55,210 bases of DNA from Clostridiales bacterium (GTDB taxonomy: Bacteria > Bacillota > Sulfobacillia > Sulfobacillales > Sulfobacillaceae): positions 1-55,210 of the forward strand of contig DAHXNH010000366.1 of NCBI GenBank assembly GCA_027365485.1, read 5' to 3'. Below are positions 1 through 55,210 of the stretch, piece after piece (position 1 is the first letter of the stretch; every line of letters starts with the position of its first letter). The notes beneath the pieces were generated by a model. That model did no database searches, was not told where the DNA came from, and was given only the letters and a program-made list of their open reading frames with translations. Position numbers and translations under genes: made by a program.

Positions 1-2
1 CC

Positions 3-782
3 AACGAAGAAACCGTGGTCTTGCTTAACGCCGATCTCTATGGCGAACACGATGCCATCGTGTATTATGTCACCCATGCTTGGACCGTAGTCCGTCAACA
101 CGGTCAGCAAATCTTAGAAATTGCCAATGACGAAATGCGCCATTTTAAATGGCTGGGTCATGCCATTTCGCAACTGGGCGGGATCCCAGATTTGACCCCG
201 CCCTCGATTGGCCCTGTATCCACCGCTCAATCGGCATTGCAAACGGACGTTGATGCCGAAATTCATGCTATCCATCAATACCAAGAGCACACCGAACTCA
301 TCGACGATGCCAGGATTAAACAGCTCTTGCAGCGTATCGTCGTCGACGAACGCGACCATCTCCGACAATTTCAAGAACTATTGGATTCAACCCATGGTGA
401 ACCCGGATTTAGCCGCCCACCCGAGGATGATATGGCCCCCCTGGCTCAGAAATTGCAACAAACCATGCAGGCCGAATATCAGCAAATGATCGTCTATTTG
501 CTGCGTTCGTTTACCGAAGATCACACACGGCAACTCGGCCTCGACATGGAGGAACGGTCGATTGATGAGATGCGCCACATGGGATGGATCGGCCGTCACT
601 TAGGCGCTATCGGCGTGCAGGCAGATTTATCTGCCAATGAAATCCAAAACCTTGCGGCGGGCGAACAGAATGAATGGGCGCGGTATCAAGATATGAGGAT
701 TTGGGCGAAGGAGCATTTGCCCGCCCTGTTACCCACCATTGATCGCTTTTTGGCCCATGAAACCTACCATCTGCAATCGTAG
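3..782 (+). CDS. Ferritin-like diiron protein, 5' end outside window
   Basis: The reading frame is open to the window edge and residues before the first GTG (position 15) already fit the family, so the true start lies upstream. The visible 259 residues are helical and rich in Glu/His metal-ligand motifs: GEHDAI near the N-terminus, EIANDEMRHFKWLG, then VVDERDHLRQF, and a second related half with EYQQMIVYLLRSF and ERSIDEMRHMGWIGRHLG. The two ExxH-type halves suggest two ferritin-like four-helix bundles, as in bacterioferritin or rubrerythrin relatives. The likely role is binding or oxidising iron or reducing peroxide in the cytoplasm; the exact activity cannot be told from sequence. The stop is TAG at 780-782. 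No C-terminal rubredoxin Cys motif is present, so it is not a classical rubrerythrin. Confidence 0.8.
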   Translation, partial: NEETVVLLNADLYGEHDAIVYYVTHAWTVVRQHGQQILEIANDEMRHFKWLGHAISQLGGIPDLTPPSIGPVSTAQSALQTDVDAEIHAIHQYQEHTELIDDARIKQLLQRIVVDERDHLRQFQELLDSTHGEPGFSRPPEDDMAPLAQKLQQTMQAEYQQMIVYLLRSFTEDHTRQLGLDMEERSIDEMRHMGWIGRHLGAIGVQADLSANEIQNLAAGEQNEWARYQDMRIWAKEHLPALLPTIDRFLAHETYHLQS

Positions 783-1280
783 ACCGCGCCACGCGGGCAC
801 CTCTCATTCTCCGAGCATGCGGTCCGCGAAAGATGGGCCCATGGCTCCCGCTGACGCTTCTATCAGGTGGTCTCATCAATCCACCGGCTCTGCATTGACT
901 CGGTTTTCGCCAAAACCCGGCCGTCTTGGTGGATCATAGCGCCGCTCGGAGAGGTTTAACGTGAAACGGGTGGGTCGGAACATCGCCTTGCTCGCACTGA
1001 CCCACAAAATATCCGCCTGAACACCTAGTGGCAACCGAAAGCACATCTCTTGGATCCAAGATGAACCTCGTCATTAAGGTGATCAAAGCGATGACGCCCG
1101 GTCCATGCTTGGGATGAACGGAGAGACCCACGCAGCCCCCCTCGCTTTACCCCAAGCCGCTTGAGCCAGGAGGGTGGACTCCAAAGCGTAGCCGTCGGCA
1201 GTAATCTTCCGACGGCTACGCTCTGGTTGCCACTCATTGCGTCGGACTAACCTCCGGCATCGTTCATCAAGCAGGATGAC
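783..1280. other. Intergenic stretch, no convincing gene
   Basis: About 500 bases lie between two convergent genes. A GTG at 961 behind GGAGAGG opens only 19 codons and is probably chance or a gene remnant. The one clear structure is the perfect inverted repeat at 1185-1222, listed separately. Nothing else is recognisable. Confidence 0.6.
1185..1222. terminator. 14-bp perfect stem-loop downstream of the GH29 gene
   Basis: Arms AGCGTAGCCGTCGG (1185-1198) and its exact reverse complement (1209-1222) flank a 10-nt loop. It lies about 60 nt past the fucosidase stop on the minus strand and past the ferritin gene on the plus strand, as expected of a shared terminator. The T-tract is weak on both strands (CTTTGG on minus), so intrinsic termination is plausible but not certain. 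Confidence 0.5.
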
Positions 1281-2576
1281 TCAAATGGTGTCCTCGGTGT
1301 AATCCGTCCCTCCATGGAGCGGTGGGCAGTCGCTGGCGAAGCGGAACTGGGGCGGTTGGTCAAAGACCAGTTCAAACACTGATACGCCCAAATGCGGGTC
1401 TGGGGAATGCGGAGACAGGCCTTTTAAAATTAATCGGTGGTCGACCTGTTCAAAGGCAATGGGGGCCCCACTGGCCGCCATTCGTACGGCCTTTACTGGA
1501 TTCAGAAAGCCGCCGAGCACCATTTCCCCTTGATCCGGCCAAATCCACGTCCAAACCCAGACTCGTTGTTGACCGTCTGACGTGCTGCCCGTGACCCCGT
1601 TAGCGTGCACCGCGCAGGGAGGCTTGGTGCCGTACACCGCCTGACCGTTTTCGCGGAGCCAGCGTCCGACGGTTTGTAGCGGTGCATCCACTTCTTCCGG
1701 TACTGCGCCCTTAGGATCCGGCCCAATATTTAATAACAGGTTGCCTCCCCCCGCGGTCACCCGCTGCAACATACGCACGATCTGATGAGCATTGTAACTG
1801 TACGGAGCCGCCTGTTTGGAATCGACATAGCCCCAACTGATCCCATTGAAGGTCATACACGCTTCCCAATCCCCTGCACTCGGAGTCAGTTGCTCTTCCG
1901 GGGTAAAAAAATCTTCTGCCAGCAAACTGCGGTTGTTGATAATGATGTCAGGCTGCAGGGATCGCACCATTTGATTCATGGTCAAGGAGTTCCAGCCTTC
2001 GAAACTTTCCATGGGGCGAGCCACATCGTACCACAAAATATCGATTTTTCCGTAGTTTGTCATCAGTTCCCGATTGAGGGCATGAAGATAGTCGGTAAAG
2101 CGGGCACGGGCATCAGGATCAAAAGCGGCTCGGCCACCGTCAGGATGATGCCAGTCCATCAATGACGAATAAAACCCGACGCGCAAGCCAAATTCACGCG
2201 CTGCCTCGACGAACTCTCGCACAATATCTCGTTTAGGTCCAAGATTAACGCTATTATAAGGATTCACCTCGGAGTCCCACAAGCTAAATCCATCGTGATG
2301 GCGAGTCGTGAGCACCATGTACTTCATCCCCGCCGCCTGGGCTAGCCGCGCCCAGGCCCGGGGCGCTTCCGGTTCCGGGTGAAAGCGATCGGCCAGATGC
2401 TCGTAATCTCGCCGAGGAAAGTTTTCTAAGGCCATAGCCCATTCGTTGCGACCGAGGAGCGAATAGAGTCCAAAGTGCACGAACATGCCAAATCGGGCCT
2501 GGCGCCACCACGCCATGCGCTGTTCGCGGCTCTGGGCCACCGTCTGCTCATAGATTTCCCGGCTCATCCATTCCAT
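1281..2576 (-). CDS. GH29 alpha-L-fucosidase
   Basis: This 431-residue protein has the hallmarks of glycoside hydrolase family 29, retaining enzymes that release L-fucose. It shows the N-terminal barrel motif RFGMFVHFGLYS (about 28-39), the TTRHHDGFSLWDS motif (90-102) and IDILWYD, whose Asp184 is at the position of the catalytic nucleophile. No signal peptide is seen, so action in the cytoplasm on imported oligosaccharides is likely. The open frame extends 74 codons further upstream, but ATG at 2576 has a GGAGG site 6 nt before it and begins MEWMSREIYEQ, so I place the start there. The C-terminal 90 residues look like the usual beta-sandwich. The gene stands alone, divergent from the next gene. 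Specificity for fucose is inferred from family membership only. Confidence 0.88.
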   Translation of the reverse strand: MEWMSREIYEQTVAQSREQRMAWWRQARFGMFVHFGLYSLLGRNEWAMALENFPRRDYEHLADRFHPEPEAPRAWARLAQAAGMKYMVLTTRHHDGFSLWDSEVNPYNSVNLGPKRDIVREFVEAAREFGLRVGFYSSLMDWHHPDGGRAAFDPDARARFTDYLHALNRELMTNYGKIDILWYDVARPMESFEGWNSLTMNQMVRSLQPDIIINNRSLLAEDFFTPEEQLTPSAGDWEACMTFNGISWGYVDSKQAAPYSYNAHQIVRMLQRVTAGGGNLLLNIGPDPKGAVPEEVDAPLQTVGRWLRENGQAVYGTKPPCAVHANGVTGSTSDGQQRVWVWTWIWPDQGEMVLGGFLNPVKAVRMAASGAPIAFEQVDHRLILKGLSPHSPDPHLGVSVFELVFDQPPQFRFASDCPPLHGGTDYTEDTI

Positions 2577-3029
2577 CGTACGCCTCCATTTCATGATGCT
2601 TCGGTCAGGGTTGGCGATTAAGCCCTGCTGAGACCCTCGGATGACGGCACCGTCTCTCGCTGGTGCTTGCGTCATCATCAACTGAGTCTTATCCATGATG
2701 ATATCGATTCCGTGGTGAAGTTCAAGAACCGACTCTCTCCATGAACGACGGTCTGGGCCATGACAGATTGGTTCACCTAAACGACTCACCAGGCACACTT
2801 TTCTTGTTAGTGAACGGCCTCAGTCTTCGCAACACACACTCGGAGCGCATAAGCTTAAGCACAGATTTTAGGCTCTGAGCGCCGTTCCACGGCGCTCAGC
2901 ACGGCGCCCTGACGACTTTAAATCCCATCCCCCCCAGGCGCCGTCTGCACCAAAATGTTAACGGCAGCGTAACCGCCCCCATTGAGTTCCATAGGTTACA
3001 AAAAATCCCCAATCTGAGGAGGCGCGGCG
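2577..3029. other. Divergent intergenic region
   Basis: This region separates the divergent fucosidase and GNAT genes, so it should hold both promoters. No strong sigma-A pair was identified on either strand. It contains the 11-bp inverted repeat at 2875-2899 and an upstream in-frame but unlikely extension of the fucosidase frame (2577-2798). The SD GAGGAGG at the right end serves the GNAT gene. Confidence 0.5.
2875..2899. repeat. Perfect 11-bp inverted repeat
   Basis: CTGAGCGCCGT at 2875-2885 is followed by a 3-nt loop and its exact complement at 2889-2899. There is no T-run on the plus side; the minus side reads into a short A/T-rich stretch. It sits between divergent genes, so it may be an operator or a terminator-like hairpin. 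Confidence 0.5.
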
Positions 3030-3737
3030 ATGGATACCATCACGATCCGTCCGATCGAAACGATATCGGATTTGCCTAAAGTTTCGGCCCTAGAACAAGC
3101 CATTTGGGGCAACGACGATCCAGTCCCTACCTCGTTGCTCCGTGTCTTTATGGACTCGGGCGGCGAAGTATCGATCGCCTACACCGGCCATCACCCTGCC
3201 GAGGCGGTCGGATTTAGCATGTCCTTCGGCACGATTGGTCCCCGAGGACCCGTCTTATACTCCCATCAGACCGGCGTGTTAGCGGCGTACCGCGGCCGCG
3301 GTATTGGCCGGAGGCTGAAGCATCACCAAAATCAGTGGGCCGGTAGCCATGGCTATGGGCAAATCGCCTGGACTTTCGATCCGCTTCGCGTGGTCAACGC
3401 CTATTTTAATGTCGAGGTGCTCGGCGTCGATATCACCGCGTACCTTCCTAACTATTACGGTCCGCTCAATAGCCACATCAATCAAGGCTTGCCTACGGAC
3501 CGTCTTCACTGTGTATGGGCCGTGCCCATCCCGAGCCATCGAGCGAGCGAGGATCCTACCAACCTAAAAATCTACATCCCGTCCGACATTGCTACCCTAA
3601 AACGGGAAAACCCGTCGAAGGCCCTTCGCTGGCAACAAGCGGTCAGCCTCCAGTTCACAGCCGCCTTGAACCGCGGATTTCGAGTGGTTGGGGTGTCTAG
3701 AGGCCGCTATCCGTGCTATCGCCTCAAAAAATTTTGA
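3030..3737 (+). CDS. GNAT acetyltransferase, COG3375-like
   Basis: The 235-residue protein has a GNAT fold: the N-terminal strand-helix segment TITIRPIETISDLPKV, the acceptor-side motif around VGFSMSF, and motif A, VLAAYRGRGIGRRLKHHQ, which has the RGxGIG pyrophosphate loop that binds acetyl-CoA. The following segment IAWTFDPLRVVNAYFNVEVLG and TAYLPNYYG resembles predicted acetyltransferases of COG3375. The start ATG has GAGGAGG about 8 nt upstream. The substrate is unknown. It precedes the his operon in the same direction, but is separated by a hairpin and by the his promoter, so it is probably transcribed separately. Confidence 0.8.
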   Translation: MDTITIRPIETISDLPKVSALEQAIWGNDDPVPTSLLRVFMDSGGEVSIAYTGHHPAEAVGFSMSFGTIGPRGPVLYSHQTGVLAAYRGRGIGRRLKHHQNQWAGSHGYGQIAWTFDPLRVVNAYFNVEVLGVDITAYLPNYYGPLNSHINQGLPTDRLHCVWAVPIPSHRASEDPTNLKIYIPSDIATLKRENPSKALRWQQAVSLQFTAALNRGFRVVGVSRGRYPCYRLKKF

Positions 3738-3757
3738 TTGCCCAGCCGACCATGGAT

Positions 3758-3795
3758 TGACCTGACTGACCTGATTGAGTGAGTCAGTCAGGTCA
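3758..3795. repeat. TGAC/GTCA-rich stem-loop before the his operon
   Basis: The perfect 13-bp arms TGACCTGACTGAC (3758-3770) and GTCAGTCAGGTCA (3783-3795) flank a 12-nt loop. The arms are themselves made of iterated CTGA/TCAG units and continue as GTCAGTGACC to 3805, so several registers can pair. There is no T-run downstream. It may end GNAT transcription or serve as a regulator site. Confidence 0.6.
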
Positions 3796-3829
3796 GTCAG
3801 TGACCTAAAACCCTTCCTGGAGTCACACC

Positions 3830-3891
3830 TTGCCGCTTGATCGAATCATCGAGTACAATTGCTTTAGCACGATACTGCATTAGCGAGGTGA
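3830..3891 (+). promoter_or_regulatory. Promoter and leader of hisC (copy 1)
   Basis: A -35 TTGCCG (3830-3835), an 18-bp spacer and a -10 TACAAT (3854-3859) are followed by a short leader ending in the SD GAGGTGA (3885-3891). The stretch from the -10 to the SD is repeated almost exactly before hisZ, with the same -35 core and the same 18-bp spacing. Confidence 0.7.
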
Positions 3892-3898
3892 TGTGGCG

Positions 3899-4993
3899 GT
3901 GGTCGAACCCCGAGATGAAATCTTAACCATGCCGGGCTATACTCCCGGACGTTCTATCGAGATGGTGGCCCGCGAATTGGGATTGAAAGACGTCATTAAA
4001 CTGGCTTCGAACGAAAGTTTGTGGGGAACCTCCGAACGAGTATTAGCTGCAGCCTCTAGGAGTCTTTTAAGCCTGTATCAATATCCCGAAGTCGTGCCCC
4101 TCCCTCTCGTTGAACTGCTGGCAGAGCGTTCTGGCTTTTCTCCTGACGAGATTTTGGTTGGCAATGGTGCTGATGAACTCTTGCGTCTCGTGGCCGCGGT
4201 CTATGTGAGACCTGGGCAGCGAGTGCTTTACCCCACCCCCAGTTTTGCCGCCTATGCCTATGGCGCAAGCTTAATGGGAGCTCAAGGCGTCGCGGTCTCG
4301 TTGCAAGCCAATGGCGCTATGGACCTCGAGGCGATGGCTGACTGCATCAACTCTAACACCGCGTTAATTTATCTCTGCAGTCCCAACAATCCTACTGGCG
4401 CAATCTTTCGGCAAAGAGAATGGGATCACTTTTTAGAGCGCGTTGAGGGTCGCGCCTTGATTGTGGTCGATCAAGCCTACCGTGAGTTCGTCGACGATAA
4501 CGACTATGCACGGATTGAAGATGCCATTCACCAGGGGGTGGCGGTGGCTATGGTGCGAACTTTTTCTAAGCTCTACGGCTTGGCCGGAGCCCGCGTGGGA
4601 TGGGCCGCTGCCCCGGCCCGCGTCATCGACCTCATGCACCGCGTGCGCGAACCTTTTTCTCTCAATGCGGTCGGCATTGCCGCTGCCACCGAGGCTCTTC
4701 GTGACTGCGAGTATTTCGACCACGTTCTCCAAGAAACGTTGATGCTGCGCCGTTGGCTCCAGACAGAATTGACGAGGCGAGGGCTGACCGTACTAGAAAG
4801 CCAAGCAAACTTTTTGACCTTCGCCTGCCCAACCGATGCCACCGAGATGGCCCGGCGTTTAGAACAACAAGGCATCATTATTCGCCCCACCACCAGCTTT
4901 GGACTTCCTCAGCACTGCCGGGTCTCCATTGCTCCCAAACCCATGCTAGAACGTTTCTTACACGGGTTAGACCTCATCCTGGCCGAAACCTAA
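3899..4993 (+). CDS. hisC: Histidinol-phosphate aminotransferase
   Basis: This is a fold-type I PLP aminotransferase of about 364 residues that transaminates imidazole-acetol phosphate with glutamate in histidine synthesis. Visible features are the N-terminal YTPGRS, the substrate segment LASNESLWGTS, the GNGADELLRL helix, SPNNPTGAIF, VVDQAYREF, and the PLP lysine in TFSKLYGLAGARVGW. The C-terminal SFGLPQHCRVSIA includes the conserved arginine that binds phosphate. Two in-frame GTG codons are possible starts, 3893 and 3899. The SD GAGGTGA ends at 3891, so only 3899 has normal spacing (7 nt). It is the first gene of the his cluster and has its own promoter. A 73-nt gap to hisZ holds a second promoter copy. 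Confidence 0.93.
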   Translation: MVEPRDEILTMPGYTPGRSIEMVARELGLKDVIKLASNESLWGTSERVLAAASRSLLSLYQYPEVVPLPLVELLAERSGFSPDEILVGNGADELLRLVAAVYVRPGQRVLYPTPSFAAYAYGASLMGAQGVAVSLQANGAMDLEAMADCINSNTALIYLCSPNNPTGAIFRQREWDHFLERVEGRALIVVDQAYREFVDDNDYARIEDAIHQGVAVAMVRTFSKLYGLAGARVGWAAAPARVIDLMHRVREPFSLNAVGIAAATEALRDCEYFDHVLQETLMLRRWLQTELTRRGLTVLESQANFLTFACPTDATEMARRLEQQGIIIRPTTSFGLPQHCRVSIAPKPMLERFLHGLDLILAET

Positions 4994-5000
4994 CCGAGTC

Positions 5001-5063
5001 TTGCCCATTTTGGAGGATGCATGCTACAATCCACTTTAGCACGATAGCGTATTAGCGAGGTGA
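5001..5063 (+). promoter_or_regulatory. Promoter and leader of hisZ (copy 2)
   Basis: A -35 TTGCCC (5001-5006), an 18-bp spacer and a -10 TACAAT (5025-5030, preceded by TGC as in an extended -10) lead into a leader that differs from the hisC copy at only a few positions and ends in GAGGTGA (5057-5063). It lies in the 73-nt hisC-hisZ gap. Confidence 0.7.
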
Positions 5064-5066
5064 CTT

Positions 5067-5885
5067 ATGAAGACTTGGATGGCTCAGGCCCGCGATCAGT
5101 TTCGACAAACCAGCGCCCTGATTGGACAGTTGGATCATAAGGGATTTACTCCCGTCTCCACCGCACCTACGCACGATACCGAGGTGCGCCGAGATCACAC
5201 CCTAGCCATCATCGAACGCTTGGCATCCTGGTCACCCGAGGCTTTTGAGTATCCGCTCAAGGTCTTTTCCACCGGTCCGGTCTTCGCCCACGGAACCTGG
5301 GCCGAAAGCCTGGACGTGGAAGTGCTGGAAGATCCCATGGTCGATCCCGAAGCTATCATTTTCGACCTTTTAACCCACCTCATCTCTGAACGCTTTATCC
5401 CTCCGAGCAACCGGGATCTGGTGTTCGTGGCCGGTCACTTGGGCCTCTTGCGGACGCTCCTCACCCAAAGCCAATGGCTGCCCGAGGACATCTCGGCATT
5501 GGAACGGAACTTTGCGGAAGGACGGTTTAGCCAAGCCGAACGTTTCGTCGCCAAACGCAATCCGAACCTCTTGCCACTGTTCCGGCCGACGCCGCCGAGA
5601 GCCGTTCTCTCGCTGTTGGACTCGCTCCCCGGTGCCAGCACAGGAAGCGATGTTAAGGCGTTGACGGCGGTTCTTCCCTCCGTGGTCGACCATGTGCCTT
5701 CGGTCCTCTGGGATTTGAGCCTCACCGGGGCCTTTGCCTACTACTCCGGCCTTGTGTTTGCGCTCTATGCCCGGGGCCAGGGAGAAGCCCTCATAAAAGG
5801 GGGACGCTTTTCGGTGCACTATCAAGAGCGCCACTGGCAAGGTGCGGGGTTCACCATCGTGTTGCCCGAATGGTTTGCTTCGTAA
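5067..5885 (+). CDS. hisZ: ATP phosphoribosyltransferase regulatory subunit HisZ
   Basis: HisZ is a histidyl-tRNA-synthetase-like protein without tRNA-charging activity that forms a complex with short HisG and is needed for its activity and histidine feedback. This protein is 272 residues, clearly shorter than typical HisZ (about 320-400), and divergent. Class II synthetase-like traces remain: a motif-2-like RRDHTLAIIERLASW, SLDVEVLEDPMVDPEAII in the position of the E-rich segment, and a C-terminal TGAFAYYSGLVFALYARG followed by ALIKGGRFSVHY, which matches the HisA-type YYTG/GGRYD region. The identification rests on these and on its place directly before a short hisG. ATG follows GAGGTGA by 3 nt. 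hisG starts 32 nt after the stop. Confidence 0.82.
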   Translation: MKTWMAQARDQFRQTSALIGQLDHKGFTPVSTAPTHDTEVRRDHTLAIIERLASWSPEAFEYPLKVFSTGPVFAHGTWAESLDVEVLEDPMVDPEAIIFDLLTHLISERFIPPSNRDLVFVAGHLGLLRTLLTQSQWLPEDISALERNFAEGRFSQAERFVAKRNPNLLPLFRPTPPRAVLSLLDSLPGASTGSDVKALTAVLPSVVDHVPSVLWDLSLTGAFAYYSGLVFALYARGQGEALIKGGRFSVHYQERHWQGAGFTIVLPEWFAS

Positions 5886-5917
5886 GTCCGCTGTCGCTCA
5901 GAGAAGGGGGTAGATGC

Positions 5918-6544
5918 ATGGAACACTTTCACGATATTCGCGTGGCTCTCGCTAAAGGCCGCATCTTAGAACAACTGGTTCCGCGCTGGACCAAGGCCCA
6001 TCTTCCTTGGCCGATCGAGCCAGAAAGCCGCCAATTGTGGTTTTCTGGCGATGACGCCGGCCCTGGCGCAATGATTGTGCGCGGCCCTGACGTACCTACG
6101 CTGGTCGCCCGCGGAGCCGCAGATCTCGGTATCGTCGGCACCGACCTCTTGGTGGAGCGAGGCATGCAAGGGGTCTTGGAAGTGGGCGACCTGGATCTGG
6201 CCGAATGTCGGGTCGTGTTAGCTGGCACCAGCGGCAAGCGCCCTGACGGACCGTTCCGAGTCGCTAGCAAGTACCAGAAAATCACCCGCGACTATCTCGA
6301 CCGCAATCATTTCCAGGCGGACATTGTCCGTCTCTCTGGCAGTCTCGAACTGGCCCCGCTGATTGGGTTGGCCGCCTACATTGTCGACATCGTGGAGACT
6401 GGAGAAACCCTGCGCCAGCATCGTCTCATCGAGATAGAGACCATCATGACGTCACATGCCTGTCTCATCGCCAATCCGGCGCATTGGCGAGCCAAGCCGG
6501 AGGTCGTCACCATTCGCGATCGCCTGGTCCAGCACCTGGCCTGA
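5918..6544 (+). CDS. hisG: ATP phosphoribosyltransferase, short form
   Basis: HisG joins ATP and PRPP to give phosphoribosyl-ATP, the first step of histidine synthesis. The 208-residue protein is the short form that lacks the C-terminal regulatory domain, consistent with hisZ next door. Visible motifs are IRVALAKGRILEQL at the N-terminus, GADLGIVGTDLLVERG, and the C-terminal LIGLAAYIVDIVETGETLRQH, which carries the PRPP-binding loop region. The open frame reaches back to 5870 inside hisZ, but ATG at 5918 has GAAGGGGG 7 nt upstream and begins exactly at the conserved N-terminus. A 110-nt gap follows before hisD. Confidence 0.95.
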   Translation: MEHFHDIRVALAKGRILEQLVPRWTKAHLPWPIEPESRQLWFSGDDAGPGAMIVRGPDVPTLVARGAADLGIVGTDLLVERGMQGVLEVGDLDLAECRVVLAGTSGKRPDGPFRVASKYQKITRDYLDRNHFQADIVRLSGSLELAPLIGLAAYIVDIVETGETLRQHRLIEIETIMTSHACLIANPAHWRAKPEVVTIRDRLVQHLA

Positions 6545-6654
6545 CTAGGTTTTGTTCTTTTCCGCAGTCGTTTGCTCTATTTTGACACAGATATGTTTGC
6601 TTGGTTGCTTGGTTGGCCGACGTGGACTACCTACTCATAAAGGAGGACGACCCC

Positions 6655-7851
6655 TTGACCGATGTCCTTGAAATTCTTCGCCGCGTTCGCGAAGGCCGGG
6701 AACGCGCTGTGGTCGAGTATAACCTTATCTTCGATCAGGTAAGCATGACGCCTCACGACTTGGTCTACGATCCCTTCACGGTCGAGGTGGGGCTCCCCTC
6801 TCCTGCGATCCGGGAGGCCCTAGACGTGGCCATCGCCCGCATTCGCCGTTTTCATCGCGCGACCCGTCCCGCAGAAACCACGCAATTTGACGCCGACAAT
6901 GGTCTTGGCCTCAGTGAGAGGTGGATTGCTTTGGGTCGGGTCGGAGTCTATGCGCCTAACGGCGGTTATCCTCTAGTTTCCAGTCTTTTGATGACCGCTA
7001 TTCCTGCTCAAGAAGCGGGGGTAGAAGACATCGTGGTCGCCATTTCACCGCGCGGCAACTCCCGTACCCATCCGGTATGGAACTATGCCCTGAAACAGTT
7101 GGGTTGCCATCAAGTGCTGGCCGCTGGCGGGGCTCAGGCGATGGCGGCGCTGGCTTACGGAATCGACGGGCTGAAGCCCGTGGATCTGATTGCAGGCCCC
7201 GGCAACCGCTACGTAACCGCAGCCAAACAAGCCTTATCCGCCGAAGGAGTCGTCGGTATCGACCTCTTGGCCGGTCCTTCGGAAGTGCTCATCATCGCCG
7301 ATGGCAGTGCCCACCCCGAATTCGTTGCCTACGACCTGTTGTCCCAAGCCGAGCACGCCGAAGATGCCAGTGCGATTTTGCTCAGTTGGGATCAGGCATT
7401 ATTAACGGCAGTCGAAACGCTGACCCAAAACGCCCGAGCGGCTGACCCCAATCGTGCTCTCGGCCGCATCCGCTTCGAGCTCGTGGCCGATCCCGAGTCG
7501 GCAGTGGATCGACTGAACCAGATTGCGCCTGAACACGCCGGATTGGTTGGTGCCGATGCCGAAGCTCTGGCACCTAAGGTGCGCACAGCCGGAGCGCTGT
7601 TCATTGGAGCCATGGCTGGTCAAGCGTTGGGCGACTATGTGGCTGGACCCAGCCACGTCCTCCCCACAGGCGGCACCGGCCGATTTCTCTCGGGCCTTTC
7701 CACCCGGACGTTTATGCGCCGGATGTCTGTCATCGAAGCGCGCGGCCAATTGCGCTCCGATCTGCTCGACCACGGTGCGACTCTCGCGGAATTGGAAGGT
7801 CTTCGCTTTCATCAGCAGTCGCTCTTGATACGAAAACCTCCAATCGGTTAG
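6655..7851 (+). CDS. hisD: Histidinol dehydrogenase
   Basis: HisD oxidises histidinol to histidine with two NAD and a zinc ion, the last two steps of the pathway. Motifs: RVGVYAPNGGYPLVSSLLM, ALAYGIDGLKPVDLIAGPGNRYVTAAK, the zinc-site segment SQAEHAEDASAIL, and QIAPEHAGLV with the catalytic Glu-His pair. The frame is open to 6601, but TTG at 6655 has AAGGAGG 8 nt upstream, giving 398 residues (family about 430; the shortening is at the N-terminus). The 110-nt gap after hisG contains a perfect TTGACA at 6582-6587 without an obvious -10, so an internal promoter is possible but unproven. Confidence 0.95.
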   Translation: MTDVLEILRRVREGRERAVVEYNLIFDQVSMTPHDLVYDPFTVEVGLPSPAIREALDVAIARIRRFHRATRPAETTQFDADNGLGLSERWIALGRVGVYAPNGGYPLVSSLLMTAIPAQEAGVEDIVVAISPRGNSRTHPVWNYALKQLGCHQVLAAGGAQAMAALAYGIDGLKPVDLIAGPGNRYVTAAKQALSAEGVVGIDLLAGPSEVLIIADGSAHPEFVAYDLLSQAEHAEDASAILLSWDQALLTAVETLTQNARAADPNRALGRIRFELVADPESAVDRLNQIAPEHAGLVGADAEALAPKVRTAGALFIGAMAGQALGDYVAGPSHVLPTGGTGRFLSGLSTRTFMRRMSVIEARGQLRSDLLDHGATLAELEGLRFHQQSLLIRKPPIG

Positions 7852-7925
7852 CCCCCGGCCGTTGGCTGATTGGCTGGACAGCATCTTCTCGCCCCAAGGT
7901 TGAGATTTTTAAAGGAGGATAGCTT

Positions 7926-8525
7926 ATGAGTACCCGTCGAAGCCATCGCGTGAAGCGCACCACCCGCGAAACCGACATCACCCTGACGCTTGACCTGGAT
8001 GGTCCGCTCGCTGATCCCCAGATTAACACCGGCCTGCCTTTATTTGATCATTTCCTCTCTGCCTTCGCTCAGCACAGTGGCTACGGCATGGATCTTAAGG
8101 CCACGGGCGATCTAGCCGTCGATCCCCATCATTTGGTCGAAGATGTCGGCATCGTTCTTGGCGATGCGCTTCAGGTTGCTCTCGGTGACCGTCGAGGGAT
8201 CCAACGCTTTGGACAGCGTTATTTGCCCATGGATGAAGCTCTAGTCTTAGTGGTTTTAGACATCTCAGGAAGAGGCCAGTTGTTCTGGTCTGGCCCCTTT
8301 CCCGACCGCCCGATCAACAATGTGGCGAGTGAAGTCTGGCCCGAATTCTTTAAGGGACTGGCGCAGCACGGCGGCCTTACGCTTCATCTCATTTGTCAAT
8401 TCGGAACCAATGCCCATCATGTTTACGAAGCTGCCTTCAAGGGACTGGGTCGGGCTTTAGCCGAGGCCACCCACAGCACCGGATCGGACGATATTCCCTC
8501 GACGAAAGGTTCGCTTACGGTTTGA
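7926..8525 (+). CDS. hisB: Imidazoleglycerol-phosphate dehydratase
   Basis: This 199-residue enzyme is the monofunctional Bacillota-type HisB that dehydrates imidazole glycerol phosphate to imidazole acetol phosphate using manganese. The duplicated metal motifs are present: the N-terminal R.TKET-like TRETDITL, the first DHFLSAFAQHSG, DPHHLVEDVGIVLG, then the second-half GTNAHHVYEAAFKGLGRAL. The C-terminus ends DIPSTKGSL, the usual HisB ending. ATG at 7926 has AAAGGAGG upstream. There is a 29-nt gap to hisH, whose leader again contains TTTTTAAAGGAG-like sequence. Confidence 0.96.
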   Translation: MSTRRSHRVKRTTRETDITLTLDLDGPLADPQINTGLPLFDHFLSAFAQHSGYGMDLKATGDLAVDPHHLVEDVGIVLGDALQVALGDRRGIQRFGQRYLPMDEALVLVVLDISGRGQLFWSGPFPDRPINNVASEVWPEFFKGLAQHGGLTLHLICQFGTNAHHVYEAAFKGLGRALAEATHSTGSDDIPSTKGSLTV

Positions 8526-8554
8526 GCGTTCTGAATTTTTAAAGGAGTGAAGTC

Positions 8555-9166
8555 ATGCACGTTGCCATTGTCGATTATGGGATGGGCAATTTAGGAAGCC
8601 TGGAGGCGATGGCCCACCGCCTCGATCTCGACCCCTTACTCTGGCGCCAGGGGTCTTTGCCCAAGGGGGCGGACTGGGTGATCTTCCCCGGAGTAGGCTC
8701 GTTGTTAAACGCCACTCATGAGCTCTCCCAGCGCGGGTTGGCAGCGCCCTTAGAACAGGCTAAGCAGGACGGTGTGCCCATCTTAGGGATTTGCCTCGGA
8801 TTGCAGCTTTTGTTTGAATCGGGAGACGAAGGCGGGCGAGGGCTCGGTTGGTTCGAAGGTACCGTCCCCCGCCTCCAGGCCGCTCGCACCCCCCACATGG
8901 GCTGGAACACCGTCCGGTCGACCACGCCGAATCCGCTTTTGGACAGCGACCCAAACCCTGCTGCTCCTGCCTATTACTTCGTTCACAGCTATGTCGTCCG
9001 GCCCCGTCATGCCGATCTCACCCTCGGGGAAACCACCTATGCTAACGAAACCTTTACCAGTGTCGTGAAGGACCGAGCCGTGGTCGGCGTCCAGTTTCAC
9101 CCAGAACTGAGCGGCAGCGCAGGGCGTCGTTTCATCCAGTCCTTCATCCGTCAGGTCGTCGCATGA
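8555..9166 (+). CDS. hisH: Imidazole glycerol phosphate synthase, glutaminase subunit
   Basis: HisH hydrolyses glutamine and channels ammonia to HisF. It is a class I glutamine amidotransferase of 203 residues. Visible are the N-terminal VAIVDYGMGNLGSL, the oxyanion segment VIFPGVGS, the nucleophile elbow GVPILGICLGLQLLFES with the catalytic Cys, PHMGWNTV, YYFVHSYVV, and VVGVQFHPELSG with the catalytic His and Glu. ATG has AAAGGAG 7 nt upstream. The stop overlaps the hisA start in an ATGA, so the two are translationally coupled. Confidence 0.97.
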   Translation: MHVAIVDYGMGNLGSLEAMAHRLDLDPLLWRQGSLPKGADWVIFPGVGSLLNATHELSQRGLAAPLEQAKQDGVPILGICLGLQLLFESGDEGGRGLGWFEGTVPRLQAARTPHMGWNTVRSTTPNPLLDSDPNPAAPAYYFVHSYVVRPRHADLTLGETTYANETFTSVVKDRAVVGVQFHPELSGSAGRRFIQSFIRQVVA

Positions 9167-9879
9167 GCGCGATTGAAGTCTGGCCAGCCATCGATCTGCT
9201 GCAAGGAGCACCTACCCGACTCTATCAAGGATCTTTCGATCACCCGACCGCCTACGCTCGTACTGCGTCCTATCTCCTCGCTTACCTCCGGGAGATAGGC
9301 TGCCCGCGCCTGCACTTGGTGGATCTCAGCGGCGCCCAAAGCGGTCAATTCAGCGTCTGGGACACCTTGGCTGAAGCAGCCCATCTGGGTTTTTTAGTCG
9401 AGGTGGGAGGAGGATTTCGCGACTTCGAGGCCATTGCTCGAGCCTTGGCTGAGGGAGCTAGCCATGTCGTCTTAGGCACAAAGCTCATCACCTCGCGCTC
9501 CTTTGCTGAAGAGGTGCTGACCCGATTTGGCCCGGAGCGTATCGTCGTCGGCCTGGATGTCTTAGATCATCGCGCCCGCATCCACGGCTGGACAGAGCCC
9601 GGCCCCGATGCAAAAGCCTCCTGGCAATCGTTGAACCGCCTGGGGTATGATCGCCTCAACGTCACCGATATTCAGCGCGACGGCAGTTTAGCGGGGATTC
9701 GCCCTGGTTTTTGGCAAGCCTGGGGTACTCTTCCCGGCAATCTCTGCGCCGGTGGAGGCGTCGGCTCCCTGAACGACCTCGAAATGTTGGCCCAGTGCCA
9801 CCTTAGCCGCGCGGTGGTGGGCAAGGCCTGGCTGGAAGGCATCATTGATCTCACCACCATTGACTGGGAGGAACCATAA
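9163..9879 (+). CDS. hisA: ProFAR isomerase
   Basis: HisA is the (beta-alpha)8-barrel isomerase that opens the ribose of N'-formimino-AICAR ribonucleotide. The 238-residue protein shows VWPAIDLLQGAPTRLYQG with the catalytic Asp in the first strand, LHLVDLSGAQSG, EVGGGFRDFEAI, IVVGLDVLDHRARIHGW, and the second-half LNVTDIQRDGSLAG with the second catalytic Asp. The phosphate-binding glycines are in LCAGGGVGSLNDL. It starts within the last codon of hisH (ATGA overlap) and its stop overlaps the hisF ATG by one base, so the three genes form one translational unit. Confidence 0.95.
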   Translation: MSAIEVWPAIDLLQGAPTRLYQGSFDHPTAYARTASYLLAYLREIGCPRLHLVDLSGAQSGQFSVWDTLAEAAHLGFLVEVGGGFRDFEAIARALAEGASHVVLGTKLITSRSFAEEVLTRFGPERIVVGLDVLDHRARIHGWTEPGPDAKASWQSLNRLGYDRLNVTDIQRDGSLAGIRPGFWQAWGTLPGNLCAGGGVGSLNDLEMLAQCHLSRAVVGKAWLEGIIDLTTIDWEEP

Positions 9880-10637
9880 TGTATCTTCCACGCATCATTC
9901 CCTGTCTTGATGTGCGCCATGGGCGCGTAGTCAAAGGCGTGAACTTTCTCGATCTGTCGGATAACGGGGACCCGGTGGAACTGGCCGAACGCTATGCCGC
10001 CACCGGAGCCGACGAATTGGTATGGCTCGATATCGTGGCCACCGTAGAAGACCTCGAACTGGCTACCGACCTCATTCGCCGCGCTCGGCAAGGCGTCGAT
10101 ATTCCGCTCACTGTGGGGGGCGGCATTCGCACCGTAGGTCAGGTGGGGGCCTTGCTGGATGCCGGGGCAGACAAAGTCTCGATTAACAGCCAAGCTCTGG
10201 CTGAACCGGACTTGATCGGTCGCGTGGCTAAACGCTGGGGCAGCCAATGCATGGTGGTGGCTATCGATGCCCAACGGGACGGCGATCACTGGCAAGTATA
10301 TAGCCACGGCGGTCGATCGCGGACCGATTGGGAATTAGGGGCTTGGCTGAAACGCGCTGAACAAGAAGGTGCAGGAGAATTCCTTTTAACCAGCATGGAC
10401 GCCGATGGCACTCGCCGGGGCTACGACTTACCCATGTTATCGTTCGCCCGCAGTCTGATCCACCGCCCCCAGATCGCCTCGGGCGGTGCCGGCAGCATTG
10501 ACGACTTGGAGAATGCCATCCGCCACGGTGAAGATGCGCTGTTAATCGCCTCGATTTTGCACCAGGGCGATACCGATTTACCTCATATTAAAGAGGCACT
10601 AATCCAACGGGGGGTAGCAGTGAGATGGCCGATTTAA
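9879..10637 (+). CDS. hisF: Imidazole glycerol phosphate synthase, cyclase subunit
   Basis: HisF is the (beta-alpha)8 barrel that uses ammonia from HisH to make imidazole glycerol phosphate and AICAR, the latter feeding purine synthesis. The 252-residue protein has the first-strand [18 protein letters not shown] with catalytic Asp11, [58 protein letters not shown] with the second catalytic Asp, and [16 protein letters not shown]. The start codon shares one base with the hisA stop. Its 3' end overlaps hisIE by 13 nt. Confidence 0.97.
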
Positions 10638-11257
10638 TCGAAGACGGACGACAGCTTTTTCCGGTAGTGGTTCAAGATATCAAGACGGGCCGGGTGCTGA
10701 TGTTGGCCTTCGCTAATGACGAAGCCTTGGCAAAGACCCGCGAGACCCATCTCGCCCATTTTTACTCGCGTAGTAGAAAGACCCTCTGGCAGAAGGGCGA
10801 GACCTCGGGCCACATCCTCCCAGTCGATGAAGTCCTGGTCGACTGCGATCACGACAGCTACCTCTACCTAGCTCAACCGGTGCATCCTGTCTGCCACCGC
10901 AACACTCCCGGATGCTTTGATCAGGCCCCCGGTGAGTTTGCCGATTCCGGCCAAATTCTCAATGCCCTCGCCGGGTGGATTCATGAGCGCGCCGTCGGCC
11001 CCGAGGATCCCAGTTCCTATACCCAGCGTTTGTTGAAAGCTACCCCGGATCGGATCTTGAAAAAGATCGCTGAAGAGTCGGGCGAAGTCATCATTGCGGC
11101 TCTGACCCCGGGCGAGAGCCACAGTCAGGAACTCATCTGGGAAAGCGCCGATCTTCTCTTTCATCTGGCCTTGGTCTGGGAGAAATTCGGCATCCATCCC
11201 GATCAAGTAGCTCGAGAACTCGAACGACGACATCGTCCGAGTCCGGCCTCGAACTAG
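10625..11257 (+). CDS. hisI: Bifunctional phosphoribosyl-AMP cyclohydrolase / phosphoribosyl-ATP pyrophosphohydrolase
   Basis: This is a HisIE fusion of 210 residues catalysing steps 2 and 3 of the pathway. The cyclohydrolase half (about 1-110) has FYSRSRKTLWQKGETSGH and the zinc/magnesium site DCDHDSYLYLA, followed by VCHRNTPGCF carrying two more Cys. The pyrophosphohydrolase half (about 115-205) has SYTQRLLKATPDRILKKI and EESGEVIIAAL with LIWESADLLFHLALVW, an all-alpha NTP-PPase fold. It overlaps hisF by 13 nt and is the last his gene. The following gene starts 72 nt later and has its own possible promoter. Confidence 0.95.
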   Translation: MADLIEDGRQLFPVVVQDIKTGRVLMLAFANDEALAKTRETHLAHFYSRSRKTLWQKGETSGHILPVDEVLVDCDHDSYLYLAQPVHPVCHRNTPGCFDQAPGEFADSGQILNALAGWIHERAVGPEDPSSYTQRLLKATPDRILKKIAEESGEVIIAALTPGESHSQELIWESADLLFHLALVWEKFGIHPDQVARELERRHRPSPASN

Positions 11258-11261
11258 CAGT

Positions 11262-11289
11262 TTGGTCGGAAAAATGATAATACTATTAA
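11262..11289 (+). promoter_or_regulatory. Possible promoter for the two-component unit
   Basis: TTGGTC (11262-11267), a 16-bp spacer and TATTAA (11284-11289) lie in an A/T-rich patch between hisIE and the next gene, 40 nt before its ATG. Read-through from the his operon remains possible because no terminator is seen. Confidence 0.35.
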
Positions 11290-11329
11290 CGTACCCGTCA
11301 TCTGATCGCGGGACGAAGGGAGAACCGAC

Positions 11330-11725
11330 ATGCCGTTTCGCCGCTCGTGGGGTTATGCTGAAGGCCGTACCCTAACGTCCAACCAAGAGCAGACCTTAAA
11401 TCATCTCTTGGAGAAATATCACACCGTCCAAACCCACAATTTTGTGGATGAGTTGGATGTGACCCAAGCCGTGCTCAATCGGGCCATCCCCTTTAGTGAA
11501 CTTACTGTGGAAGAGGCCAACCACATCGGTGCCCACTTGGAGGTGCGGATCATGCTGCACACCTATTTTGCCGATGCTTTACCGGAAGAACCGTTAGACT
11601 TCGCCCATGAAGCCGACCTTTTGCAACACGATCGAATGCTGGTCGAGCGCGTCATTGCCCGAGCGGGTTGGGACGTCGGCGAATACTTTTTCTCGCCCCA
11701 TCCGCTGACGTCCGATCTCAAATGA
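11330..11725 (+). CDS. Unknown protein encoded with a two-component system
   Basis: I do not recognise this 131-residue protein. It is acidic and mostly helical in appearance, without a signal peptide or membrane segment, and has many His and Glu residues (LEKYHTVQTHNFVDEL, LEVRIMLHTYFAD, DFAHEADLLQHDRML). No metal motif can be assigned. ATG follows GAAGGGAG by 7 nt. Its stop overlaps the start of the response regulator in an ATGA, so the two are translationally coupled and it may be an accessory factor for that system. This is context only, not evidence of function. Confidence 0.7.
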   Translation: MPFRRSWGYAEGRTLTSNQEQTLNHLLEKYHTVQTHNFVDELDVTQAVLNRAIPFSELTVEEANHIGAHLEVRIMLHTYFADALPEEPLDFAHEADLLQHDRMLVERVIARAGWDVGEYFFSPHPLTSDLK

Positions 11726-12399
11726 ACGAGAGCGAAGCCCGCATCTTAGTCGTCGACGACGAAGAGAGTATTCGTGATCTCTTGGTGATGGGTCTTGGCC
11801 ATCGTGGGTTTGAGGTCGAGGCGTATGCCACGGCAGAAGACGCCCTGGCGGAAGTAGGACGGCTAGCCCCGCACGCGGCCATCGTCGATATCATGCTGCC
11901 TGGAGAAGACGGGTTTCACCTCACCCGCAAGCTGCGTCAAGATCCTGAACTCTATATCTTGGTACTAACCGCACGCGACGCCACGCAAGATCTGGTCCAG
12001 GGTCTGGATGGCGGGGCCGACGACTACGTGGTGAAACCGTTTGAACTCGACGAATTGGTCGCGCGACTCAAAGCGGGACTGCGCCGAGTGCAGCGGGACG
12101 TAGACACCAAGATGCGCTTCCGAGAGATTTTTTTGGACGATTCTGCCCACCGCGTAGAGATCTCCGGGCAACTGGTGAATCTGACCGCCAAAGAGTATGA
12201 ACTCCTGCGCTACTTGATGCGAAACCCCGGCCAGGTCGTCTCTAAAAGTCAAATCCTCACCCATGTTTGGGGTTACGAGTACCCCGGCGATGACAATTTG
12301 GTCGAGGTTCACATCTCGAGTCTTCGCGACAAAATCGGAGATACCGAAAAACAGACGGTGCAAACCGTTCGCGGATTTGGCTATCGCCTGGGAGGTTAG
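11722..12399 (+). CDS. OmpR/PhoB-family response regulator
   Basis: The 225-residue protein has a receiver domain (about 7-118) with the acidic pair VVDDEE, phospho-acceptor Asp56 in AAIVDIMLPGEDG, the conserved Thr in LTARDA, and the Lys in VVKPFELDEL. A winged-helix DNA-binding domain follows (about 130-225), with LTAKEYELLRYLMRNPGQVVSK and VEVHISSLRDKIG...VRGFGYRL. The open frame extends to 11668, but ATG at 11722 overlaps the previous stop and begins MNESEARILVVDDEE, which fits the domain. It is followed after 2 nt by the kinase gene, a standard regulator-kinase pair. Confidence 0.95.
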   Translation: MNESEARILVVDDEESIRDLLVMGLGHRGFEVEAYATAEDALAEVGRLAPHAAIVDIMLPGEDGFHLTRKLRQDPELYILVLTARDATQDLVQGLDGGADDYVVKPFELDELVARLKAGLRRVQRDVDTKMRFREIFLDDSAHRVEISGQLVNLTAKEYELLRYLMRNPGQVVSKSQILTHVWGYEYPGDDNLVEVHISSLRDKIGDTEKQTVQTVRGFGYRLGG

Positions 12400-12401
12400 C
12401 C

Positions 12402-13832
12402 TTGAAGAGCCGCACCCTGGCCTCACTGCTCATCGTCCGTCAATTGGTTCTGCTGGCGTCGGTCTTGGTGGTGATCGGCGTCAGTCAATGGCTCATCTTG
12501 CGAAATATTTTGTATCAAACCGTGGCTCGCACGCTCAGCGGCTCGGCAGGCGTCTTAGAGTCGTTTGCCCGGCATCTACTCGTTAAATCCCATACTTTGG
12601 TGTCGGCTTCTGCGCTGCCTGCCGCCAAAAGAACGCACCATCTCTATTCGGTCCATTCTATCCATAGCATTCTGTCTCGGCTCAAAGCGCCGGGTACCGA
12701 AATCGTCGTGGCCAATGCCAAAGGCAAGGTAATCGTGATCTCACCCGATCTCCCCAAACACACCGTCTTAACACCGGCATCCAGCTTCTATCTGTGGCAT
12801 GGGCGGGTGGTCATTACCGAGACCCTAACGCACGGCAAGCATCTTTTGGGCTATCTCTGGATGCTTTCCTCGGTGTCGTCGATGAACCATATCTTATTCG
12901 AAGACACGGAAATTTTTGGCGCGGTCATCCTGGCCGTGATTGTGCTCTTTGCTGCGATGGGCGTGCTCTCCGTTCGCAGCGCCCTCGATCCGTTGCGGCC
13001 CGTGGTCGCCAGTACCCTTAGGATTGCCGGAGGCGAATGGGGACGTACCGTGCCGGTGCCCCTGGAGCCACAAGAACTGCGGGAGCTGAGCCATGCCGTG
13101 AATACCATGTCGGTGCGAATCCAAGAATCCTTCGCCAAGGAACGCTCCATTTCCGACCAAATGCGAAGGTTTGTGGCCGACGCGTCCCACGAACTGCGCA
13201 CTCCCTTGACCGCCATTAACGGATTTTTAGGATTGTTAGATAACGGCGACCTCAATCCCGAGGAGACCGCTCAAGGCATACGCGCCATGCGCCGGGAGAG
13301 CCAGCGCATGGCGCGTATGGTCAACCAGCTGCTAACCTTGTCGCGTCTCGATGCAGCCCCCCATCACGAATTTCACATTCGTCCCATCGATCTTGGCGGC
13401 TGGCTGACGGAAATCGGTCCGACCTTGGAGGCCCTATGCCCTGGTCACCGTCTGAACATCCAGCCCACTCCTGACACCGTGACGATTCTAGCCGACCCCG
13501 ACCGGCTAAGCGAAATCTTGTTTAATTTGGTCGACAATGCTGAGCGCCACACCCCCAAGGGCACCTCCATTCACCTCGAAATTGGAAACAGTGCGGATAG
13601 CGGATGGCTGATGGTCCGTGATCATGGTCTGGGATTTCCTGAAGGTGCCCAAGACCGGGTTTTCCATCGTTTCTATCGCGGCGACCGCGCGCGATCAGGG
13701 GAAGGCAGCGGCCTTGGCCTTTCCATCGTCCATGCCTTGATGGCCGCGCAAGGAGGGCGCGCTGAAGCCGAAAATGTGGCGCCTCCGGGCCATGGCGGGA
13801 TGGTCACACTTTACTTTCCAAGGCCGGCATAG
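12402..13832 (+). CDS. Sensor histidine kinase
   Basis: This 476-residue kinase has a first membrane helix (about 14-35), an extracytoplasmic sensor region of about 130 residues, a second membrane helix (about 170-190), a HAMP segment (191-245) and the HisKA motif FVADASHELRTPLTAING, with the phospho-acceptor at His263. The HATPase domain follows: N-box FNLVDNAERHTPKG, G1 DHGLGFP, G2 GSGLGLSIVHALM. The start is TTG at 12402, with GGAGG overlapping the end of the regulator gene. The sensed signal cannot be inferred. The 3' end overlaps the tail of an oppositely oriented pseudogene by 29 nt. Confidence 0.94.
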   Translation: MKSRTLASLLIVRQLVLLASVLVVIGVSQWLILRNILYQTVARTLSGSAGVLESFARHLLVKSHTLVSASALPAAKRTHHLYSVHSIHSILSRLKAPGTEIVVANAKGKVIVISPDLPKHTVLTPASSFYLWHGRVVITETLTHGKHLLGYLWMLSSVSSMNHILFEDTEIFGAVILAVIVLFAAMGVLSVRSALDPLRPVVASTLRIAGGEWGRTVPVPLEPQELRELSHAVNTMSVRIQESFAKERSISDQMRRFVADASHELRTPLTAINGFLGLLDNGDLNPEETAQGIRAMRRESQRMARMVNQLLTLSRLDAAPHHEFHIRPIDLGGWLTEIGPTLEALCPGHRLNIQPTPDTVTILADPDRLSEILFNLVDNAERHTPKGTSIHLEIGNSADSGWLMVRDHGLGFPEGAQDRVFHRFYRGDRARSGEGSGLGLSIVHALMAAQGGRAEAENVAPPGHGGMVTLYFPRPA

Positions 13833-14893
13833 GTATACCATGGCGTAAATGAAAGTAATAGCGAAGCACCGATTGGGCGGGTTTCCCACGCGGCGTATAG
13901 CCATTGTCATGTGGACCGCCTTTCCAGTGCGGCTTGGATGGATTGGCCCACCAGAACCAAAACAAGCCGGCGAGCCATGGGCGGCGGTAAATGGTTTGAA
14001 AAGTGGCTTGATAGCATCGCTTTTGCAAACCGAGATTCACCGCCGCCGAGGGCGTCCAATCACCAGGGTTGGCTGCGGCCCCGTTGCCAGAAAAATAGCC
14101 CAACTCCGTAATCACGAAAGGTTTTCGCACGAGCCCCGAAGCCATCCGCCAGGTTTGAATCTTCTCGGCTAGACGATCCCAAGCCGCCGCTAGTTCCGAA
14201 GTGGTCGGAGGGAAATAGGCGTCTACCCCGACCACGCCAACAATTTCCAGAACGTAACCTTCTGATAGTGGGGATAGTCCGCCCCGTACGTGATCGGCCC
14301 GTGATAGTACTGACGAACATCAGCGATGGCTCGCACCCAATAGGGCTCGTATTGAGACACATCGTCGAGGCGGTCAAATTCATCGCCGATTGCAAATAGA
14401 CTGACATGGTCCGCCTCGGCCAGTTGCGCATAGTGAATGAGCTAGTGATCATAGGAGCGAAACCAGGCCTTGGGGTCTTTGGGTTGAAATGTAGCCTGCC
14501 AGGCGTTCTGGCAGTTGGCATTAATGAAAATATCTAAAACACGCGCATACCCAGCCCGCATAAATAGGCAATCAAGCGATTGACGCTGGCGTCACTCGGT
14601 GTTTCTTTGTCATCGGCAAAAATCCGGTCGGACTCGTCGTTCTTTTGATACCACGCTACCTGCAGCGACATCCAATTGACGCCGTCCCCGCGCAGCTGGC
14701 CTAACGAGGCATACACCTGAGACTCGAGGAACACATTTCGCTGGTATCCCGCTTCGGTCATGCCCTTCATGAACCCATGTTCTGTCGGCAGCGCATTATG
14801 CATAGGCGACGGAAGACTCCCCGGGCCGCAACCCGCCAGCGCCAAAAGCGCTGCCAAATAGATCGCCCTCCCCATTTTTCCTGCCACTGCCAT
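13804..14893 (-). pseudogene. Decayed GH113-like lipoprotein gene
   Basis: Three minus-strand fragments join into one protein. The first (14893-14534) has a lipobox signal, YLAALLALAGCGPG, then HGFMKGMTEAGYQRN, LRGDGVNWMSLQVAWYQ and a DKETPSDASVNRLI segment typical of GH113 beta-mannanase-like barrels. It stops right after GMRVF; one added T in the run of Ts restores FLDIFINANCQNAW. The next piece has FAIGDEFDRLDDV, the acid/base region, and contains an in-frame TAG at 14442-14444. A second one-base shift near 14248 leads to VVGVDAYFPPTTSEL and PFVITELGYFSG, whose Glu fits the nucleophile. Two frameshifts plus one nonsense codon make it very unlikely to give active enzyme. Sequencing error would have to explain all three. 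Confidence 0.8.
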
Positions 14894-14971
14894 GCCCCCG
14901 TTGGTTTCGGCAAGATCGCACCCCCGGCCTTTTATCGGGTTCAGTATGAACCGGACGGTTCGGGGATATGC

Positions 14972-15985
14972 CTAGACCTCCAGCACCACCTTGCCCACGA
15001 CGTCGCCCCGCTCCAACTGCTCATGGGCCTGGTCGGCTTGTTCCAGGGGATAGACATGATCAATCACCGGCATTAATTGACCTCGAGCAAACAAGGGCAA
15101 AATACGAGGTAGAATCGATGAACTGCCTAAAAATGCGCCGATTACGGTCAAACGCCGCCTAAAAATCTCTCCGAGTTCCAAAGCCACCTTGCCTCCGGTT
15201 GTGGCTCCGACCGAAATGACCACGCCACCTCGGCGACACATGGCCAAAGAGTCGCTAAAGGTCGTCTCCCCCAACGAGTCCATGATCACGTCGGCCCCGC
15301 GGCCCGCGGTCAAGCGCTGGACGTCGGGCGCGAGCGCGCTCGATCCATCCCACACCAAGACTTCGTCGCTACGGAACTTTTTCAACACTTCCTGCTTCTG
15401 GGCACTTCGTGTCACCGAAACCACTCGAGCCCCTCGCACTTTGGCCAGCTGCAGAGCGGCCATGCCCAGCCCGCCACTGGCCCCCCAGAGCACCACCACC
15501 TGACCGGGCCGCACGTCGGCCGCGGCAAATGCTGCTTCAGCGGTGACAAACGGAATGCCCAGCGAAGCCGCTTCCACAAAGGTCAGTCCGCTGGGCATCG
15601 CCACCACATTACGCTCTGGCACCACCATATATTCCGCGTACGCTCCGCTGACTAAGCCAAAGCGAGTGCAGGCGGGTTGGTCCCCGGCCAAGCACGCTGA
15701 ACATAGGCCGCAGGAAAGCCCGGGGTTAATGACCACGCGCTGACCCTCTTCCAAGCCCCCGACTCCCGCTCCCAATCGGTCGACTTCCCCGGCTGCATCC
15801 GATCCCAGAATCTGAGGCTGGGCGAACGTCCCAAAGAGCCCTTGGCGCTGCCAGATTTCCCGATGATTCACCCCGGCCGCACGCACCTTGATCCGAACCA
15901 TCCCGGCTCCCGGTTCCGGGGTGTCCACCTCCTCATAGCTGAGAGCCTCCGGTCCCCCGGGTTCATAAATTCGTACCGCGTACAT
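14972..15985 (-). CDS. Zinc-type quinone oxidoreductase / alcohol dehydrogenase-like (MDR family)
   Basis: This 337-residue medium-chain dehydrogenase/reductase has the GroES-like N-terminal half, with VRAAGVNHREIWQRQG and ILGSDAAGEV, and the four-cysteine structural zinc lobe CGLCSACLAGDQPAC. The nucleotide-binding half has VLWGASGGLGMAALQLAK for NADPH or NAD, then DVIMDSLGETTF. It probably reduces quinones or oxidises an alcohol in the cytoplasm; the substrate is unknown. The open frame starts at 16129 inside the next gene, but ATG at 15985 has AGGAGG 6 nt upstream and begins MYAVRIYEPGG, the family's usual N-terminus. It lies 41 nt after the deacetylase-like gene, so it is probably the last gene of that operon. 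Confidence 0.88.
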   Translation of the reverse strand: MYAVRIYEPGGPEALSYEEVDTPEPGAGMVRIKVRAAGVNHREIWQRQGLFGTFAQPQILGSDAAGEVDRLGAGVGGLEEGQRVVINPGLSCGLCSACLAGDQPACTRFGLVSGAYAEYMVVPERNVVAMPSGLTFVEAASLGIPFVTAEAAFAAADVRPGQVVVLWGASGGLGMAALQLAKVRGARVVSVTRSAQKQEVLKKFRSDEVLVWDGSSALAPDVQRLTAGRGADVIMDSLGETTFSDSLAMCRRGGVVISVGATTGGKVALELGEIFRRRLTVIGAFLGSSSILPRILPLFARGQLMPVIDHVYPLEQADQAHEQLERGDVVGKVVLEV

Positions 15986-16026
15986 CGCCATCCTCCTCTT
16001 CAGTGAATCCGGTTTGCAAGCTTGAA

Positions 16027-17364
16027 TCACGCCTTCCATTGGACCGGAGCGATAGTCCAAGCCAGGCGGCGGGTCTCTTGCCATAGGCGGTAGGGACGAA
16101 AGTCGGGGGCAAAAATAGGCCAATCCCAATGAAGCTCTTCAGTCGGCTTGACATAGCTTAAAAACGTCAGAGGTGTCACCTCGTCGAGGGCCAGCAGCCG
16201 ATGCGCTGCCAGGATTGCAAAATGTTCAACCGCCATCCCCGCCACCCGGGCGGGCAACTCACGCTCCGCATCCACCCGGGCCAACGCCTCTTCGGCAGCC
16301 GCGGTTAAATCATCATGGCCGTAGAGCGGCCCCGGTCCGAAGTCCGCTTCAGTCCAATCCTTGGGCGCATCTACCAGCGGGACCAAAACTTCATGGGCCC
16401 CAGGATGGGCGATAAAATAAGCTAAAAGATAGACCCATTGGCTGGCGGACAAGGTCCCATCGGAAAGCCGGGTCGGCCCTAAGCCAAATCGGCGCAGAGC
16501 TCCATCTAGTTGGTCTCGGCGCACGTCAAAAGGCCTTCGCGGTTCGACCCTATTGGCCATGGTCGCCACATCGAGCCACTCAATCCCAGGCAGTTCGGAT
16601 GCGGTCAAAAAATACTGGTCCAGGGCGTGGATGGCCCGTTCGCGTTCCCCTCGAGATCGCAACGGTGCCGGCCTCAGCGTCTGCACGGTCTTCCCCTGAG
16701 CAAAATTGACCGCGTCCCAAAACTTCGTCGCCACGAGTTCCGTAGGATGGGTCATGATGGTAAACGCTCCCCCCTCGGGGACCGTTTCGCCGATATTGCG
16801 AAGGCGAGAAATGGCCGCATCCAAATTATTGGGCAATCCCAGTAAGAAAGGAGCCGGAGTGGGAACCGGAAGCGAAAAATGGAGAACCTGGTCCAGCCAC
16901 ACCGGTTCCGTCAATTCCACCAAATAGCTGTTCCACGACTCGCTGAAATAAAGCTCCATCCCCATCCGAGGCAAGCCTTGGGTCGCTTGCGGCACCCAAT
17001 TCCCCCCCGGTTGGGTAAAATAGACAGGAGCTTTCATCAGGTCGGTCACCGCGCCCACCCCGACGCTTTCGCGCTCGACAAAGCGATCGACCCCGGCCGG
17101 ATACGCCAGCGGCTCTAATTCCTCGGCCAGGGTCGGGTGGCGGCTATGGCTCGTCGAGTGAAATCCGAGGGCGGGTTTTTGCCGCAGACGATCGAGCAGT
17201 TCGTGCCGTCCGCGATTGGCTAAGGCCAGCGCCTTTTCACCGACCACACCATACGACGCGGGCAAGCGATGGCGGTCGAGTTGATCGAGCATCGCTTGCA
17301 GGCCGTCATCTGACTCTGGCGTCAAAAAGTCTTCGATGTCCAACCGAATCAGTCCGTAGCGCAT
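16027..17364 (-). CDS. Polysaccharide deacetylase-like protein (NodB/CE4 barrel)
   Basis: The first 150 of 445 residues look like a NodB-type deacetylase barrel: GLIRLDIEDFLTPESDDGL in place of TFDDG, LDRHRLPASYGVVGEKA, and the metal motif GFHSTSHSRHPTLAEEL with the HSxxH arrangement. These enzymes remove acetyl groups from sugar polymers. No signal peptide is visible, so a cytoplasmic precursor may be the substrate. The C-terminal 250 residues are unassigned and rich in Trp and Ala. The ATG lies 3 nt after the glycosyltransferase stop, with CGGAGG inside the upstream gene, so the two are coupled. The joint role in glycan or exopolysaccharide formation is inferred from context. Confidence 0.7.
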   Translation of the reverse strand: MRYGLIRLDIEDFLTPESDDGLQAMLDQLDRHRLPASYGVVGEKALALANRGRHELLDRLRQKPALGFHSTSHSRHPTLAEELEPLAYPAGVDRFVERESVGVGAVTDLMKAPVYFTQPGGNWVPQATQGLPRMGMELYFSESWNSYLVELTEPVWLDQVLHFSLPVPTPAPFLLGLPNNLDAAISRLRNIGETVPEGGAFTIMTHPTELVATKFWDAVNFAQGKTVQTLRPAPLRSRGERERAIHALDQYFLTASELPGIEWLDVATMANRVEPRRPFDVRRDQLDGALRRFGLGPTRLSDGTLSASQWVYLLAYFIAHPGAHEVLVPLVDAPKDWTEADFGPGPLYGHDDLTAAAEEALARVDAERELPARVAGMAVEHFAILAAHRLLALDEVTPLTFLSYVKPTEELHWDWPIFAPDFRPYRLWQETRRLAWTIAPVQWKA

Positions 17365-17367
17365 CCT

Positions 17368-18366
17368 CTACCTCCGACTCACACAGCCGAGACAACGATC
17401 ATACAACAAGCGGTAAGCTTCCGCTTCTTTGTCTAAACTATGCCGATCCAAAATTCGTTGGCGAGCGTTTAGCCGCATCGGTTCAGCATCTTTTGTCCCC
17501 TGGAGATAGGGCGCCACCCGGGAAATGAACTCTTCCTCACTGTCAAAAACGAGCCCGGTCACTTCTTCTTGAATGAGATAGCGGTTCCCCGGAATGTCGG
17601 TGGCGACCACCAAAGCTCCACACGCCATGGCTTCCATTAAGGCGTTGGACACCCCTTCGACTTCGGAACAATTGAGGACGATATCCGAAGCGCAATACCA
17701 CGTCTTCATTTCCCGTTTGGGCACCTCACCCAAGAGGTGGACCCACGGCCGGCCTTTGGCCTTTTGACTAACCCGTTCACCCTCGCTAGATTCCCGCACT
17801 GGACCGGCAATGGCCAGATTAATCTCCATGTTCGTGCGTCGACGCAACCCTTCCACTAAATCGATGGCCCAAGCCGAGCGCTTCACCGGACGGATTCCCC
17901 CCGCGACCAGCACTAACGGATGGCCGACCAAGGTCTCGGGATCATCCGGGCTAAACGCGTCCGTATCCACCGAGGGCGGAATCAGTTGAATCCGATCTTC
18001 CCACTCCGGCGCTTTAGCCAACAGGTGTTGGCGGGCATCTTCGGTAAATACCACCTGGGATTCTACCCGACTCAAGCCTTCGCGAATTCGAGGCGCATCA
18101 GCCTCCCAGTCTTGCCATAAGTCCGTTCCCGTCCAAGTCACCACCAGGCAGGAAGGGGGAACACCCCGGGCGACTAATTCCATGCCGACTCGCACGGCGT
18201 TCCAAGCATGATACACCCTAGCCGGCGGAAGCTGGTCGGGGTCGTAATGGGCCACGTTGGATTCGATACCAATGAGCGACAGTCCATGGCGCACCCGCTC
18301 CGCAGAGATTTGATTTCCTCCGGTCGGTGGGGTGTCGCTTGGAATCAGCATCTGGATGTCTAACAA
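17368..18366 (-). CDS. GT4-type glycosyltransferase
   Basis: This is a GT-B fold glycosyltransferase of about 332 residues. The N-terminal half has QMLIPSDTPPTGGNQIS and a GTDLWQDW-containing donor-lobe segment; the C-terminal Rossmann half has LIPPSVDTDAFSPD, VLVAGGIRPVKR, LLGEVPKREMKTWY and the donor-site EX7E motif in EVEGVSNALMEAMACG. It transfers a sugar from an activated donor; the acceptor is unknown. The frame is open upstream to 18411, overlapping the HD gene. TTG at 18366 is preferred because AAAGGAG (18374-18380) lies 7 nt upstream, and it begins one base after the HD stop. It therefore forms a tight operon with the HD hydrolase and the deacetylase-like gene. Confidence 0.88.
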   Translation of the reverse strand: MLDIQMLIPSDTPPTGGNQISAERVRHGLSLIGIESNVAHYDPDQLPPARVYHAWNAVRVGMELVARGVPPSCLVVTWTGTDLWQDWEADAPRIREGLSRVESQVVFTEDARQHLLAKAPEWEDRIQLIPPSVDTDAFSPDDPETLVGHPLVLVAGGIRPVKRSAWAIDLVEGLRRRTNMEINLAIAGPVRESSEGERVSQKAKGRPWVHLLGEVPKREMKTWYCASDIVLNCSEVEGVSNALMEAMACGALVVATDIPGNRYLIQEEVTGLVFDSEEEFISRVAPYLQGTKDAEPMRLNARQRILDRHSLDKEAEAYRLLYDRCLGCVSRR

Positions 18367-18367
18367 G

Positions 18368-19711
18368 TCAAATCTCCTTTCCATCGCCGCGGTCATCCGC
18401 CGCGATGTCAAGTTCTCCCCATTCTTTCACGGGGTCCGTTATTTGATGCAACGTATCACGTAACCGAGGATTCGCCAAGACCTCTTCCGGAATATAGACT
18501 CGACGTACCCGCCTTTTGGTCTCTTGAGCCATGGCCCGAATAGCCCGGGAGATCTGAGACACTTCGGTCAGCTCGCCGGATTCTTCATCGGCCAAGAAGA
18601 GACCGTCACCGTGCACTTCATCTCGATCCCCCAAATAATAATCATAATAAACTGCACCGATTTCGTCGATGGTGCAGTAATATTCCGGATCAAACCCGGC
18701 AGCCGCCACCAAGTGGTTGAGCACCTTTAAGGTCTCCTCCGTAGGCCGAGTACTGCCCAGTTCTCGATATTTGGGTAGTCTTCGATCTAAAAACCTGCGG
18801 CTGAGATCAGACAAGATAGGATCGCAATGGCGCTGCCAGGCCGTAAACGATGCCAGCAAGATCGGATCGTCGACGGCCAAATAATCGGCGAGCGACCACT
18901 CTCCGGCGAGCAAGCGATCAAATTCGGGAAAAGGCGAAAGCTTTTGCGCCCCTTTGCCGACCAGATGCTGCGCCCGACGTAAAATCATTTTTAAAAGGAC
19001 CTCGGCAGCCCGGCATACCGGATGAAAGTAGACCTGCCAGTACATGAAATAGCGAGCCAAGAGATACGCCTCTACGGTATAGCGCCCGCTTTTTTTGACC
19101 ACCAACCGGTCCTGTTGGGACAACATGATACGCACAATGCGAGGCAGGTCAAATTTTCCGTAATCCACTCCGGTGAACAGCGAATCGCGCATCAAATAGT
19201 CCAGCCGATCCGCATCCAGTTGACCAGAAACCAGGGAAACCACTAAACGATTGGGGTGGGTCTTGCCAATGACGTCCGCCACCTCGGCCGGAAAATCGGG
19301 AGAAACCCGGGACAGCGCCTGATGCACCTCAGTCGAGGGGTGGCGAATAATCGCCTCCGACCAATCCTCATGATGAGTGTCCAAGACGGACTCCAAAGCA
19401 TGCGAAAACGGCGCGTGGCCCACATCGTGCAACAATCCACTGACTAAGGCTAACCGTTGATCCGCTGCGGGCAGTCCGTAGCCATTGCGATCAAAATGCG
19501 ATAAAATTTGGCGCATCACCTCATAGACCCCAAGGGAATGAGAGAAACGGCTGTGTTCGCCCCCGGGATACGTAAGATATGCGGTGCCGAGTTGTCTGAT
19601 TCGTCGTAAACGCTGGACCTCTCGGGCATTGATTACGTCCCAAATCATCGGATCATGAACGTAGATATATCCATGGACCGGATCCTTAAAGACTTTCTCT
19701 TGTTCTTGCAT
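18368..19711 (-). CDS. HD-domain phosphohydrolase, COG1078 (YwfO-like)
   Basis: The 447-residue protein matches the COG1078 HD phosphohydrolases related to dGTPases. N-terminal KVFKDPVHGYIYVHDP is diagnostic. The metal residues are in EHSRFSHSLGV, LLHDVGHAPFSHALE (the HD pair), and GQLDADRLDYLMRDS with the last Asp. It probably removes phosphates from dNTPs or a nucleotide-like signal; the substrate is not proven for this subfamily. ATG at 19711 has GTGAGG upstream and fits the family start better than the upstream TTG at 19738. It is the first gene of the minus-strand operon and divergent from the NRAMP gene, with about 160 nt between. Confidence 0.88.
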   Translation of the reverse strand: MQEQEKVFKDPVHGYIYVHDPMIWDVINAREVQRLRRIRQLGTAYLTYPGGEHSRFSHSLGVYEVMRQILSHFDRNGYGLPAADQRLALVSGLLHDVGHAPFSHALESVLDTHHEDWSEAIIRHPSTEVHQALSRVSPDFPAEVADVIGKTHPNRLVVSLVSGQLDADRLDYLMRDSLFTGVDYGKFDLPRIVRIMLSQQDRLVVKKSGRYTVEAYLLARYFMYWQVYFHPVCRAAEVLLKMILRRAQHLVGKGAQKLSPFPEFDRLLAGEWSLADYLAVDDPILLASFTAWQRHCDPILSDLSRRFLDRRLPKYRELGSTRPTEETLKVLNHLVAAAGFDPEYYCTIDEIGAVYYDYYLGDRDEVHGDGLFLADEESGELTEVSQISRAIRAMAQETKRRVRRVYIPEEVLANPRLRDTLHQITDPVKEWGELDIAADDRGDGKEI

Positions 19712-19875
19712 GGCGGCCTCACTTTCTTTCTCTGCCAAAATTCTTAAAACGCGAGCCGATCTCCTGCTTTATGGCAAACGTTTTCTTCGACAGACTGCGG
19801 TTGACGGTTTCAAACCATTCGCACGCCGGCTCGATTCTGACATACGATAACGGCGTAACGAAAGGAGCCGGTGCG

Positions 19876-21111
19876 TTGCAGACCATGCGAACTCCCAATC
19901 GTCCGCCCAATCCATCCCCCCCCCGGTTAATATTGTTGCTCGCTCTCATGGGTCCGGGCGTTTTAGGACTAGCCGCGGATAACGATGCCGGCGGCATCCT
20001 CTCCTATGTGGTCACCGGAGCCACTCATCACTTGCTCTGGTTTATCCCTGCCCTCTTGGTCATGGCGCCGGTGACCTATTTCATTCAAGAGTTGGCGCTA
20101 CGCGTGGCCGTCGCCACCAAAAAACCTTTTGCCGCCTTGATTACCGAGCACTTCGGGATTTGGCCGGCGCGAATCAACGGCCTATGTTTGCATGGCTTAA
20201 ACCTGCTCACCTTGGTCAGCGAATTCGTAGGCATGGCCCTCGCCCTGTCATGGTTTGGGATTCCCTGGGGGCTCGGGGTAATCATCTCCTTCAGTTTAGT
20301 GATCTTGGTCACCCGGCTAAAAAGCTACCAACGCATCGAACGGCTGATGCTAGCCTTTGCCGGCTTTACGTTTGCGTTTATCCCGCTGGGGCTGATGCTT
20401 CACGTCAATCTTAGTCGAGTGCAGGCCGCCTTTGGATCCTGGAGTCTCGGAGGATCGACGCCCTTCTTACTGCTGGCGCTGGCCGGAAATGCCGTCGCCC
20501 CTTGGATGATTTACTGGCAACAAAACGCGACGTGGGCGGGCACGCCGCAAAACCTCCAGCGCGGGCGGACCGACGTCCGCCTGGGCATAGTCGTGCAGAT
20601 TGTGATGGCGGTGGTGGCCCTCTTTATCGGTGCCCTGGCGGCCGGCACCAAAACTTCTTTGACCATCCCTATCGCCAATCTCACCCGCATCGCCGGTCCT
20701 TTGGGTCGCACTTTATTTGCCGTCGGTCTTTTCGACGCGGGATTTTTGGCTGCCGTGACGATTGGTCTGTCTTCATCATGGATGATCCGGGAATTGCTGG
20801 CACCCACGCTTGCTAGCCAGCGCCCGCACACGCCGACCGAGGGCATCGCCGGCTGGGTGCACGCGGCCAGCCTCTTGGTGGCAGCTGCACTGGTTTTGCT
20901 GCCCGGGCTCTCACCGGCGCAGATTGCGGTCTGGGCGCAGGCTGCCAGTGGCTTGTTCATGCCCGTAACGCTGTTCTTTTTAGCTTGGATCGCGGTTCGT
21001 AGTCGAGCCATGGGATCGATGCGCATGCATTTACGACGGACCTTTCTCTTTGCTGCCATTATCTTAGGGTTTTTAGCCCTGGGCCTCTGGAGCATTTTCA
21101 GTTTCTTTTAA
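19876..21111 (+). CDS. NRAMP-related divalent metal transporter
   Basis: This 411-residue membrane protein has about eleven hydrophobic segments and the NRAMP/LeuT fold signature. The TM1 motif is GPGVLGLAADNDAGG (about 26-40) rather than the canonical DPGN form, and TM6 reads GNAVAPWMIYWQQ (204-216), where canonical manganese/iron NRAMPs have a methionine-containing MPH. Loss of that Met is known from NRAMP-related magnesium transporters, so the ion may be magnesium or another hard cation rather than manganese or iron; this is inference. TTG at 19876 has AAAGGAG 8 nt upstream; the in-frame ATG at 19885 is too far from that SD, and the upstream frame to 19771 lacks family sequence. Confidence 0.85.
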   Translation: MQTMRTPNRPPNPSPPRLILLLALMGPGVLGLAADNDAGGILSYVVTGATHHLLWFIPALLVMAPVTYFIQELALRVAVATKKPFAALITEHFGIWPARINGLCLHGLNLLTLVSEFVGMALALSWFGIPWGLGVIISFSLVILVTRLKSYQRIERLMLAFAGFTFAFIPLGLMLHVNLSRVQAAFGSWSLGGSTPFLLLALAGNAVAPWMIYWQQNATWAGTPQNLQRGRTDVRLGIVVQIVMAVVALFIGALAAGTKTSLTIPIANLTRIAGPLGRTLFAVGLFDAGFLAAVTIGLSSSWMIRELLAPTLASQRPHTPTEGIAGWVHAASLLVAAALVLLPGLSPAQIAVWAQAASGLFMPVTLFFLAWIAVRSRAMGSMRMHLRRTFLFAAIILGFLALGLWSIFSFF

Positions 21112-21240
21112 CTTTAGCGATTCGTAGATTCACAGCTTTAGACATTTAGCGGTCGATTGACGGCTTGAGTATAGACGCTAGCGAAACTTGACCGCTTTCG
21201 CTATCATAGAACCATCGATCAAAGCTGGGAGGGTTTCTGG

Positions 21241-22653
21241 TTGCAGATGCCTGAGGCGGTTTGGACCTACCTAGAAGAACACCGAGAGTCCCATCTTTTG
21301 GATCTCATCGAATTCTTGAAGATTCCTAGCATTTCCGCGCTGACGGAGTACCACCGCCAGGTGCGCGAGGCGGGGCAGTGGCTGGCTCGGCGCGCGGTGC
21401 AGGCGGGATTTTCTTCGGTCAAAATGTTGGAGACGGGCGGACACCCTGTGGTCAGTGCGGCTTATGGCGAAGATCCAAATAAGCCGACGGTACTTATTTA
21501 TGGTCATTTTGATGTCCAACCGGTGGATCCCTTGGAGTCTTGGCTGCATCCTCCGTTTGAACCTTTCGTGGAAGGGGAGATTCTCTACGCTCGCGGATCT
21601 AGCGATGACAAGGGTCAACTCTTCATGCAACTGATTGCCGCCGAGGCTTGGATCAAGACCGTGAAGGACCTTCCGGTCAATTTGCGGATGTTGTGCGAAG
21701 GCGAAGAAGAGATAGGCAGCACCCACTTAGCCGAGTTCATCCGCCAGCGGCCCGAGTTGGTCAATGCAGATTTCGCGGTCATCTCCGACACGCCCATGTT
21801 TGACCGCGAGATGCCAGCGATCTGCTACGGACTGCGAGGCTTGGCCGCGTTAGACATCACCATCACCGGGCCTTTTCAAGACTTGCATTCTGGGGTCTAC
21901 GGGGGCACGGTCGCTAATCCCGCCCATGTCTTGGCTCATCTCATCGATTCTCTGCATGACGACCAAGGTCGGGTCAGTGTGCCTCACTTCTACGATGGCG
22001 TAGATGAGCCTACGGATCAGGAACGACAAGCGCTTTCGTCACTGCCGTTTGACCATGACGCGTTTCTGTCCGATCTCCAACTCGATGCCCTGTTCGGTGA
22101 GACAACATTTTCTGCTTTGGAACGGACGTGGATCCGTCCTACCATTGAAGTCAACGGCATGTGGTCGGGGTTCATTGGAGAAGGTCGAAAGACCATCATT
22201 CCCCACCAGGCCCAGGCCAAGATCACCTGTCGATTGGTGCCTCACCAAGATCCATCGGCGGTGTTGAACGCGGTGCGAGCACACCTTGGGGCTCACTGCC
22301 CACCCGGGGTCCGGCTCACCGTCGACCTGGGTGAAGCCAGTCCAGCGACCCTCACCCCCCTTGACCATCCGGCAGTAGCCGCGGCAGCGCGCGCTATTCA
22401 CCAAGTATTTGGGCAAGATCCGAAATACATCCGAATGGGCGGTTCCATTCCGGTGGTGGTCACCTTGCAAGAACTTTTCGCGATGCCGACGCTCCTTTTG
22501 GGATTTGCCTTGCCTACGGAAAATTTCCATGCCCCCAACGAGCATTTTCACCTGGTCAACTTTTATCGGGGCGCAAAAACCCTGGCGGCTTTTTGGGCGG
22601 AGGTGGGGCAAAAAAACCGCCCCGCCCCGAGGAGTTCCCTCCATGGCCAGTGA
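21241..22653 (+). CDS. M20-family metallopeptidase (dipeptidase-like)
   Basis: The 470-residue protein is an M20 ArgE/DapE/carnosinase-type peptidase with two zinc ions. Metal and catalytic motifs: IYGHFDVQPVDP (first His and Asp), YARGSSDDKGQ with the bridging Asp, EGEEEIGS with the catalytic Glu pair, and the late HAPNEHFHL with the last His. The central dimerisation domain contains GPFQDLHSGVYGG. It probably hydrolyses dipeptides or amides in the cytoplasm. TTG at 21241 has GGGAGGG 7 nt upstream, while the ATG at 21247 is 13 nt away, so TTG is preferred. Its end overlaps cysE by 11 nt, indicating an operon with the amino-acid genes that follow. Confidence 0.9.
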   Translation: MQMPEAVWTYLEEHRESHLLDLIEFLKIPSISALTEYHRQVREAGQWLARRAVQAGFSSVKMLETGGHPVVSAAYGEDPNKPTVLIYGHFDVQPVDPLESWLHPPFEPFVEGEILYARGSSDDKGQLFMQLIAAEAWIKTVKDLPVNLRMLCEGEEEIGSTHLAEFIRQRPELVNADFAVISDTPMFDREMPAICYGLRGLAALDITITGPFQDLHSGVYGGTVANPAHVLAHLIDSLHDDQGRVSVPHFYDGVDEPTDQERQALSSLPFDHDAFLSDLQLDALFGETTFSALERTWIRPTIEVNGMWSGFIGEGRKTIIPHQAQAKITCRLVPHQDPSAVLNAVRAHLGAHCPPGVRLTVDLGEASPATLTPLDHPAVAAAARAIHQVFGQDPKYIRMGGSIPVVVTLQELFAMPTLLLGFALPTENFHAPNEHFHLVNFYRGAKTLAAFWAEVGQKNRPAPRSSLHGQ

Positions 22654-23566
22654 ATCCGGAGTGTTGTCCATAGAAAATCTCAGCCAAATCGCCTTGCGCC
22701 TAGAGTACCGTAGGGATCAAATCCGGTCAGCTCCGCTAGAAAACTCTTCGGTTCGCGAAGATACTCGCCGGCTCTTAGCTGAGTTGGAAAGTGTCATGTT
22801 TCCTGCTCAGCACCCCTGGCCTGACGGCGACGCCTCGTCAGCCCCAGGGCGGATCGAACTTTTGGGCTTGATTGCCTGGCGCAGCGCCCACTTGATGCAC
22901 CGTACTAAAGCCCATAGTTGTGACCTGGCCCTAGCACAGTCCAGCACCTGCTCGGTCTTGGCGGAGGCTTTGCCTGTCGCCCAAGTCCTGTTAAACGAGC
23001 TGCCAGAGATCCAAACCATGCTGATTGAGGATGTAGAATCCACCTTCCAGGGTGATCCGGCGGCTCAGAGTCGGGAAGAAGTGATATTTACCTACCCTGG
23101 CTTCTATGCCACCATGGTCTATCGTTTGGCCCATCTCTTATACCAGCATCAGGCCCCTTTGCTGGCCCGGGTGATGAGCGAGATTGCCCACCGCGAAACC
23201 GGGATCGACATTCATCCCGGCGCGCACATCGGTCGCCGCTTCTTTATCGATCACGGTACTGGCGTGGTCGTTGGCGAAACGGCGGTAATTGGTTCGGGTG
23301 TGACCCTATACCAAGGAGTGACTCTAGGTGCGGTGAATTTTCCCCGGGATCCTTCTGGGGCCATCATTCGCGGACAAAAACGGCACCCGACCATCGAAGA
23401 TGATGTCGTCATTTATTCGGGGGCGACAATTTTAGGAGGAGCTACGGTCATTGGTCGCGCTAGTGTGATCGGCGGCAACGTCTGGATTACGGAAAGCGTT
23501 CCGGCATCGAGCAAAGTGACCGCAGAACCCAAAGTGGAGTTAAGCACGACGGCCCATCCGCTGTAA
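22643..23566 (+). CDS. cysE: Serine O-acetyltransferase (EpsC type)
   Basis: This enzyme makes O-acetylserine, the precursor of cysteine. The 307-residue form has the N-terminal helical domain ending in FTYPGFYATMVYRLAHLLY, then the left-handed beta-helix of hexapeptide repeats: GIDIHPGAHIGRRFFIDHGTGVVVGETAVIG and GVTLYQGVTLGAV, with the catalytic His in the FIDHG segment. The long N-terminal domain points to the EpsC subgroup. The upstream open frame (from 22409) is a shadow of the peptidase; ATG at 22643 has GAGGAG 8 nt before it. It overlaps the M20 gene. A cysteine synthase gene is not in this window. Confidence 0.92.
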   Translation: MASESGVLSIENLSQIALRLEYRRDQIRSAPLENSSVREDTRRLLAELESVMFPAQHPWPDGDASSAPGRIELLGLIAWRSAHLMHRTKAHSCDLALAQSSTCSVLAEALPVAQVLLNELPEIQTMLIEDVESTFQGDPAAQSREEVIFTYPGFYATMVYRLAHLLYQHQAPLLARVMSEIAHRETGIDIHPGAHIGRRFFIDHGTGVVVGETAVIGSGVTLYQGVTLGAVNFPRDPSGAIIRGQKRHPTIEDDVVIYSGATILGGATVIGRASVIGGNVWITESVPASSKVTAEPKVELSTTAHPL

Positions 23567-23611
23567 GGAAAAGCATTTGGGCTACTACAGGGTTAGGAAG
23601 GCAGTGACATC

Positions 23612-24040
23612 ATGGAGTACATTCACGACAATAAACCCCCGCTGTCATCGGGAACTTCAAGCATCTTCGTTGACTTAGTCTTTTGGCATCCGGAGCAAAA
23701 AGACACCAAACCTTTGCTGCTCTATCTGCAAACCTACCACTTGGGCGAACGTTCGCAAACCGTGGAATGGCTGACCAAATTTACCGTGCGCCTGAGCATG
23801 TGGAAGGGCCGTTACTTCTCCTTTTTGACCGACGAAGAATGGAAAGAAGCCTCGCAGGACCTGATCCATTTCGTCGAGGCTGCTCAGAAGCTTTATCATT
23901 GCAAGAAGATCGAATATGACACCCGAGCCTTTTCCGTCGGTCTGGCTAAAAAGGTCAAGCACGAAGTCAAAGCGGTATCGGAACTCAACCAAGCCATCCC
24001 CGGCAAAGATCACCCAGTTTGGTGGACCCTCAAAGTATGA
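23612..24040 (+). CDS. Small conserved-looking unknown protein
   Basis: I do not recognise this 142-residue protein. It is soluble in appearance, with mixed charge and an aromatic-rich central part (LVFWHPEQKD, YLQTYHLGERSQTVEWL, MWKGRYFSFLTDEEWKEA) and a basic helix AKKVKHEVKAVSELNQA near the end. No cofactor motif or signal peptide is seen. ATG has AGGAAGG 10 nt upstream. It starts 45 nt after cysE and overlaps the following dehydratase gene by an ATGA, so it is co-transcribed and probably coupled with amino-acid metabolism. The uniform codon use and tight packing argue that it is a real gene. Confidence 0.75.
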   Translation: MEYIHDNKPPLSSGTSSIFVDLVFWHPEQKDTKPLLLYLQTYHLGERSQTVEWLTKFTVRLSMWKGRYFSFLTDEEWKEASQDLIHFVEAAQKLYHCKKIEYDTRAFSVGLAKKVKHEVKAVSELNQAIPGKDHPVWWTLKV

Positions 24041-25005
24041 CCGAATCTCGGCCGGAAACTCTGACTTTGCAGTCGTTGCGCCAAGCCCGGATCCGCCTCC
24101 AAAACAGGATTCGAACGACGCCCCTGATTTTTTCGCGCAGCATTTCGGACTTCACTGAGGCCAGCGTCCGTCTGAAAGCTGAACACTTGCAGCGCACCGG
24201 ATCGTTCAAGATTCGCGGAGCTTTCAATCGTCTGTTAACTTTCGATCGAACTCGGGTGCAAGGGGTCGTGGCTGCGTCCTCGGGCAACCACGGCCAAGCC
24301 GTAGCTTATGCTGCCCGGGCGCTGGGACTTGCAGCCACCATCATCTTGCCCCACGGCGCCAACCGGTTGAAGGTGCGATCGGCCCAAGACTTTGGTGCCC
24401 GCATCGAGTATGCGGGCACCACCAGTGCTGACCGCTTAGCCCGCGCCCTTGCCCTGGCGGACGACCTCCATCCATTGGTCGCTCCCTATGATGATTACGC
24501 TGTCATGGCTGGCCAAGGAACGGTCGGCCTTGAGATTTTGGAGCAATGGCCGGAGGTCGAGGTCGTGTTGGTGCCCATCGGGGGCGGGGGCCTGATTTCC
24601 GGCATTGCCACGGCGATCAAGTCCAGTGCTCCGCATGTCCGGGTGATCGGCGTCGAGCCTGAAGGTGCCGCCAAGGTGAGTGCTTCTCTGGCGGCCGGCC
24701 ATCGAGTTACCCTCGAGTCGACCATCTCGGTGGCTGATGGGCTAAAAGCGCTAACCCCGGGGGAACTCACCTGGCCCCTCATCGAGCGCCTGGTGGATGC
24801 AGTGGTCACGGTCAGCGACCAGGCGATTGTTGAGGCGACTCGGCTCCTGGCCGAACGCACCAAGCAAGTCGTCGAACCGTCGGGGGCTACCGCCCTGGCT
24901 TACGCACTGGCCCCCGACCATCCCCTCCACGGTCTAAATGTCGTCGCCGTCCTCTCGGGTGGCAACGTCGACTGGTCGTCCCTGCTTTCTGCATTGGGCG
25001 AATAA
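24037..25005 (+). CDS. Threonine/serine dehydratase (PLP fold type II)
   Basis: The 322-residue enzyme deaminates threonine to 2-oxobutanoate, or serine to pyruvate. The PLP lysine is in RTGSFKIRGAFNRL, the substrate loop is AASSGNHGQAVAYAA, and the phosphate-binding glycines are in VPIGGGGLISGIATAI. The C-terminal VVEPSGATALAYAL and VLSGGNVD complete the fold. It lacks the C-terminal ACT-like regulatory domain of biosynthetic IlvA, so it is a short catabolic-type dehydratase (TdcB-like) or a serine racemase relative; these cannot be separated by eye. ATG at 24037 overlaps the previous stop. It is the last gene of the peptidase-cysE-unknown-dehydratase operon. Confidence 0.9.
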   Translation: MTESRPETLTLQSLRQARIRLQNRIRTTPLIFSRSISDFTEASVRLKAEHLQRTGSFKIRGAFNRLLTFDRTRVQGVVAASSGNHGQAVAYAARALGLAATIILPHGANRLKVRSAQDFGARIEYAGTTSADRLARALALADDLHPLVAPYDDYAVMAGQGTVGLEILEQWPEVEVVLVPIGGGGLISGIATAIKSSAPHVRVIGVEPEGAAKVSASLAAGHRVTLESTISVADGLKALTPGELTWPLIERLVDAVVTVSDQAIVEATRLLAERTKQVVEPSGATALAYALAPDHPLHGLNVVAVLSGGNVDWSSLLSALGE

Positions 25006-25101
25006 AACTTGTCGAATAAAAATTTTTCACAGTTCCCATAATACGGCTGAACCCACCAGCGCTTCGTAAGATTCCCTGGTGAAAGAAAGGAAGTTCAGCC
25101 G

Positions 25102-25275
25102 ATGAAAGAAGATCTTCGGTGCGCCTGCGGTGCACCCAATCAATCGGAATGCCCGGACTGCCGTGTTCCTCTGTGTCCCGATCATACGTGCAGTGCCTGC
25201 CAGCGCTGCGCTGACGACTGTTTCTGCGCGACGCAGTGGTGGACCCCGGATATGTTTGGCCTAGGCCTGTTTTAA
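25102..25275 (+). CDS. 57-residue cysteine-rich (zinc-binding?) microprotein
   Basis: ATG at 25102 follows AAGGAAG by 8 nt and opens 57 codons with 10 cysteines: C7, C9, C17, C20, C25, C30, C33, C36, C40 and C42. They fall in CxC and CxxC pairs (CAC, CPDC, CSAC, CQRC-like spacing, CFC), and His28 is also available. Such spacing is typical of small zinc-binding or treble-clef-like proteins. The tail QWWTPDMFGLGLF is aromatic and hydrophobic. The ORF is followed 26 nt later by a stem-loop that fits a terminator, and lies 96 nt after the dehydratase stop. Function is unknown; an adaptor or metal-handling role is only a guess. The SD, the Cys pattern and the terminator together support a real gene. 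Confidence 0.7.
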   Translation: MKEDLRCACGAPNQSECPDCRVPLCPDHTCSACQRCADDCFCATQWWTPDMFGLGLF

Positions 25276-25300
25276 CGCCGACCCGTATCAAACCCATTCG

Positions 25301-25340
25301 GCCAGAGCCGTTATCCTCAGTTGGGCTCTGGCTTCCATTT
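25301..25340 (+). terminator. Stem-loop after the Cys-rich gene
   Basis: GCCAGAGCC (25301-25309) pairs with GGCTCTGGC (25324-25332) and is followed by TTCCATTT. It has a 9-bp GC-rich stem and a 14-nt loop. It probably ends transcription of the small gene and possibly of the upstream operon. Confidence 0.55.
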
Positions 25341-25923
25341 CATGGGGAGGTTGGCCGCAGTGAGACTCCCCGTCTACATTGGCCAAGGATAGCGCCTATA
25401 AGGTTCCCCTGAGCGTTCAGCGTCCCCGACCGGGTCACCATCCGGGGTACCTAGAGACAACCACCGCCCCTGACTCTCCCCTGCCTATCCGCTCTTTCGG
25501 TGCCTCTCGACTCCCTGAGAGTCGGCAATAATCCCCCAGCTTCTCTCTTCTGGGTGGCTCACGCCCTATCGAGCGAAGAGACCGTGCGCTGACTAACGGC
25601 CAATTTTTTGACCGGATGGGCTCGGTTTAGGCTTTGCCCCGACGGATCTGGGGATGATTGGATCGAAGTTTAGCTCCGACCCCCTCTCTTGCCTATCGGC
25701 CCTCGAAAGAGTTTAAGAGTAAGGTGGGTTTGGGAAATTCACTCTGAGACTTATCCTCTTACGTCAAAAGTCAAAAGCCCCAAGGACTCTGGCTAACGGG
25801 TCCGGGGAATCGGCGGATTGGCAAAGCCACCACCACTCTCCCAGGTCTCAATGCTGGGACCAGCGATTGCATGGTCAACGGGGGGTGTCGGCGATGAAGA
25901 AAACTATAGACTTAAATAGGAGG
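25341..25923. other. Long non-coding stretch before the secreted glycosidase
   Basis: There is no coding signal on either strand in nearly 600 bases. Several short stems are visible, for example CGACTC/GAGTCG at 25508-25524 and a CCCAG/CTGGG hairpin near 25840-25859. A GCAAAGCC string near 25830 recalls a conserved piece of c-di-GMP-I riboswitches, but the rest of that consensus is absent. A structured RNA is possible but I cannot name one. Confidence 0.4.
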
Positions 25924-25929
25924 TATAAT
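25924..25929 (+). promoter_or_regulatory. Consensus -10 element upstream of the secreted glycosidase
   Basis: A perfect TATAAT sits in an A/T-rich patch 124 nt before the GTG start at 26053. No good -35 is seen at 16-18 bp, so the promoter may need an activator. Transcription from here would give a leader of about 115 nt that includes the stem-loop at 25997-26018. Confidence 0.45.
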
Positions 25930-25996
25930 AGAGAAAGCCTGTCGAAATATGGTAAACTTTGGTCAACCTCGAATTTCTTGTTCATGGTTCCCTCAT

Positions 25997-26018
25997 ACGG
26001 CCGTTTTAGCCGTTTTTT
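25997..26018 (+). terminator. Intrinsic terminator or attenuator in the glycosidase leader
   Basis: ACGGC (25997-26001), a 7-nt loop, and GCCGT (26009-26013) are followed directly by a T-run (TTTTTG, then TTGTCGTTTT). It lies between the TATAAT and the SD AAAGGAG of the glycosidase gene, so it could end transcription early under some conditions, or define a small RNA of about 80 nt. Confidence 0.5.
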
Positions 26019-26052
26019 GTTGTCGTTTTGTCGCTCTTGAAAGGAGTTTGCC

Positions 26053-28665
26053 GTGGTTGTTAATCGCGTACGACGTAGCGCCCGGTTCTTAGTTGGGTTA
26101 ATGGTTTTGTGCCTGCTCTTGTCCACCCTGCTTTGGGCTGCTCCCACCTTCGCTTCGACCCTGCCCGCGGTTCTCACCGATCACTTCCAAACCGGAACGC
26201 TGGCTCCCTTGACGGTAGCTGGCGGAAATTGGAACGTTTCTCAAGGGACGCTCATCGCCAGCAACTACGGCATCCGCACGCCGCTCGACAAGCAATTTGT
26301 ATACGTACCCACCAATATGACTGATGAAGTCATCCTGGCTCAAGTCACCATTACCGCCACTCCCGGCAACGGCAATTGGCGGGTGGGCATCTTTACCCAT
26401 GGAACCGGTACGGCCAATCCGCAAAAGTGGGCCCTCATTCTCCACGGAGGCACGTTGTCGCTTCTTGACGAAAATACCAGTTGGGTTAGCCAGATGCCCT
26501 TTACCAGCAGTCCCGGTCAAACCTATTCCATGGAACTGGCGGTAGAGGGCACCACCGTCAACGGTCGCGTGTGGCTCAGCAGTCAACCTGAGCCCACCAG
26601 TTGGACCATTACCGGTCGGTTTCCTCCTAATGGCGCGCGATTTAGCAAGGCCGCGGGCCTTTATGTCGCCAACGCCGATGCCAGCTTCTCCACCTTTGAC
26701 GTCATGGTGGCTCCGCCGACCCTCGCGGTCACTCCGAACCAGCCTGGGGCGATCTTTCTTCAAGGGCAAGCATCGGGATACAAAGCCAGCATCACCAACA
26801 GTTCTGGACAGGCCGGCAATTACCAGGTGGCCTACACGGCGGACAATCTTAACGGGAATGCCGTAGACAGTGGAAGTGTCCCCGCTTCGGTGCCGGCTCA
26901 GGGCACAACCACGGTCAATCTGCCTTTGCCGCTTCCAGATTTGGGGTATTACACGGTGTCGTTTGCCCTGACCTCATCCGATGGCTTTCCGATTGAAACG
27001 CTGCCGGCTACCAGTCTCGCCCAGGTTCCGCCTCCCTCGGCGGAGTCGGATGCCTCCAACCCGGTAGGAATGAACGGGAATCTCACCTACACGGCGACGT
27101 CTAGTGCCAGCGGCGAAGTCTCCGATGCCTTCCGCACCCTTCGCGAGCAAGGCATCGGCTGGTACCGACTGAACATGAATTCGACCACCATCTTTCCCAC
27201 CCAAGCTTCGAGCACTCATCCCAATTGGCAGAGCATGGATCGGCTGGTCGTGGCCGCCCACGGCCAAGGAGTGACCCTGCTCGGACTGTTAACCGCCTGG
27301 CCGGACGGCATGAATCCCTTCGGCCCCAAAGCCAACGTCAGTTTTGCCACCGCCTTAAACGCGTATGTCACCTATGTTCGGCAAGTAGTCGAGCGTTATA
27401 GCCCAGGAGGCACGCTCGCCCACAACAACGGCTGGTCTACCTACGGCATTTCCACCTGGGAGTTGTGGAACGAACCGGTGACCCGCGCCTATTGGGGCGG
27501 AACCGCGGCCCAATACGCAACGCTGGCCGAAGCCGCTGCTCAAGCGATTCGGACCATCCAGCCCAATGCCACCATTTTGGCCTATGACGATACGGCTGCG
27601 AATTTGGTCGCCCAGGACGCGGGGATGTATTCTGGCCTCTCCTTGCACTATTACCCGGGAGCCCTCCCCCCCAACAACCCCACATTCAGTGTCTATGGCA
27701 CCGTCTTGCAAAACGTCCCTTGGGCCCAAAAAGTGGGCGGCAGTCTATGGCTTACCGAGGCCGGCTGGTCGACAAACGACGTGACCCCTGAGGTCCAAGC
27801 CCAAGATTGGGTGGAAACGGTGTTGGACAGTTTGACCGCCGGAGCGTCCCATGTCATGCTGTTCACCCAGATTTATCCCGGGTCGGGATTTAGCGAACAA
27901 CATAGCGACTTAACACCTAAAATCAGCTACCCCGCCCTAGCGGCGGTTAACCGCCGCTTGTCCGGTTATACCCCAGTCGGTCGCCTCGCTCTGGGCTCAT
28001 CCGTCATAGCCGACGCGTTCAGCAACCAGAGCGGAACCATGGTCGCCATCTGGAGTCCAGAGGGCAATGGTCAATTAACTCTGCCATCCGGCAGCGGTCC
28101 GGTCGTCGCCTATGATTGGATGGACAATCCGATTAATCCCGACGGAGGGTCGCGCATCATTGTGCCCCTTAGCCCGAGTCCGGTTTATCTCGTCTTTCCG
28201 GAGGATACCCCGGCTATCGCCGAGGCCGTGTTAAGCGATTCCACCGAAACCAATATTACCCCGTTTAGTTTGTCGGCAGCTCCTCAAGCCTCCTCCAGCG
28301 CACAACATCCGGTGGTATCAGTCACGATCAACAATTCGACCAATCAACCCTTAGGCGGCACGCTGACTCTGACTTTGCCCTCGGGTTGGAGCGGCCAGCC
28401 TACGGCGTCGCTGACCAGCCAATCGGTGTACAATCCTAGCCTTAACGTGGGCCCGATTCCCGTCAACGGCAGTTTTAATGCGGTCTTCACACTCAACACT
28501 CCCCGCCCCGTTGCTCGCTATCGCCTCATCGCCTCCATGACCAGTGCCAATGGCGGGCCTCCAGTCACCTTAAGTACCACGGTAGACTCGGTCCTTACTG
28601 GTTCCACTGCCGGCGATCGTCCGTCGCTGAAAAAATCGCCGAAGGCAAAGAAGGTTGGCAGCTAA
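26053..28665 (+). CDS. Secreted GH-A clan glycoside hydrolase, GH39-like, multidomain
   Basis: This 870-residue exported enzyme starts at GTG with AAAGGAG 6 nt upstream. It has a Sec signal peptide (RRSARFLVGL..., cleavage after about PTFAS, residue 35), a concanavalin-like beta-sandwich (about 40-220), an Ig/CARDB-like beta domain (225-325), the catalytic barrel (about 340-650) and a C-terminal beta domain (780-855). The clan GH-A residues are Glu474 in STWELWNEPV (acid/base) and Glu569 in LWLTEAGWST (nucleophile); FRTLREQGIGWYRLN and SLHYYPG also fit GH39-like xylosidase or related families. It probably cleaves plant- or biofilm-type polysaccharides outside the cell. No anchor motif is seen. 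The exact substrate is open. Confidence 0.85.
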   Translation: MVVNRVRRSARFLVGLMVLCLLLSTLLWAAPTFASTLPAVLTDHFQTGTLAPLTVAGGNWNVSQGTLIASNYGIRTPLDKQFVYVPTNMTDEVILAQVTITATPGNGNWRVGIFTHGTGTANPQKWALILHGGTLSLLDENTSWVSQMPFTSSPGQTYSMELAVEGTTVNGRVWLSSQPEPTSWTITGRFPPNGARFSKAAGLYVANADASFSTFDVMVAPPTLAVTPNQPGAIFLQGQASGYKASITNSSGQAGNYQVAYTADNLNGNAVDSGSVPASVPAQGTTTVNLPLPLPDLGYYTVSFALTSSDGFPIETLPATSLAQVPPPSAESDASNPVGMNGNLTYTATSSASGEVSDAFRTLREQGIGWYRLNMNSTTIFPTQASSTHPNWQSMDRLVVAAHGQGVTLLGLLTAWPDGMNPFGPKANVSFATALNAYVTYVRQVVERYSPGGTLAHNNGWSTYGISTWELWNEPVTRAYWGGTAAQYATLAEAAAQAIRTIQPNATILAYDDTAANLVAQDAGMYSGLSLHYYPGALPPNNPTFSVYGTVLQNVPWAQKVGGSLWLTEAGWSTNDVTPEVQAQDWVETVLDSLTAGASHVMLFTQIYPGSGFSEQHSDLTPKISYPALAAVNRRLSGYTPVGRLALGSSVIADAFSNQSGTMVAIWSPEGNGQLTLPSGSGPVVAYDWMDNPINPDGGSRIIVPLSPSPVYLVFPEDTPAIAEAVLSDSTETNITPFSLSAAPQASSSAQHPVVSVTINNSTNQPLGGTLTLTLPSGWSGQPTASLTSQSVYNPSLNVGPIPVNGSFNAVFTLNTPRPVARYRLIASMTSANGGPPVTLSTTVDSVLTGSTAGDRPSLKKSPKAKKVGS

Positions 28666-28704
28666 ACGAATTTAGCAGCACCACCACGATCCCACTCAAC
28701 CTGC

Positions 28705-28774
28705 TGAGGCCAGCGATGGCGGACCTCCCCTCATCGCTGGCCTCAGCCCCGGAAATGGCCCAAATTTCCGGGGC
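28705..28774 (+). terminator. Two tandem perfect stem-loops after the glycosidase
   Basis: The first has a 14-bp stem (28705-28718 with 28732-28745, arm TGAGGCCAGCGATG). Directly after it comes an 11-bp stem (28746-28756 with 28764-28774, arm GCCCCGGAAAT) with a 7-nt loop, followed by CTCCTCTTG. A strong double terminator is likely. The rest of the 28666-28982 gap holds only the purU promoter. Confidence 0.65.
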
Positions 28775-28898
28775 CTCCTCTTGCGGCGGGCTCGAACGCT
28801 TTTTCGCTTCCGGATGTCACCATAGCGAACATTCAAACCCCAAGACCGTTCGCTGAAACGTCTCCTATCAGAGTCAGGATCCCTGGCCTCGTTCGCAT

Positions 28899-28928
28899 TT
28901 ACCCGGATCACCCGGGCTTTGATATACT
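28899..28928 (+). promoter_or_regulatory. Probable purU promoter
   Basis: TTACCC (28899-28904), an 18-bp spacer and TATACT (28923-28928) lie 55 nt before the ATG at 28983. The -10 is good, the -35 weak. Confidence 0.4.
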
Positions 28929-28982
28929 AAAGAAAGATTTGGGTCCGACTTTAGACCCCCATGAAACGGAGAAATTATTCCC

Positions 28983-29837
28983 ATGACGTCTCGCTATCGT
29001 GTTCGCATCTTAATTGCTTGTCCGGATCGTCCGGGTATCATTGCCGCTTTATCCGATGGATTGTTTCGACTCGGGGGCAATATCGTCACGGCCGACCAGC
29101 ATTCCGAAGATCCCGATCAAGGGATGTTTTTTATGCGCATCGAAGTCGAGTTTCCCTCCACGGTGAGCGATCAAGAAGTGTCACGGAGCTTGCGTCATCT
29201 AGGCGAGCAATTTGGGATGATGCTTCGGATCAGTCGCAGCGATGCCCCGCGCCGGATGGCAGTTTTCGTGTCGCGGGAAGATCATTGCATCAAGGAACTG
29301 GCCTGGCAATGCGAAAGCGGGGAGATCGGGGCCTCTATCGCCGTGGTCATCAGCAATCACCCCGATTTGGAAGCCTGGGCCCAATCCGCGCACCTGCCCT
29401 ATCACCACATTCCCGTGACCGCGGCGACCAAATCCCAAGCCGAAGCAAAAGCCCAGTCGCTGTTAGCCAATATCGATCTGGTGGTGCTGGCCCGCTATAT
29501 GCAAATTTTATCTCCCGCGTTTGTCGAGGCCTGGGCGGGGCACATGATTAATATCCACCATTCATTTTTACCGGCATTCATTGGTCCCAATCCCTATCGC
29601 CAAGCCTTCGACCGCGGAGTCAAACTCATTGGCGCCACGGCTCACTACGTCACCGCCGATTTAGATCAAGGCCCCATCATCGAACAGGACGTGCAACGCG
29701 TCGATCATCGTCAGCGGGTGCCGGACCTTAAACGCTTGGGCCGGCATGTGGAACGGATGGTCCTCACCCGAGCCGTGCGTTGGCACCTAGAAGACCGGGT
29801 CCTGGTTTATCAAAATCGGACCGTCGTCTTCCCCTAA
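28983..29837 (+). CDS. purU: Formyltetrahydrofolate deformylase
   Basis: PurU hydrolyses 10-formyltetrahydrofolate to formate and tetrahydrofolate, balancing one-carbon pools with purine and glycine metabolism. The 284-residue protein has an N-terminal ACT domain (about 5-85) with ACPDRPGIIAALSDGLF and GGNIVTADQHSE, and a formyltransferase-fold catalytic half: VVISNHPDLEAWA, LVVLARYMQILSP, INIHHSFLPAFIGPNPY with the catalytic Asn and His, and GATAHYVTADLDQGPII with the catalytic Asp. The ATG has a weak SD (CGGAG 12 nt upstream). The gene is monocistronic and converges with the EAL/GGDEF gene, leaving 1 nt between the stops. Confidence 0.94.
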   Translation: MTSRYRVRILIACPDRPGIIAALSDGLFRLGGNIVTADQHSEDPDQGMFFMRIEVEFPSTVSDQEVSRSLRHLGEQFGMMLRISRSDAPRRMAVFVSREDHCIKELAWQCESGEIGASIAVVISNHPDLEAWAQSAHLPYHHIPVTAATKSQAEAKAQSLLANIDLVVLARYMQILSPAFVEAWAGHMINIHHSFLPAFIGPNPYRQAFDRGVKLIGATAHYVTADLDQGPIIEQDVQRVDHRQRVPDLKRLGRHVERMVLTRAVRWHLEDRVLVYQNRTVVFP

Positions 29838-29838
29838 A

Positions 29839-32310
29839 TCAATCCGCCTTTTGCCACAAGCGATAGTGCGCTTGCCACGAAATGCTCATGGCTGCCAAGG
29901 GAATTTCGGCTAATTGTTCTCGAGCCAACGCCAGTACTTGCCTCATGTCGCTGCCCCGAGGACGACGAATCCCCTTCCAGAGGGGCGTTCGCACTAGAAA
30001 CGAAAGCGCCCAGTCCGGATTGGGGAAGACCAGTGTGCCCTGGACCGCCTTCTCCTTTTCCAGCATAAATCCCAGCGACTGGGCTAGCGCGGGCAGTGGA
30101 TTCTCGACAGGCCTAAGTGGTTCGTCTAGACTGACGCCCCAGTTTAGCCAAAACTCTGTCCACGCTTCAGGCCAGTGCCAGGCATCCGCTTCCGCCAAGG
30201 CCAATCGGCCCCTTAGACGCAGCACCCGGTGCAGTTCTTTGAGAACCGTTCGGGCACTGCCATCGTAGAGAAAATACGCTCCCAAAGCCAAATCGACCGT
30301 TTCGGATACCACCGGTAAATCGCTGGCCTCGGCGACTTGGCAATGAACCCAAGTCCATTCCGGCTGAAGCCGACGAAACGCCTTGGCTAATTGCACCGCG
30401 GAGCGGTCGGTTACCAAATACTGACCCTTCGCGCCCACCCTCCAAATCATTTCGCCGTCCAGCGCTAAGCGGCCGCTGCCCGCTCCGACTTCTACCACCG
30501 CTTGGCCCGGATCGGGGTCGATCCAAGCGATAAACCGACGGGCTTCGTTCTCGCCATCGAGGAATGTCCCGCTGTGCAAATCGTCGTACGTAGGGTCCAG
30601 CAAGGCCAGTTCTACCGATCCTTGAGACGGGTTCCATAGTGTGCGTCGGCCCACCCCGGTCAACACCAGGGCGCCGGACTCGGTGGGTAGGCGGAATTGT
30701 TTCATCTCCATCAGCCGATGGTCTGCCTTGACAATCGCCCCATCCAGTCCTGACCAATCGCTGTAGCCTGCCACACCATAGCTAAACCTCAGCGGAATGG
30801 GGCCCTCATCTTCCGCCCGCTCGAAGCTGGTTAACGATTCTGTCCAGTCTTTGGCTTGGTCTTCCGAAGCGCCGGCCCACACCACCAAGAATTCGTCGCC
30901 GCCGTAGCGAATGGCCGACATGCCCGGTTGAATACATTGGCGGATACGCGCCCCCGCTAATTGAAGCATCTGGTCTCCCTCGCTATGGCCGAACAAGTCG
31001 TTGACCGCCTTAAGGCCGTCCATATCCATAAAGATCACCACACCGTGTCCCGCAAGGTTCGAGGTTTGTGCTTCCCACGCCACCCTAGACATCAACCCGG
31101 TTAAGGTATCGATGGCAAAGGCGCTAGGCAAGTGGGTAAAGGGGATTAGATTGGTAACAATGATGACAGAATATGGCCGACCCTTTTTTTCTGCGCTAAA
31201 CACCGTGATTCGATGAACTGCTTCCCCGCCATCTTGTCGACTAATCCGAAAGTTTTGGAACTGAAAGCCTTGGGTCGCTGGGCTGATTTCGGGCCTAATA
31301 TTCCAAAGCCCCATCGCCGTGGCGGCAGGTTGACCCAAAACAGCATCGACCCCGATGTGTGAAAACCGTTCCGCGGCGCGATTCATGCCAGCGATTTTTC
31401 CCTCTTCATCCACGACAAAAATGGGGACCGGCAAGTCCGCATAGAGCAGATCCCCCATTTCCCGAGCATCCAAGCCCACAAATCCGTCATCTAGGCGAAA
31501 TCGTTCCCAACCCGGAGGGCAAAAGGCCTGCACCGCCTCCACCAGATCCTCGGGAACTGAATCCACCCGGAGCTTGGAGCGCCAGAACTCTGCCGATTCA
31601 GGCCGCCCAAACCCATAACCCTGCACCCAGTCGATCTTAAGTTCCCGAAGCCAGTCTGCCATCGTCAGGTCTTCGACCCCTTCCGCGATGACCAGGGCAT
31701 CGATCCGATGAGCCTCCTTAATCCAAGACTGGAGCGCCCCGACGTCGCCTGACTCGTGAGCCTCAACGATTAATGACCGATCCAATTTGACAAAGGCCGG
31801 TTTTAACCAAGCCATTCGTTCTAAATCTGCCATTCCCGTGCCCGCATCATCGAGCGCCATACGCACACCAAGCCCGCGCATTCTTTCGACTCCAGCAACG
31901 GCCAAGTCCCGGTACGTCTCAGGGCTCTCAACCAGTTCTAAAACCAGAGCGTCGCGCTGACGCCAGCGGGCCAGGATTACGCCAACACCGCCGGAAGGAC
32001 TAGAGGATAAGCTCAAATGATTGGGATGGATATTAAGGAACAACAACCCGGGTAAGGACCGCGCTTGGGCGAGGGCCGAGCGAATGGACAAGATGTCGAG
32101 GTCGCGACCGCGTCCCATGCGAATCGCCGTGTCAAACGCCGCCGTCGGAGACATGTCGCCGAATCGTGCGAGTCCTTCGAAGCCCACCACGCGGCCAGTG
32201 GCCAGATTCCACAGCGGTTGAAACACATGGTCCACGGCATCGCCCTCTAAGATTTTAGCTATTTTTTCAGGATTTTCATCGCTTTCGCAAGCCATGCTTT
32301 GTGTATCCAT
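29839..32310 (-). CDS. EAL-PAS-GGDEF-methyltransferase fusion protein
   Basis: This 823-residue cytoplasmic protein has four modules. The EAL domain (about 20-260) shows EGL at 45-47, Asn93, Glu125 in LELVES, Asp154-Asp155 in LDDAGTG, Lys175, Glu210 in AEGVED and Gln230 in QGYGFGRP, so its c-di-GMP phosphodiesterase residues are kept. A PAS-like domain follows (about 288-395, LPVPIFVVDEEGKIAGMN). The GGDEF domain (about 398-545) has DTLTGL, MDMDGLKAVND and an intact RYGGDEF at 468-474, so it could be a cyclase; the usual RxxD inhibitory site upstream is not present. The last 240 residues are a class I methyltransferase, with motif I VVEVGAGSG at 605-613. There is no membrane segment. The domain order and the methyltransferase tail are unusual. 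ATG at 32310 has GGGGTGA upstream. Confidence 0.85.
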   Translation of the reverse strand: MDTQSMACESDENPEKIAKILEGDAVDHVFQPLWNLATGRVVGFEGLARFGDMSPTAAFDTAIRMGRGRDLDILSIRSALAQARSLPGLLFLNIHPNHLSLSSSPSGGVGVILARWRQRDALVLELVESPETYRDLAVAGVERMRGLGVRMALDDAGTGMADLERMAWLKPAFVKLDRSLIVEAHESGDVGALQSWIKEAHRIDALVIAEGVEDLTMADWLRELKIDWVQGYGFGRPESAEFWRSKLRVDSVPEDLVEAVQAFCPPGWERFRLDDGFVGLDAREMGDLLYADLPVPIFVVDEEGKIAGMNRAAERFSHIGVDAVLGQPAATAMGLWNIRPEISPATQGFQFQNFRISRQDGGEAVHRITVFSAEKKGRPYSVIIVTNLIPFTHLPSAFAIDTLTGLMSRVAWEAQTSNLAGHGVVIFMDMDGLKAVNDLFGHSEGDQMLQLAGARIRQCIQPGMSAIRYGGDEFLVVWAGASEDQAKDWTESLTSFERAEDEGPIPLRFSYGVAGYSDWSGLDGAIVKADHRLMEMKQFRLPTESGALVLTGVGRRTLWNPSQGSVELALLDPTYDDLHSGTFLDGENEARRFIAWIDPDPGQAVVEVGAGSGRLALDGEMIWRVGAKGQYLVTDRSAVQLAKAFRRLQPEWTWVHCQVAEASDLPVVSETVDLALGAYFLYDGSARTVLKELHRVLRLRGRLALAEADAWHWPEAWTEFWLNWGVSLDEPLRPVENPLPALAQSLGFMLEKEKAVQGTLVFPNPDWALSFLVRTPLWKGIRRPRGSDMRQVLALAREQLAEIPLAAMSISWQAHYRLWQKAD

Positions 32311-32588
32311 GAGTTCACCCCGTCTTCATCCAGTGTAAAAAAAATAAATAGATCGTCGAGTTTTAAGCGAGGTTATCTCTCACCATGCCCGCTCCTAGTC
32401 CCGGTCCTACCTAACCCCCCTGGGCCCGGGGCTTGACCGATCCACAATCGACCGGGTGGTACTGGCTAAAAACGACGGCTAGGGTCATCGACCCCGTGCC
32501 TAGACGAGAGCGGATCTCAATTCAAAGAGACTGCGCCCGCTTTGCTACGAGGTCGATACCGCGCCCTACGCTCCCCAATGCCTGCGAT

Positions 32589-34043
32589 TCAGATACGAAT
32601 CGAAACGTACTTGGTCTCTAAAAACGGATCCATGCCCCAATGTCCGCCCTCGCGACCAAATCCGCTCTCCTTGACTCCGCCGAACGGTGCTTGCACCACG
32701 GTGGGCACGGGGTCGTTGACCCCAACAATCCCGTATTCCAGTTGTTCACTGACCCGGAACACCCTGGCGATATCTTGAGTAAACACATAAGATGCCAGGC
32801 CGTACACCGTATCATTGGCCATGCTAATGGCTTCGGCCTCATCATGAAACCCTATCACCGGTGCCACTGGGCCAAAAGTCTCTTCATGCATAATGGCCAT
32901 CTGGGGAGTGACATTGAGGAGCACGGTCGGAGCATAAAAGTGACCTCGCTGGTCGCCAATCCGCTTGCCACCACAAGCCAAAATCGCACCATACCCCACC
33001 GCATCGTCGACCTGAGACTGCACCTTGGCTAGACCTTCGGCGTTAATTAAGGGGCCCACGTCGATACCGGGCTTCGTACCATCGCCCACCTGCAATTGGG
33101 ATACCGCGGCGGCCAAGCGGCGGCCAAACTCATCGAGAATCGATGCTTCGACCAAGACGCGGTTTAGGCAGATGCAAGTTTGGCCGGCATTTCGGAATTT
33201 GGAGGCGATGACCCCCGCCACGGCCACCTCGATATCCGCGTCGGCAAACACTAACGTGGGGGCGTTTCCACCCAGTTCCATTGACAATTTTTTCACCTGT
33301 GCCGCCGATTCGCGTATGAGATATTTACCTACCTCTGTGGACCCGGTAAAACTCAACTTGCGCACCCGTGGGTCATCGAGCAACACCCTGCCCAAGGGCT
33401 CTGGGTCCTCAGCAGTGATGACGTTAAACACCCCTGGAGGCATGCCTGCCCGTTCGCCGAGGTCAGCCAAAGCCAAAGCGCAGAGCGGAGTCTTTTCCGC
33501 TGGCTTTAGCACCACGCTGCACCCTGCGGCCAGGGCCGGAGCCATTTTACGCGTCACCATGGACACTGGAAAGTTCCAAGGAGTAATCGCGCCGACCACT
33601 CCCACGGGCTGCCGAAAAACGAGAATGCGCTGACTCGCACTCACACCGGGAACGGTTTCTCCATAGACCCGACGCGCCTCCTCAGCATACCAAGCGACGT
33701 ATTCCGCCCCAATCGCCGCTTCGCCCCGCGCTTCGCTCAAGGGCTTGCCTTCTTCCGCGGTAATCAGTTGCGCCAAGTCTTCTTGGTGGGCCACTATCTC
33801 TTCGTAAAACTTTCGCAAAATTTGAGCGCGCTCTGGTGCGGCGAGTCCGGCCCACGGTTTAAACGCTCGGTAGGCGGCATTAATCGCAGCCTCAGCGTCC
33901 TCTGGGGACGCCTCGGGGGCACTGCCCACCACCTCCCCGTTGGCGGGGTTGGTGACGCTATAGCGGCGGCCATTTTTAGCTTCCTGAAATTTTCCATCAA
34001 TGAACAATGCCGGGTGCAACCACTTCTCGGGTATGTTGGACAT
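32589..34043 (-). CDS. NAD(P)-dependent succinate-semialdehyde dehydrogenase-like aldehyde dehydrogenase
   Basis: The 484-residue enzyme is a classical aldehyde dehydrogenase. Cofactor binding: GVVGAITPWNFPVSMVTRK and VVLKPAEKTP, then SFTGSTEVGKYL. The catalytic Glu is in MELGGNAPTLVF and the nucleophile Cys in RNAGQTCICLNRV. The C-terminal EETFGPVAPV and PFGGVKESGFGREGG agree best with the succinate/glutarate-semialdehyde group (GabD-like), oxidising the semialdehyde to the acid. ATG at 34043 has GGGAGGAG 8 nt upstream. It stands alone; no aminotransferase or GABA permease gene is adjacent, so the GABA-pathway role is not shown by context. Confidence 0.88.
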   Translation of the reverse strand: MSNIPEKWLHPALFIDGKFQEAKNGRRYSVTNPANGEVVGSAPEASPEDAEAAINAAYRAFKPWAGLAAPERAQILRKFYEEIVAHQEDLAQLITAEEGKPLSEARGEAAIGAEYVAWYAEEARRVYGETVPGVSASQRILVFRQPVGVVGAITPWNFPVSMVTRKMAPALAAGCSVVLKPAEKTPLCALALADLGERAGMPPGVFNVITAEDPEPLGRVLLDDPRVRKLSFTGSTEVGKYLIRESAAQVKKLSMELGGNAPTLVFADADIEVAVAGVIASKFRNAGQTCICLNRVLVEASILDEFGRRLAAAVSQLQVGDGTKPGIDVGPLINAEGLAKVQSQVDDAVGYGAILACGGKRIGDQRGHFYAPTVLLNVTPQMAIMHEETFGPVAPVIGFHDEAEAISMANDTVYGLASYVFTQDIARVFRVSEQLEYGIVGVNDPVPTVVQAPFGGVKESGFGREGGHWGMDPFLETKYVSIRI

Positions 34044-34773
34044 GATGACTCCTCCCTTAATTTGCTTGCTATCGCTTGCTAAGGTCTGTCTAAGGCCGCT
34101 CTGATGGGTTCGATTCAGGATCAGCGAGAATACGTGGACACGCTGAAGCCACGATCATGTCCCGCTATGGACATCAGACCTATCTGAGCCTGCCGGGTTT
34201 CTCCATCGTCGGCGATGGCCCGGGGTTTGCCCCAAATCTTCACCGCTATCTCCCTTTCTTCAAGAGGGAATCTCGTCGCCTCGCCAACGCCCGCTAAAAA
34301 ACTACCTTCAACCCGCCTCGACCACCCTTCGGATGAATCTAAGCAGGGAAAGATTTTTGCGGCCGTCCCTTATCACCCCTTATCATTCCTTTGCTCTTTA
34401 TTCTACACTTCACTACCTGCTATAAGATCTGGGAACGGTCAGCCCCTTCCGATAGGAAAGGGCCTCCTTTGTCCCTCCACCTCCGAATTTCACCGCAAAA
34501 GCCCTTGGAGTCCATTTCTTCACCCCCCAAAAGCGCGGTCGATTAGGTTGCATTTTTGCATTTCTCCCTGTCCAACAATGAGGGAGGAGCGCATCATTAG
34601 ACGCGCTCCTCCCTGCCGGTCTTGCCGCGACGGTCGCAGGAATCCCCTTGCTTTGCCTTAAGATGTCGTGATTTCCCGAGCTCTCGGATGTCGACGGATC
34701 GTCCTCGTCTGCTGTTCACGAGAAAAAACCAACCATCCACTGAGCGCTGAACGACCGCACGCTCAAGCCTTCG
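34044..34773. other. Gene-poor stretch with one strong stem-loop
   Basis: About 730 bases have no convincing gene; the open frame at 34215-34661 has no SD and no family features. At 34581-34614 there is a perfect 12-bp inverted repeat (arm AGGGAGGAGCGC, 10-nt loop) without a T-run. It lies past the substrate-binding pseudogene on the minus strand and could be its old terminator. Confidence 0.5.
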
Positions 34774-36849
34774 CTATTTTAGGTTCAGGTACTGCAGATT
34801 GTAAAAGTTTCCGAAAGCACCGATGTCGGGATTGGGATCGACATTTTGCACACCCGGCTGAACCAGATAGTTGTCATCTTCGTAGTTCAGCGGCACGATG
34901 TAACCTGACGCCATTAGCGTGTTGGAAATTTTGGCTGCCAGTTTTAGGGCTTGTTGGCCGGTAGAACTCCAGAGCACGCCGGTCCAGGACCAGATGTCGT
35001 ATTGTAATTTCGGCTCATGAGTCATCACGTACGCCTGATCAACTAAACCGAGGCTGGCATCGCCTGGGCTGGAAACATACGTGCCCACCCATTTCCAGAA
35101 GCTGACCCAGTCGGCGTGCTTTTCCGCGGCCGTTTTAGCAGTCTTGTAACTGGCTACGTAGTTGTTCAAGGTTTGGTCGAGAGTCAGACTGCCTGGGCCA
35201 AGGCCTGAGTTGTTGTCGAAGAAGTCCGCAGGCTGCTTCTTCCAAAACGCCATAATGACGGGAATCGCCTTTTTTGCGGCGGAGATAATCGGTTGCCACT
35301 GCGAAATTTGGACGCCTTCTTGCGCATTGCTGGGGTTGCCCCATGCCTTGACTTCTTGGCGATCATAGGTGTAGAAAAACCAATTTTCGGCATGATCACG
35401 GTATGATTGCGGCCCAATCGCACCGCTAGCCCACTCCGTCCCCCATTGGTTAATCGACAGGGGGTAGGAACCGGGATCCGTACCGGCCCAGTTTTCACCG
35501 CCAGAAGCGATGTCATAGCCGGGAAGAATGCCTTTGAGCATGCCGTCTGTGCTGAGTTCTCCCCAAATCGTTGGGTTCTCCACCTGGATCGTAAACTTTA
35601 CGCCGAGATTTTGTTTCAGTTCCGCGGCGACAGCCTCAGCCATGGGCACATACTGAGGATTACTGCCTGTCCCGGTGCTGGTATTGTGGTATACAGATAA
35701 AGGGTAGGCATACCTTTACCATTGGGATATCCGGCCTTGGCTAGAAGTCGCCTTGCGGCGCTTACATTGAAGGCATAGGGGTTGTGCTCGTATTTGGCCG
35801 GCGGCCAATCCGGGATCGCCGGAATCGAAGTCGCGCTAACCAACCCACTTTCGGCTTCGGCAGCGATGGGCTGGCGGTCGATCGCCATGGCGATGGCCTC
35901 ACGGACCAGCTTGTTGTTGAGCGGTGAGGGATCGACCAACTTGTCCCACTCCAAGTAGTTGATGTCGCCCACCGGAGTCTTCTGCAATTAATTCTTCATG
36001 TGCCCTTTGGCGTAGACGTAGTCTGCCGCCGAGGTAACCAACGCCGTGCTCAGCGAGTGTCCCAAGTAGTCTTCCACCGGAACGGTTGGAGTCGGAATCA
36101 CATCAATTTGGTTGACATTGCCAACATTATATTCACCTGGAACTCCGACGTAGTCCTTATTCCAAGTCATCTTGATCTCGCCGTTGATAGTGAAGGACGA
36201 GACGACGTAGGGCCCATTGCCGACGAAGTTCTGCGGCAAGTACCAAGTCGTCGGATGCTCCGTCACCGATGGCGGATAAAGCGGCATCGAGGAGCTGGTG
36301 GTCAAAAACGGCAAAATATCGAGCGGTGCTACCAGATGCATCTGAAGCGTATAGTTGTTGATGACTTTCAAACCTACTTCAGAGGCAGGCACTGCCTCAC
36401 CATGATAAGCCCAGGCGTTGGCCACCTGACCCATGGCACCCGACCACAGAGCGCCGGTACTATCTTGCGGCGAAGCCAGCCGCGTCCAGGCATAGTAAAA
36501 GTCCTGAGCGGTCACCGGTTGGCCGTTGGACCAGCGGGCATTATGCCTTAAGTAAAAGGTCCAGACCGTATCTCCATTGCTGGCCTTCCACCCCGACGCC
36601 ACTTTTTTTTCAATTCAGCCCTGCTGATTATAGCCGACCAGACCTTCAAACAAGGCGTCCGCGTCAAGTAATTGTTGCGGTCCCCATTGGGCTGGGTCCA
36701 GGGTAGAGGCCGCTGGTTCCGGAATGGTCACGGTTCCCGAGGCCGCCATCGCCGTACCAGGGTTCACCAAGGTCATAAGCCCCATACTACCCGTCATCGC
36801 TAACGCGATGGCCGCAGAAAAAAAGTCGTCTAGATTTCATCGGTTTCAT
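34774..36849 (-). pseudogene. Broken family 5 (peptide) substrate-binding protein gene
   Basis: Four same-strand pieces form one DppA/OppA-type periplasmic-binding lipoprotein-like protein. The start (ATG at 36849 or 36840) is followed by a signal peptide split by one extra T in a run of seven (near 36823). Then come TVTIPEPAASTLDPAQWG and ALFEGLVGYN, followed by an in-frame TGA near 36613-36615, and WTFYLRHNARWSNGQPVTAQDFYYAW, which is diagnostic. Next is an in-frame TAA at 35988-35990, then DKLVREAIAMAIDR-like sequence, a frameshift near 35690, and the C-terminal half to 34774 (PMAEAVAAELKQNLGVKF, YDIASGGENW). Two nonsense codons and two shifts make it non-functional. No ABC permease genes are adjacent. 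Confidence 0.85.
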
Positions 36850-38164
36850 CCTCTCCTCATTGTGAACGCGTAAATTACTACCATCAACGGGTTCGCCGTT
36901 GGACTAGCCAACACACAAAACCACCGACTCATAGCGACCTCGGCACACGCCCTATCTTTCATCAAGACGTTAACCCGGATTAAGCATCGCCCGTTTTAAT
37001 TTCAAACCATGATGATCCTTCTTTCGATGTCGCGGTTGCGAAGGGATACGCTGTGGATTGTAGCATATAGAGCAATAAATTAGATCAGTTAACATGAAAT
37101 ATTTTATCTTTAAAAAATGTAAGACTCAAATATTTCCCAAAGCCTTGCTATTACTCGGTTTCACAACTTTTAGGTCAGACGCCTTCACGATAATTTGCCT
37201 GTTACTAAGGCATTATCCAAACCCATAACGAACGAATTTACCCAAGTTATGCCGGCTCTCATCAGTCGTCGAGGAAGCTAGCATGCTCAGCCATCCACCT
37301 CATTATCCACGCCGACGCCGCGTTGTTCCATCAATCAGTCAAACCTGTGCTCCACGCTTGGATATAACCTGACGCGCATAGGTGATGACCTTGGGTCAGC
37401 TTAAAGCCTCTCCTCCGCGATCCCTGAGGTCAAGCGCGTTCGAAAAAATCCTAGGTGAAGGGCCCCCTCTGATAACGACCGTCCTGTCCCAAGGCTTTTG
37501 TGTGTTTGGTCAATCGCCGCCCATGGCCGTGACCGATTCGCGCAATCGGGCCATCCGCGCTAAGCGCGTGTAGACAATGATTTGAACCGCTAATCGCCCC
37601 GAGGCCGGGCATTACGATGGATCCTGACCCCGTCGATCTTTTTCCACGGGCCTACCGCCTCTAAACATGAACCGGGTCAGTCGGCCTTTCGCTAGGAAAG
37701 CCTTGGGTGCGGCTCACCACGGGTGCCGCGATCACCCCTCAGTTGACGGTGAAACTCGACCGTCAAAGGTAAGCCCGCTCACTCCAACACCGCACCGAGC
37801 GCGTCGTCGGTCGGGATGTGGTTTGGGCTGGCACTGCGGAGATGGTCAGGAACGCTGCCTCCCCAGAGAAATGGTCTTCGAGGACATCGATGATTGGTGA
37901 TCGTATCCAGGGGACCCCGAGTTCGCTCTATTCTTGTCGATCCCTGAGCCCACGTCCCTAATCGGGAGGATTAAACCCGGCGAGGAGTTTAATCAAGGCG
38001 GTCGACTGAAGGCTGAACTTCGGCGTAAAACATCACAAATGGGGTCGGTCGTAGTTGACTCAGCCCGATTTCGTGGAAAACCGGGATCGGTCGATAAGGG
38101 GGAGTTTTTCATCGTTTTACTCGTTATCCATGCGTTTAACGGACCATCGGAGGCTAAAATAGTC
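36850..38164. other. Long empty stretch with an A/T-rich island
   Basis: No gene can be supported in 1.3 kb; the short frames at 37382, 37667 and 37934 lack SD sites and family sequence. The part at about 37060-37260 is clearly A/T richer than its surroundings. A TACAAT -10 on the minus strand (37059-37064, preceded by TGC) may be the old promoter of the pseudogene. An 8-bp hairpin lies at 37743-37766. Confidence 0.5.
37059..37064 (-). promoter_or_regulatory. Possible extended -10 of the pseudogene promoter
   Basis: On the minus strand TGCTACAAT forms an extended -10, identical to the one before hisZ. No -35 is clear. It lies about 210 nt upstream of the substrate-binding pseudogene. Confidence 0.3.
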
Positions 38165-38190
38165 GGCGCAGCCTATGATCGGGCTGCGCC
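38165..38190 (-). terminator. Terminator of the DUF2089-SHOCT operon
   Basis: GGCGCAGCC and GGCTGCGCC form a perfect 9-bp stem with an 8-nt loop, about 12 nt after the stop at 38202. On the minus strand it is followed by GACTATTTTAG. Confidence 0.6.
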
Positions 38191-38201
38191 TGTCTTAAAA
38201 T

Positions 38202-38588
38202 CTACTCCAGCCCCATCACGATATGGTATTCTTCGGCTTGGACATCCATAATGGGTCCCACTTCAGCGTTCGCCAAAATATCAATTAATTGATCGAGATT
38301 GAAGTTCATGGACAATGTCGCCTGCCCTAAATATTTTGATATGATAGGCCAGGCCAATTGAGCCATACTAAGAGGAAATTTGACGTTGACCACCTGTTTC
38401 CCATCTTCGTCGACCCGAATGGTCAGAGTCGAGGCTTTGGGCCCACCCCGAACAGCGGTCACCACCGCTGGAACCTGAGCCTTCTCCTCGTCCTCGTTCA
38501 TTGCGTCGGTCAAACGTTTGGCCTCTTCGACTGAAATTTTTCCATCTAATACCAGTTGCCGAATGCGTCGGCTGACTTCGTCGTTCAT
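38202..38588 (-). CDS. SHOCT-like domain protein
   Basis: The 128-residue protein begins with a short helical SHOCT/YvlB-N-like module, EVSRRIRQLVLDGKISVEEAKRLTDAM (about 4-30), then a beta-rich part with STLTIRVDEDGKQVVNVKFPLSMAQL typical of proteins encoded with DUF2089. It has no signal peptide or membrane helix. ATG has CCGGGGGGA upstream, and the gene lies 25 nt after the DUF2089 gene, so they form a two-gene operon with a terminator behind it. In Bacillota such pairs are thought to be regulatory, perhaps in envelope stress; the mechanism is not visible here. Confidence 0.7.
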   Translation of the reverse strand: MNDEVSRRIRQLVLDGKISVEEAKRLTDAMNEDEEKAQVPAVVTAVRGGPKASTLTIRVDEDGKQVVNVKFPLSMAQLAWPIISKYLGQATLSMNFNLDQLIDILANAEVGPIMDVQAEEYHIVMGLE

Positions 38589-38613
38589 GCTTTTCCCCCC
38601 GGCGGTAGATTGC

Positions 38614-39075
38614 TCACTTGACTACATCTGTAGAGTCATCCGCATTGCCTGCGTGTTTCATCTCAACCTTCAGCTCATCTGCTTCGGAATCTTCTCCCCG
38701 CAGGTACTGGATGGCGGTTCGAAGGTTTAGCGAACCGTCCGCCAATCCATCCAATACGGCCAGCTTCATCGCCTCAGGAACGTCTGTTTGGGGTTTACTC
38801 TCATCGAGGCCCAATGCCCGCAACACGTTATCCAAGCGATTTCGCACCGTGGGATACGATAAGCCCGTCTCTCGCTCAACATCTCGAATATTTCCTCGAG
38901 CACGTAAAAATCGCTCCAAAAACACGATTTGCTCGTCGCTTAAGAGATCAAATCGGGTCAAACGAAACCTTCCTCGAAGCTCCGTTCCGCACTGGTTGCA
39001 ACTTAAACCGGTGACTATCATCGCCTGCCCGCAGGTAGGGCAGAGACTATTTGCTCGATATTCTGCCACGCCCAA
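38614..39075 (-). CDS. DUF2089-family zinc-ribbon/HTH regulator
   Basis: The roughly 153-residue protein has an N-terminal zinc ribbon, LCPTCGQAMIVTGLSCNQCG (about 11-30), and then a sigma-70-region-4-like helix-turn-helix: LSDEQIVFLERFLRARGNIRDVER followed by LSYPTVRNRLDNVLRALGL. This is the DUF2089 pattern and suggests a small transcription regulator. The C-terminal part is acidic. The start may be TTG at 39075 (AAGGAG 6 nt upstream) or GTG at 39069 (GAGGTGA 6 nt upstream). A good promoter lies right upstream, so the leader is very short. It is co-transcribed with the SHOCT gene. Confidence 0.82.
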   Translation of the reverse strand: MGVAEYRANSLCPTCGQAMIVTGLSCNQCGTELRGRFRLTRFDLLSDEQIVFLERFLRARGNIRDVERETGLSYPTVRNRLDNVLRALGLDESKPQTDVPEAMKLAVLDGLADGSLNLRTAIQYLRGEDSEADELKVEMKHAGNADDSTDVVK

Positions 39076-39089
39076 TCACCTCTCCTTAA

Positions 39090-39118
39090 ATATAATACCA
39101 ATACTCAATATTAGTCAA
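39090..39118 (-). promoter_or_regulatory. Promoter of the DUF2089-SHOCT operon
   Basis: On the minus strand TTGACT (39118-39113), a 17-bp spacer and TTATAT (39095-39090) give a good sigma-A promoter. Overlapping it is ATTAGT (39110-39115), with an opposed ACTAAT about 35 bp further upstream near 39147-39152, next to a plus-strand TTGACA (39135-39140): a possible autoregulatory operator. Confidence 0.55.
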
Positions 39119-39152
39119 GTTGTCCTTTCTATTTGTTGACACTAGTACTAAT

Positions 39153-40056
39153 CCTCTATGAGTTACTTGGTTATTTTTTGGTTTGGCCCGGCCGGCCGTA
39201 AGAACGTTTCCCATGTCCTTAGCTCGGACTGCTTGCGCGAGTGCCGACCACCAGCCGTCCTAACCTTGGCCTCTCAAATTCAGGGCGATCTAAACTCGAA
39301 GATACGCGGACGACTCCAATCTCCTGGCCCAGAAACGGCCCCGGCGATGCCGAGATCCCATCGCGGTGGCTTTTGGGTCTAGAGCCCGTACGATTCATGG
39401 CTCATCATCACGGTATAGACGACGCTGCTTGAGACTCGCCCGAGGGAGGATGAAACTAGCTGTCCATCCGAACCACAAGCCGTCCTTACGATGCTCTGAT
39501 GGCGCCGAGGTAATCGGCTGATCGGCTGATCAAAGGATTGTCGGAAACTCATTAGGAACCTAATGCCAACAAGAAAGACCCATCTATGGTGGGTTAGTTA
39601 CCTTTCAAGTCTGAGCGCTCTTTAAAGCCTAACCGGGACGCTTATGGCAGCGGAATCACACTTTCAAACCTCTGGGCTGAGCCGATCCCAGGACGCCTCG
39701 GCTCTCATCCGATGCACGATCGGTGGGCCTGTTTACGCTCAGAATCCGAAGGAGTCAAGACGCGCCGGCGAGGTTGGTCCCCCCATCCACCTCGCCATCG
39801 CCCGGCCTTCATTTACCCACCGCAGGTGCTCTGGGAGCCTCCAAGATCACTCGCGACGACCGGTTATGATCCCGGCGTTGAGATGATAAGCGAGTCCCAA
39901 CCGCCGGGGGGCCTCACGAAAGAGCTGACCTGACTCATCGGTGACCGTTCGCCGAAATCGAGAACGCGAACATTCATTAGAGCATGCCAGATTCTTGGCC
40001 GCTACGGAGAGCGCTCTCACGCCCGTCTTGGTCTGAGTCATCGGATCCAAGGACCG
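39153..40056. other. Empty intergenic stretch
   Basis: About 900 bases hold no gene I can support. The open frames here have no SD and no family resemblance. A plus-strand TTGACA at 39135-39140, just before this region, has no matching downstream gene. A small CGGCTGAT direct repeat is seen near 39518-39533. Confidence 0.5.
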
Positions 40057-40767
40057 TTAAATCAGAAGTGCCGACGGCCGATTGACCAGATCGTCGTCAG
40101 GGCGCATGAGTGCCACCGCGCGTTCATGGCGCGATAAGCAGCCTCGCATGCGCGACAGCGAGGTGTAGTAATCTCGATAAGCAAATCCCCCAACCGACGG
40201 ATCGCGCCAAATTTCGTAATGGTCCATGGCCTTCAGCCACCGGGAATAGGTCATGGTGGTGTCAAAATAGGTATCGGGTCTAAACCCATCCATGTCTTCC
40301 CAGTTTTCGGCGAACAGCAAATGCGGCACCCATACCGCCCCTCGCGCACGCTCGAGCCGGCTAAGGCCTGCCAGAAATCGGGCCTCCACCGCAATGTGAT
40401 AAGCTCGCCGATGATCCCGATGGATGCTTCCCTGCCAGTTGGCAATAATCACGCGCGGACGAACTTCACGAATGATATCGGCCACCTCCAGTTTGACCTC
40501 CTCCGACTCTGGCAATTCTCCATCTCCGTAGCTCATGAAGCGAGCCTCAGCGCCCAGCTCTTTGGCGATTTTCATCGCCGCCTCCCGTTTCTCTTCGGCA
40601 TATGCCTGAGCGCTCAGCCGAGCATGCCCCTTTTCTCCCATGGTTAGGTGCAAAAACGTGGCCCGATGGCCTTCATCCGCATAGCGTGCCATGAGCATTC
40701 CTACGGTCAATTCCATATCTGCGGCATGAGCACCGATTGCCAAGACTCCCCCAGTTTCACCTGCCAT
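40057..40767 (-). CDS. PIG-L (LmbE-like) deacetylase-fold protein lacking the catalytic Asp
   Basis: The 236-residue protein has the PIG-L/LmbE fold of zinc-dependent N-acetylglucosaminyl deacetylases (MshB, BshB). The N-terminal signature reads GAHAADMEL where active enzymes have AHPDDxE: the metal ligands His14 and Asp17 and the conserved Glu19 are kept, but the catalytic-base Asp is Ala16. The second motif HRDH (116-119), with the third ligand His119, is intact. The rest, including LHLTMGEKGHARL and FMSYGDGELPESEE, fits the family. It may bind metal and substrate with altered or lost catalysis. ATG has GAGGGAGAG upstream. It lies 29 nt after a tandem GNAT gene, so they are an operon. Confidence 0.82.
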   Translation of the reverse strand: MAGETGGVLAIGAHAADMELTVGMLMARYADEGHRATFLHLTMGEKGHARLSAQAYAEEKREAAMKIAKELGAEARFMSYGDGELPESEEVKLEVADIIREVRPRVIIANWQGSIHRDHRRAYHIAVEARFLAGLSRLERARGAVWVPHLLFAENWEDMDGFRPDTYFDTTMTYSRWLKAMDHYEIWRDPSVGGFAYRDYYTSLSRMRGCLSRHERAVALMRPDDDLVNRPSALLI

Positions 40768-40796
40768 GCGTTTCTCTCCCTCTCTTAGTCAAGCCG

Positions 40797-41765
40797 TCAC
40801 AGATCCCGTGCAAAGATCTCAAAACGACGGGTCACTTGGAAGCCCGTCCGTTGGTAAAGGTATCCGGCCGGGGTCTTTTCTCCGGTCCACAGAAACCAGG
40901 TGTTGTGAAATCCCCGCGATGCCATGTCCTCTAACGTCAGGTTCAGCAACACCTTGCCTAATCCAGTCCCGCGCCGCGTGTCATCGACCCCGAACGGTCC
41001 GAAGCGGTCCGGTACATAGTCATAAGCGCCGAACTGAGCAAAACCGGAAAGTGTATCGTCGGGTGCGAGGGCCAGCCAGGTACGGTCCCAAGGCACGCGT
41101 CGGAGTACGGATTCGCGGATTGCCCGAGTCCAATCCGGATAGAAAACCCGTTGGTTGAATTCAATCAGCGCCCTTAAGTAGCGCGGGCTAAGGTAGGTAA
41201 ATCGATAGCCTTCCGCTTCTCGCTGGCGCTTAACCTCTAAAACTTCCGGAGGAATGGAAAATCCCACCAAATTCTTATCCATCGATACTGCCGAATATAG
41301 GCGGCGATATCCCCGCGCCTGAAGAAACTTCTGGGCGTCAGGATATCGATCCGAATCGACCCCGGGCCAAAAATAGTTGGGCGCATAAGTCGACACTTCG
41401 ATATGCCTATGGCCGCGATCGCGCAGAAACCCTTCGGCCCGATCAAACAGCGCGCTGGCAACCCCTCGCCGCCGAAACCCCGGATCCACGCCGAAGACCG
41501 TAATCCACCCAGAATCAGGCTCCAAATCCGCTTCCGGTCCCAGTACCATCTTGCGCCCGAGAGCCAAGGCAAATCCCACCGCTTGGTCCTCAACCCTCGC
41601 TATGAGACAGCCTTCAGGGTCAAAGTTGGGATCCGCCAGCACTTTAATCGACAATGTGTCTGAGTCGATGCCATCAGACGGCATGGATGCCCGCCACAAC
41701 GTCAACATCACGCGCTCGTCGCCGGTGTTGAATGGGCGAACCGTTATCTGAGCTCTATGCGCCAT
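40797..41765 (-). CDS. Tandem-GNAT acetyltransferase (MshD-like architecture)
   Basis: The 322-residue protein contains two GNAT domains. The first (about 5-150) has TVFGVDPGFRRRGVASALFDRAEGFL, with the acetyl-CoA loop RRRGVA; the second (about 190-320) has PFGVDDTRRGTGLGKVLLNLTLEDM, with RRGTGLG. Two-domain GNATs of this size include mycothiol synthase MshD and other acyltransferases; its partner here is a PIG-L protein, as MshB is in the mycothiol route. Without MshA or MshC in view this remains an analogy. ATG at 41765 lies behind AGGAGGAGAGG; the frame upstream of it encodes the SD itself. It is the first gene of the two-gene operon. Confidence 0.8.
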   Translation of the reverse strand: MAHRAQITVRPFNTGDERVMLTLWRASMPSDGIDSDTLSIKVLADPNFDPEGCLIARVEDQAVGFALALGRKMVLGPEADLEPDSGWITVFGVDPGFRRRGVASALFDRAEGFLRDRGHRHIEVSTYAPNYFWPGVDSDRYPDAQKFLQARGYRRLYSAVSMDKNLVGFSIPPEVLEVKRQREAEGYRFTYLSPRYLRALIEFNQRVFYPDWTRAIRESVLRRVPWDRTWLALAPDDTLSGFAQFGAYDYVPDRFGPFGVDDTRRGTGLGKVLLNLTLEDMASRGFHNTWFLWTGEKTPAGYLYQRTGFQVTRRFEIFARDL

Positions 41766-42240
41766 CCATCCTCTCCTCCTCATGAACTAGGCGCGGTCTT
41801 GACCTGGACCACGCCCCGGTTCTTACCACTCCGTTCAGCAAAATCCTTATAGATGTCTATACAGCATTGCCTCAGATACAGATTCTAGGTCTGGACCAAA
41901 AGTCCTGCTCGTCTCCAAGTTTCGCTGTGTTCCCCTATCTCGTCGCGGCATCCAAGCTCTCCACCTCGGGGTTGACCGTCTACCACGATGCGCAGCCCAC
42001 CGGAATCTTGGGCCCAACCTCAGCATAAACCGCCCTCGCGTTGAGAACGTCGTGTAGCGTCTCGCGTACTCTCGGAGTCGGTTTGATTGAAATACCCGGA
42101 TTTTTGGCCCGTGGCCGGATCCCAATCCGAAGCCAACAGCGACAAAACCGTTGTCAGCCACTCATTTTTGTTCGATTATCCGATTTGCCGTGCGATACTT
42201 TATTTCACCATTGAGACGATGCCTTGTGAGGTGACAGGCT
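41766..42240. other. Divergent intergenic region
   Basis: This lies between the tandem-GNAT gene (minus) and the phosphorylase gene (plus). No coding signal is seen. TTGTTC (42168-42173) with GATACT (42194-42199) has a 20-bp spacer and is only a weak promoter candidate for the phosphorylase. GAGGTGA at 42228-42234 is its SD. Confidence 0.45.
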
Positions 42241-42996
42241 ATCCATTCCTTCGACGAACCCATCGAATCTCCCCATTTTCGTCCGCAGGATTTTCTTCAA
42301 TATCTTCGCAGCGCCGAGCCAGACGTTTCTCGCATCGGGGTTAGGCGGCGCATGGCTCTCACCTATGTGAGCAATCCGGCTTCTTTGGCGAATTGGGGAT
42401 TGCAGGTCGCTCCGCTTCAAGTATGGCGCAATCCGGTTTGGTACCGAGACGATCTTTCTTTAGGCATCATACTAGGCCCTATTGGAGCCCCGGCTGCGGT
42501 GATGGTGCTGGAAGAAATGCGCGCCTTAGGGGCCGAAGAATTGTGGATTTTGGGGTTCGCCGGAAGCCTCACTCCCAAACTCCCAATAGGCTCGGTGTGG
42601 GCCGCCAATCAGGCTTGGTCAGACGAAGGCACTTCTTCCCATTATGAACACGACGGTATGGGCAGGGCGTCTTCTCTTCTCATCGCGCGAACCTTCGACA
42701 TCGCTCCGAGCCTCCCGGTTGGCGCACTTTGGACCACTGATGCCATCTATCGCGAAACAGCTTCGAAGATTGAGCGTTTTTCTGGTCAGGGGGCTTTGGG
42801 AGTAGATATGGAAACCTCCGCCCTCTTTCACGTCGGAGAACATTTGGATTTCCCTGTCGGCGCTTTAATGGTGATGAGCGACGAACTGTTCAGGCCCTGG
42901 CGTCCTGGATTTCAGGGGCCTGAGGTCGCAAAGGGAGTCGAAGAGGCCCAAGAGATCCTATGGCAACTAATGACCCATCCCAGCGAAATGAGTTAA
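42241..42996 (+). CDS. Nucleoside phosphorylase (PNP/UDP family), probable AUC start
   Basis: This 251-residue protein splits nucleosides with phosphate. The family N-terminus SPHFRPQDFLQYLRSAEPD is encoded from about 42271, well before the first ATG (42352). Core motifs are GIILGPIGAPAAVMVLEEM, LGFAGSLTPKLPIGSVW and GALGVDMETSALFHVGE, with the Glu that binds ribose, then MVMSDELFR. From the in-frame TGA at 42232-42234 to 42352 there is no ATG, GTG or TTG in frame. ATC at 42241 sits 6 nt after a perfect GAGGTGA, so translation probably begins at AUC. Otherwise the start codon is mutated, or a shorter form from 42352 lacks the first 37 residues. Confidence 0.78.
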   Translation: MHSFDEPIESPHFRPQDFLQYLRSAEPDVSRIGVRRRMALTYVSNPASLANWGLQVAPLQVWRNPVWYRDDLSLGIILGPIGAPAAVMVLEEMRALGAEELWILGFAGSLTPKLPIGSVWAANQAWSDEGTSSHYEHDGMGRASSLLIARTFDIAPSLPVGALWTTDAIYRETASKIERFSGQGALGVDMETSALFHVGEHLDFPVGALMVMSDELFRPWRPGFQGPEVAKGVEEAQEILWQLMTHPSEMS

Positions 42997-43715
42997 GCGA
43001 TTACCATGTACACGTTGCCCGGTTGGTGAATTCATCGACGGACGACTGGGTCCGTTGATTAGCGTCGCTGATATCGAGGACCAAGGCTCATGGCCATGTT
43101 CTCCCGGCGGAGTTTCGAAAGCAAGTTCGGTGCCGTTTGCTTCGATCCAAGTTTGATACGACAACACTCGCCTAGGCATGCTCCGACCGGATGATCTCCA
43201 CCGCATTTTTCGTACGTTGCTCTTACTTTGTTTTGTGGTCCCAGAAAAAGTCGCCAGGAAATACCCGAACAGCGGGTTAGGACAGCATGCAAGCGGCACC
43301 GTTGCCAGCCTTCAGTCAATGCTATCGTACCACGATAACTGGGCGATGACGGTCAGTCCGTTCACGCATTGCATTAACGGTGAGTGCGAGCGAGGGCTCG
43401 CAGGGTTGACCCTCACTTGCTGCGATCCGCCATAGGGACCGCGGTTAACCACTTCGGGGCCAGAGAAATCTGCGGCAGATTCTGCCCACAGCCACCATCG
43501 TCTTTCCTACCCCGTCAACTGGCCGCCGAGCGATCCTAAGCCATCCCCCGCTCCGGGACCCCGTGCTCCCCCACCCAAACTCCGGGCCCACCCCGGGTTT
43601 TAGACCCTAATTACGCTGCAACGGCGTTCAACGGGGTCGCTTGGACCTGATTGCCGTCTATCCATCAAACCTGAAAGCCGGAATGTCCTCTAACCAAAAC
43701 AACATCAGGTCCCAC
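42997..43715. other. Empty stretch between convergent genes
   Basis: About 720 bases contain no gene I can support; short frames on both strands have neither SD sites nor known motifs. No terminator-like hairpin stands out. Confidence 0.5.
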
Positions 43716-44993
43716 TCAGTTCTCACTCATGTTGTCCTCTGGCACATCATTCAACTGCTTGGCCATAAGACTTTCGTCGATGAGGATCTGAGCGTCTCTT
43801 TCCATATTCACTGGCTTTAGACTAGAAATGTTAGGCGAGCCCTGCACCAGCGCCTGAACTACTTGTTCCCGGCTATAATGGCCTCGTTCCAACATGTCTC
43901 TAACGATACGGCGATCGATCTTTGCCCAATCCACCTCAGCACCTTGCGCAACGAGCAAGTTTTGCGCCTCTCGACGGTACTCTTCCAAGGGGGGCAGCAA
44001 TATCTTGCCGGATTTGTCAGCCCATTCCGTACCCACCCAACTGCGAATCACTGCCACCCTTTCTTTTTGCGCCTTCAGCGCCCCTTGATAGTCTAATAGA
44101 CGATCGGCCTGCTCGACCACGGCCGCGCCTTTGGACATCATCTGCCCGCTCCATCCGCGCAGCATGACCTGCGGGGGCTGACGGTCCGCTAACATCAGCT
44201 TAGGATTATGATTAGAAAATCCGGCCAAGAATCCGAAATGATGCGCCCCCGCACTCTTGAGGTCGGCACCAAAAGTGTGTGCGAAGTAACGGGCAGCGGT
44301 CGCCCTAATTATCTCTTCGACGCTGACATCCCTCGGTAATTTCAGCCAGACCTGATATTTCCCCGGGCTAATCTCGACAATAACCGCGGGCTCAAATCCG
44401 TGCTCATTTAACGATTGCACAGACTCCTGCTGAAGATCGTCAAGCAGAATCAATTTGCTATAATCACCAGGCCGGACATAAATATCGTTTCCCGAAGCAT
44501 TCATGGCTTGCAGCCAGGGCACTGCGCGCACGGTCTCTTCGAGACTCCAGGTCCGATGGGTGGTTTTGCTTCGTTCACTGCTGCGGATTCCAATTTCAAA
44601 GGGGTCAGTGCCAAACGCCGCGAGTTGAGACCGCACCGTGGTTGGAAGATCCATCGGCGGCTGAGAGGTAGCATTGCTAGTCGCCCCCAGCATCGAGTCC
44701 TGTTCCGCTTTAGTCGCCAAACATCGCTCAACTGTGGCTAGATCTCGAACTGGATCGTAGTGAGCCCCGCGACGAGCTAACCCAGCAATGCCGTATTGCC
44801 TACCCAAATCCTCACTGCGAACGCTGTTACCCTCAATCTGATATATCAGGCCAGAGATCTTGGCTCTGTTTTTGGTTGCCCTTACCGATACCGTGACTCC
44901 ATGTTCCTCTAACTGTTCGACAAAATTCGTAAAACTGGTACAATTCTCTAGCGCCGCATCGCAAACATTGCGAAGACGCTCTAACTGCTGCAT
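43716..44993 (-). CDS. Orphan relaxase-tail/RepB-like primase of plasmid type
   Basis: The 425-residue protein joins two pieces known from mobilisation proteins. Residues about 18-90 (FTNFVEQLEEHGVTVSV, GNSVRSEDLGRQYGIAGL, YDPVRDLATVE) resemble the C-terminal tail of MOB relaxases. Residues about 165-290 form a RepB-type primase domain: GNDIYVRPGDYSKLILLDDL with the catalytic acidic pair, VIVEISPGKYQVWLKLP, and AGAHHFGFLAGFSNHNPK. The relaxase catalytic domain with its Tyr and HUH motif is missing. This is therefore a plasmid- or ICE-derived leftover, or an independent primase. ATG at 44993 has GGGGGC upstream. No other mobile-element genes flank it. Confidence 0.65.
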   Translation of the reverse strand: MQQLERLRNVCDAALENCTSFTNFVEQLEEHGVTVSVRATKNRAKISGLIYQIEGNSVRSEDLGRQYGIAGLARRGAHYDPVRDLATVERCLATKAEQDSMLGATSNATSQPPMDLPTTVRSQLAAFGTDPFEIGIRSSERSKTTHRTWSLEETVRAVPWLQAMNASGNDIYVRPGDYSKLILLDDLQQESVQSLNEHGFEPAVIVEISPGKYQVWLKLPRDVSVEEIIRATAARYFAHTFGADLKSAGAHHFGFLAGFSNHNPKLMLADRQPPQVMLRGWSGQMMSKGAAVVEQADRLLDYQGALKAQKERVAVIRSWVGTEWADKSGKILLPPLEEYRREAQNLLVAQGAEVDWAKIDRRIVRDMLERGHYSREQVVQALVQGSPNISSLKPVNMERDAQILIDESLMAKQLNDVPEDNMSEN

Positions 44994-45727
44994 CGTAAGC
45001 CCCCTATTCTGTGACGATTAGCCATTAATCCCCCGTCATCTCTCCCCAATATGATATCAGCCTTTAAGGGGATTTGGACAACCCATGGGTGAAGTTAATC
45101 GGCCCGGTGCGCGGTGCAGCCCGCTGACAAAGCCGACTTCTCGGACGTTTTCCGGCCGTCCTCAGGGAGCGGCCGCCAACCGATCGATTTCGCCATCCTG
45201 CGACAACCCAACGGCTCCCGAATTTCTGCCCAAAGTCCGGTTTCTTTCGGCATCCGGGCCTGGGTCGTGGCATCCCGCTACCGTACTCTATACCGTTTGC
45301 TGCAAGCATAGAGGTTCACGCTGCCTAGCCGATACTGGCCTATACGACAGTTTGTCGAATCGTGGTACGCTAGAGCAGGGTGTGATACGCTTACAAGCCG
45401 ATGGATGAATACCGAGATTGGTGCGTGGTGCATCGGGTGGGGTTGACGTTGACTCACTTTTCTAACGCGCTCCCATCCACTGAGGTCGGGTTCGATTTGG
45501 CGGGGATGGCCATGGGGCCTAATCCTGAGGGAAGTCCGGTGGGTTCCTTCACGGACGAGGAAACCTTGGATGGTTTTAACGTCGGTAAGCCAGGCTAGCT
45601 TTGAGGGTGGCACGGGTTTTGGTGGCCGATACCTGTGATATGGTCTGATCTGAATCGGATCGGATGGCCACAAATTTTTGACTGCATCGGAGTCTGCCGG
45701 AGGAGTTCGAAGACTTAGGAGGTTTAC
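44994..45727. other. Empty stretch between primase remnant and DUF4012 gene
   Basis: There is no gene I can support in about 730 bases. Short frames at 45114-45311 and 45401-45598 (plus) and 45278-45673 (minus) have no SD and no known family motifs. The region presumably holds the promoter of the DUF4012 gene, but none is convincing. Confidence 0.45.
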
Positions 45728-47587
45728 ATGGCATCGGGAACCCCGCCGCTACGACGGCGCAGACGTCTAAAGAGACGCCGTGTCTTTGGCCTGTTGATAT
45801 TTCTGGGTGTGGTCCTTCCTACTTTAGGATTTGGCTGGGGAGCGTACCGTCTGCGTTCCGAAGAGCATGCCATGAAGACTAGTTACCATGCCCGCGACTA
45901 CAACGGGTTTGGTTCAGCTATGCTGAACCTCAGCGGAACCCTGGCCGTAATGGGGATTGAGGCGCACCTTTATGGATGGTTAGACGCGATCCCGGTGGTC
46001 CGTGGCTATTACCTCAACGCAATGGATCTCTTGAGCGCAGCTCATCTGGATCTTCAGGTGTTGGCCCGGGTGGTGCCGCCCGTGATGGCTGCCGCCGCTT
46101 CTGTTGGCACATCCAGCCAACAGGCGTCCACCGTCAGTGCAGCAGTCTATCAAGCCGGCGAAACCATGACCCAATTGCAAGGCAAGATCGTGACCGCCAA
46201 TCAAAGCATCCAGAATATGAATGGGGCGCGCATGCCCAATTTCTTGGCGAATAAGGGGCTCGAAGTGTCTTCGTTAAAGTCCCTGAGCACCACTTTGGTG
46301 AAATTGCTCCCTGCGATGACCGGACCCCATCCGATTCTGGCCAATCTCTTAGGACTGTTTCATCCGATGAACTATTTGTTGCTTTTTCAAAACAGCGGCG
46401 AGCTGCGTGCCACCGGAGGCTTCCTGACAGCGTACGCCTATGTTCCCTTCAGTAACGGCAAGTTAGGCAAAATCAGTTCACAGAATATCCAGATTCTAGA
46501 CCAGGAAGTCACCTACCATCCCTCTCCGCCATTGATCATCACCTACTTGCCTGTCAACTATTGGCATCTGCGGGATTCCAACACGGCCTTGCCGGGACCG
46601 GGTGCGGGAGTTCCCGATGTGCCGGAGGCTGCCTCTAATTTCTATCAGTTTTATCAATCCATCCCCGGGGCGCCTCAGGTGAATGGTCTGGTCTTCATCG
46701 ACACCTGGCTAGTGGATGATCTGATAGGCGATGTCGGCGGCCTTAATGTGCCCACTCTTCGTGGCAAGACCGTGCATTTAACCGCGCAAAACGCCAATTA
46801 TGAAATGGAGTACATGGCCGAAGGAGAGGCGCTTCCGGCTAACTCGCGCAAGTTGTTCATCGGCACGATGATGAAAGAATTGATGCACGACGTCTTTCAC
46901 GCCCACACTTTGGAATTACTAAAGGTGGCGGGAACGTTAGGTCAAGGGCTGAGCCGCGAGCACATCATGCTCTATCTCAATGGCTCCAAAGCCGAAGCAT
47001 TTGCTGCTGCTCAAGGTTGGGGCGGCGTCATTCCGAGTACAGTGCATGGCGACTTTGCCGAGGTCATCGACGAAAATCTGTTAGGCCACAAAGATAACTA
47101 CTGGATGCATGAATCCTACCAGGTGAACATCACTACCACGAAATCGGGAAGAAACTTAGAAACGGTGACCGTCCACTGGGTGGAGCCAGCTATCTCAGTC
47201 GATCAGCCGCCATATTTGGTCGTCCCTTATCGTTCTTGGGTGACTGTATTTGCTCCCGCCGGTTCGACCTACGTTTCCATGACGGGCTCTGCCTCCGGCG
47301 GCGATGGTGCCGGAGGTGGCATCGACAGCTACGTTCAAGTCACTACCGACCCCACTTTGAATAAAGAAGAATTCGGCGCGCACATGAACTTGCCGGCCCG
47401 TACCAGTGCCTCCCAACCTCCGGCCCAAGGTACGGTTGTGACTCAATTTTGGCTTCCCCAAGGGGTTCCGATTAATCGCATTCTGGTACAAAAGCAACCG
47501 GGATTGAGAGCCGAACCCGTTACGGTCACGGTCAATGGCCAAACTCGGCAGATCACCTTAAATCGAGACACTTGGGTCACATTTTAA
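45728..47587 (+). CDS. DUF4012 membrane-anchored protein
   Basis: This 619-residue protein has a very basic N-terminus (RRRRRLKRRRVF) followed by one membrane helix (about 19-40, FGLLIFLGVVLPTLGFGWGA); the rest is predicted outside the cell. The DUF4012 signature is LLLFQNSGELRATGGFLTAYAYVP (about 218-241), with the Glu and Arg conserved in that family. Ala- and Ser-rich helices precede it, and a beta-rich tail with TVTVNGQTRQITL ends it. Members often lie near exopolysaccharide or envelope genes, and here a giant secreted repeat protein follows, so an envelope role is likely. ATG has AGGAGG 6 nt upstream (TAGGAGGTTTAC). Confidence 0.8.
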   Translation: MASGTPPLRRRRRLKRRRVFGLLIFLGVVLPTLGFGWGAYRLRSEEHAMKTSYHARDYNGFGSAMLNLSGTLAVMGIEAHLYGWLDAIPVVRGYYLNAMDLLSAAHLDLQVLARVVPPVMAAAASVGTSSQQASTVSAAVYQAGETMTQLQGKIVTANQSIQNMNGARMPNFLANKGLEVSSLKSLSTTLVKLLPAMTGPHPILANLLGLFHPMNYLLLFQNSGELRATGGFLTAYAYVPFSNGKLGKISSQNIQILDQEVTYHPSPPLIITYLPVNYWHLRDSNTALPGPGAGVPDVPEAASNFYQFYQSIPGAPQVNGLVFIDTWLVDDLIGDVGGLNVPTLRGKTVHLTAQNANYEMEYMAEGEALPANSRKLFIGTMMKELMHDVFHAHTLELLKVAGTLGQGLSREHIMLYLNGSKAEAFAAAQGWGGVIPSTVHGDFAEVIDENLLGHKDNYWMHESYQVNITTTKSGRNLETVTVHWVEPAISVDQPPYLVVPYRSWVTVFAPAGSTYVSMTGSASGGDGAGGGIDSYVQVTTDPTLNKEEFGAHMNLPARTSASQPPAQGTVVTQFWLPQGVPINRILVQKQPGLRAEPVTVTVNGQTRQITLNRDTWVTF

Positions 47588-48017
47588 TCGCTGAGTGGTT
47601 TCACCCTTAGAATTCACACCGCGGGGTCAGGCAATCGTTCCCACCAATGGGTGGAGCTTCGGCCAAGATTTTGATAGCGCGGCTTTTGTCGATGCGGTAC
47701 TCGATGGCGGGTCTCTTGCTCTGAGCCCAATTAAAATCGTATTCCTCCACCCACCGCCTCCCGCAAGCCGATACGCCTATACCTCGGTGTGCCCGATCTC
47801 TCAAGACGCAGTTCTACAGGCCATGCCTGCCTCTCCCGGGTTAAATCGGCAGAGGATACCCCCAATTTGATCGAAGGGCTTCCGAAGCTATTAGGCATCA
47901 GGATCGCCCAAACCTCTCCGACATGGTCGAACATGAGGCCCGGTCGACCTCGTTCACCAAAGACTGATGATGTTGCTTATAAGCCTTTGAGTATCAAACC
48001 CTAAGGAGGGATTATAG
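47588..48017. other. Upstream region of the giant repeat protein
   Basis: No gene is supported in these 430 bases. AAGGAGGG at about 48003-48010 is the SD of the next gene. No clear promoter or terminator was identified. Confidence 0.45.
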
Positions 48018-51000
48018 GTGTCGGTCAAACATTCTAAGCTTTCATTGCTCGGTGCCGTGGTGGCCACTGGCAGCTTGTTGGCGCTGACGGGATTACCGCT
48101 CAGCCAAACCTTCGCTGCCGACCCACCCCACCTTGTCGCTTATGGGCCCAGCGGGTCCCTTTCTGTGGGAGCCAATGCCGCGATCACCGCACAAGTAGTG
48201 GGCGCGACTGGGACGCCGATGTATCAATTTCGAATCAACAATCGGATTGTCCAACGCTATTCGACGAATAGCCGTTTGGTGCTTGACAACCTCCGTGCCG
48301 GTCGGTATACGATCACCGTGCGGTCCTTGGGTATGGCTCAGGACAAGCGGGGTGACTGGGGGGCCTTTCGGTCAAGCCAACTCCATTTCACGGTGGGTAG
48401 CCCCCATCTTACCGCCACTGGGACAACCAAGAACGGCACAGAGACCGTGACCGCCCAAGTGGTGGATGCCGTTTCTACCCCATACTATCAATTCGTCATT
48501 GACGGGAAGGTCGTGCAAGCCTATTCCACCAAAGACAGCTACACGACTACGAATCTGAAACCAGGCAGCTATCAGGTCGAGGTGGAGTCTTTGGGCCCGG
48601 CACAGTATCGAAATCATGAGTATTATGCCGCGCGCACTCAAACCCTGACCCTGACCGTGCCGACGCCCGCCGTCGCACCCCATTTGACTGTGACCGGTCC
48701 CACGAATAACGTCGCGACCCATGGAACGGCCACGATTACGGCCCAAGTGGTGGACGCCACAACGACCACCCCATACTATCAGTTCAAGATTAACGGCACG
48801 GTGGTGCAAGCCTTTTCCACCAAAAACACCTACACTGCCACCAATTTGAAGCCCGGCAGCTATCAGGTGGAGGTGGAGGCGCTAGGACCCGCGCAATACC
48901 AAAAGGGGCAATACAGCTTGGCCCGGACCCAAACCCTGACCCTAACCGTACCGACGCCCGCCGTCGCACCCAAAGTGGTGGCATCCGACGCCGATGTCGG
49001 TACCGGAATCCCAGACACCTTGACATTAAGCGGGGTAACGTCGAGTGCGCCCGTCACCTGGTCGGTGGTCAGCAGTAATGGTTCGACCGGTCTTATATCC
49101 GGTACCACCGACACCGCTACCTTTGTCGCTACGGCACCGGGCACCTATACCATCCAGGCCGATGCTGACGGCGAGACCGCGACCGCTAAGGTCATGGTCT
49201 ACGGCGAGGCCTCTGGCGTGACCCTTGCCCCTGCCTCTAGCACCGTGATTGCCGACGGCGAGGCCACGGACGCCATTGTCGTAAACGTTGTGGACCAGTA
49301 CGGCAACCCCGTTAGCGACTTTAATGGGTCTGTAAACCTAAGTACCGTATCCGGGGTTTCCTACAGCCAAAACGGAACCACGCTCACCCCGGTCAACGGC
49401 GAGGTGAGCGTAGTGGTCACCGATGGCACCGCGACAGTCAATGTGGGCCAGGTTTCCGTACCGGGCTTGTCCATCCCGATGACGTCAAGTGCTTTGGCGA
49501 GCACCAATGGGCAACCCATCGCGGCCCAGCCAACCTACGCCAGCACCAGCATCACCAGTGCGCCACAGGTGGCAACCAGCTTGAAGATTGTGAATGCGCC
49601 CACCTACCTCGATGCTAACAGTCAGGGCACCGAAACCTCGCCGATTTCGGTTGAGGTTGAAGACCAAGCGGGCTATCCGATGTTGAGCGGAACCGAGAGT
49701 ATTGCCGTTAACGTCTCGGGCCCGGCGACCTTGGTCGGCAGCACCAATAACCAGGAGACGCTTGCCTATTATGGAGCCTCGACGCCAGCGGGAAGCACAA
49801 ATACCTCGGCGTCCTTCGAATTGGCGAGCGAACAAGGACAGACCGGTCCGGTCACGATTACGGCGACCAGCACAGGCTTAGCGTCCGCGAGTTCCACGGT
49901 TCAAGCCGTCATTGCTGGAGTGCCGACCAAGATAGCCGCATCCTTATCCGCCAACCAGTTTGCGGAAGGCAGTCGTGGGATCACGCTGAACCTGCAGGCG
50001 GAAGACAGTCAGGGCGCACCAGTGAACTACACCTCGCCGGTTTCCATTGTGGTGACCAAACAGGGCTCGACGACGCCTGCCGGTAACATCTTGGTTAACG
50101 GGCAGTCTGACACTAGCTCCACCGAAATTTCTTTCAACGGCAATGGTACTGCGGCGGTGACGCTGGCCGATGACGCCCAGGGCGCCAACGCCGGGACCTA
50201 CATCGTGAGCATTGAGCCCGTCACCGGGGCTCAGTACTCTTTCCCGGCCCAAACCCTTACCTTTACGGAAACCGCGGCCGCGCTGGCAGCGGCAGCGTTT
50301 ACCAGCCCCAGCAACACGATTACAGTGCCTATCACTCGGCCTACGGCGCAGTACACTCTGCAGTTGCAGGATAGCTATGGCAACGCCATCAACCAAGCCG
50401 GAGTGAAGGTCGAAATCTACGCCGTAGGATCGTCAAGCAATGGTTCACCCTACGGCCAGGCGACGGTCAATGGCACCGAGACGACGGCTAGTACGCCCGT
50501 GACCGTCACCACCAACAGCAACGGGCAAGCCACCGTAACCCTAGCCGCCGAAGGGTTCCAAGGCGCGCAGTGGGTGCTGTATGCGACGGTGCCCCAACAG
50601 GCAGGGGTGACGTCGACGCTCCAAAGTGCCCCCTCTGCCGCCATGCAGGTTTCGGCGGAAGTGGCCAATAGCCTGTCTGTGGGCCTGCAAGATGAGTCCG
50701 CCGGCCCCGACTATCAGTCGACCGGCTATGCGCAAGCTGGCAACACGGTGGATGCCACGATCACGGTCAGAAATCAATATGGGGCGCCCATGGTTGGCAG
50801 CCAAACCGTCCAACTGACTATTCCCGCGGGACTCAGCGGGATGGAGCCTCAAGGCGCAAACGACAGTGCGTCATGGACGCCGGGGAGTCCCAATACCGTG
50901 ACCATGACCCTGAACCTGAACGGCAATGGCACCGCGACGGTTCCCTTGGAGGCGTGGTCCGAAGGGTCGGCCACTCTCCAAGCATCCATCCCTGGGGTGA

Positions 51001-51647
51001 GCAGTCCAGTCAGTGGCCAAGCTGCTATGTTTGTGCAGGCAGGCGCGGCCACGAACGTCGGCCTGTTCCAAAACGGCGTCCTCATCAGTGGCGCCAATAA
51101 GCTGACGGTCAACGCCAATTCTCCGGTCGCTGTCACCGTGGAGTCTACGGACTTAGCCCAAAATCCCGTTCCGGCTGCGGGTCAAGACGTGGTTGACCTC
51201 TCGGACAACAACGGCGGGTCTTTCCGTCTGACCCCCACGGGCGCACCAATTACCGAGGTGACCATTCCCGCAGGTCAGACGTCTCAGACCATCTACTATG
51301 TCAACGGCACCCAAGGCAGTTACGTTCCATCGGCCAGTCTCGCCGCTTATCGCCTAAGCGTGGTTGGGCCATCGAGCTATACGGTAAACCCCGGCGCCAG
51401 CCAGACGATTACGGCCATGGTCTACGACAGCAACTCAAGTCCAGTCGTCGGCCAGACTGTGACGGCCTCGGTGCCCAATAACGAAGGCACGGTTACCCCC
51501 TCAACGGTCTCAGGAAGTAACGGCCAAGTAAGCTTCACTTACACGGCACCAGCCTCCGGCAGCGGGACTGCCACGGTGACACTGACGTTGCCGGTTGAAG
51601 GCGCTTCGGGTTCCAGCTTGACCCAGACAGTCACAATCACCTACTGA
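48018..51647 (+). CDS. Giant secreted Ig-like repeat protein (S-layer or adhesin candidate)
   Basis: This 1,209-residue protein has a signal peptide (SLLGAVVATGSLLALTGLP..., cleavage near TFAA, residue 34). Three tandem repeats of about 92 residues follow (38-128, 130-221, 222-318), each with ITAQVV/VTAQVVDA, a YQF.I.....Q.(Y/F)ST segment, LKPGSYQVEV and GPAQY. The remainder is a chain of Big/invasin-like beta-sandwiches, shown by repeated VVDQYGNPV-type and LQDSYGNAI-type motifs and GNGTATVPL/GQATVTL strands. It is rich in Ala, Ser, Thr, Val and Gly, with no Cys noticed and few Lys. No SLH, LPXTG or membrane anchor is seen. It fits an S-layer or surface fibre protein. GTG has AAGGAGGG upstream. 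It follows the DUF4012 gene in the same direction. Confidence 0.8.
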   Translation: MSVKHSKLSLLGAVVATGSLLALTGLPLSQTFAADPPHLVAYGPSGSLSVGANAAITAQVVGATGTPMYQFRINNRIVQRYSTNSRLVLDNLRAGRYTITVRSLGMAQDKRGDWGAFRSSQLHFTVGSPHLTATGTTKNGTETVTAQVVDAVSTPYYQFVIDGKVVQAYSTKDSYTTTNLKPGSYQVEVESLGPAQYRNHEYYAARTQTLTLTVPTPAVAPHLTVTGPTNNVATHGTATITAQVVDATTTTPYYQFKINGTVVQAFSTKNTYTATNLKPGSYQVEVEALGPAQYQKGQYSLARTQTLTLTVPTPAVAPKVVASDADVGTGIPDTLTLSGVTSSAPVTWSVVSSNGSTGLISGTTDTATFVATAPGTYTIQADADGETATAKVMVYGEASGVTLAPASSTVIADGEATDAIVVNVVDQYGNPVSDFNGSVNLSTVSGVSYSQNGTTLTPVNGEVSVVVTDGTATVNVGQVSVPGLSIPMTSSALASTNGQPIAAQPTYASTSITSAPQVATSLKIVNAPTYLDANSQGTETSPISVEVEDQAGYPMLSGTESIAVNVSGPATLVGSTNNQETLAYYGASTPAGSTNTSASFELASEQGQTGPVTITATSTGLASASSTVQAVIAGVPTKIAASLSANQFAEGSRGITLNLQAEDSQGAPVNYTSPVSIVVTKQGSTTPAGNILVNGQSDTSSTEISFNGNGTAAVTLADDAQGANAGTYIVSIEPVTGAQYSFPAQTLTFTETAAALAAAAFTSPSNTITVPITRPTAQYTLQLQDSYGNAINQAGVKVEIYAVGSSSNGSPYGQATVNGTETTASTPVTVTTNSNGQATVTLAAEGFQGAQWVLYATVPQQAGVTSTLQSAPSAAMQVSAEVANSLSVGLQDESAGPDYQSTGYAQAGNTVDATITVRNQYGAPMVGSQTVQLTIPAGLSGMEPQGANDSASWTPGSPNTVTMTLNLNGNGTATVPLEAWSEGSATLQASIPGVSSPVSGQAAMFVQAGAATNVGLFQNGVLISGANKLTVNANSPVAVTVESTDLAQNPVPAAGQDVVDLSDNNGGSFRLTPTGAPITEVTIPAGQTSQTIYYVNGTQGSYVPSASLAAYRLSVVGPSSYTVNPGASQTITAMVYDSNSSPVVGQTVTASVPNNEGTVTPSTVSGSNGQVSFTYTAPASGSGTATVTLTLPVEGASGSSLTQTVTITY
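48405..48971 (+). repeat. Two near-identical tandem repeat units inside the giant gene
   Basis: Unit 2 (48405-48680) and unit 3 (48681-48971) are very similar at the DNA level, e.g. both end with CCGACGCCCGCCGTCGCACC. Unit 1 (48129-48401) is related only at the protein level. This implies a recent duplication, and the array may vary in length between strains. Confidence 0.7.
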
Positions 51648-52313
51648 CGCACGGCCCCGGTCGTAAACATCGGGCTTAGGACGTTAGGCATGTTGAAGCT
51701 CTACCGGGCCGGATCCGCCAGCAGCGGACCCGACCCGGTACTGTTTCGCCAACTATGAAAACTCTGTCACCTCAGTTCGTAACGCGAGGCGGGCCAGATT
51801 CGCCACCCGTATTGGCGCCCTTTGTCCCGGTCTCGGTCCTCTCTGGTCCTGAGTTTCTGGTGAAGACGGAGCGCCTGCATGGGTGGTGGCAGTGTCCCAA
51901 ACATCACCCCACTGCGCCCGTAACGCGTGCAGCCTTAGAAAATGGGCTTTTGCGCACGTTGGTATTATACGGCCCTGGGCTGGCCATTCTAGCTTGGGCT
52001 TTTTGTCTCCACGACGTTACCAGGGAGAGTGGGTCGGAACGTAAGATGTTTTCGCTTTTCTGGAGGGCCTTGGAGTCGAGATGCTAATCCACCCCAATAC
52101 CCTTCAATCCCCAACGCAAAGCCCGAATAACGTGTATCTACGGACGACGATTATAAAGTCTGGGATAATGCGCCACGTAAGCGGTCTGGCTGTGCGACCA
52201 CGGTTTAGCCAGGACGAGGAGGGTACACATGATGCGAACGCAAATGCACAGTGTCTATGGGGATATTCCCGCGAGAGACCAAAGGCGCACCGGAGAGTGG
52301 TATAGGAGTCACT
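51648..52313. other. Stretch after the repeat gene
   Basis: An imperfect stem-loop at 51702-51740 (outer arms TACCGGG/CCCGGTA, inner TCCGC/GCGGA) follows the gene by about 55 nt and may be its terminator; a CTGTTTCG tail gives weak support. A 110-codon frame from 51755 has no SD or known motif and is not called. Nothing else is supported up to the toxin remnant. Confidence 0.45.
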
Positions 52314-52418
52314 TTAGCTCAAGCTATCATCGAGGATCGGTATTGTCAGAATAACGTGGCGAAGGCTCACCGGAAACAGCACGCATGTGTCCAAATACGC
52401 AACGAAAGCCCTGTCTAT
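52314..52418 (-). pseudogene. Truncated PIN-domain toxin remnant
   Basis: A 34-codon frame overlaps the antitoxin stop and reads AFVAYLDTCVLFPVSLRHVIL, which matches the N-terminus of PIN toxins (the LDxxVLxP strand with the first catalytic Asp). It then runs to a TAA at 52314-52316 with no further PIN motifs, so about three quarters of the domain is gone. The expected start codon is ATA (52418-52416), so even this piece may not be translated. Its position directly behind the antitoxin is the normal order for this type II pair. Confidence 0.6.
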
Positions 52419-52836
52419 GGCTCCCGTTCGTAGAAATCATCCGACTCGTACAGCCCTAACGACTCGGACCCACGCACCATCTCACGGATATTGGCTTTCT
52501 GGAGACTGTCTCGGGTATTTTTGTAGTCCAACCCATCGCTCAACCGTATTCGACGGTGAGATCTCACCAAGTGATACCGTATCTTCCCCTCTTCCAACAA
52601 GCGCCCCAAATACGGTCGGGACACCTGGAGCAAATCTGCGGCTTGTTGTGTCGTCAACTCCTGTTCATAATGCAAAATGAAGACCGAATTGCCCTTCGCC
52701 AGTTGAGTGGCTGCCTCCATTAGACGCGAACCAGAGTCGAGGAAAGATTCATCTCAACATGCTGCTCATCCACCAGGACGTAATTGGTGTTCGGGTTCGC
52801 ATCCAATTCGCCGGCCACTCTCTTAATGGTTTCCAA
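52415..52836 (-). pseudogene. Frameshifted antitoxin (excisionase-type HTH) of a PIN toxin-antitoxin pair
   Basis: The 101-codon frame from 52720 has the helix-turn-helix ELTTQQAADLLQVSRPYLGRLLEEG and a tail RSHRRIRLSDGLDYKNTRDS...LGLYESDD, characteristic of antitoxins paired with PIN toxins. Just upstream, another frame reads NTNYVLVDEQHVEMNLSSTLVRV and ends TAATGG; one added base would fuse LSSTLVRV to LMEAATQLAKG, giving the family's usual N-terminal half and a length of about 136 residues. A single-base deletion near 52720 therefore seems to have split the gene. The start of the full form may be TTG at 52836. A shortened DNA-binding protein from 52720 could still be made, but has no clear SD. 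Confidence 0.65.
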
Positions 52837-53016
52837 AATCGCGCTCGTCGGATTCGATTAGTATTTGACCAGGCACCTATGGTCGCTGCTTAGTTATAGT
52901 CGAATTTATCCAACGCCCAATCGCATTATACGAATTACACGCAACACACGCAACCGATTTGCCAGAAAGCCAAGGCATACCCTGCAAATTTACTTCACAA
53001 TACGAATGATGTGCTG

Positions 53017-53095
53017 TCCTGCCTGTTAATGCCCCAACGGAGTAATTTGACAACGATTTCCTTGGGGCGTATACGCCCCCGATAACGCCATTAAC
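53017..53095. repeat. Element copy A, downstream of the MFS gene
   Basis: The core at 53017-53081 shares with copy B the pattern TCCTGCC(T/C)GTTAAT, about 35 bases, GGCGTATACGCCCCCG. This copy also contains a 16-bp palindrome (53064-53079) and nested inverted arms GTTAATG/CATTAAC (53025-53031, 53089-53095) and GCCCCAA/TTGGGGC (53031-53037, 53062-53068). It starts about 50 nt after the MFS stop. Confidence 0.6.
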
Positions 53096-53129
53096 GATGA
53101 TCCCCGTGATTCGACTCCCGGCATACCTC

Positions 53130-54416
53130 TCAGTCTGCTTCGCTGCCAACTCCCGTAGGGTTCTCGCGTAACGGGTTTCCCCCGTAACCTTGCAAAAGCG
53201 GGTGGTCTTCGCCATGCGGCATCCATCGCCAGACGAGCCACGCGATCAGCGCGACCACCGCGGCATTTCCCAGCAAGACCGTGCGCAGACCCACTACCTC
53301 GGCTAGCCAGGCACCGCCAAAGAGGGCAACCGGTAAGCTGACGCCCACTTGGAGAAAGACGTGAGTACGGCTGACCCGCGCTAATTCCTCCGGTGGCACC
53401 ATGCGTTGTAAGGCGGCATTGAACGGAATTCTTCGAATCGCAGACAACACCGCACTCAGCAGGGCAATGACCATAAACAGCCAGATCGACGGATAGGCCA
53501 CGATGACTACCAGCGACACGGCAAACATGCCGACAAAGCTCACCGTCCAGACGCGTAATGAGAACTGGCGGGCGACGCGTGGGCCGATCAGGCCTCCAAC
53601 AATCCCCCCAATGCCGGCCGCCAAGCCAATTCCGCTGTAGCCCAGGATGCCCGCGTGCAAAAGGAATCTCGACAGAGACGGTCCTAGGACCGGATCGAAG
53701 CCAAAGCCGAAATTGATCAAGACCGCTACGAGAACAAAGCGCCAGAGAATGGGGTCGTTCCGCAGGAATCGCCAGCCTGCCGCCATTTGGTGCCAGTATC
53801 CGTTGCGTCCCGGAGCAGCGGTGTCCGATTGCACGGAAGGTAGACGCAGGACCGCCAGCACGGTCGATTCGAACAGCAAGGTCGCCCCCACCACCCAGAG
53901 CGTGTGCAGCACACCGAGCGTCAAGACCATGAACCCACCGAGCGCCCACACCGCCACGGTGGCCGTGTTTTGCACCGCCTGGTTCATCCCATTGGCGACG
54001 GGCAAGTGTTCATCTTGGACCAATAAACGCAGAACGACGCCGATGGCGGCACCGTAGAATAAACTGGCCCCGGCTAAGGCCAACACCAGCGCGTCACCTA
54101 GCCATGGCGGCAACGTCCCAAATCGCCAAACTAGGACTCCAGTGGCGATCACCAACAGACCGCGCAGCATGGTAGTAACCACCATGACGGGTTTTTTGGG
54201 CCATCGATCCACCCAAACCGCCACCGGTACCCCAAACAACACATGCGGATAGAAGCCGAGAAAGGAGATGAACGCAATGGCCAGGATGGACCGGGATTCG
54301 CTCAACACCGTCCAAGTGACCACGATGCCCAAAATGCCGCCGCCCCAATTCGCTACCGCAGTCGCGACTAGCACGGCCCACCAGGTACGATACGATTCGT
54401 TCCACAATGATTTCAT
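53130..54416 (-). CDS. Major facilitator superfamily exporter
   Basis: The 428-residue protein has about twelve hydrophobic segments and the MFS motif A between helices 2 and 3, GVPVAVWVDRWPKKPVMV, with the Asp-Arg pair. A second related loop, GPRVARQFSLRVW, follows the middle. The pattern resembles drug or siderophore exporters of the EntS/MefA type. ATG has GGGAGGA 8 nt upstream. The C-terminus ends with a hydrophilic tail HGEDHPLLQGYGG. It is flanked on both sides by copies of the same short element and lies downstream of a methyltransferase gene on the same strand, so a link to secondary-metabolite modification and export is possible but unproven. Confidence 0.82.
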   Translation of the reverse strand: MKSLWNESYRTWWAVLVATAVANWGGGILGIVVTWTVLSESRSILAIAFISFLGFYPHVLFGVPVAVWVDRWPKKPVMVVTTMLRGLLVIATGVLVWRFGTLPPWLGDALVLALAGASLFYGAAIGVVLRLLVQDEHLPVANGMNQAVQNTATVAVWALGGFMVLTLGVLHTLWVVGATLLFESTVLAVLRLPSVQSDTAAPGRNGYWHQMAAGWRFLRNDPILWRFVLVAVLINFGFGFDPVLGPSLSRFLLHAGILGYSGIGLAAGIGGIVGGLIGPRVARQFSLRVWTVSFVGMFAVSLVVIVAYPSIWLFMVIALLSAVLSAIRRIPFNAALQRMVPPEELARVSRTHVFLQVGVSLPVALFGGAWLAEVVGLRTVLLGNAAVVALIAWLVWRWMPHGEDHPLLQGYGGNPLRENPTGVGSEAD

Positions 54417-54503
54417 GAAGAGTCCTCCCAGAACATAGCGTATGGATTCACCTATTTGGCATTAAACCTCTAATGGTCCTCTACTCATTGATTACGCGCA
54501 TTA

Positions 54504-54566
54504 TCCTGCCCGTTAATCGTTCAAAGCACGTTCTCGACTCCATAGCTTACGGCGTATACGCCCCCG
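54504..54566. repeat. Element copy B, downstream of the methyltransferase gene
   Basis: TCCTGCCCGTTAAT (54504-54517) and GGCGTATACGCCCCCG (54551-54566) match copy A in order, orientation and near-equal spacing. The 12-bp palindrome GGCGTATACGCC is kept. It starts 23 nt after the methyltransferase stop and lies about 90 nt upstream of the MFS start. Confidence 0.6.
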
Positions 54567-54589
54567 TTAGTTTAAGAAGATGTCGATAA

Positions 54590-55171
54590 TCACTTTATTT
54601 TCGTTGCTATGATTAAGCCTGTGGCCCAGGACAATTTGGTGATACACAGGTCATCCTGAGTTTCTAGATAGCGAACCAACCGCGTGACTTTATTCAAATG
54701 CTCTGTTGGCCAAGTGTCAACTGGAGACAACTCATCTATGACGTAGATGCCGCCGGGATTCAACATACCTAATACTTCATCAAGACAGTAAAACTTCCCT
54801 GGCCAGGTATCGGCGAAAATGAAGTCGAACCTCCTGTTCGGATTGCTCCGGATAAATTCTTCTCCGTCGACGAGAAGAAATTCCACCCGTCCGTCAGTCC
54901 CAAGGTGTCTTTTTGCCATCTCGTGTACGGTCAAATCATTCTCGACAGTGACCAATGTCGAGTGTGCATCCATTCCATCCAACAACCAGGCCGTTGACAT
55001 CCCAGCCCCTGTTCCTAGCTCCAAAAATGACCTGCCTGGCTTTGAACTCGCTAATGTTCTCAAAAGTGACCCAGTAAGCCTGTCGGATGACATCGCAAAG
55101 CCTGTGTTCTTCAGGTCCGCTTCAATGAATTCAACTACGGACGGCGTTCTGATATTGGCGACATCGTTCAC
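54590..55171 (-). CDS. Class I SAM-dependent O-methyltransferase-like protein
   Basis: The 193-residue protein has the Rossmann methyltransferase core: motif I FLELGTGAGMSTAWL (about 49-63), the acidic residue after strand 2 in LVTVEND, FLLVDGEEFI and motif DFIFADTWPG, then MLNPGGIYVIDELSP. The order and the pre-motif helix resemble small catechol-O-methyltransferase-like enzymes (PF13578 type). Methyl acceptor unknown. GTG at 55171 has GGAGG 7 nt upstream (CTGGAGGTACGAAG). It is the first gene seen on the minus strand here; its promoter lies at or beyond the window end. Confidence 0.82.
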   Translation of the reverse strand: MNDVANIRTPSVVEFIEADLKNTGFAMSSDRLTGSLLRTLASSKPGRSFLELGTGAGMSTAWLLDGMDAHSTLVTVENDLTVHEMAKRHLGTDGRVEFLLVDGEEFIRSNPNRRFDFIFADTWPGKFYCLDEVLGMLNPGGIYVIDELSPVDTWPTEHLNKVTRLVRYLETQDDLCITKLSWATGLIIATKIK

Positions 55172-55210
55172 CTTCGTACCTCCAGCGTTTAGAGTTCTAG
55201 TGGAATATTC

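Follow-up and report, generated by a model that had tools for sequence, protein, structure and literature searches.

A methyltransferase domain fused to EAL, PAS and GGDEF domains in bacteria of the class containing Sulfobacillus

Enzymes of cyclic di-GMP (c-di-GMP) turnover usually work remotely, via receptors. A gene in a 55,210-nucleotide stretch of draft genome (contig DAHXNH010000366.1, positions 1 to 55,210, referred to here as the window) raises the question of what a methyltransferase is doing at the end of a chain that also carries EAL, PAS and GGDEF domains. A reading made from the sequence alone had placed this gene at 29,839 to 32,310 and given its product 823 residues, both of which are correct; the strand, which that reading left out, is minus. 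The frame running from 32310 to 29839 has 823 codons from ATG to stop without interruption, and the plus-strand reading of the same interval contains stops throughout. The gene and its parts are as follows.

29839..32310, minus strand: whole gene, 823 amino acids, EAL-PAS-GGDEF-methyltransferase, from the open reading frame and its translation, with a syntenic orthologue (L119) in genome G001
31600..32250, minus strand: EAL domain, residues 21-237, with the EGL variant of the EAL motif, Pfam PF00563
31126..31455, minus strand: PAS domain, residues ~286-395 (Pfam match 286-328), PF00989
30697..31116, minus strand: GGDEF domain, residues 399-538, PF00990, aligning to solved diguanylate cyclases
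30535..30690, minus strand: linker, residues 541-592, with the beta-hairpin element LVLTGVGRR (548-556), from alignment A3 and models
29842..30534, minus strand: class I SAM-dependent methyltransferase domain, residues 593-823, from Pfam, AlphaFold and PDB matches

A Pfam search of the 823-residue product, as the sequence-only reading had proposed, placed all four of its domains above the cut-offs: EAL at residues 21-237 (3.7e-35; 121.9 bits against a cut-off of 31.3), PAS at 286-328 (31.3 bits against 22.6), GGDEF at 399-538 (6.3e-22; 78.5 bits against 23.8) and, for the C-terminal domain, Methyltransf_25 at 605-701 (33.3 bits against 27) and Methyltransf_11 at 607-704 (30.9 bits against 21.2). 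The catalytic residues and motifs listed in that reading are each present. The EAL active-site set is complete (E45 of EGL, N93, E125, D154, D155, K175, E210 and Q230, with E210 inside AEGVED, which starts at 209), and the five EAL-type relatives that are complete share all eight residues with the window protein, while five of the eight are visible in the contig-edge copy L015. EGL is likewise found in Lmo0131, a Listeria EAL protein of solved structure. In the GGDEF domain, RYGGDEF at 468-474 and DMDGLKAVND are both intact, and the RxxD I-site is absent, with QPGM at that position. The window protein therefore has the sequence features expected of an EAL phosphodiesterase (the PF00563 profile and the eight residues) and of a GGDEF diguanylate cyclase (the PF00990 profile, GG[DE]EF and DxDxxKxxND); the NCBIfam equivalog cut-offs for GGDEF/EAL enzymes are not reached by it. 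In the C-terminal domain motif I is EVGAGSG at 607-613 and the acidic D635 ends strand 2. At the position before LP, where an acidic residue is the usual adenine contact, most members of the family described below have P or A and the window protein has E.

The four-domain fusion is real and is maintained by selection. In a separate metagenome-assembled genome (MAG) of the same genus, G001, the gene (94% identity) has the same genes on either side, and the same domain order is found in genera g10 (51% identity) and g6 (four genomes, 36-40%). The window gene and its G001 orthologue gave an overall dN/dS (NG86) of 0.19, with per-domain values in this g1 pair of 0.20 for EAL, 0.18 for PAS, 0.27 for GGDEF and 0.22 for both the methyltransferase core and the C-terminus; other pairs gave 0.08-0.15 for GGDEF and the methyltransferase core. 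The syntenic orthologue, the low dN/dS and the confident fold of the C-terminal domain place the four-domain gene beyond chance. An assembly join or frameshift between the GGDEF and C-terminal parts, which the sequence-only reading had named as its possible undoing, was rejected because the gene and its neighbours are matched in G001. Although the genome is a 440-contig draft and a relative, L129 of G041, changes frame at the GGDEF motif, the chance that the gene is a chimeric assembly, a frameshift join or a random C-terminal motif is negligible, since an independent MAG has the full-length gene at the matching place, orthologues exist in g6 and g10 and purifying selection is continuous.

The C-terminal part was modelled with AlphaFold from residues 530-823 and a 59-row family alignment. 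The predicted structure is a confident methyltransferase fold (pLDDT 87.9, pTM 0.87) with seven strands in the canonical order, so that the methyltransferase match expected in residues 580-760 is provided both by Pfam (605-704) and by the model. With a seven-strand Rossmann fold, ExGxGxG and an acidic residue after strand 2, the domain has the features of class I SAM-dependent methyltransferases. Its PDB neighbours are small-molecule methyltransferases, YcgJ and TleD at Z about 21 and Coq5 and GtmA at Z about 20, and the CheR family is absent from the Pfam matches of the window protein up to E=1. The UbiE/MenG subfamily/equivalog cut-offs of NCBIfam were missed (37.1 bits against 216 and 33.4 against 158), so by that test the protein is no quinone methyltransferase. 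The model and its neighbours suggest that the domain is a genuine small-molecule enzyme of the UbiE/RebM/YcgJ-like kind.

The sequence-only reading had considered an attached methyltransferase unexpected. The arrangement holds, but it is not unique: the window gene belongs to the branch with EAL within a PAS-GGDEF-methyltransferase family specific to this lineage. A profile of the linker and methyltransferase (A1) was searched against 154 genomes of the class that contains the mineral-leaching genus Sulfobacillus, and strong matches came from families f1, f2, f19 and f40, a single genome having as many as 14 matches. After removal of duplicates there are 38 GGDEF-methyltransferase fusions, with PAS present where checked. 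EAL stands in front in seven of the 38, including L015, the g6 gene of G022, which ends at a contig edge with its EAL start on another contig. Besides the gene described here, the window genome contains another complete copy (L002) and two incomplete ones: L003, which lies at a contig edge, and the fragment L004, which contains a stop codon. In G002, an EAL-PAS protein without GGDEF and methyltransferase (L125, around 6305-7426; 44% identical over residues 20-390) stands alone, encoded upstream of the gene for a membrane-type cyclase. A scan by pattern through 84,980 species, which reaches close relatives only, found no fusion outside the class; its 31 loci are all in draft MAGs, mostly titled Bacillota and one Sulfobacillus sp. 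One locus titled Actinomycetes apparently belongs to G041, which is placed here in the same order; L129 (5666-6781) of G041 is a broken GGDEF-methyltransferase gene. Among 398 genomes sampled from the phylum, the strong matches beyond the window genome were to winged-helix methyltransferases only, and a plasmid search gave no record covering 80% of the window protein. As far as searched, the family is confined to the Sulfobacillus-containing class. In the literature searched, no GGDEF/EAL protein fused to a non-CheR methyltransferase was found, nor any published protein of EAL-PAS-GGDEF-methyltransferase order; searches for GGDEF-methyltransferase fusions gave only CheR/chemotaxis papers or irrelevant ones.

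Within this family, the distances of the GGDEF and methyltransferase domains are correlated (Mantel r 0.77; highest value in permutations 0.36), implying that the two domains were inherited together, and the EAL-bearing members form one clade (100/99) in the methyltransferase tree and the GGDEF tree alike. The nearest methyltransferase relatives are proteins of about 500 amino acids with a helical and winged-helix head where the fusions have GGDEF; the model of this head has a pLDDT of 87.5 and gave PadR/MarR-type winged-helix matches at modest scores (Z 6-7). In L058, L075 and L146-L148 the methyltransferase is related along its length to that of the fusions and is preceded by an LTxxGR element, whereas the head is helical and winged-helix instead of PAS-GGDEF. 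The ~500-residue family as a whole (L058, L059-L067, L073-L076, L082-L084 and L146-L149, from this class and, in a few cases, from elsewhere in the phylum) is laid out as a helical domain with a conserved HRPW motif, a winged helix and a UbiE-like methyltransferase; the head had no Pfam match in the two members scanned (L075 and L058). Most GGDEF-methyltransferase fusions have an LVLTGVGRR-type linker element resembling the wing (LTPxGR) of these proteins, and because an LTxxGR-like element precedes the methyltransferase in both kinds, the GGDEF fusion may retain a remnant of the wing. The L020/L132 clade was placed among the winged-helix methyltransferases, which would point to two independent GGDEF fusions; the case for these is borderline (AU p=0.044), one origin being compatible with the GGDEF tree.

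The window protein is probably a cytosolic one-component signalling enzyme. Its PAS domain would sense a ligand or redox state and set the dimer state of the GGDEF domain, which would make c-di-GMP, and of the EAL domain, which would degrade it. Because GGDEF sits where the relatives have their winged-helix head, methyltransferase activity would most likely be gated by the state of PAS/GGDEF, and methylation would be an output coupled to c-di-GMP turnover. That most members have a PAS/c-di-GMP module to which a small-molecule methyltransferase is tethered, and by which it is probably gated, is the explanation to which the sequences point, and we would put it a little short of an even chance. 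The link between c-di-GMP or PAS input and methylation suggested by the sequence-only reading gains support from the co-travelling of GGDEF and methyltransferase through about 38 genes. The GGDEF motif is intact in 35 of the 38 fusions, the methyltransferase motif I is canonical in 33 and both hold in 30. In three members (L081, L093 and L104) the GGDEF motif is gone while that of the methyltransferase is kept, as would be predicted were the methyltransferase the output.

The opposite loss, GGDEF kept and motif I altered, is found in four g6 EAL members and in L087, and bears on the main rival, that the methyltransferase fold is a SAM/SAH sensor tuning GGDEF/EAL, methylation status thereby setting c-di-GMP. 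The g6 members keep both GGDEF and EAL, their motif I of EVNAGRG retains the acidic residue and two glycines, and their methyltransferase domain is under strong constraint (dN/dS 0.09). This motif need not abolish SAM binding, and the g6 domain could bind SAM without catalysis. The expansion of paralogues, up to 14 profile matches in one genome, also resembles sensory diversification. However, the sensor explanation seems on balance unlikely given the canonical motif I of most fusions, its retention in the three members without a GGDEF motif, and the invariant W181, P187 and Q244 in the likely substrate-side part of alignment A2 of the PAS-GGDEF-methyltransferase members.

Gene neighbourhood gave no lead to the substrate, since no neighbour is conserved from one genus to another. 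The window gene is flanked by a PurU-like gene and an aldehyde dehydrogenase, and the g6 orthologues are divergent to a glycosyltransferase/phosphatase pair. In L121, L122 and L123 this adjoining glycosyltransferase and HAD phosphatase are sucrose-phosphate synthase/phosphatase-like by eye, and in L122 and L123 the EAL-type gene also converges on ftsY, next to smc. No SAM or c-di-GMP riboswitch was matched by Rfam in the window. Elsewhere in the window there is an apparent, ordinary histidine biosynthesis operon (3893-11257, plus strand) and, at 34774-36602 on the minus strand, what by eye is an oligopeptide-ABC-transporter-type substrate-binding protein, seemingly split over three consecutive frames (36602-35988, 35987-35616 and 35649-34774) by frameshifts, pseudogene formation or assembly error. 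The want of a neighbour conserved between genera would suit a second rival, in which the fusion merely co-localises or co-expresses two independent enzymes without allosteric coupling, as would the lack of any structural sign of coupling and the presence, nested in the fusion clade, of L077 and L078, which have the methyltransferase without a recognisable GGDEF. The long co-inheritance of the two domains and the rarity of their separation make such independence improbable. It is more improbable by far that the methyltransferase acts on the protein itself or its nucleotides (GTP, pGpG or c-di-GMP), to which the covalent linkage is the sole pointer, as the fold comes nearest to those of small-molecule, quinone and natural-product enzymes, with no free-nucleotide-methylating enzyme prominent among them.

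Returning to gating by the PAS/c-di-GMP module, the family has a metabolic-type enzyme covalently attached to cyclase and phosphodiesterase domains, an arrangement kept and multiplied in one bacterial class. If the coupling is true, c-di-GMP turnover would act on methylation (or SAM on c-di-GMP) directly and without a receptor, and methylation may be wired directly to c-di-GMP in uncultured Sulfobacillus-like bacteria. A broader and rather doubtful proposal is that GGDEF replaced the winged-helix head in what would be an expanded class of metabolic methyltransferases, specific to this lineage and gated by a second messenger, so that occupancy by c-di-GMP or GTP would directly switch metabolite methylation or a methylated cyclic dinucleotide would be made. 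Members whose GGDEF is dead or whose SAM motif is altered occur naturally and offer a way to tell in which direction control runs.

In function, the MapZ-CheR1 system of Pseudomonas aeruginosa comes closest: c-di-GMP controls a methyltransferase there (PMC7288161, PMC6370697), and the c-di-GMP adaptor MapZ inhibits the chemotaxis methyltransferase CheR1 (PMC7288161). Unlike the window protein, that system has no fusion, cyclase or phosphodiesterase; its PilZ adaptor is a separate protein, and the methyltransferase on which it acts is one for chemoreceptors. UbiE/MenG, RebM and YcgJ-type methyltransferases have the fold, motif I and strand order of the window domain, which differs from them in being fused to signalling domains. 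Bifunctional GGDEF/EAL enzymes with PAS, such as DosP and its relatives, share the catalytic domains, the PAS input and the conserved residues, whereas the window protein has EAL first, GGDEF third and an extra methyltransferase at the C-terminus. A methyltransferase and c-di-GMP domains are also joined in a single chain in the CheB-CheR-PAS-GGDEF-EAL hybrids, where the methyltransferase is CheR-type, N-terminal and chemotaxis-linked; that of the window protein is instead a C-terminal Methyltransf_25/11 domain.
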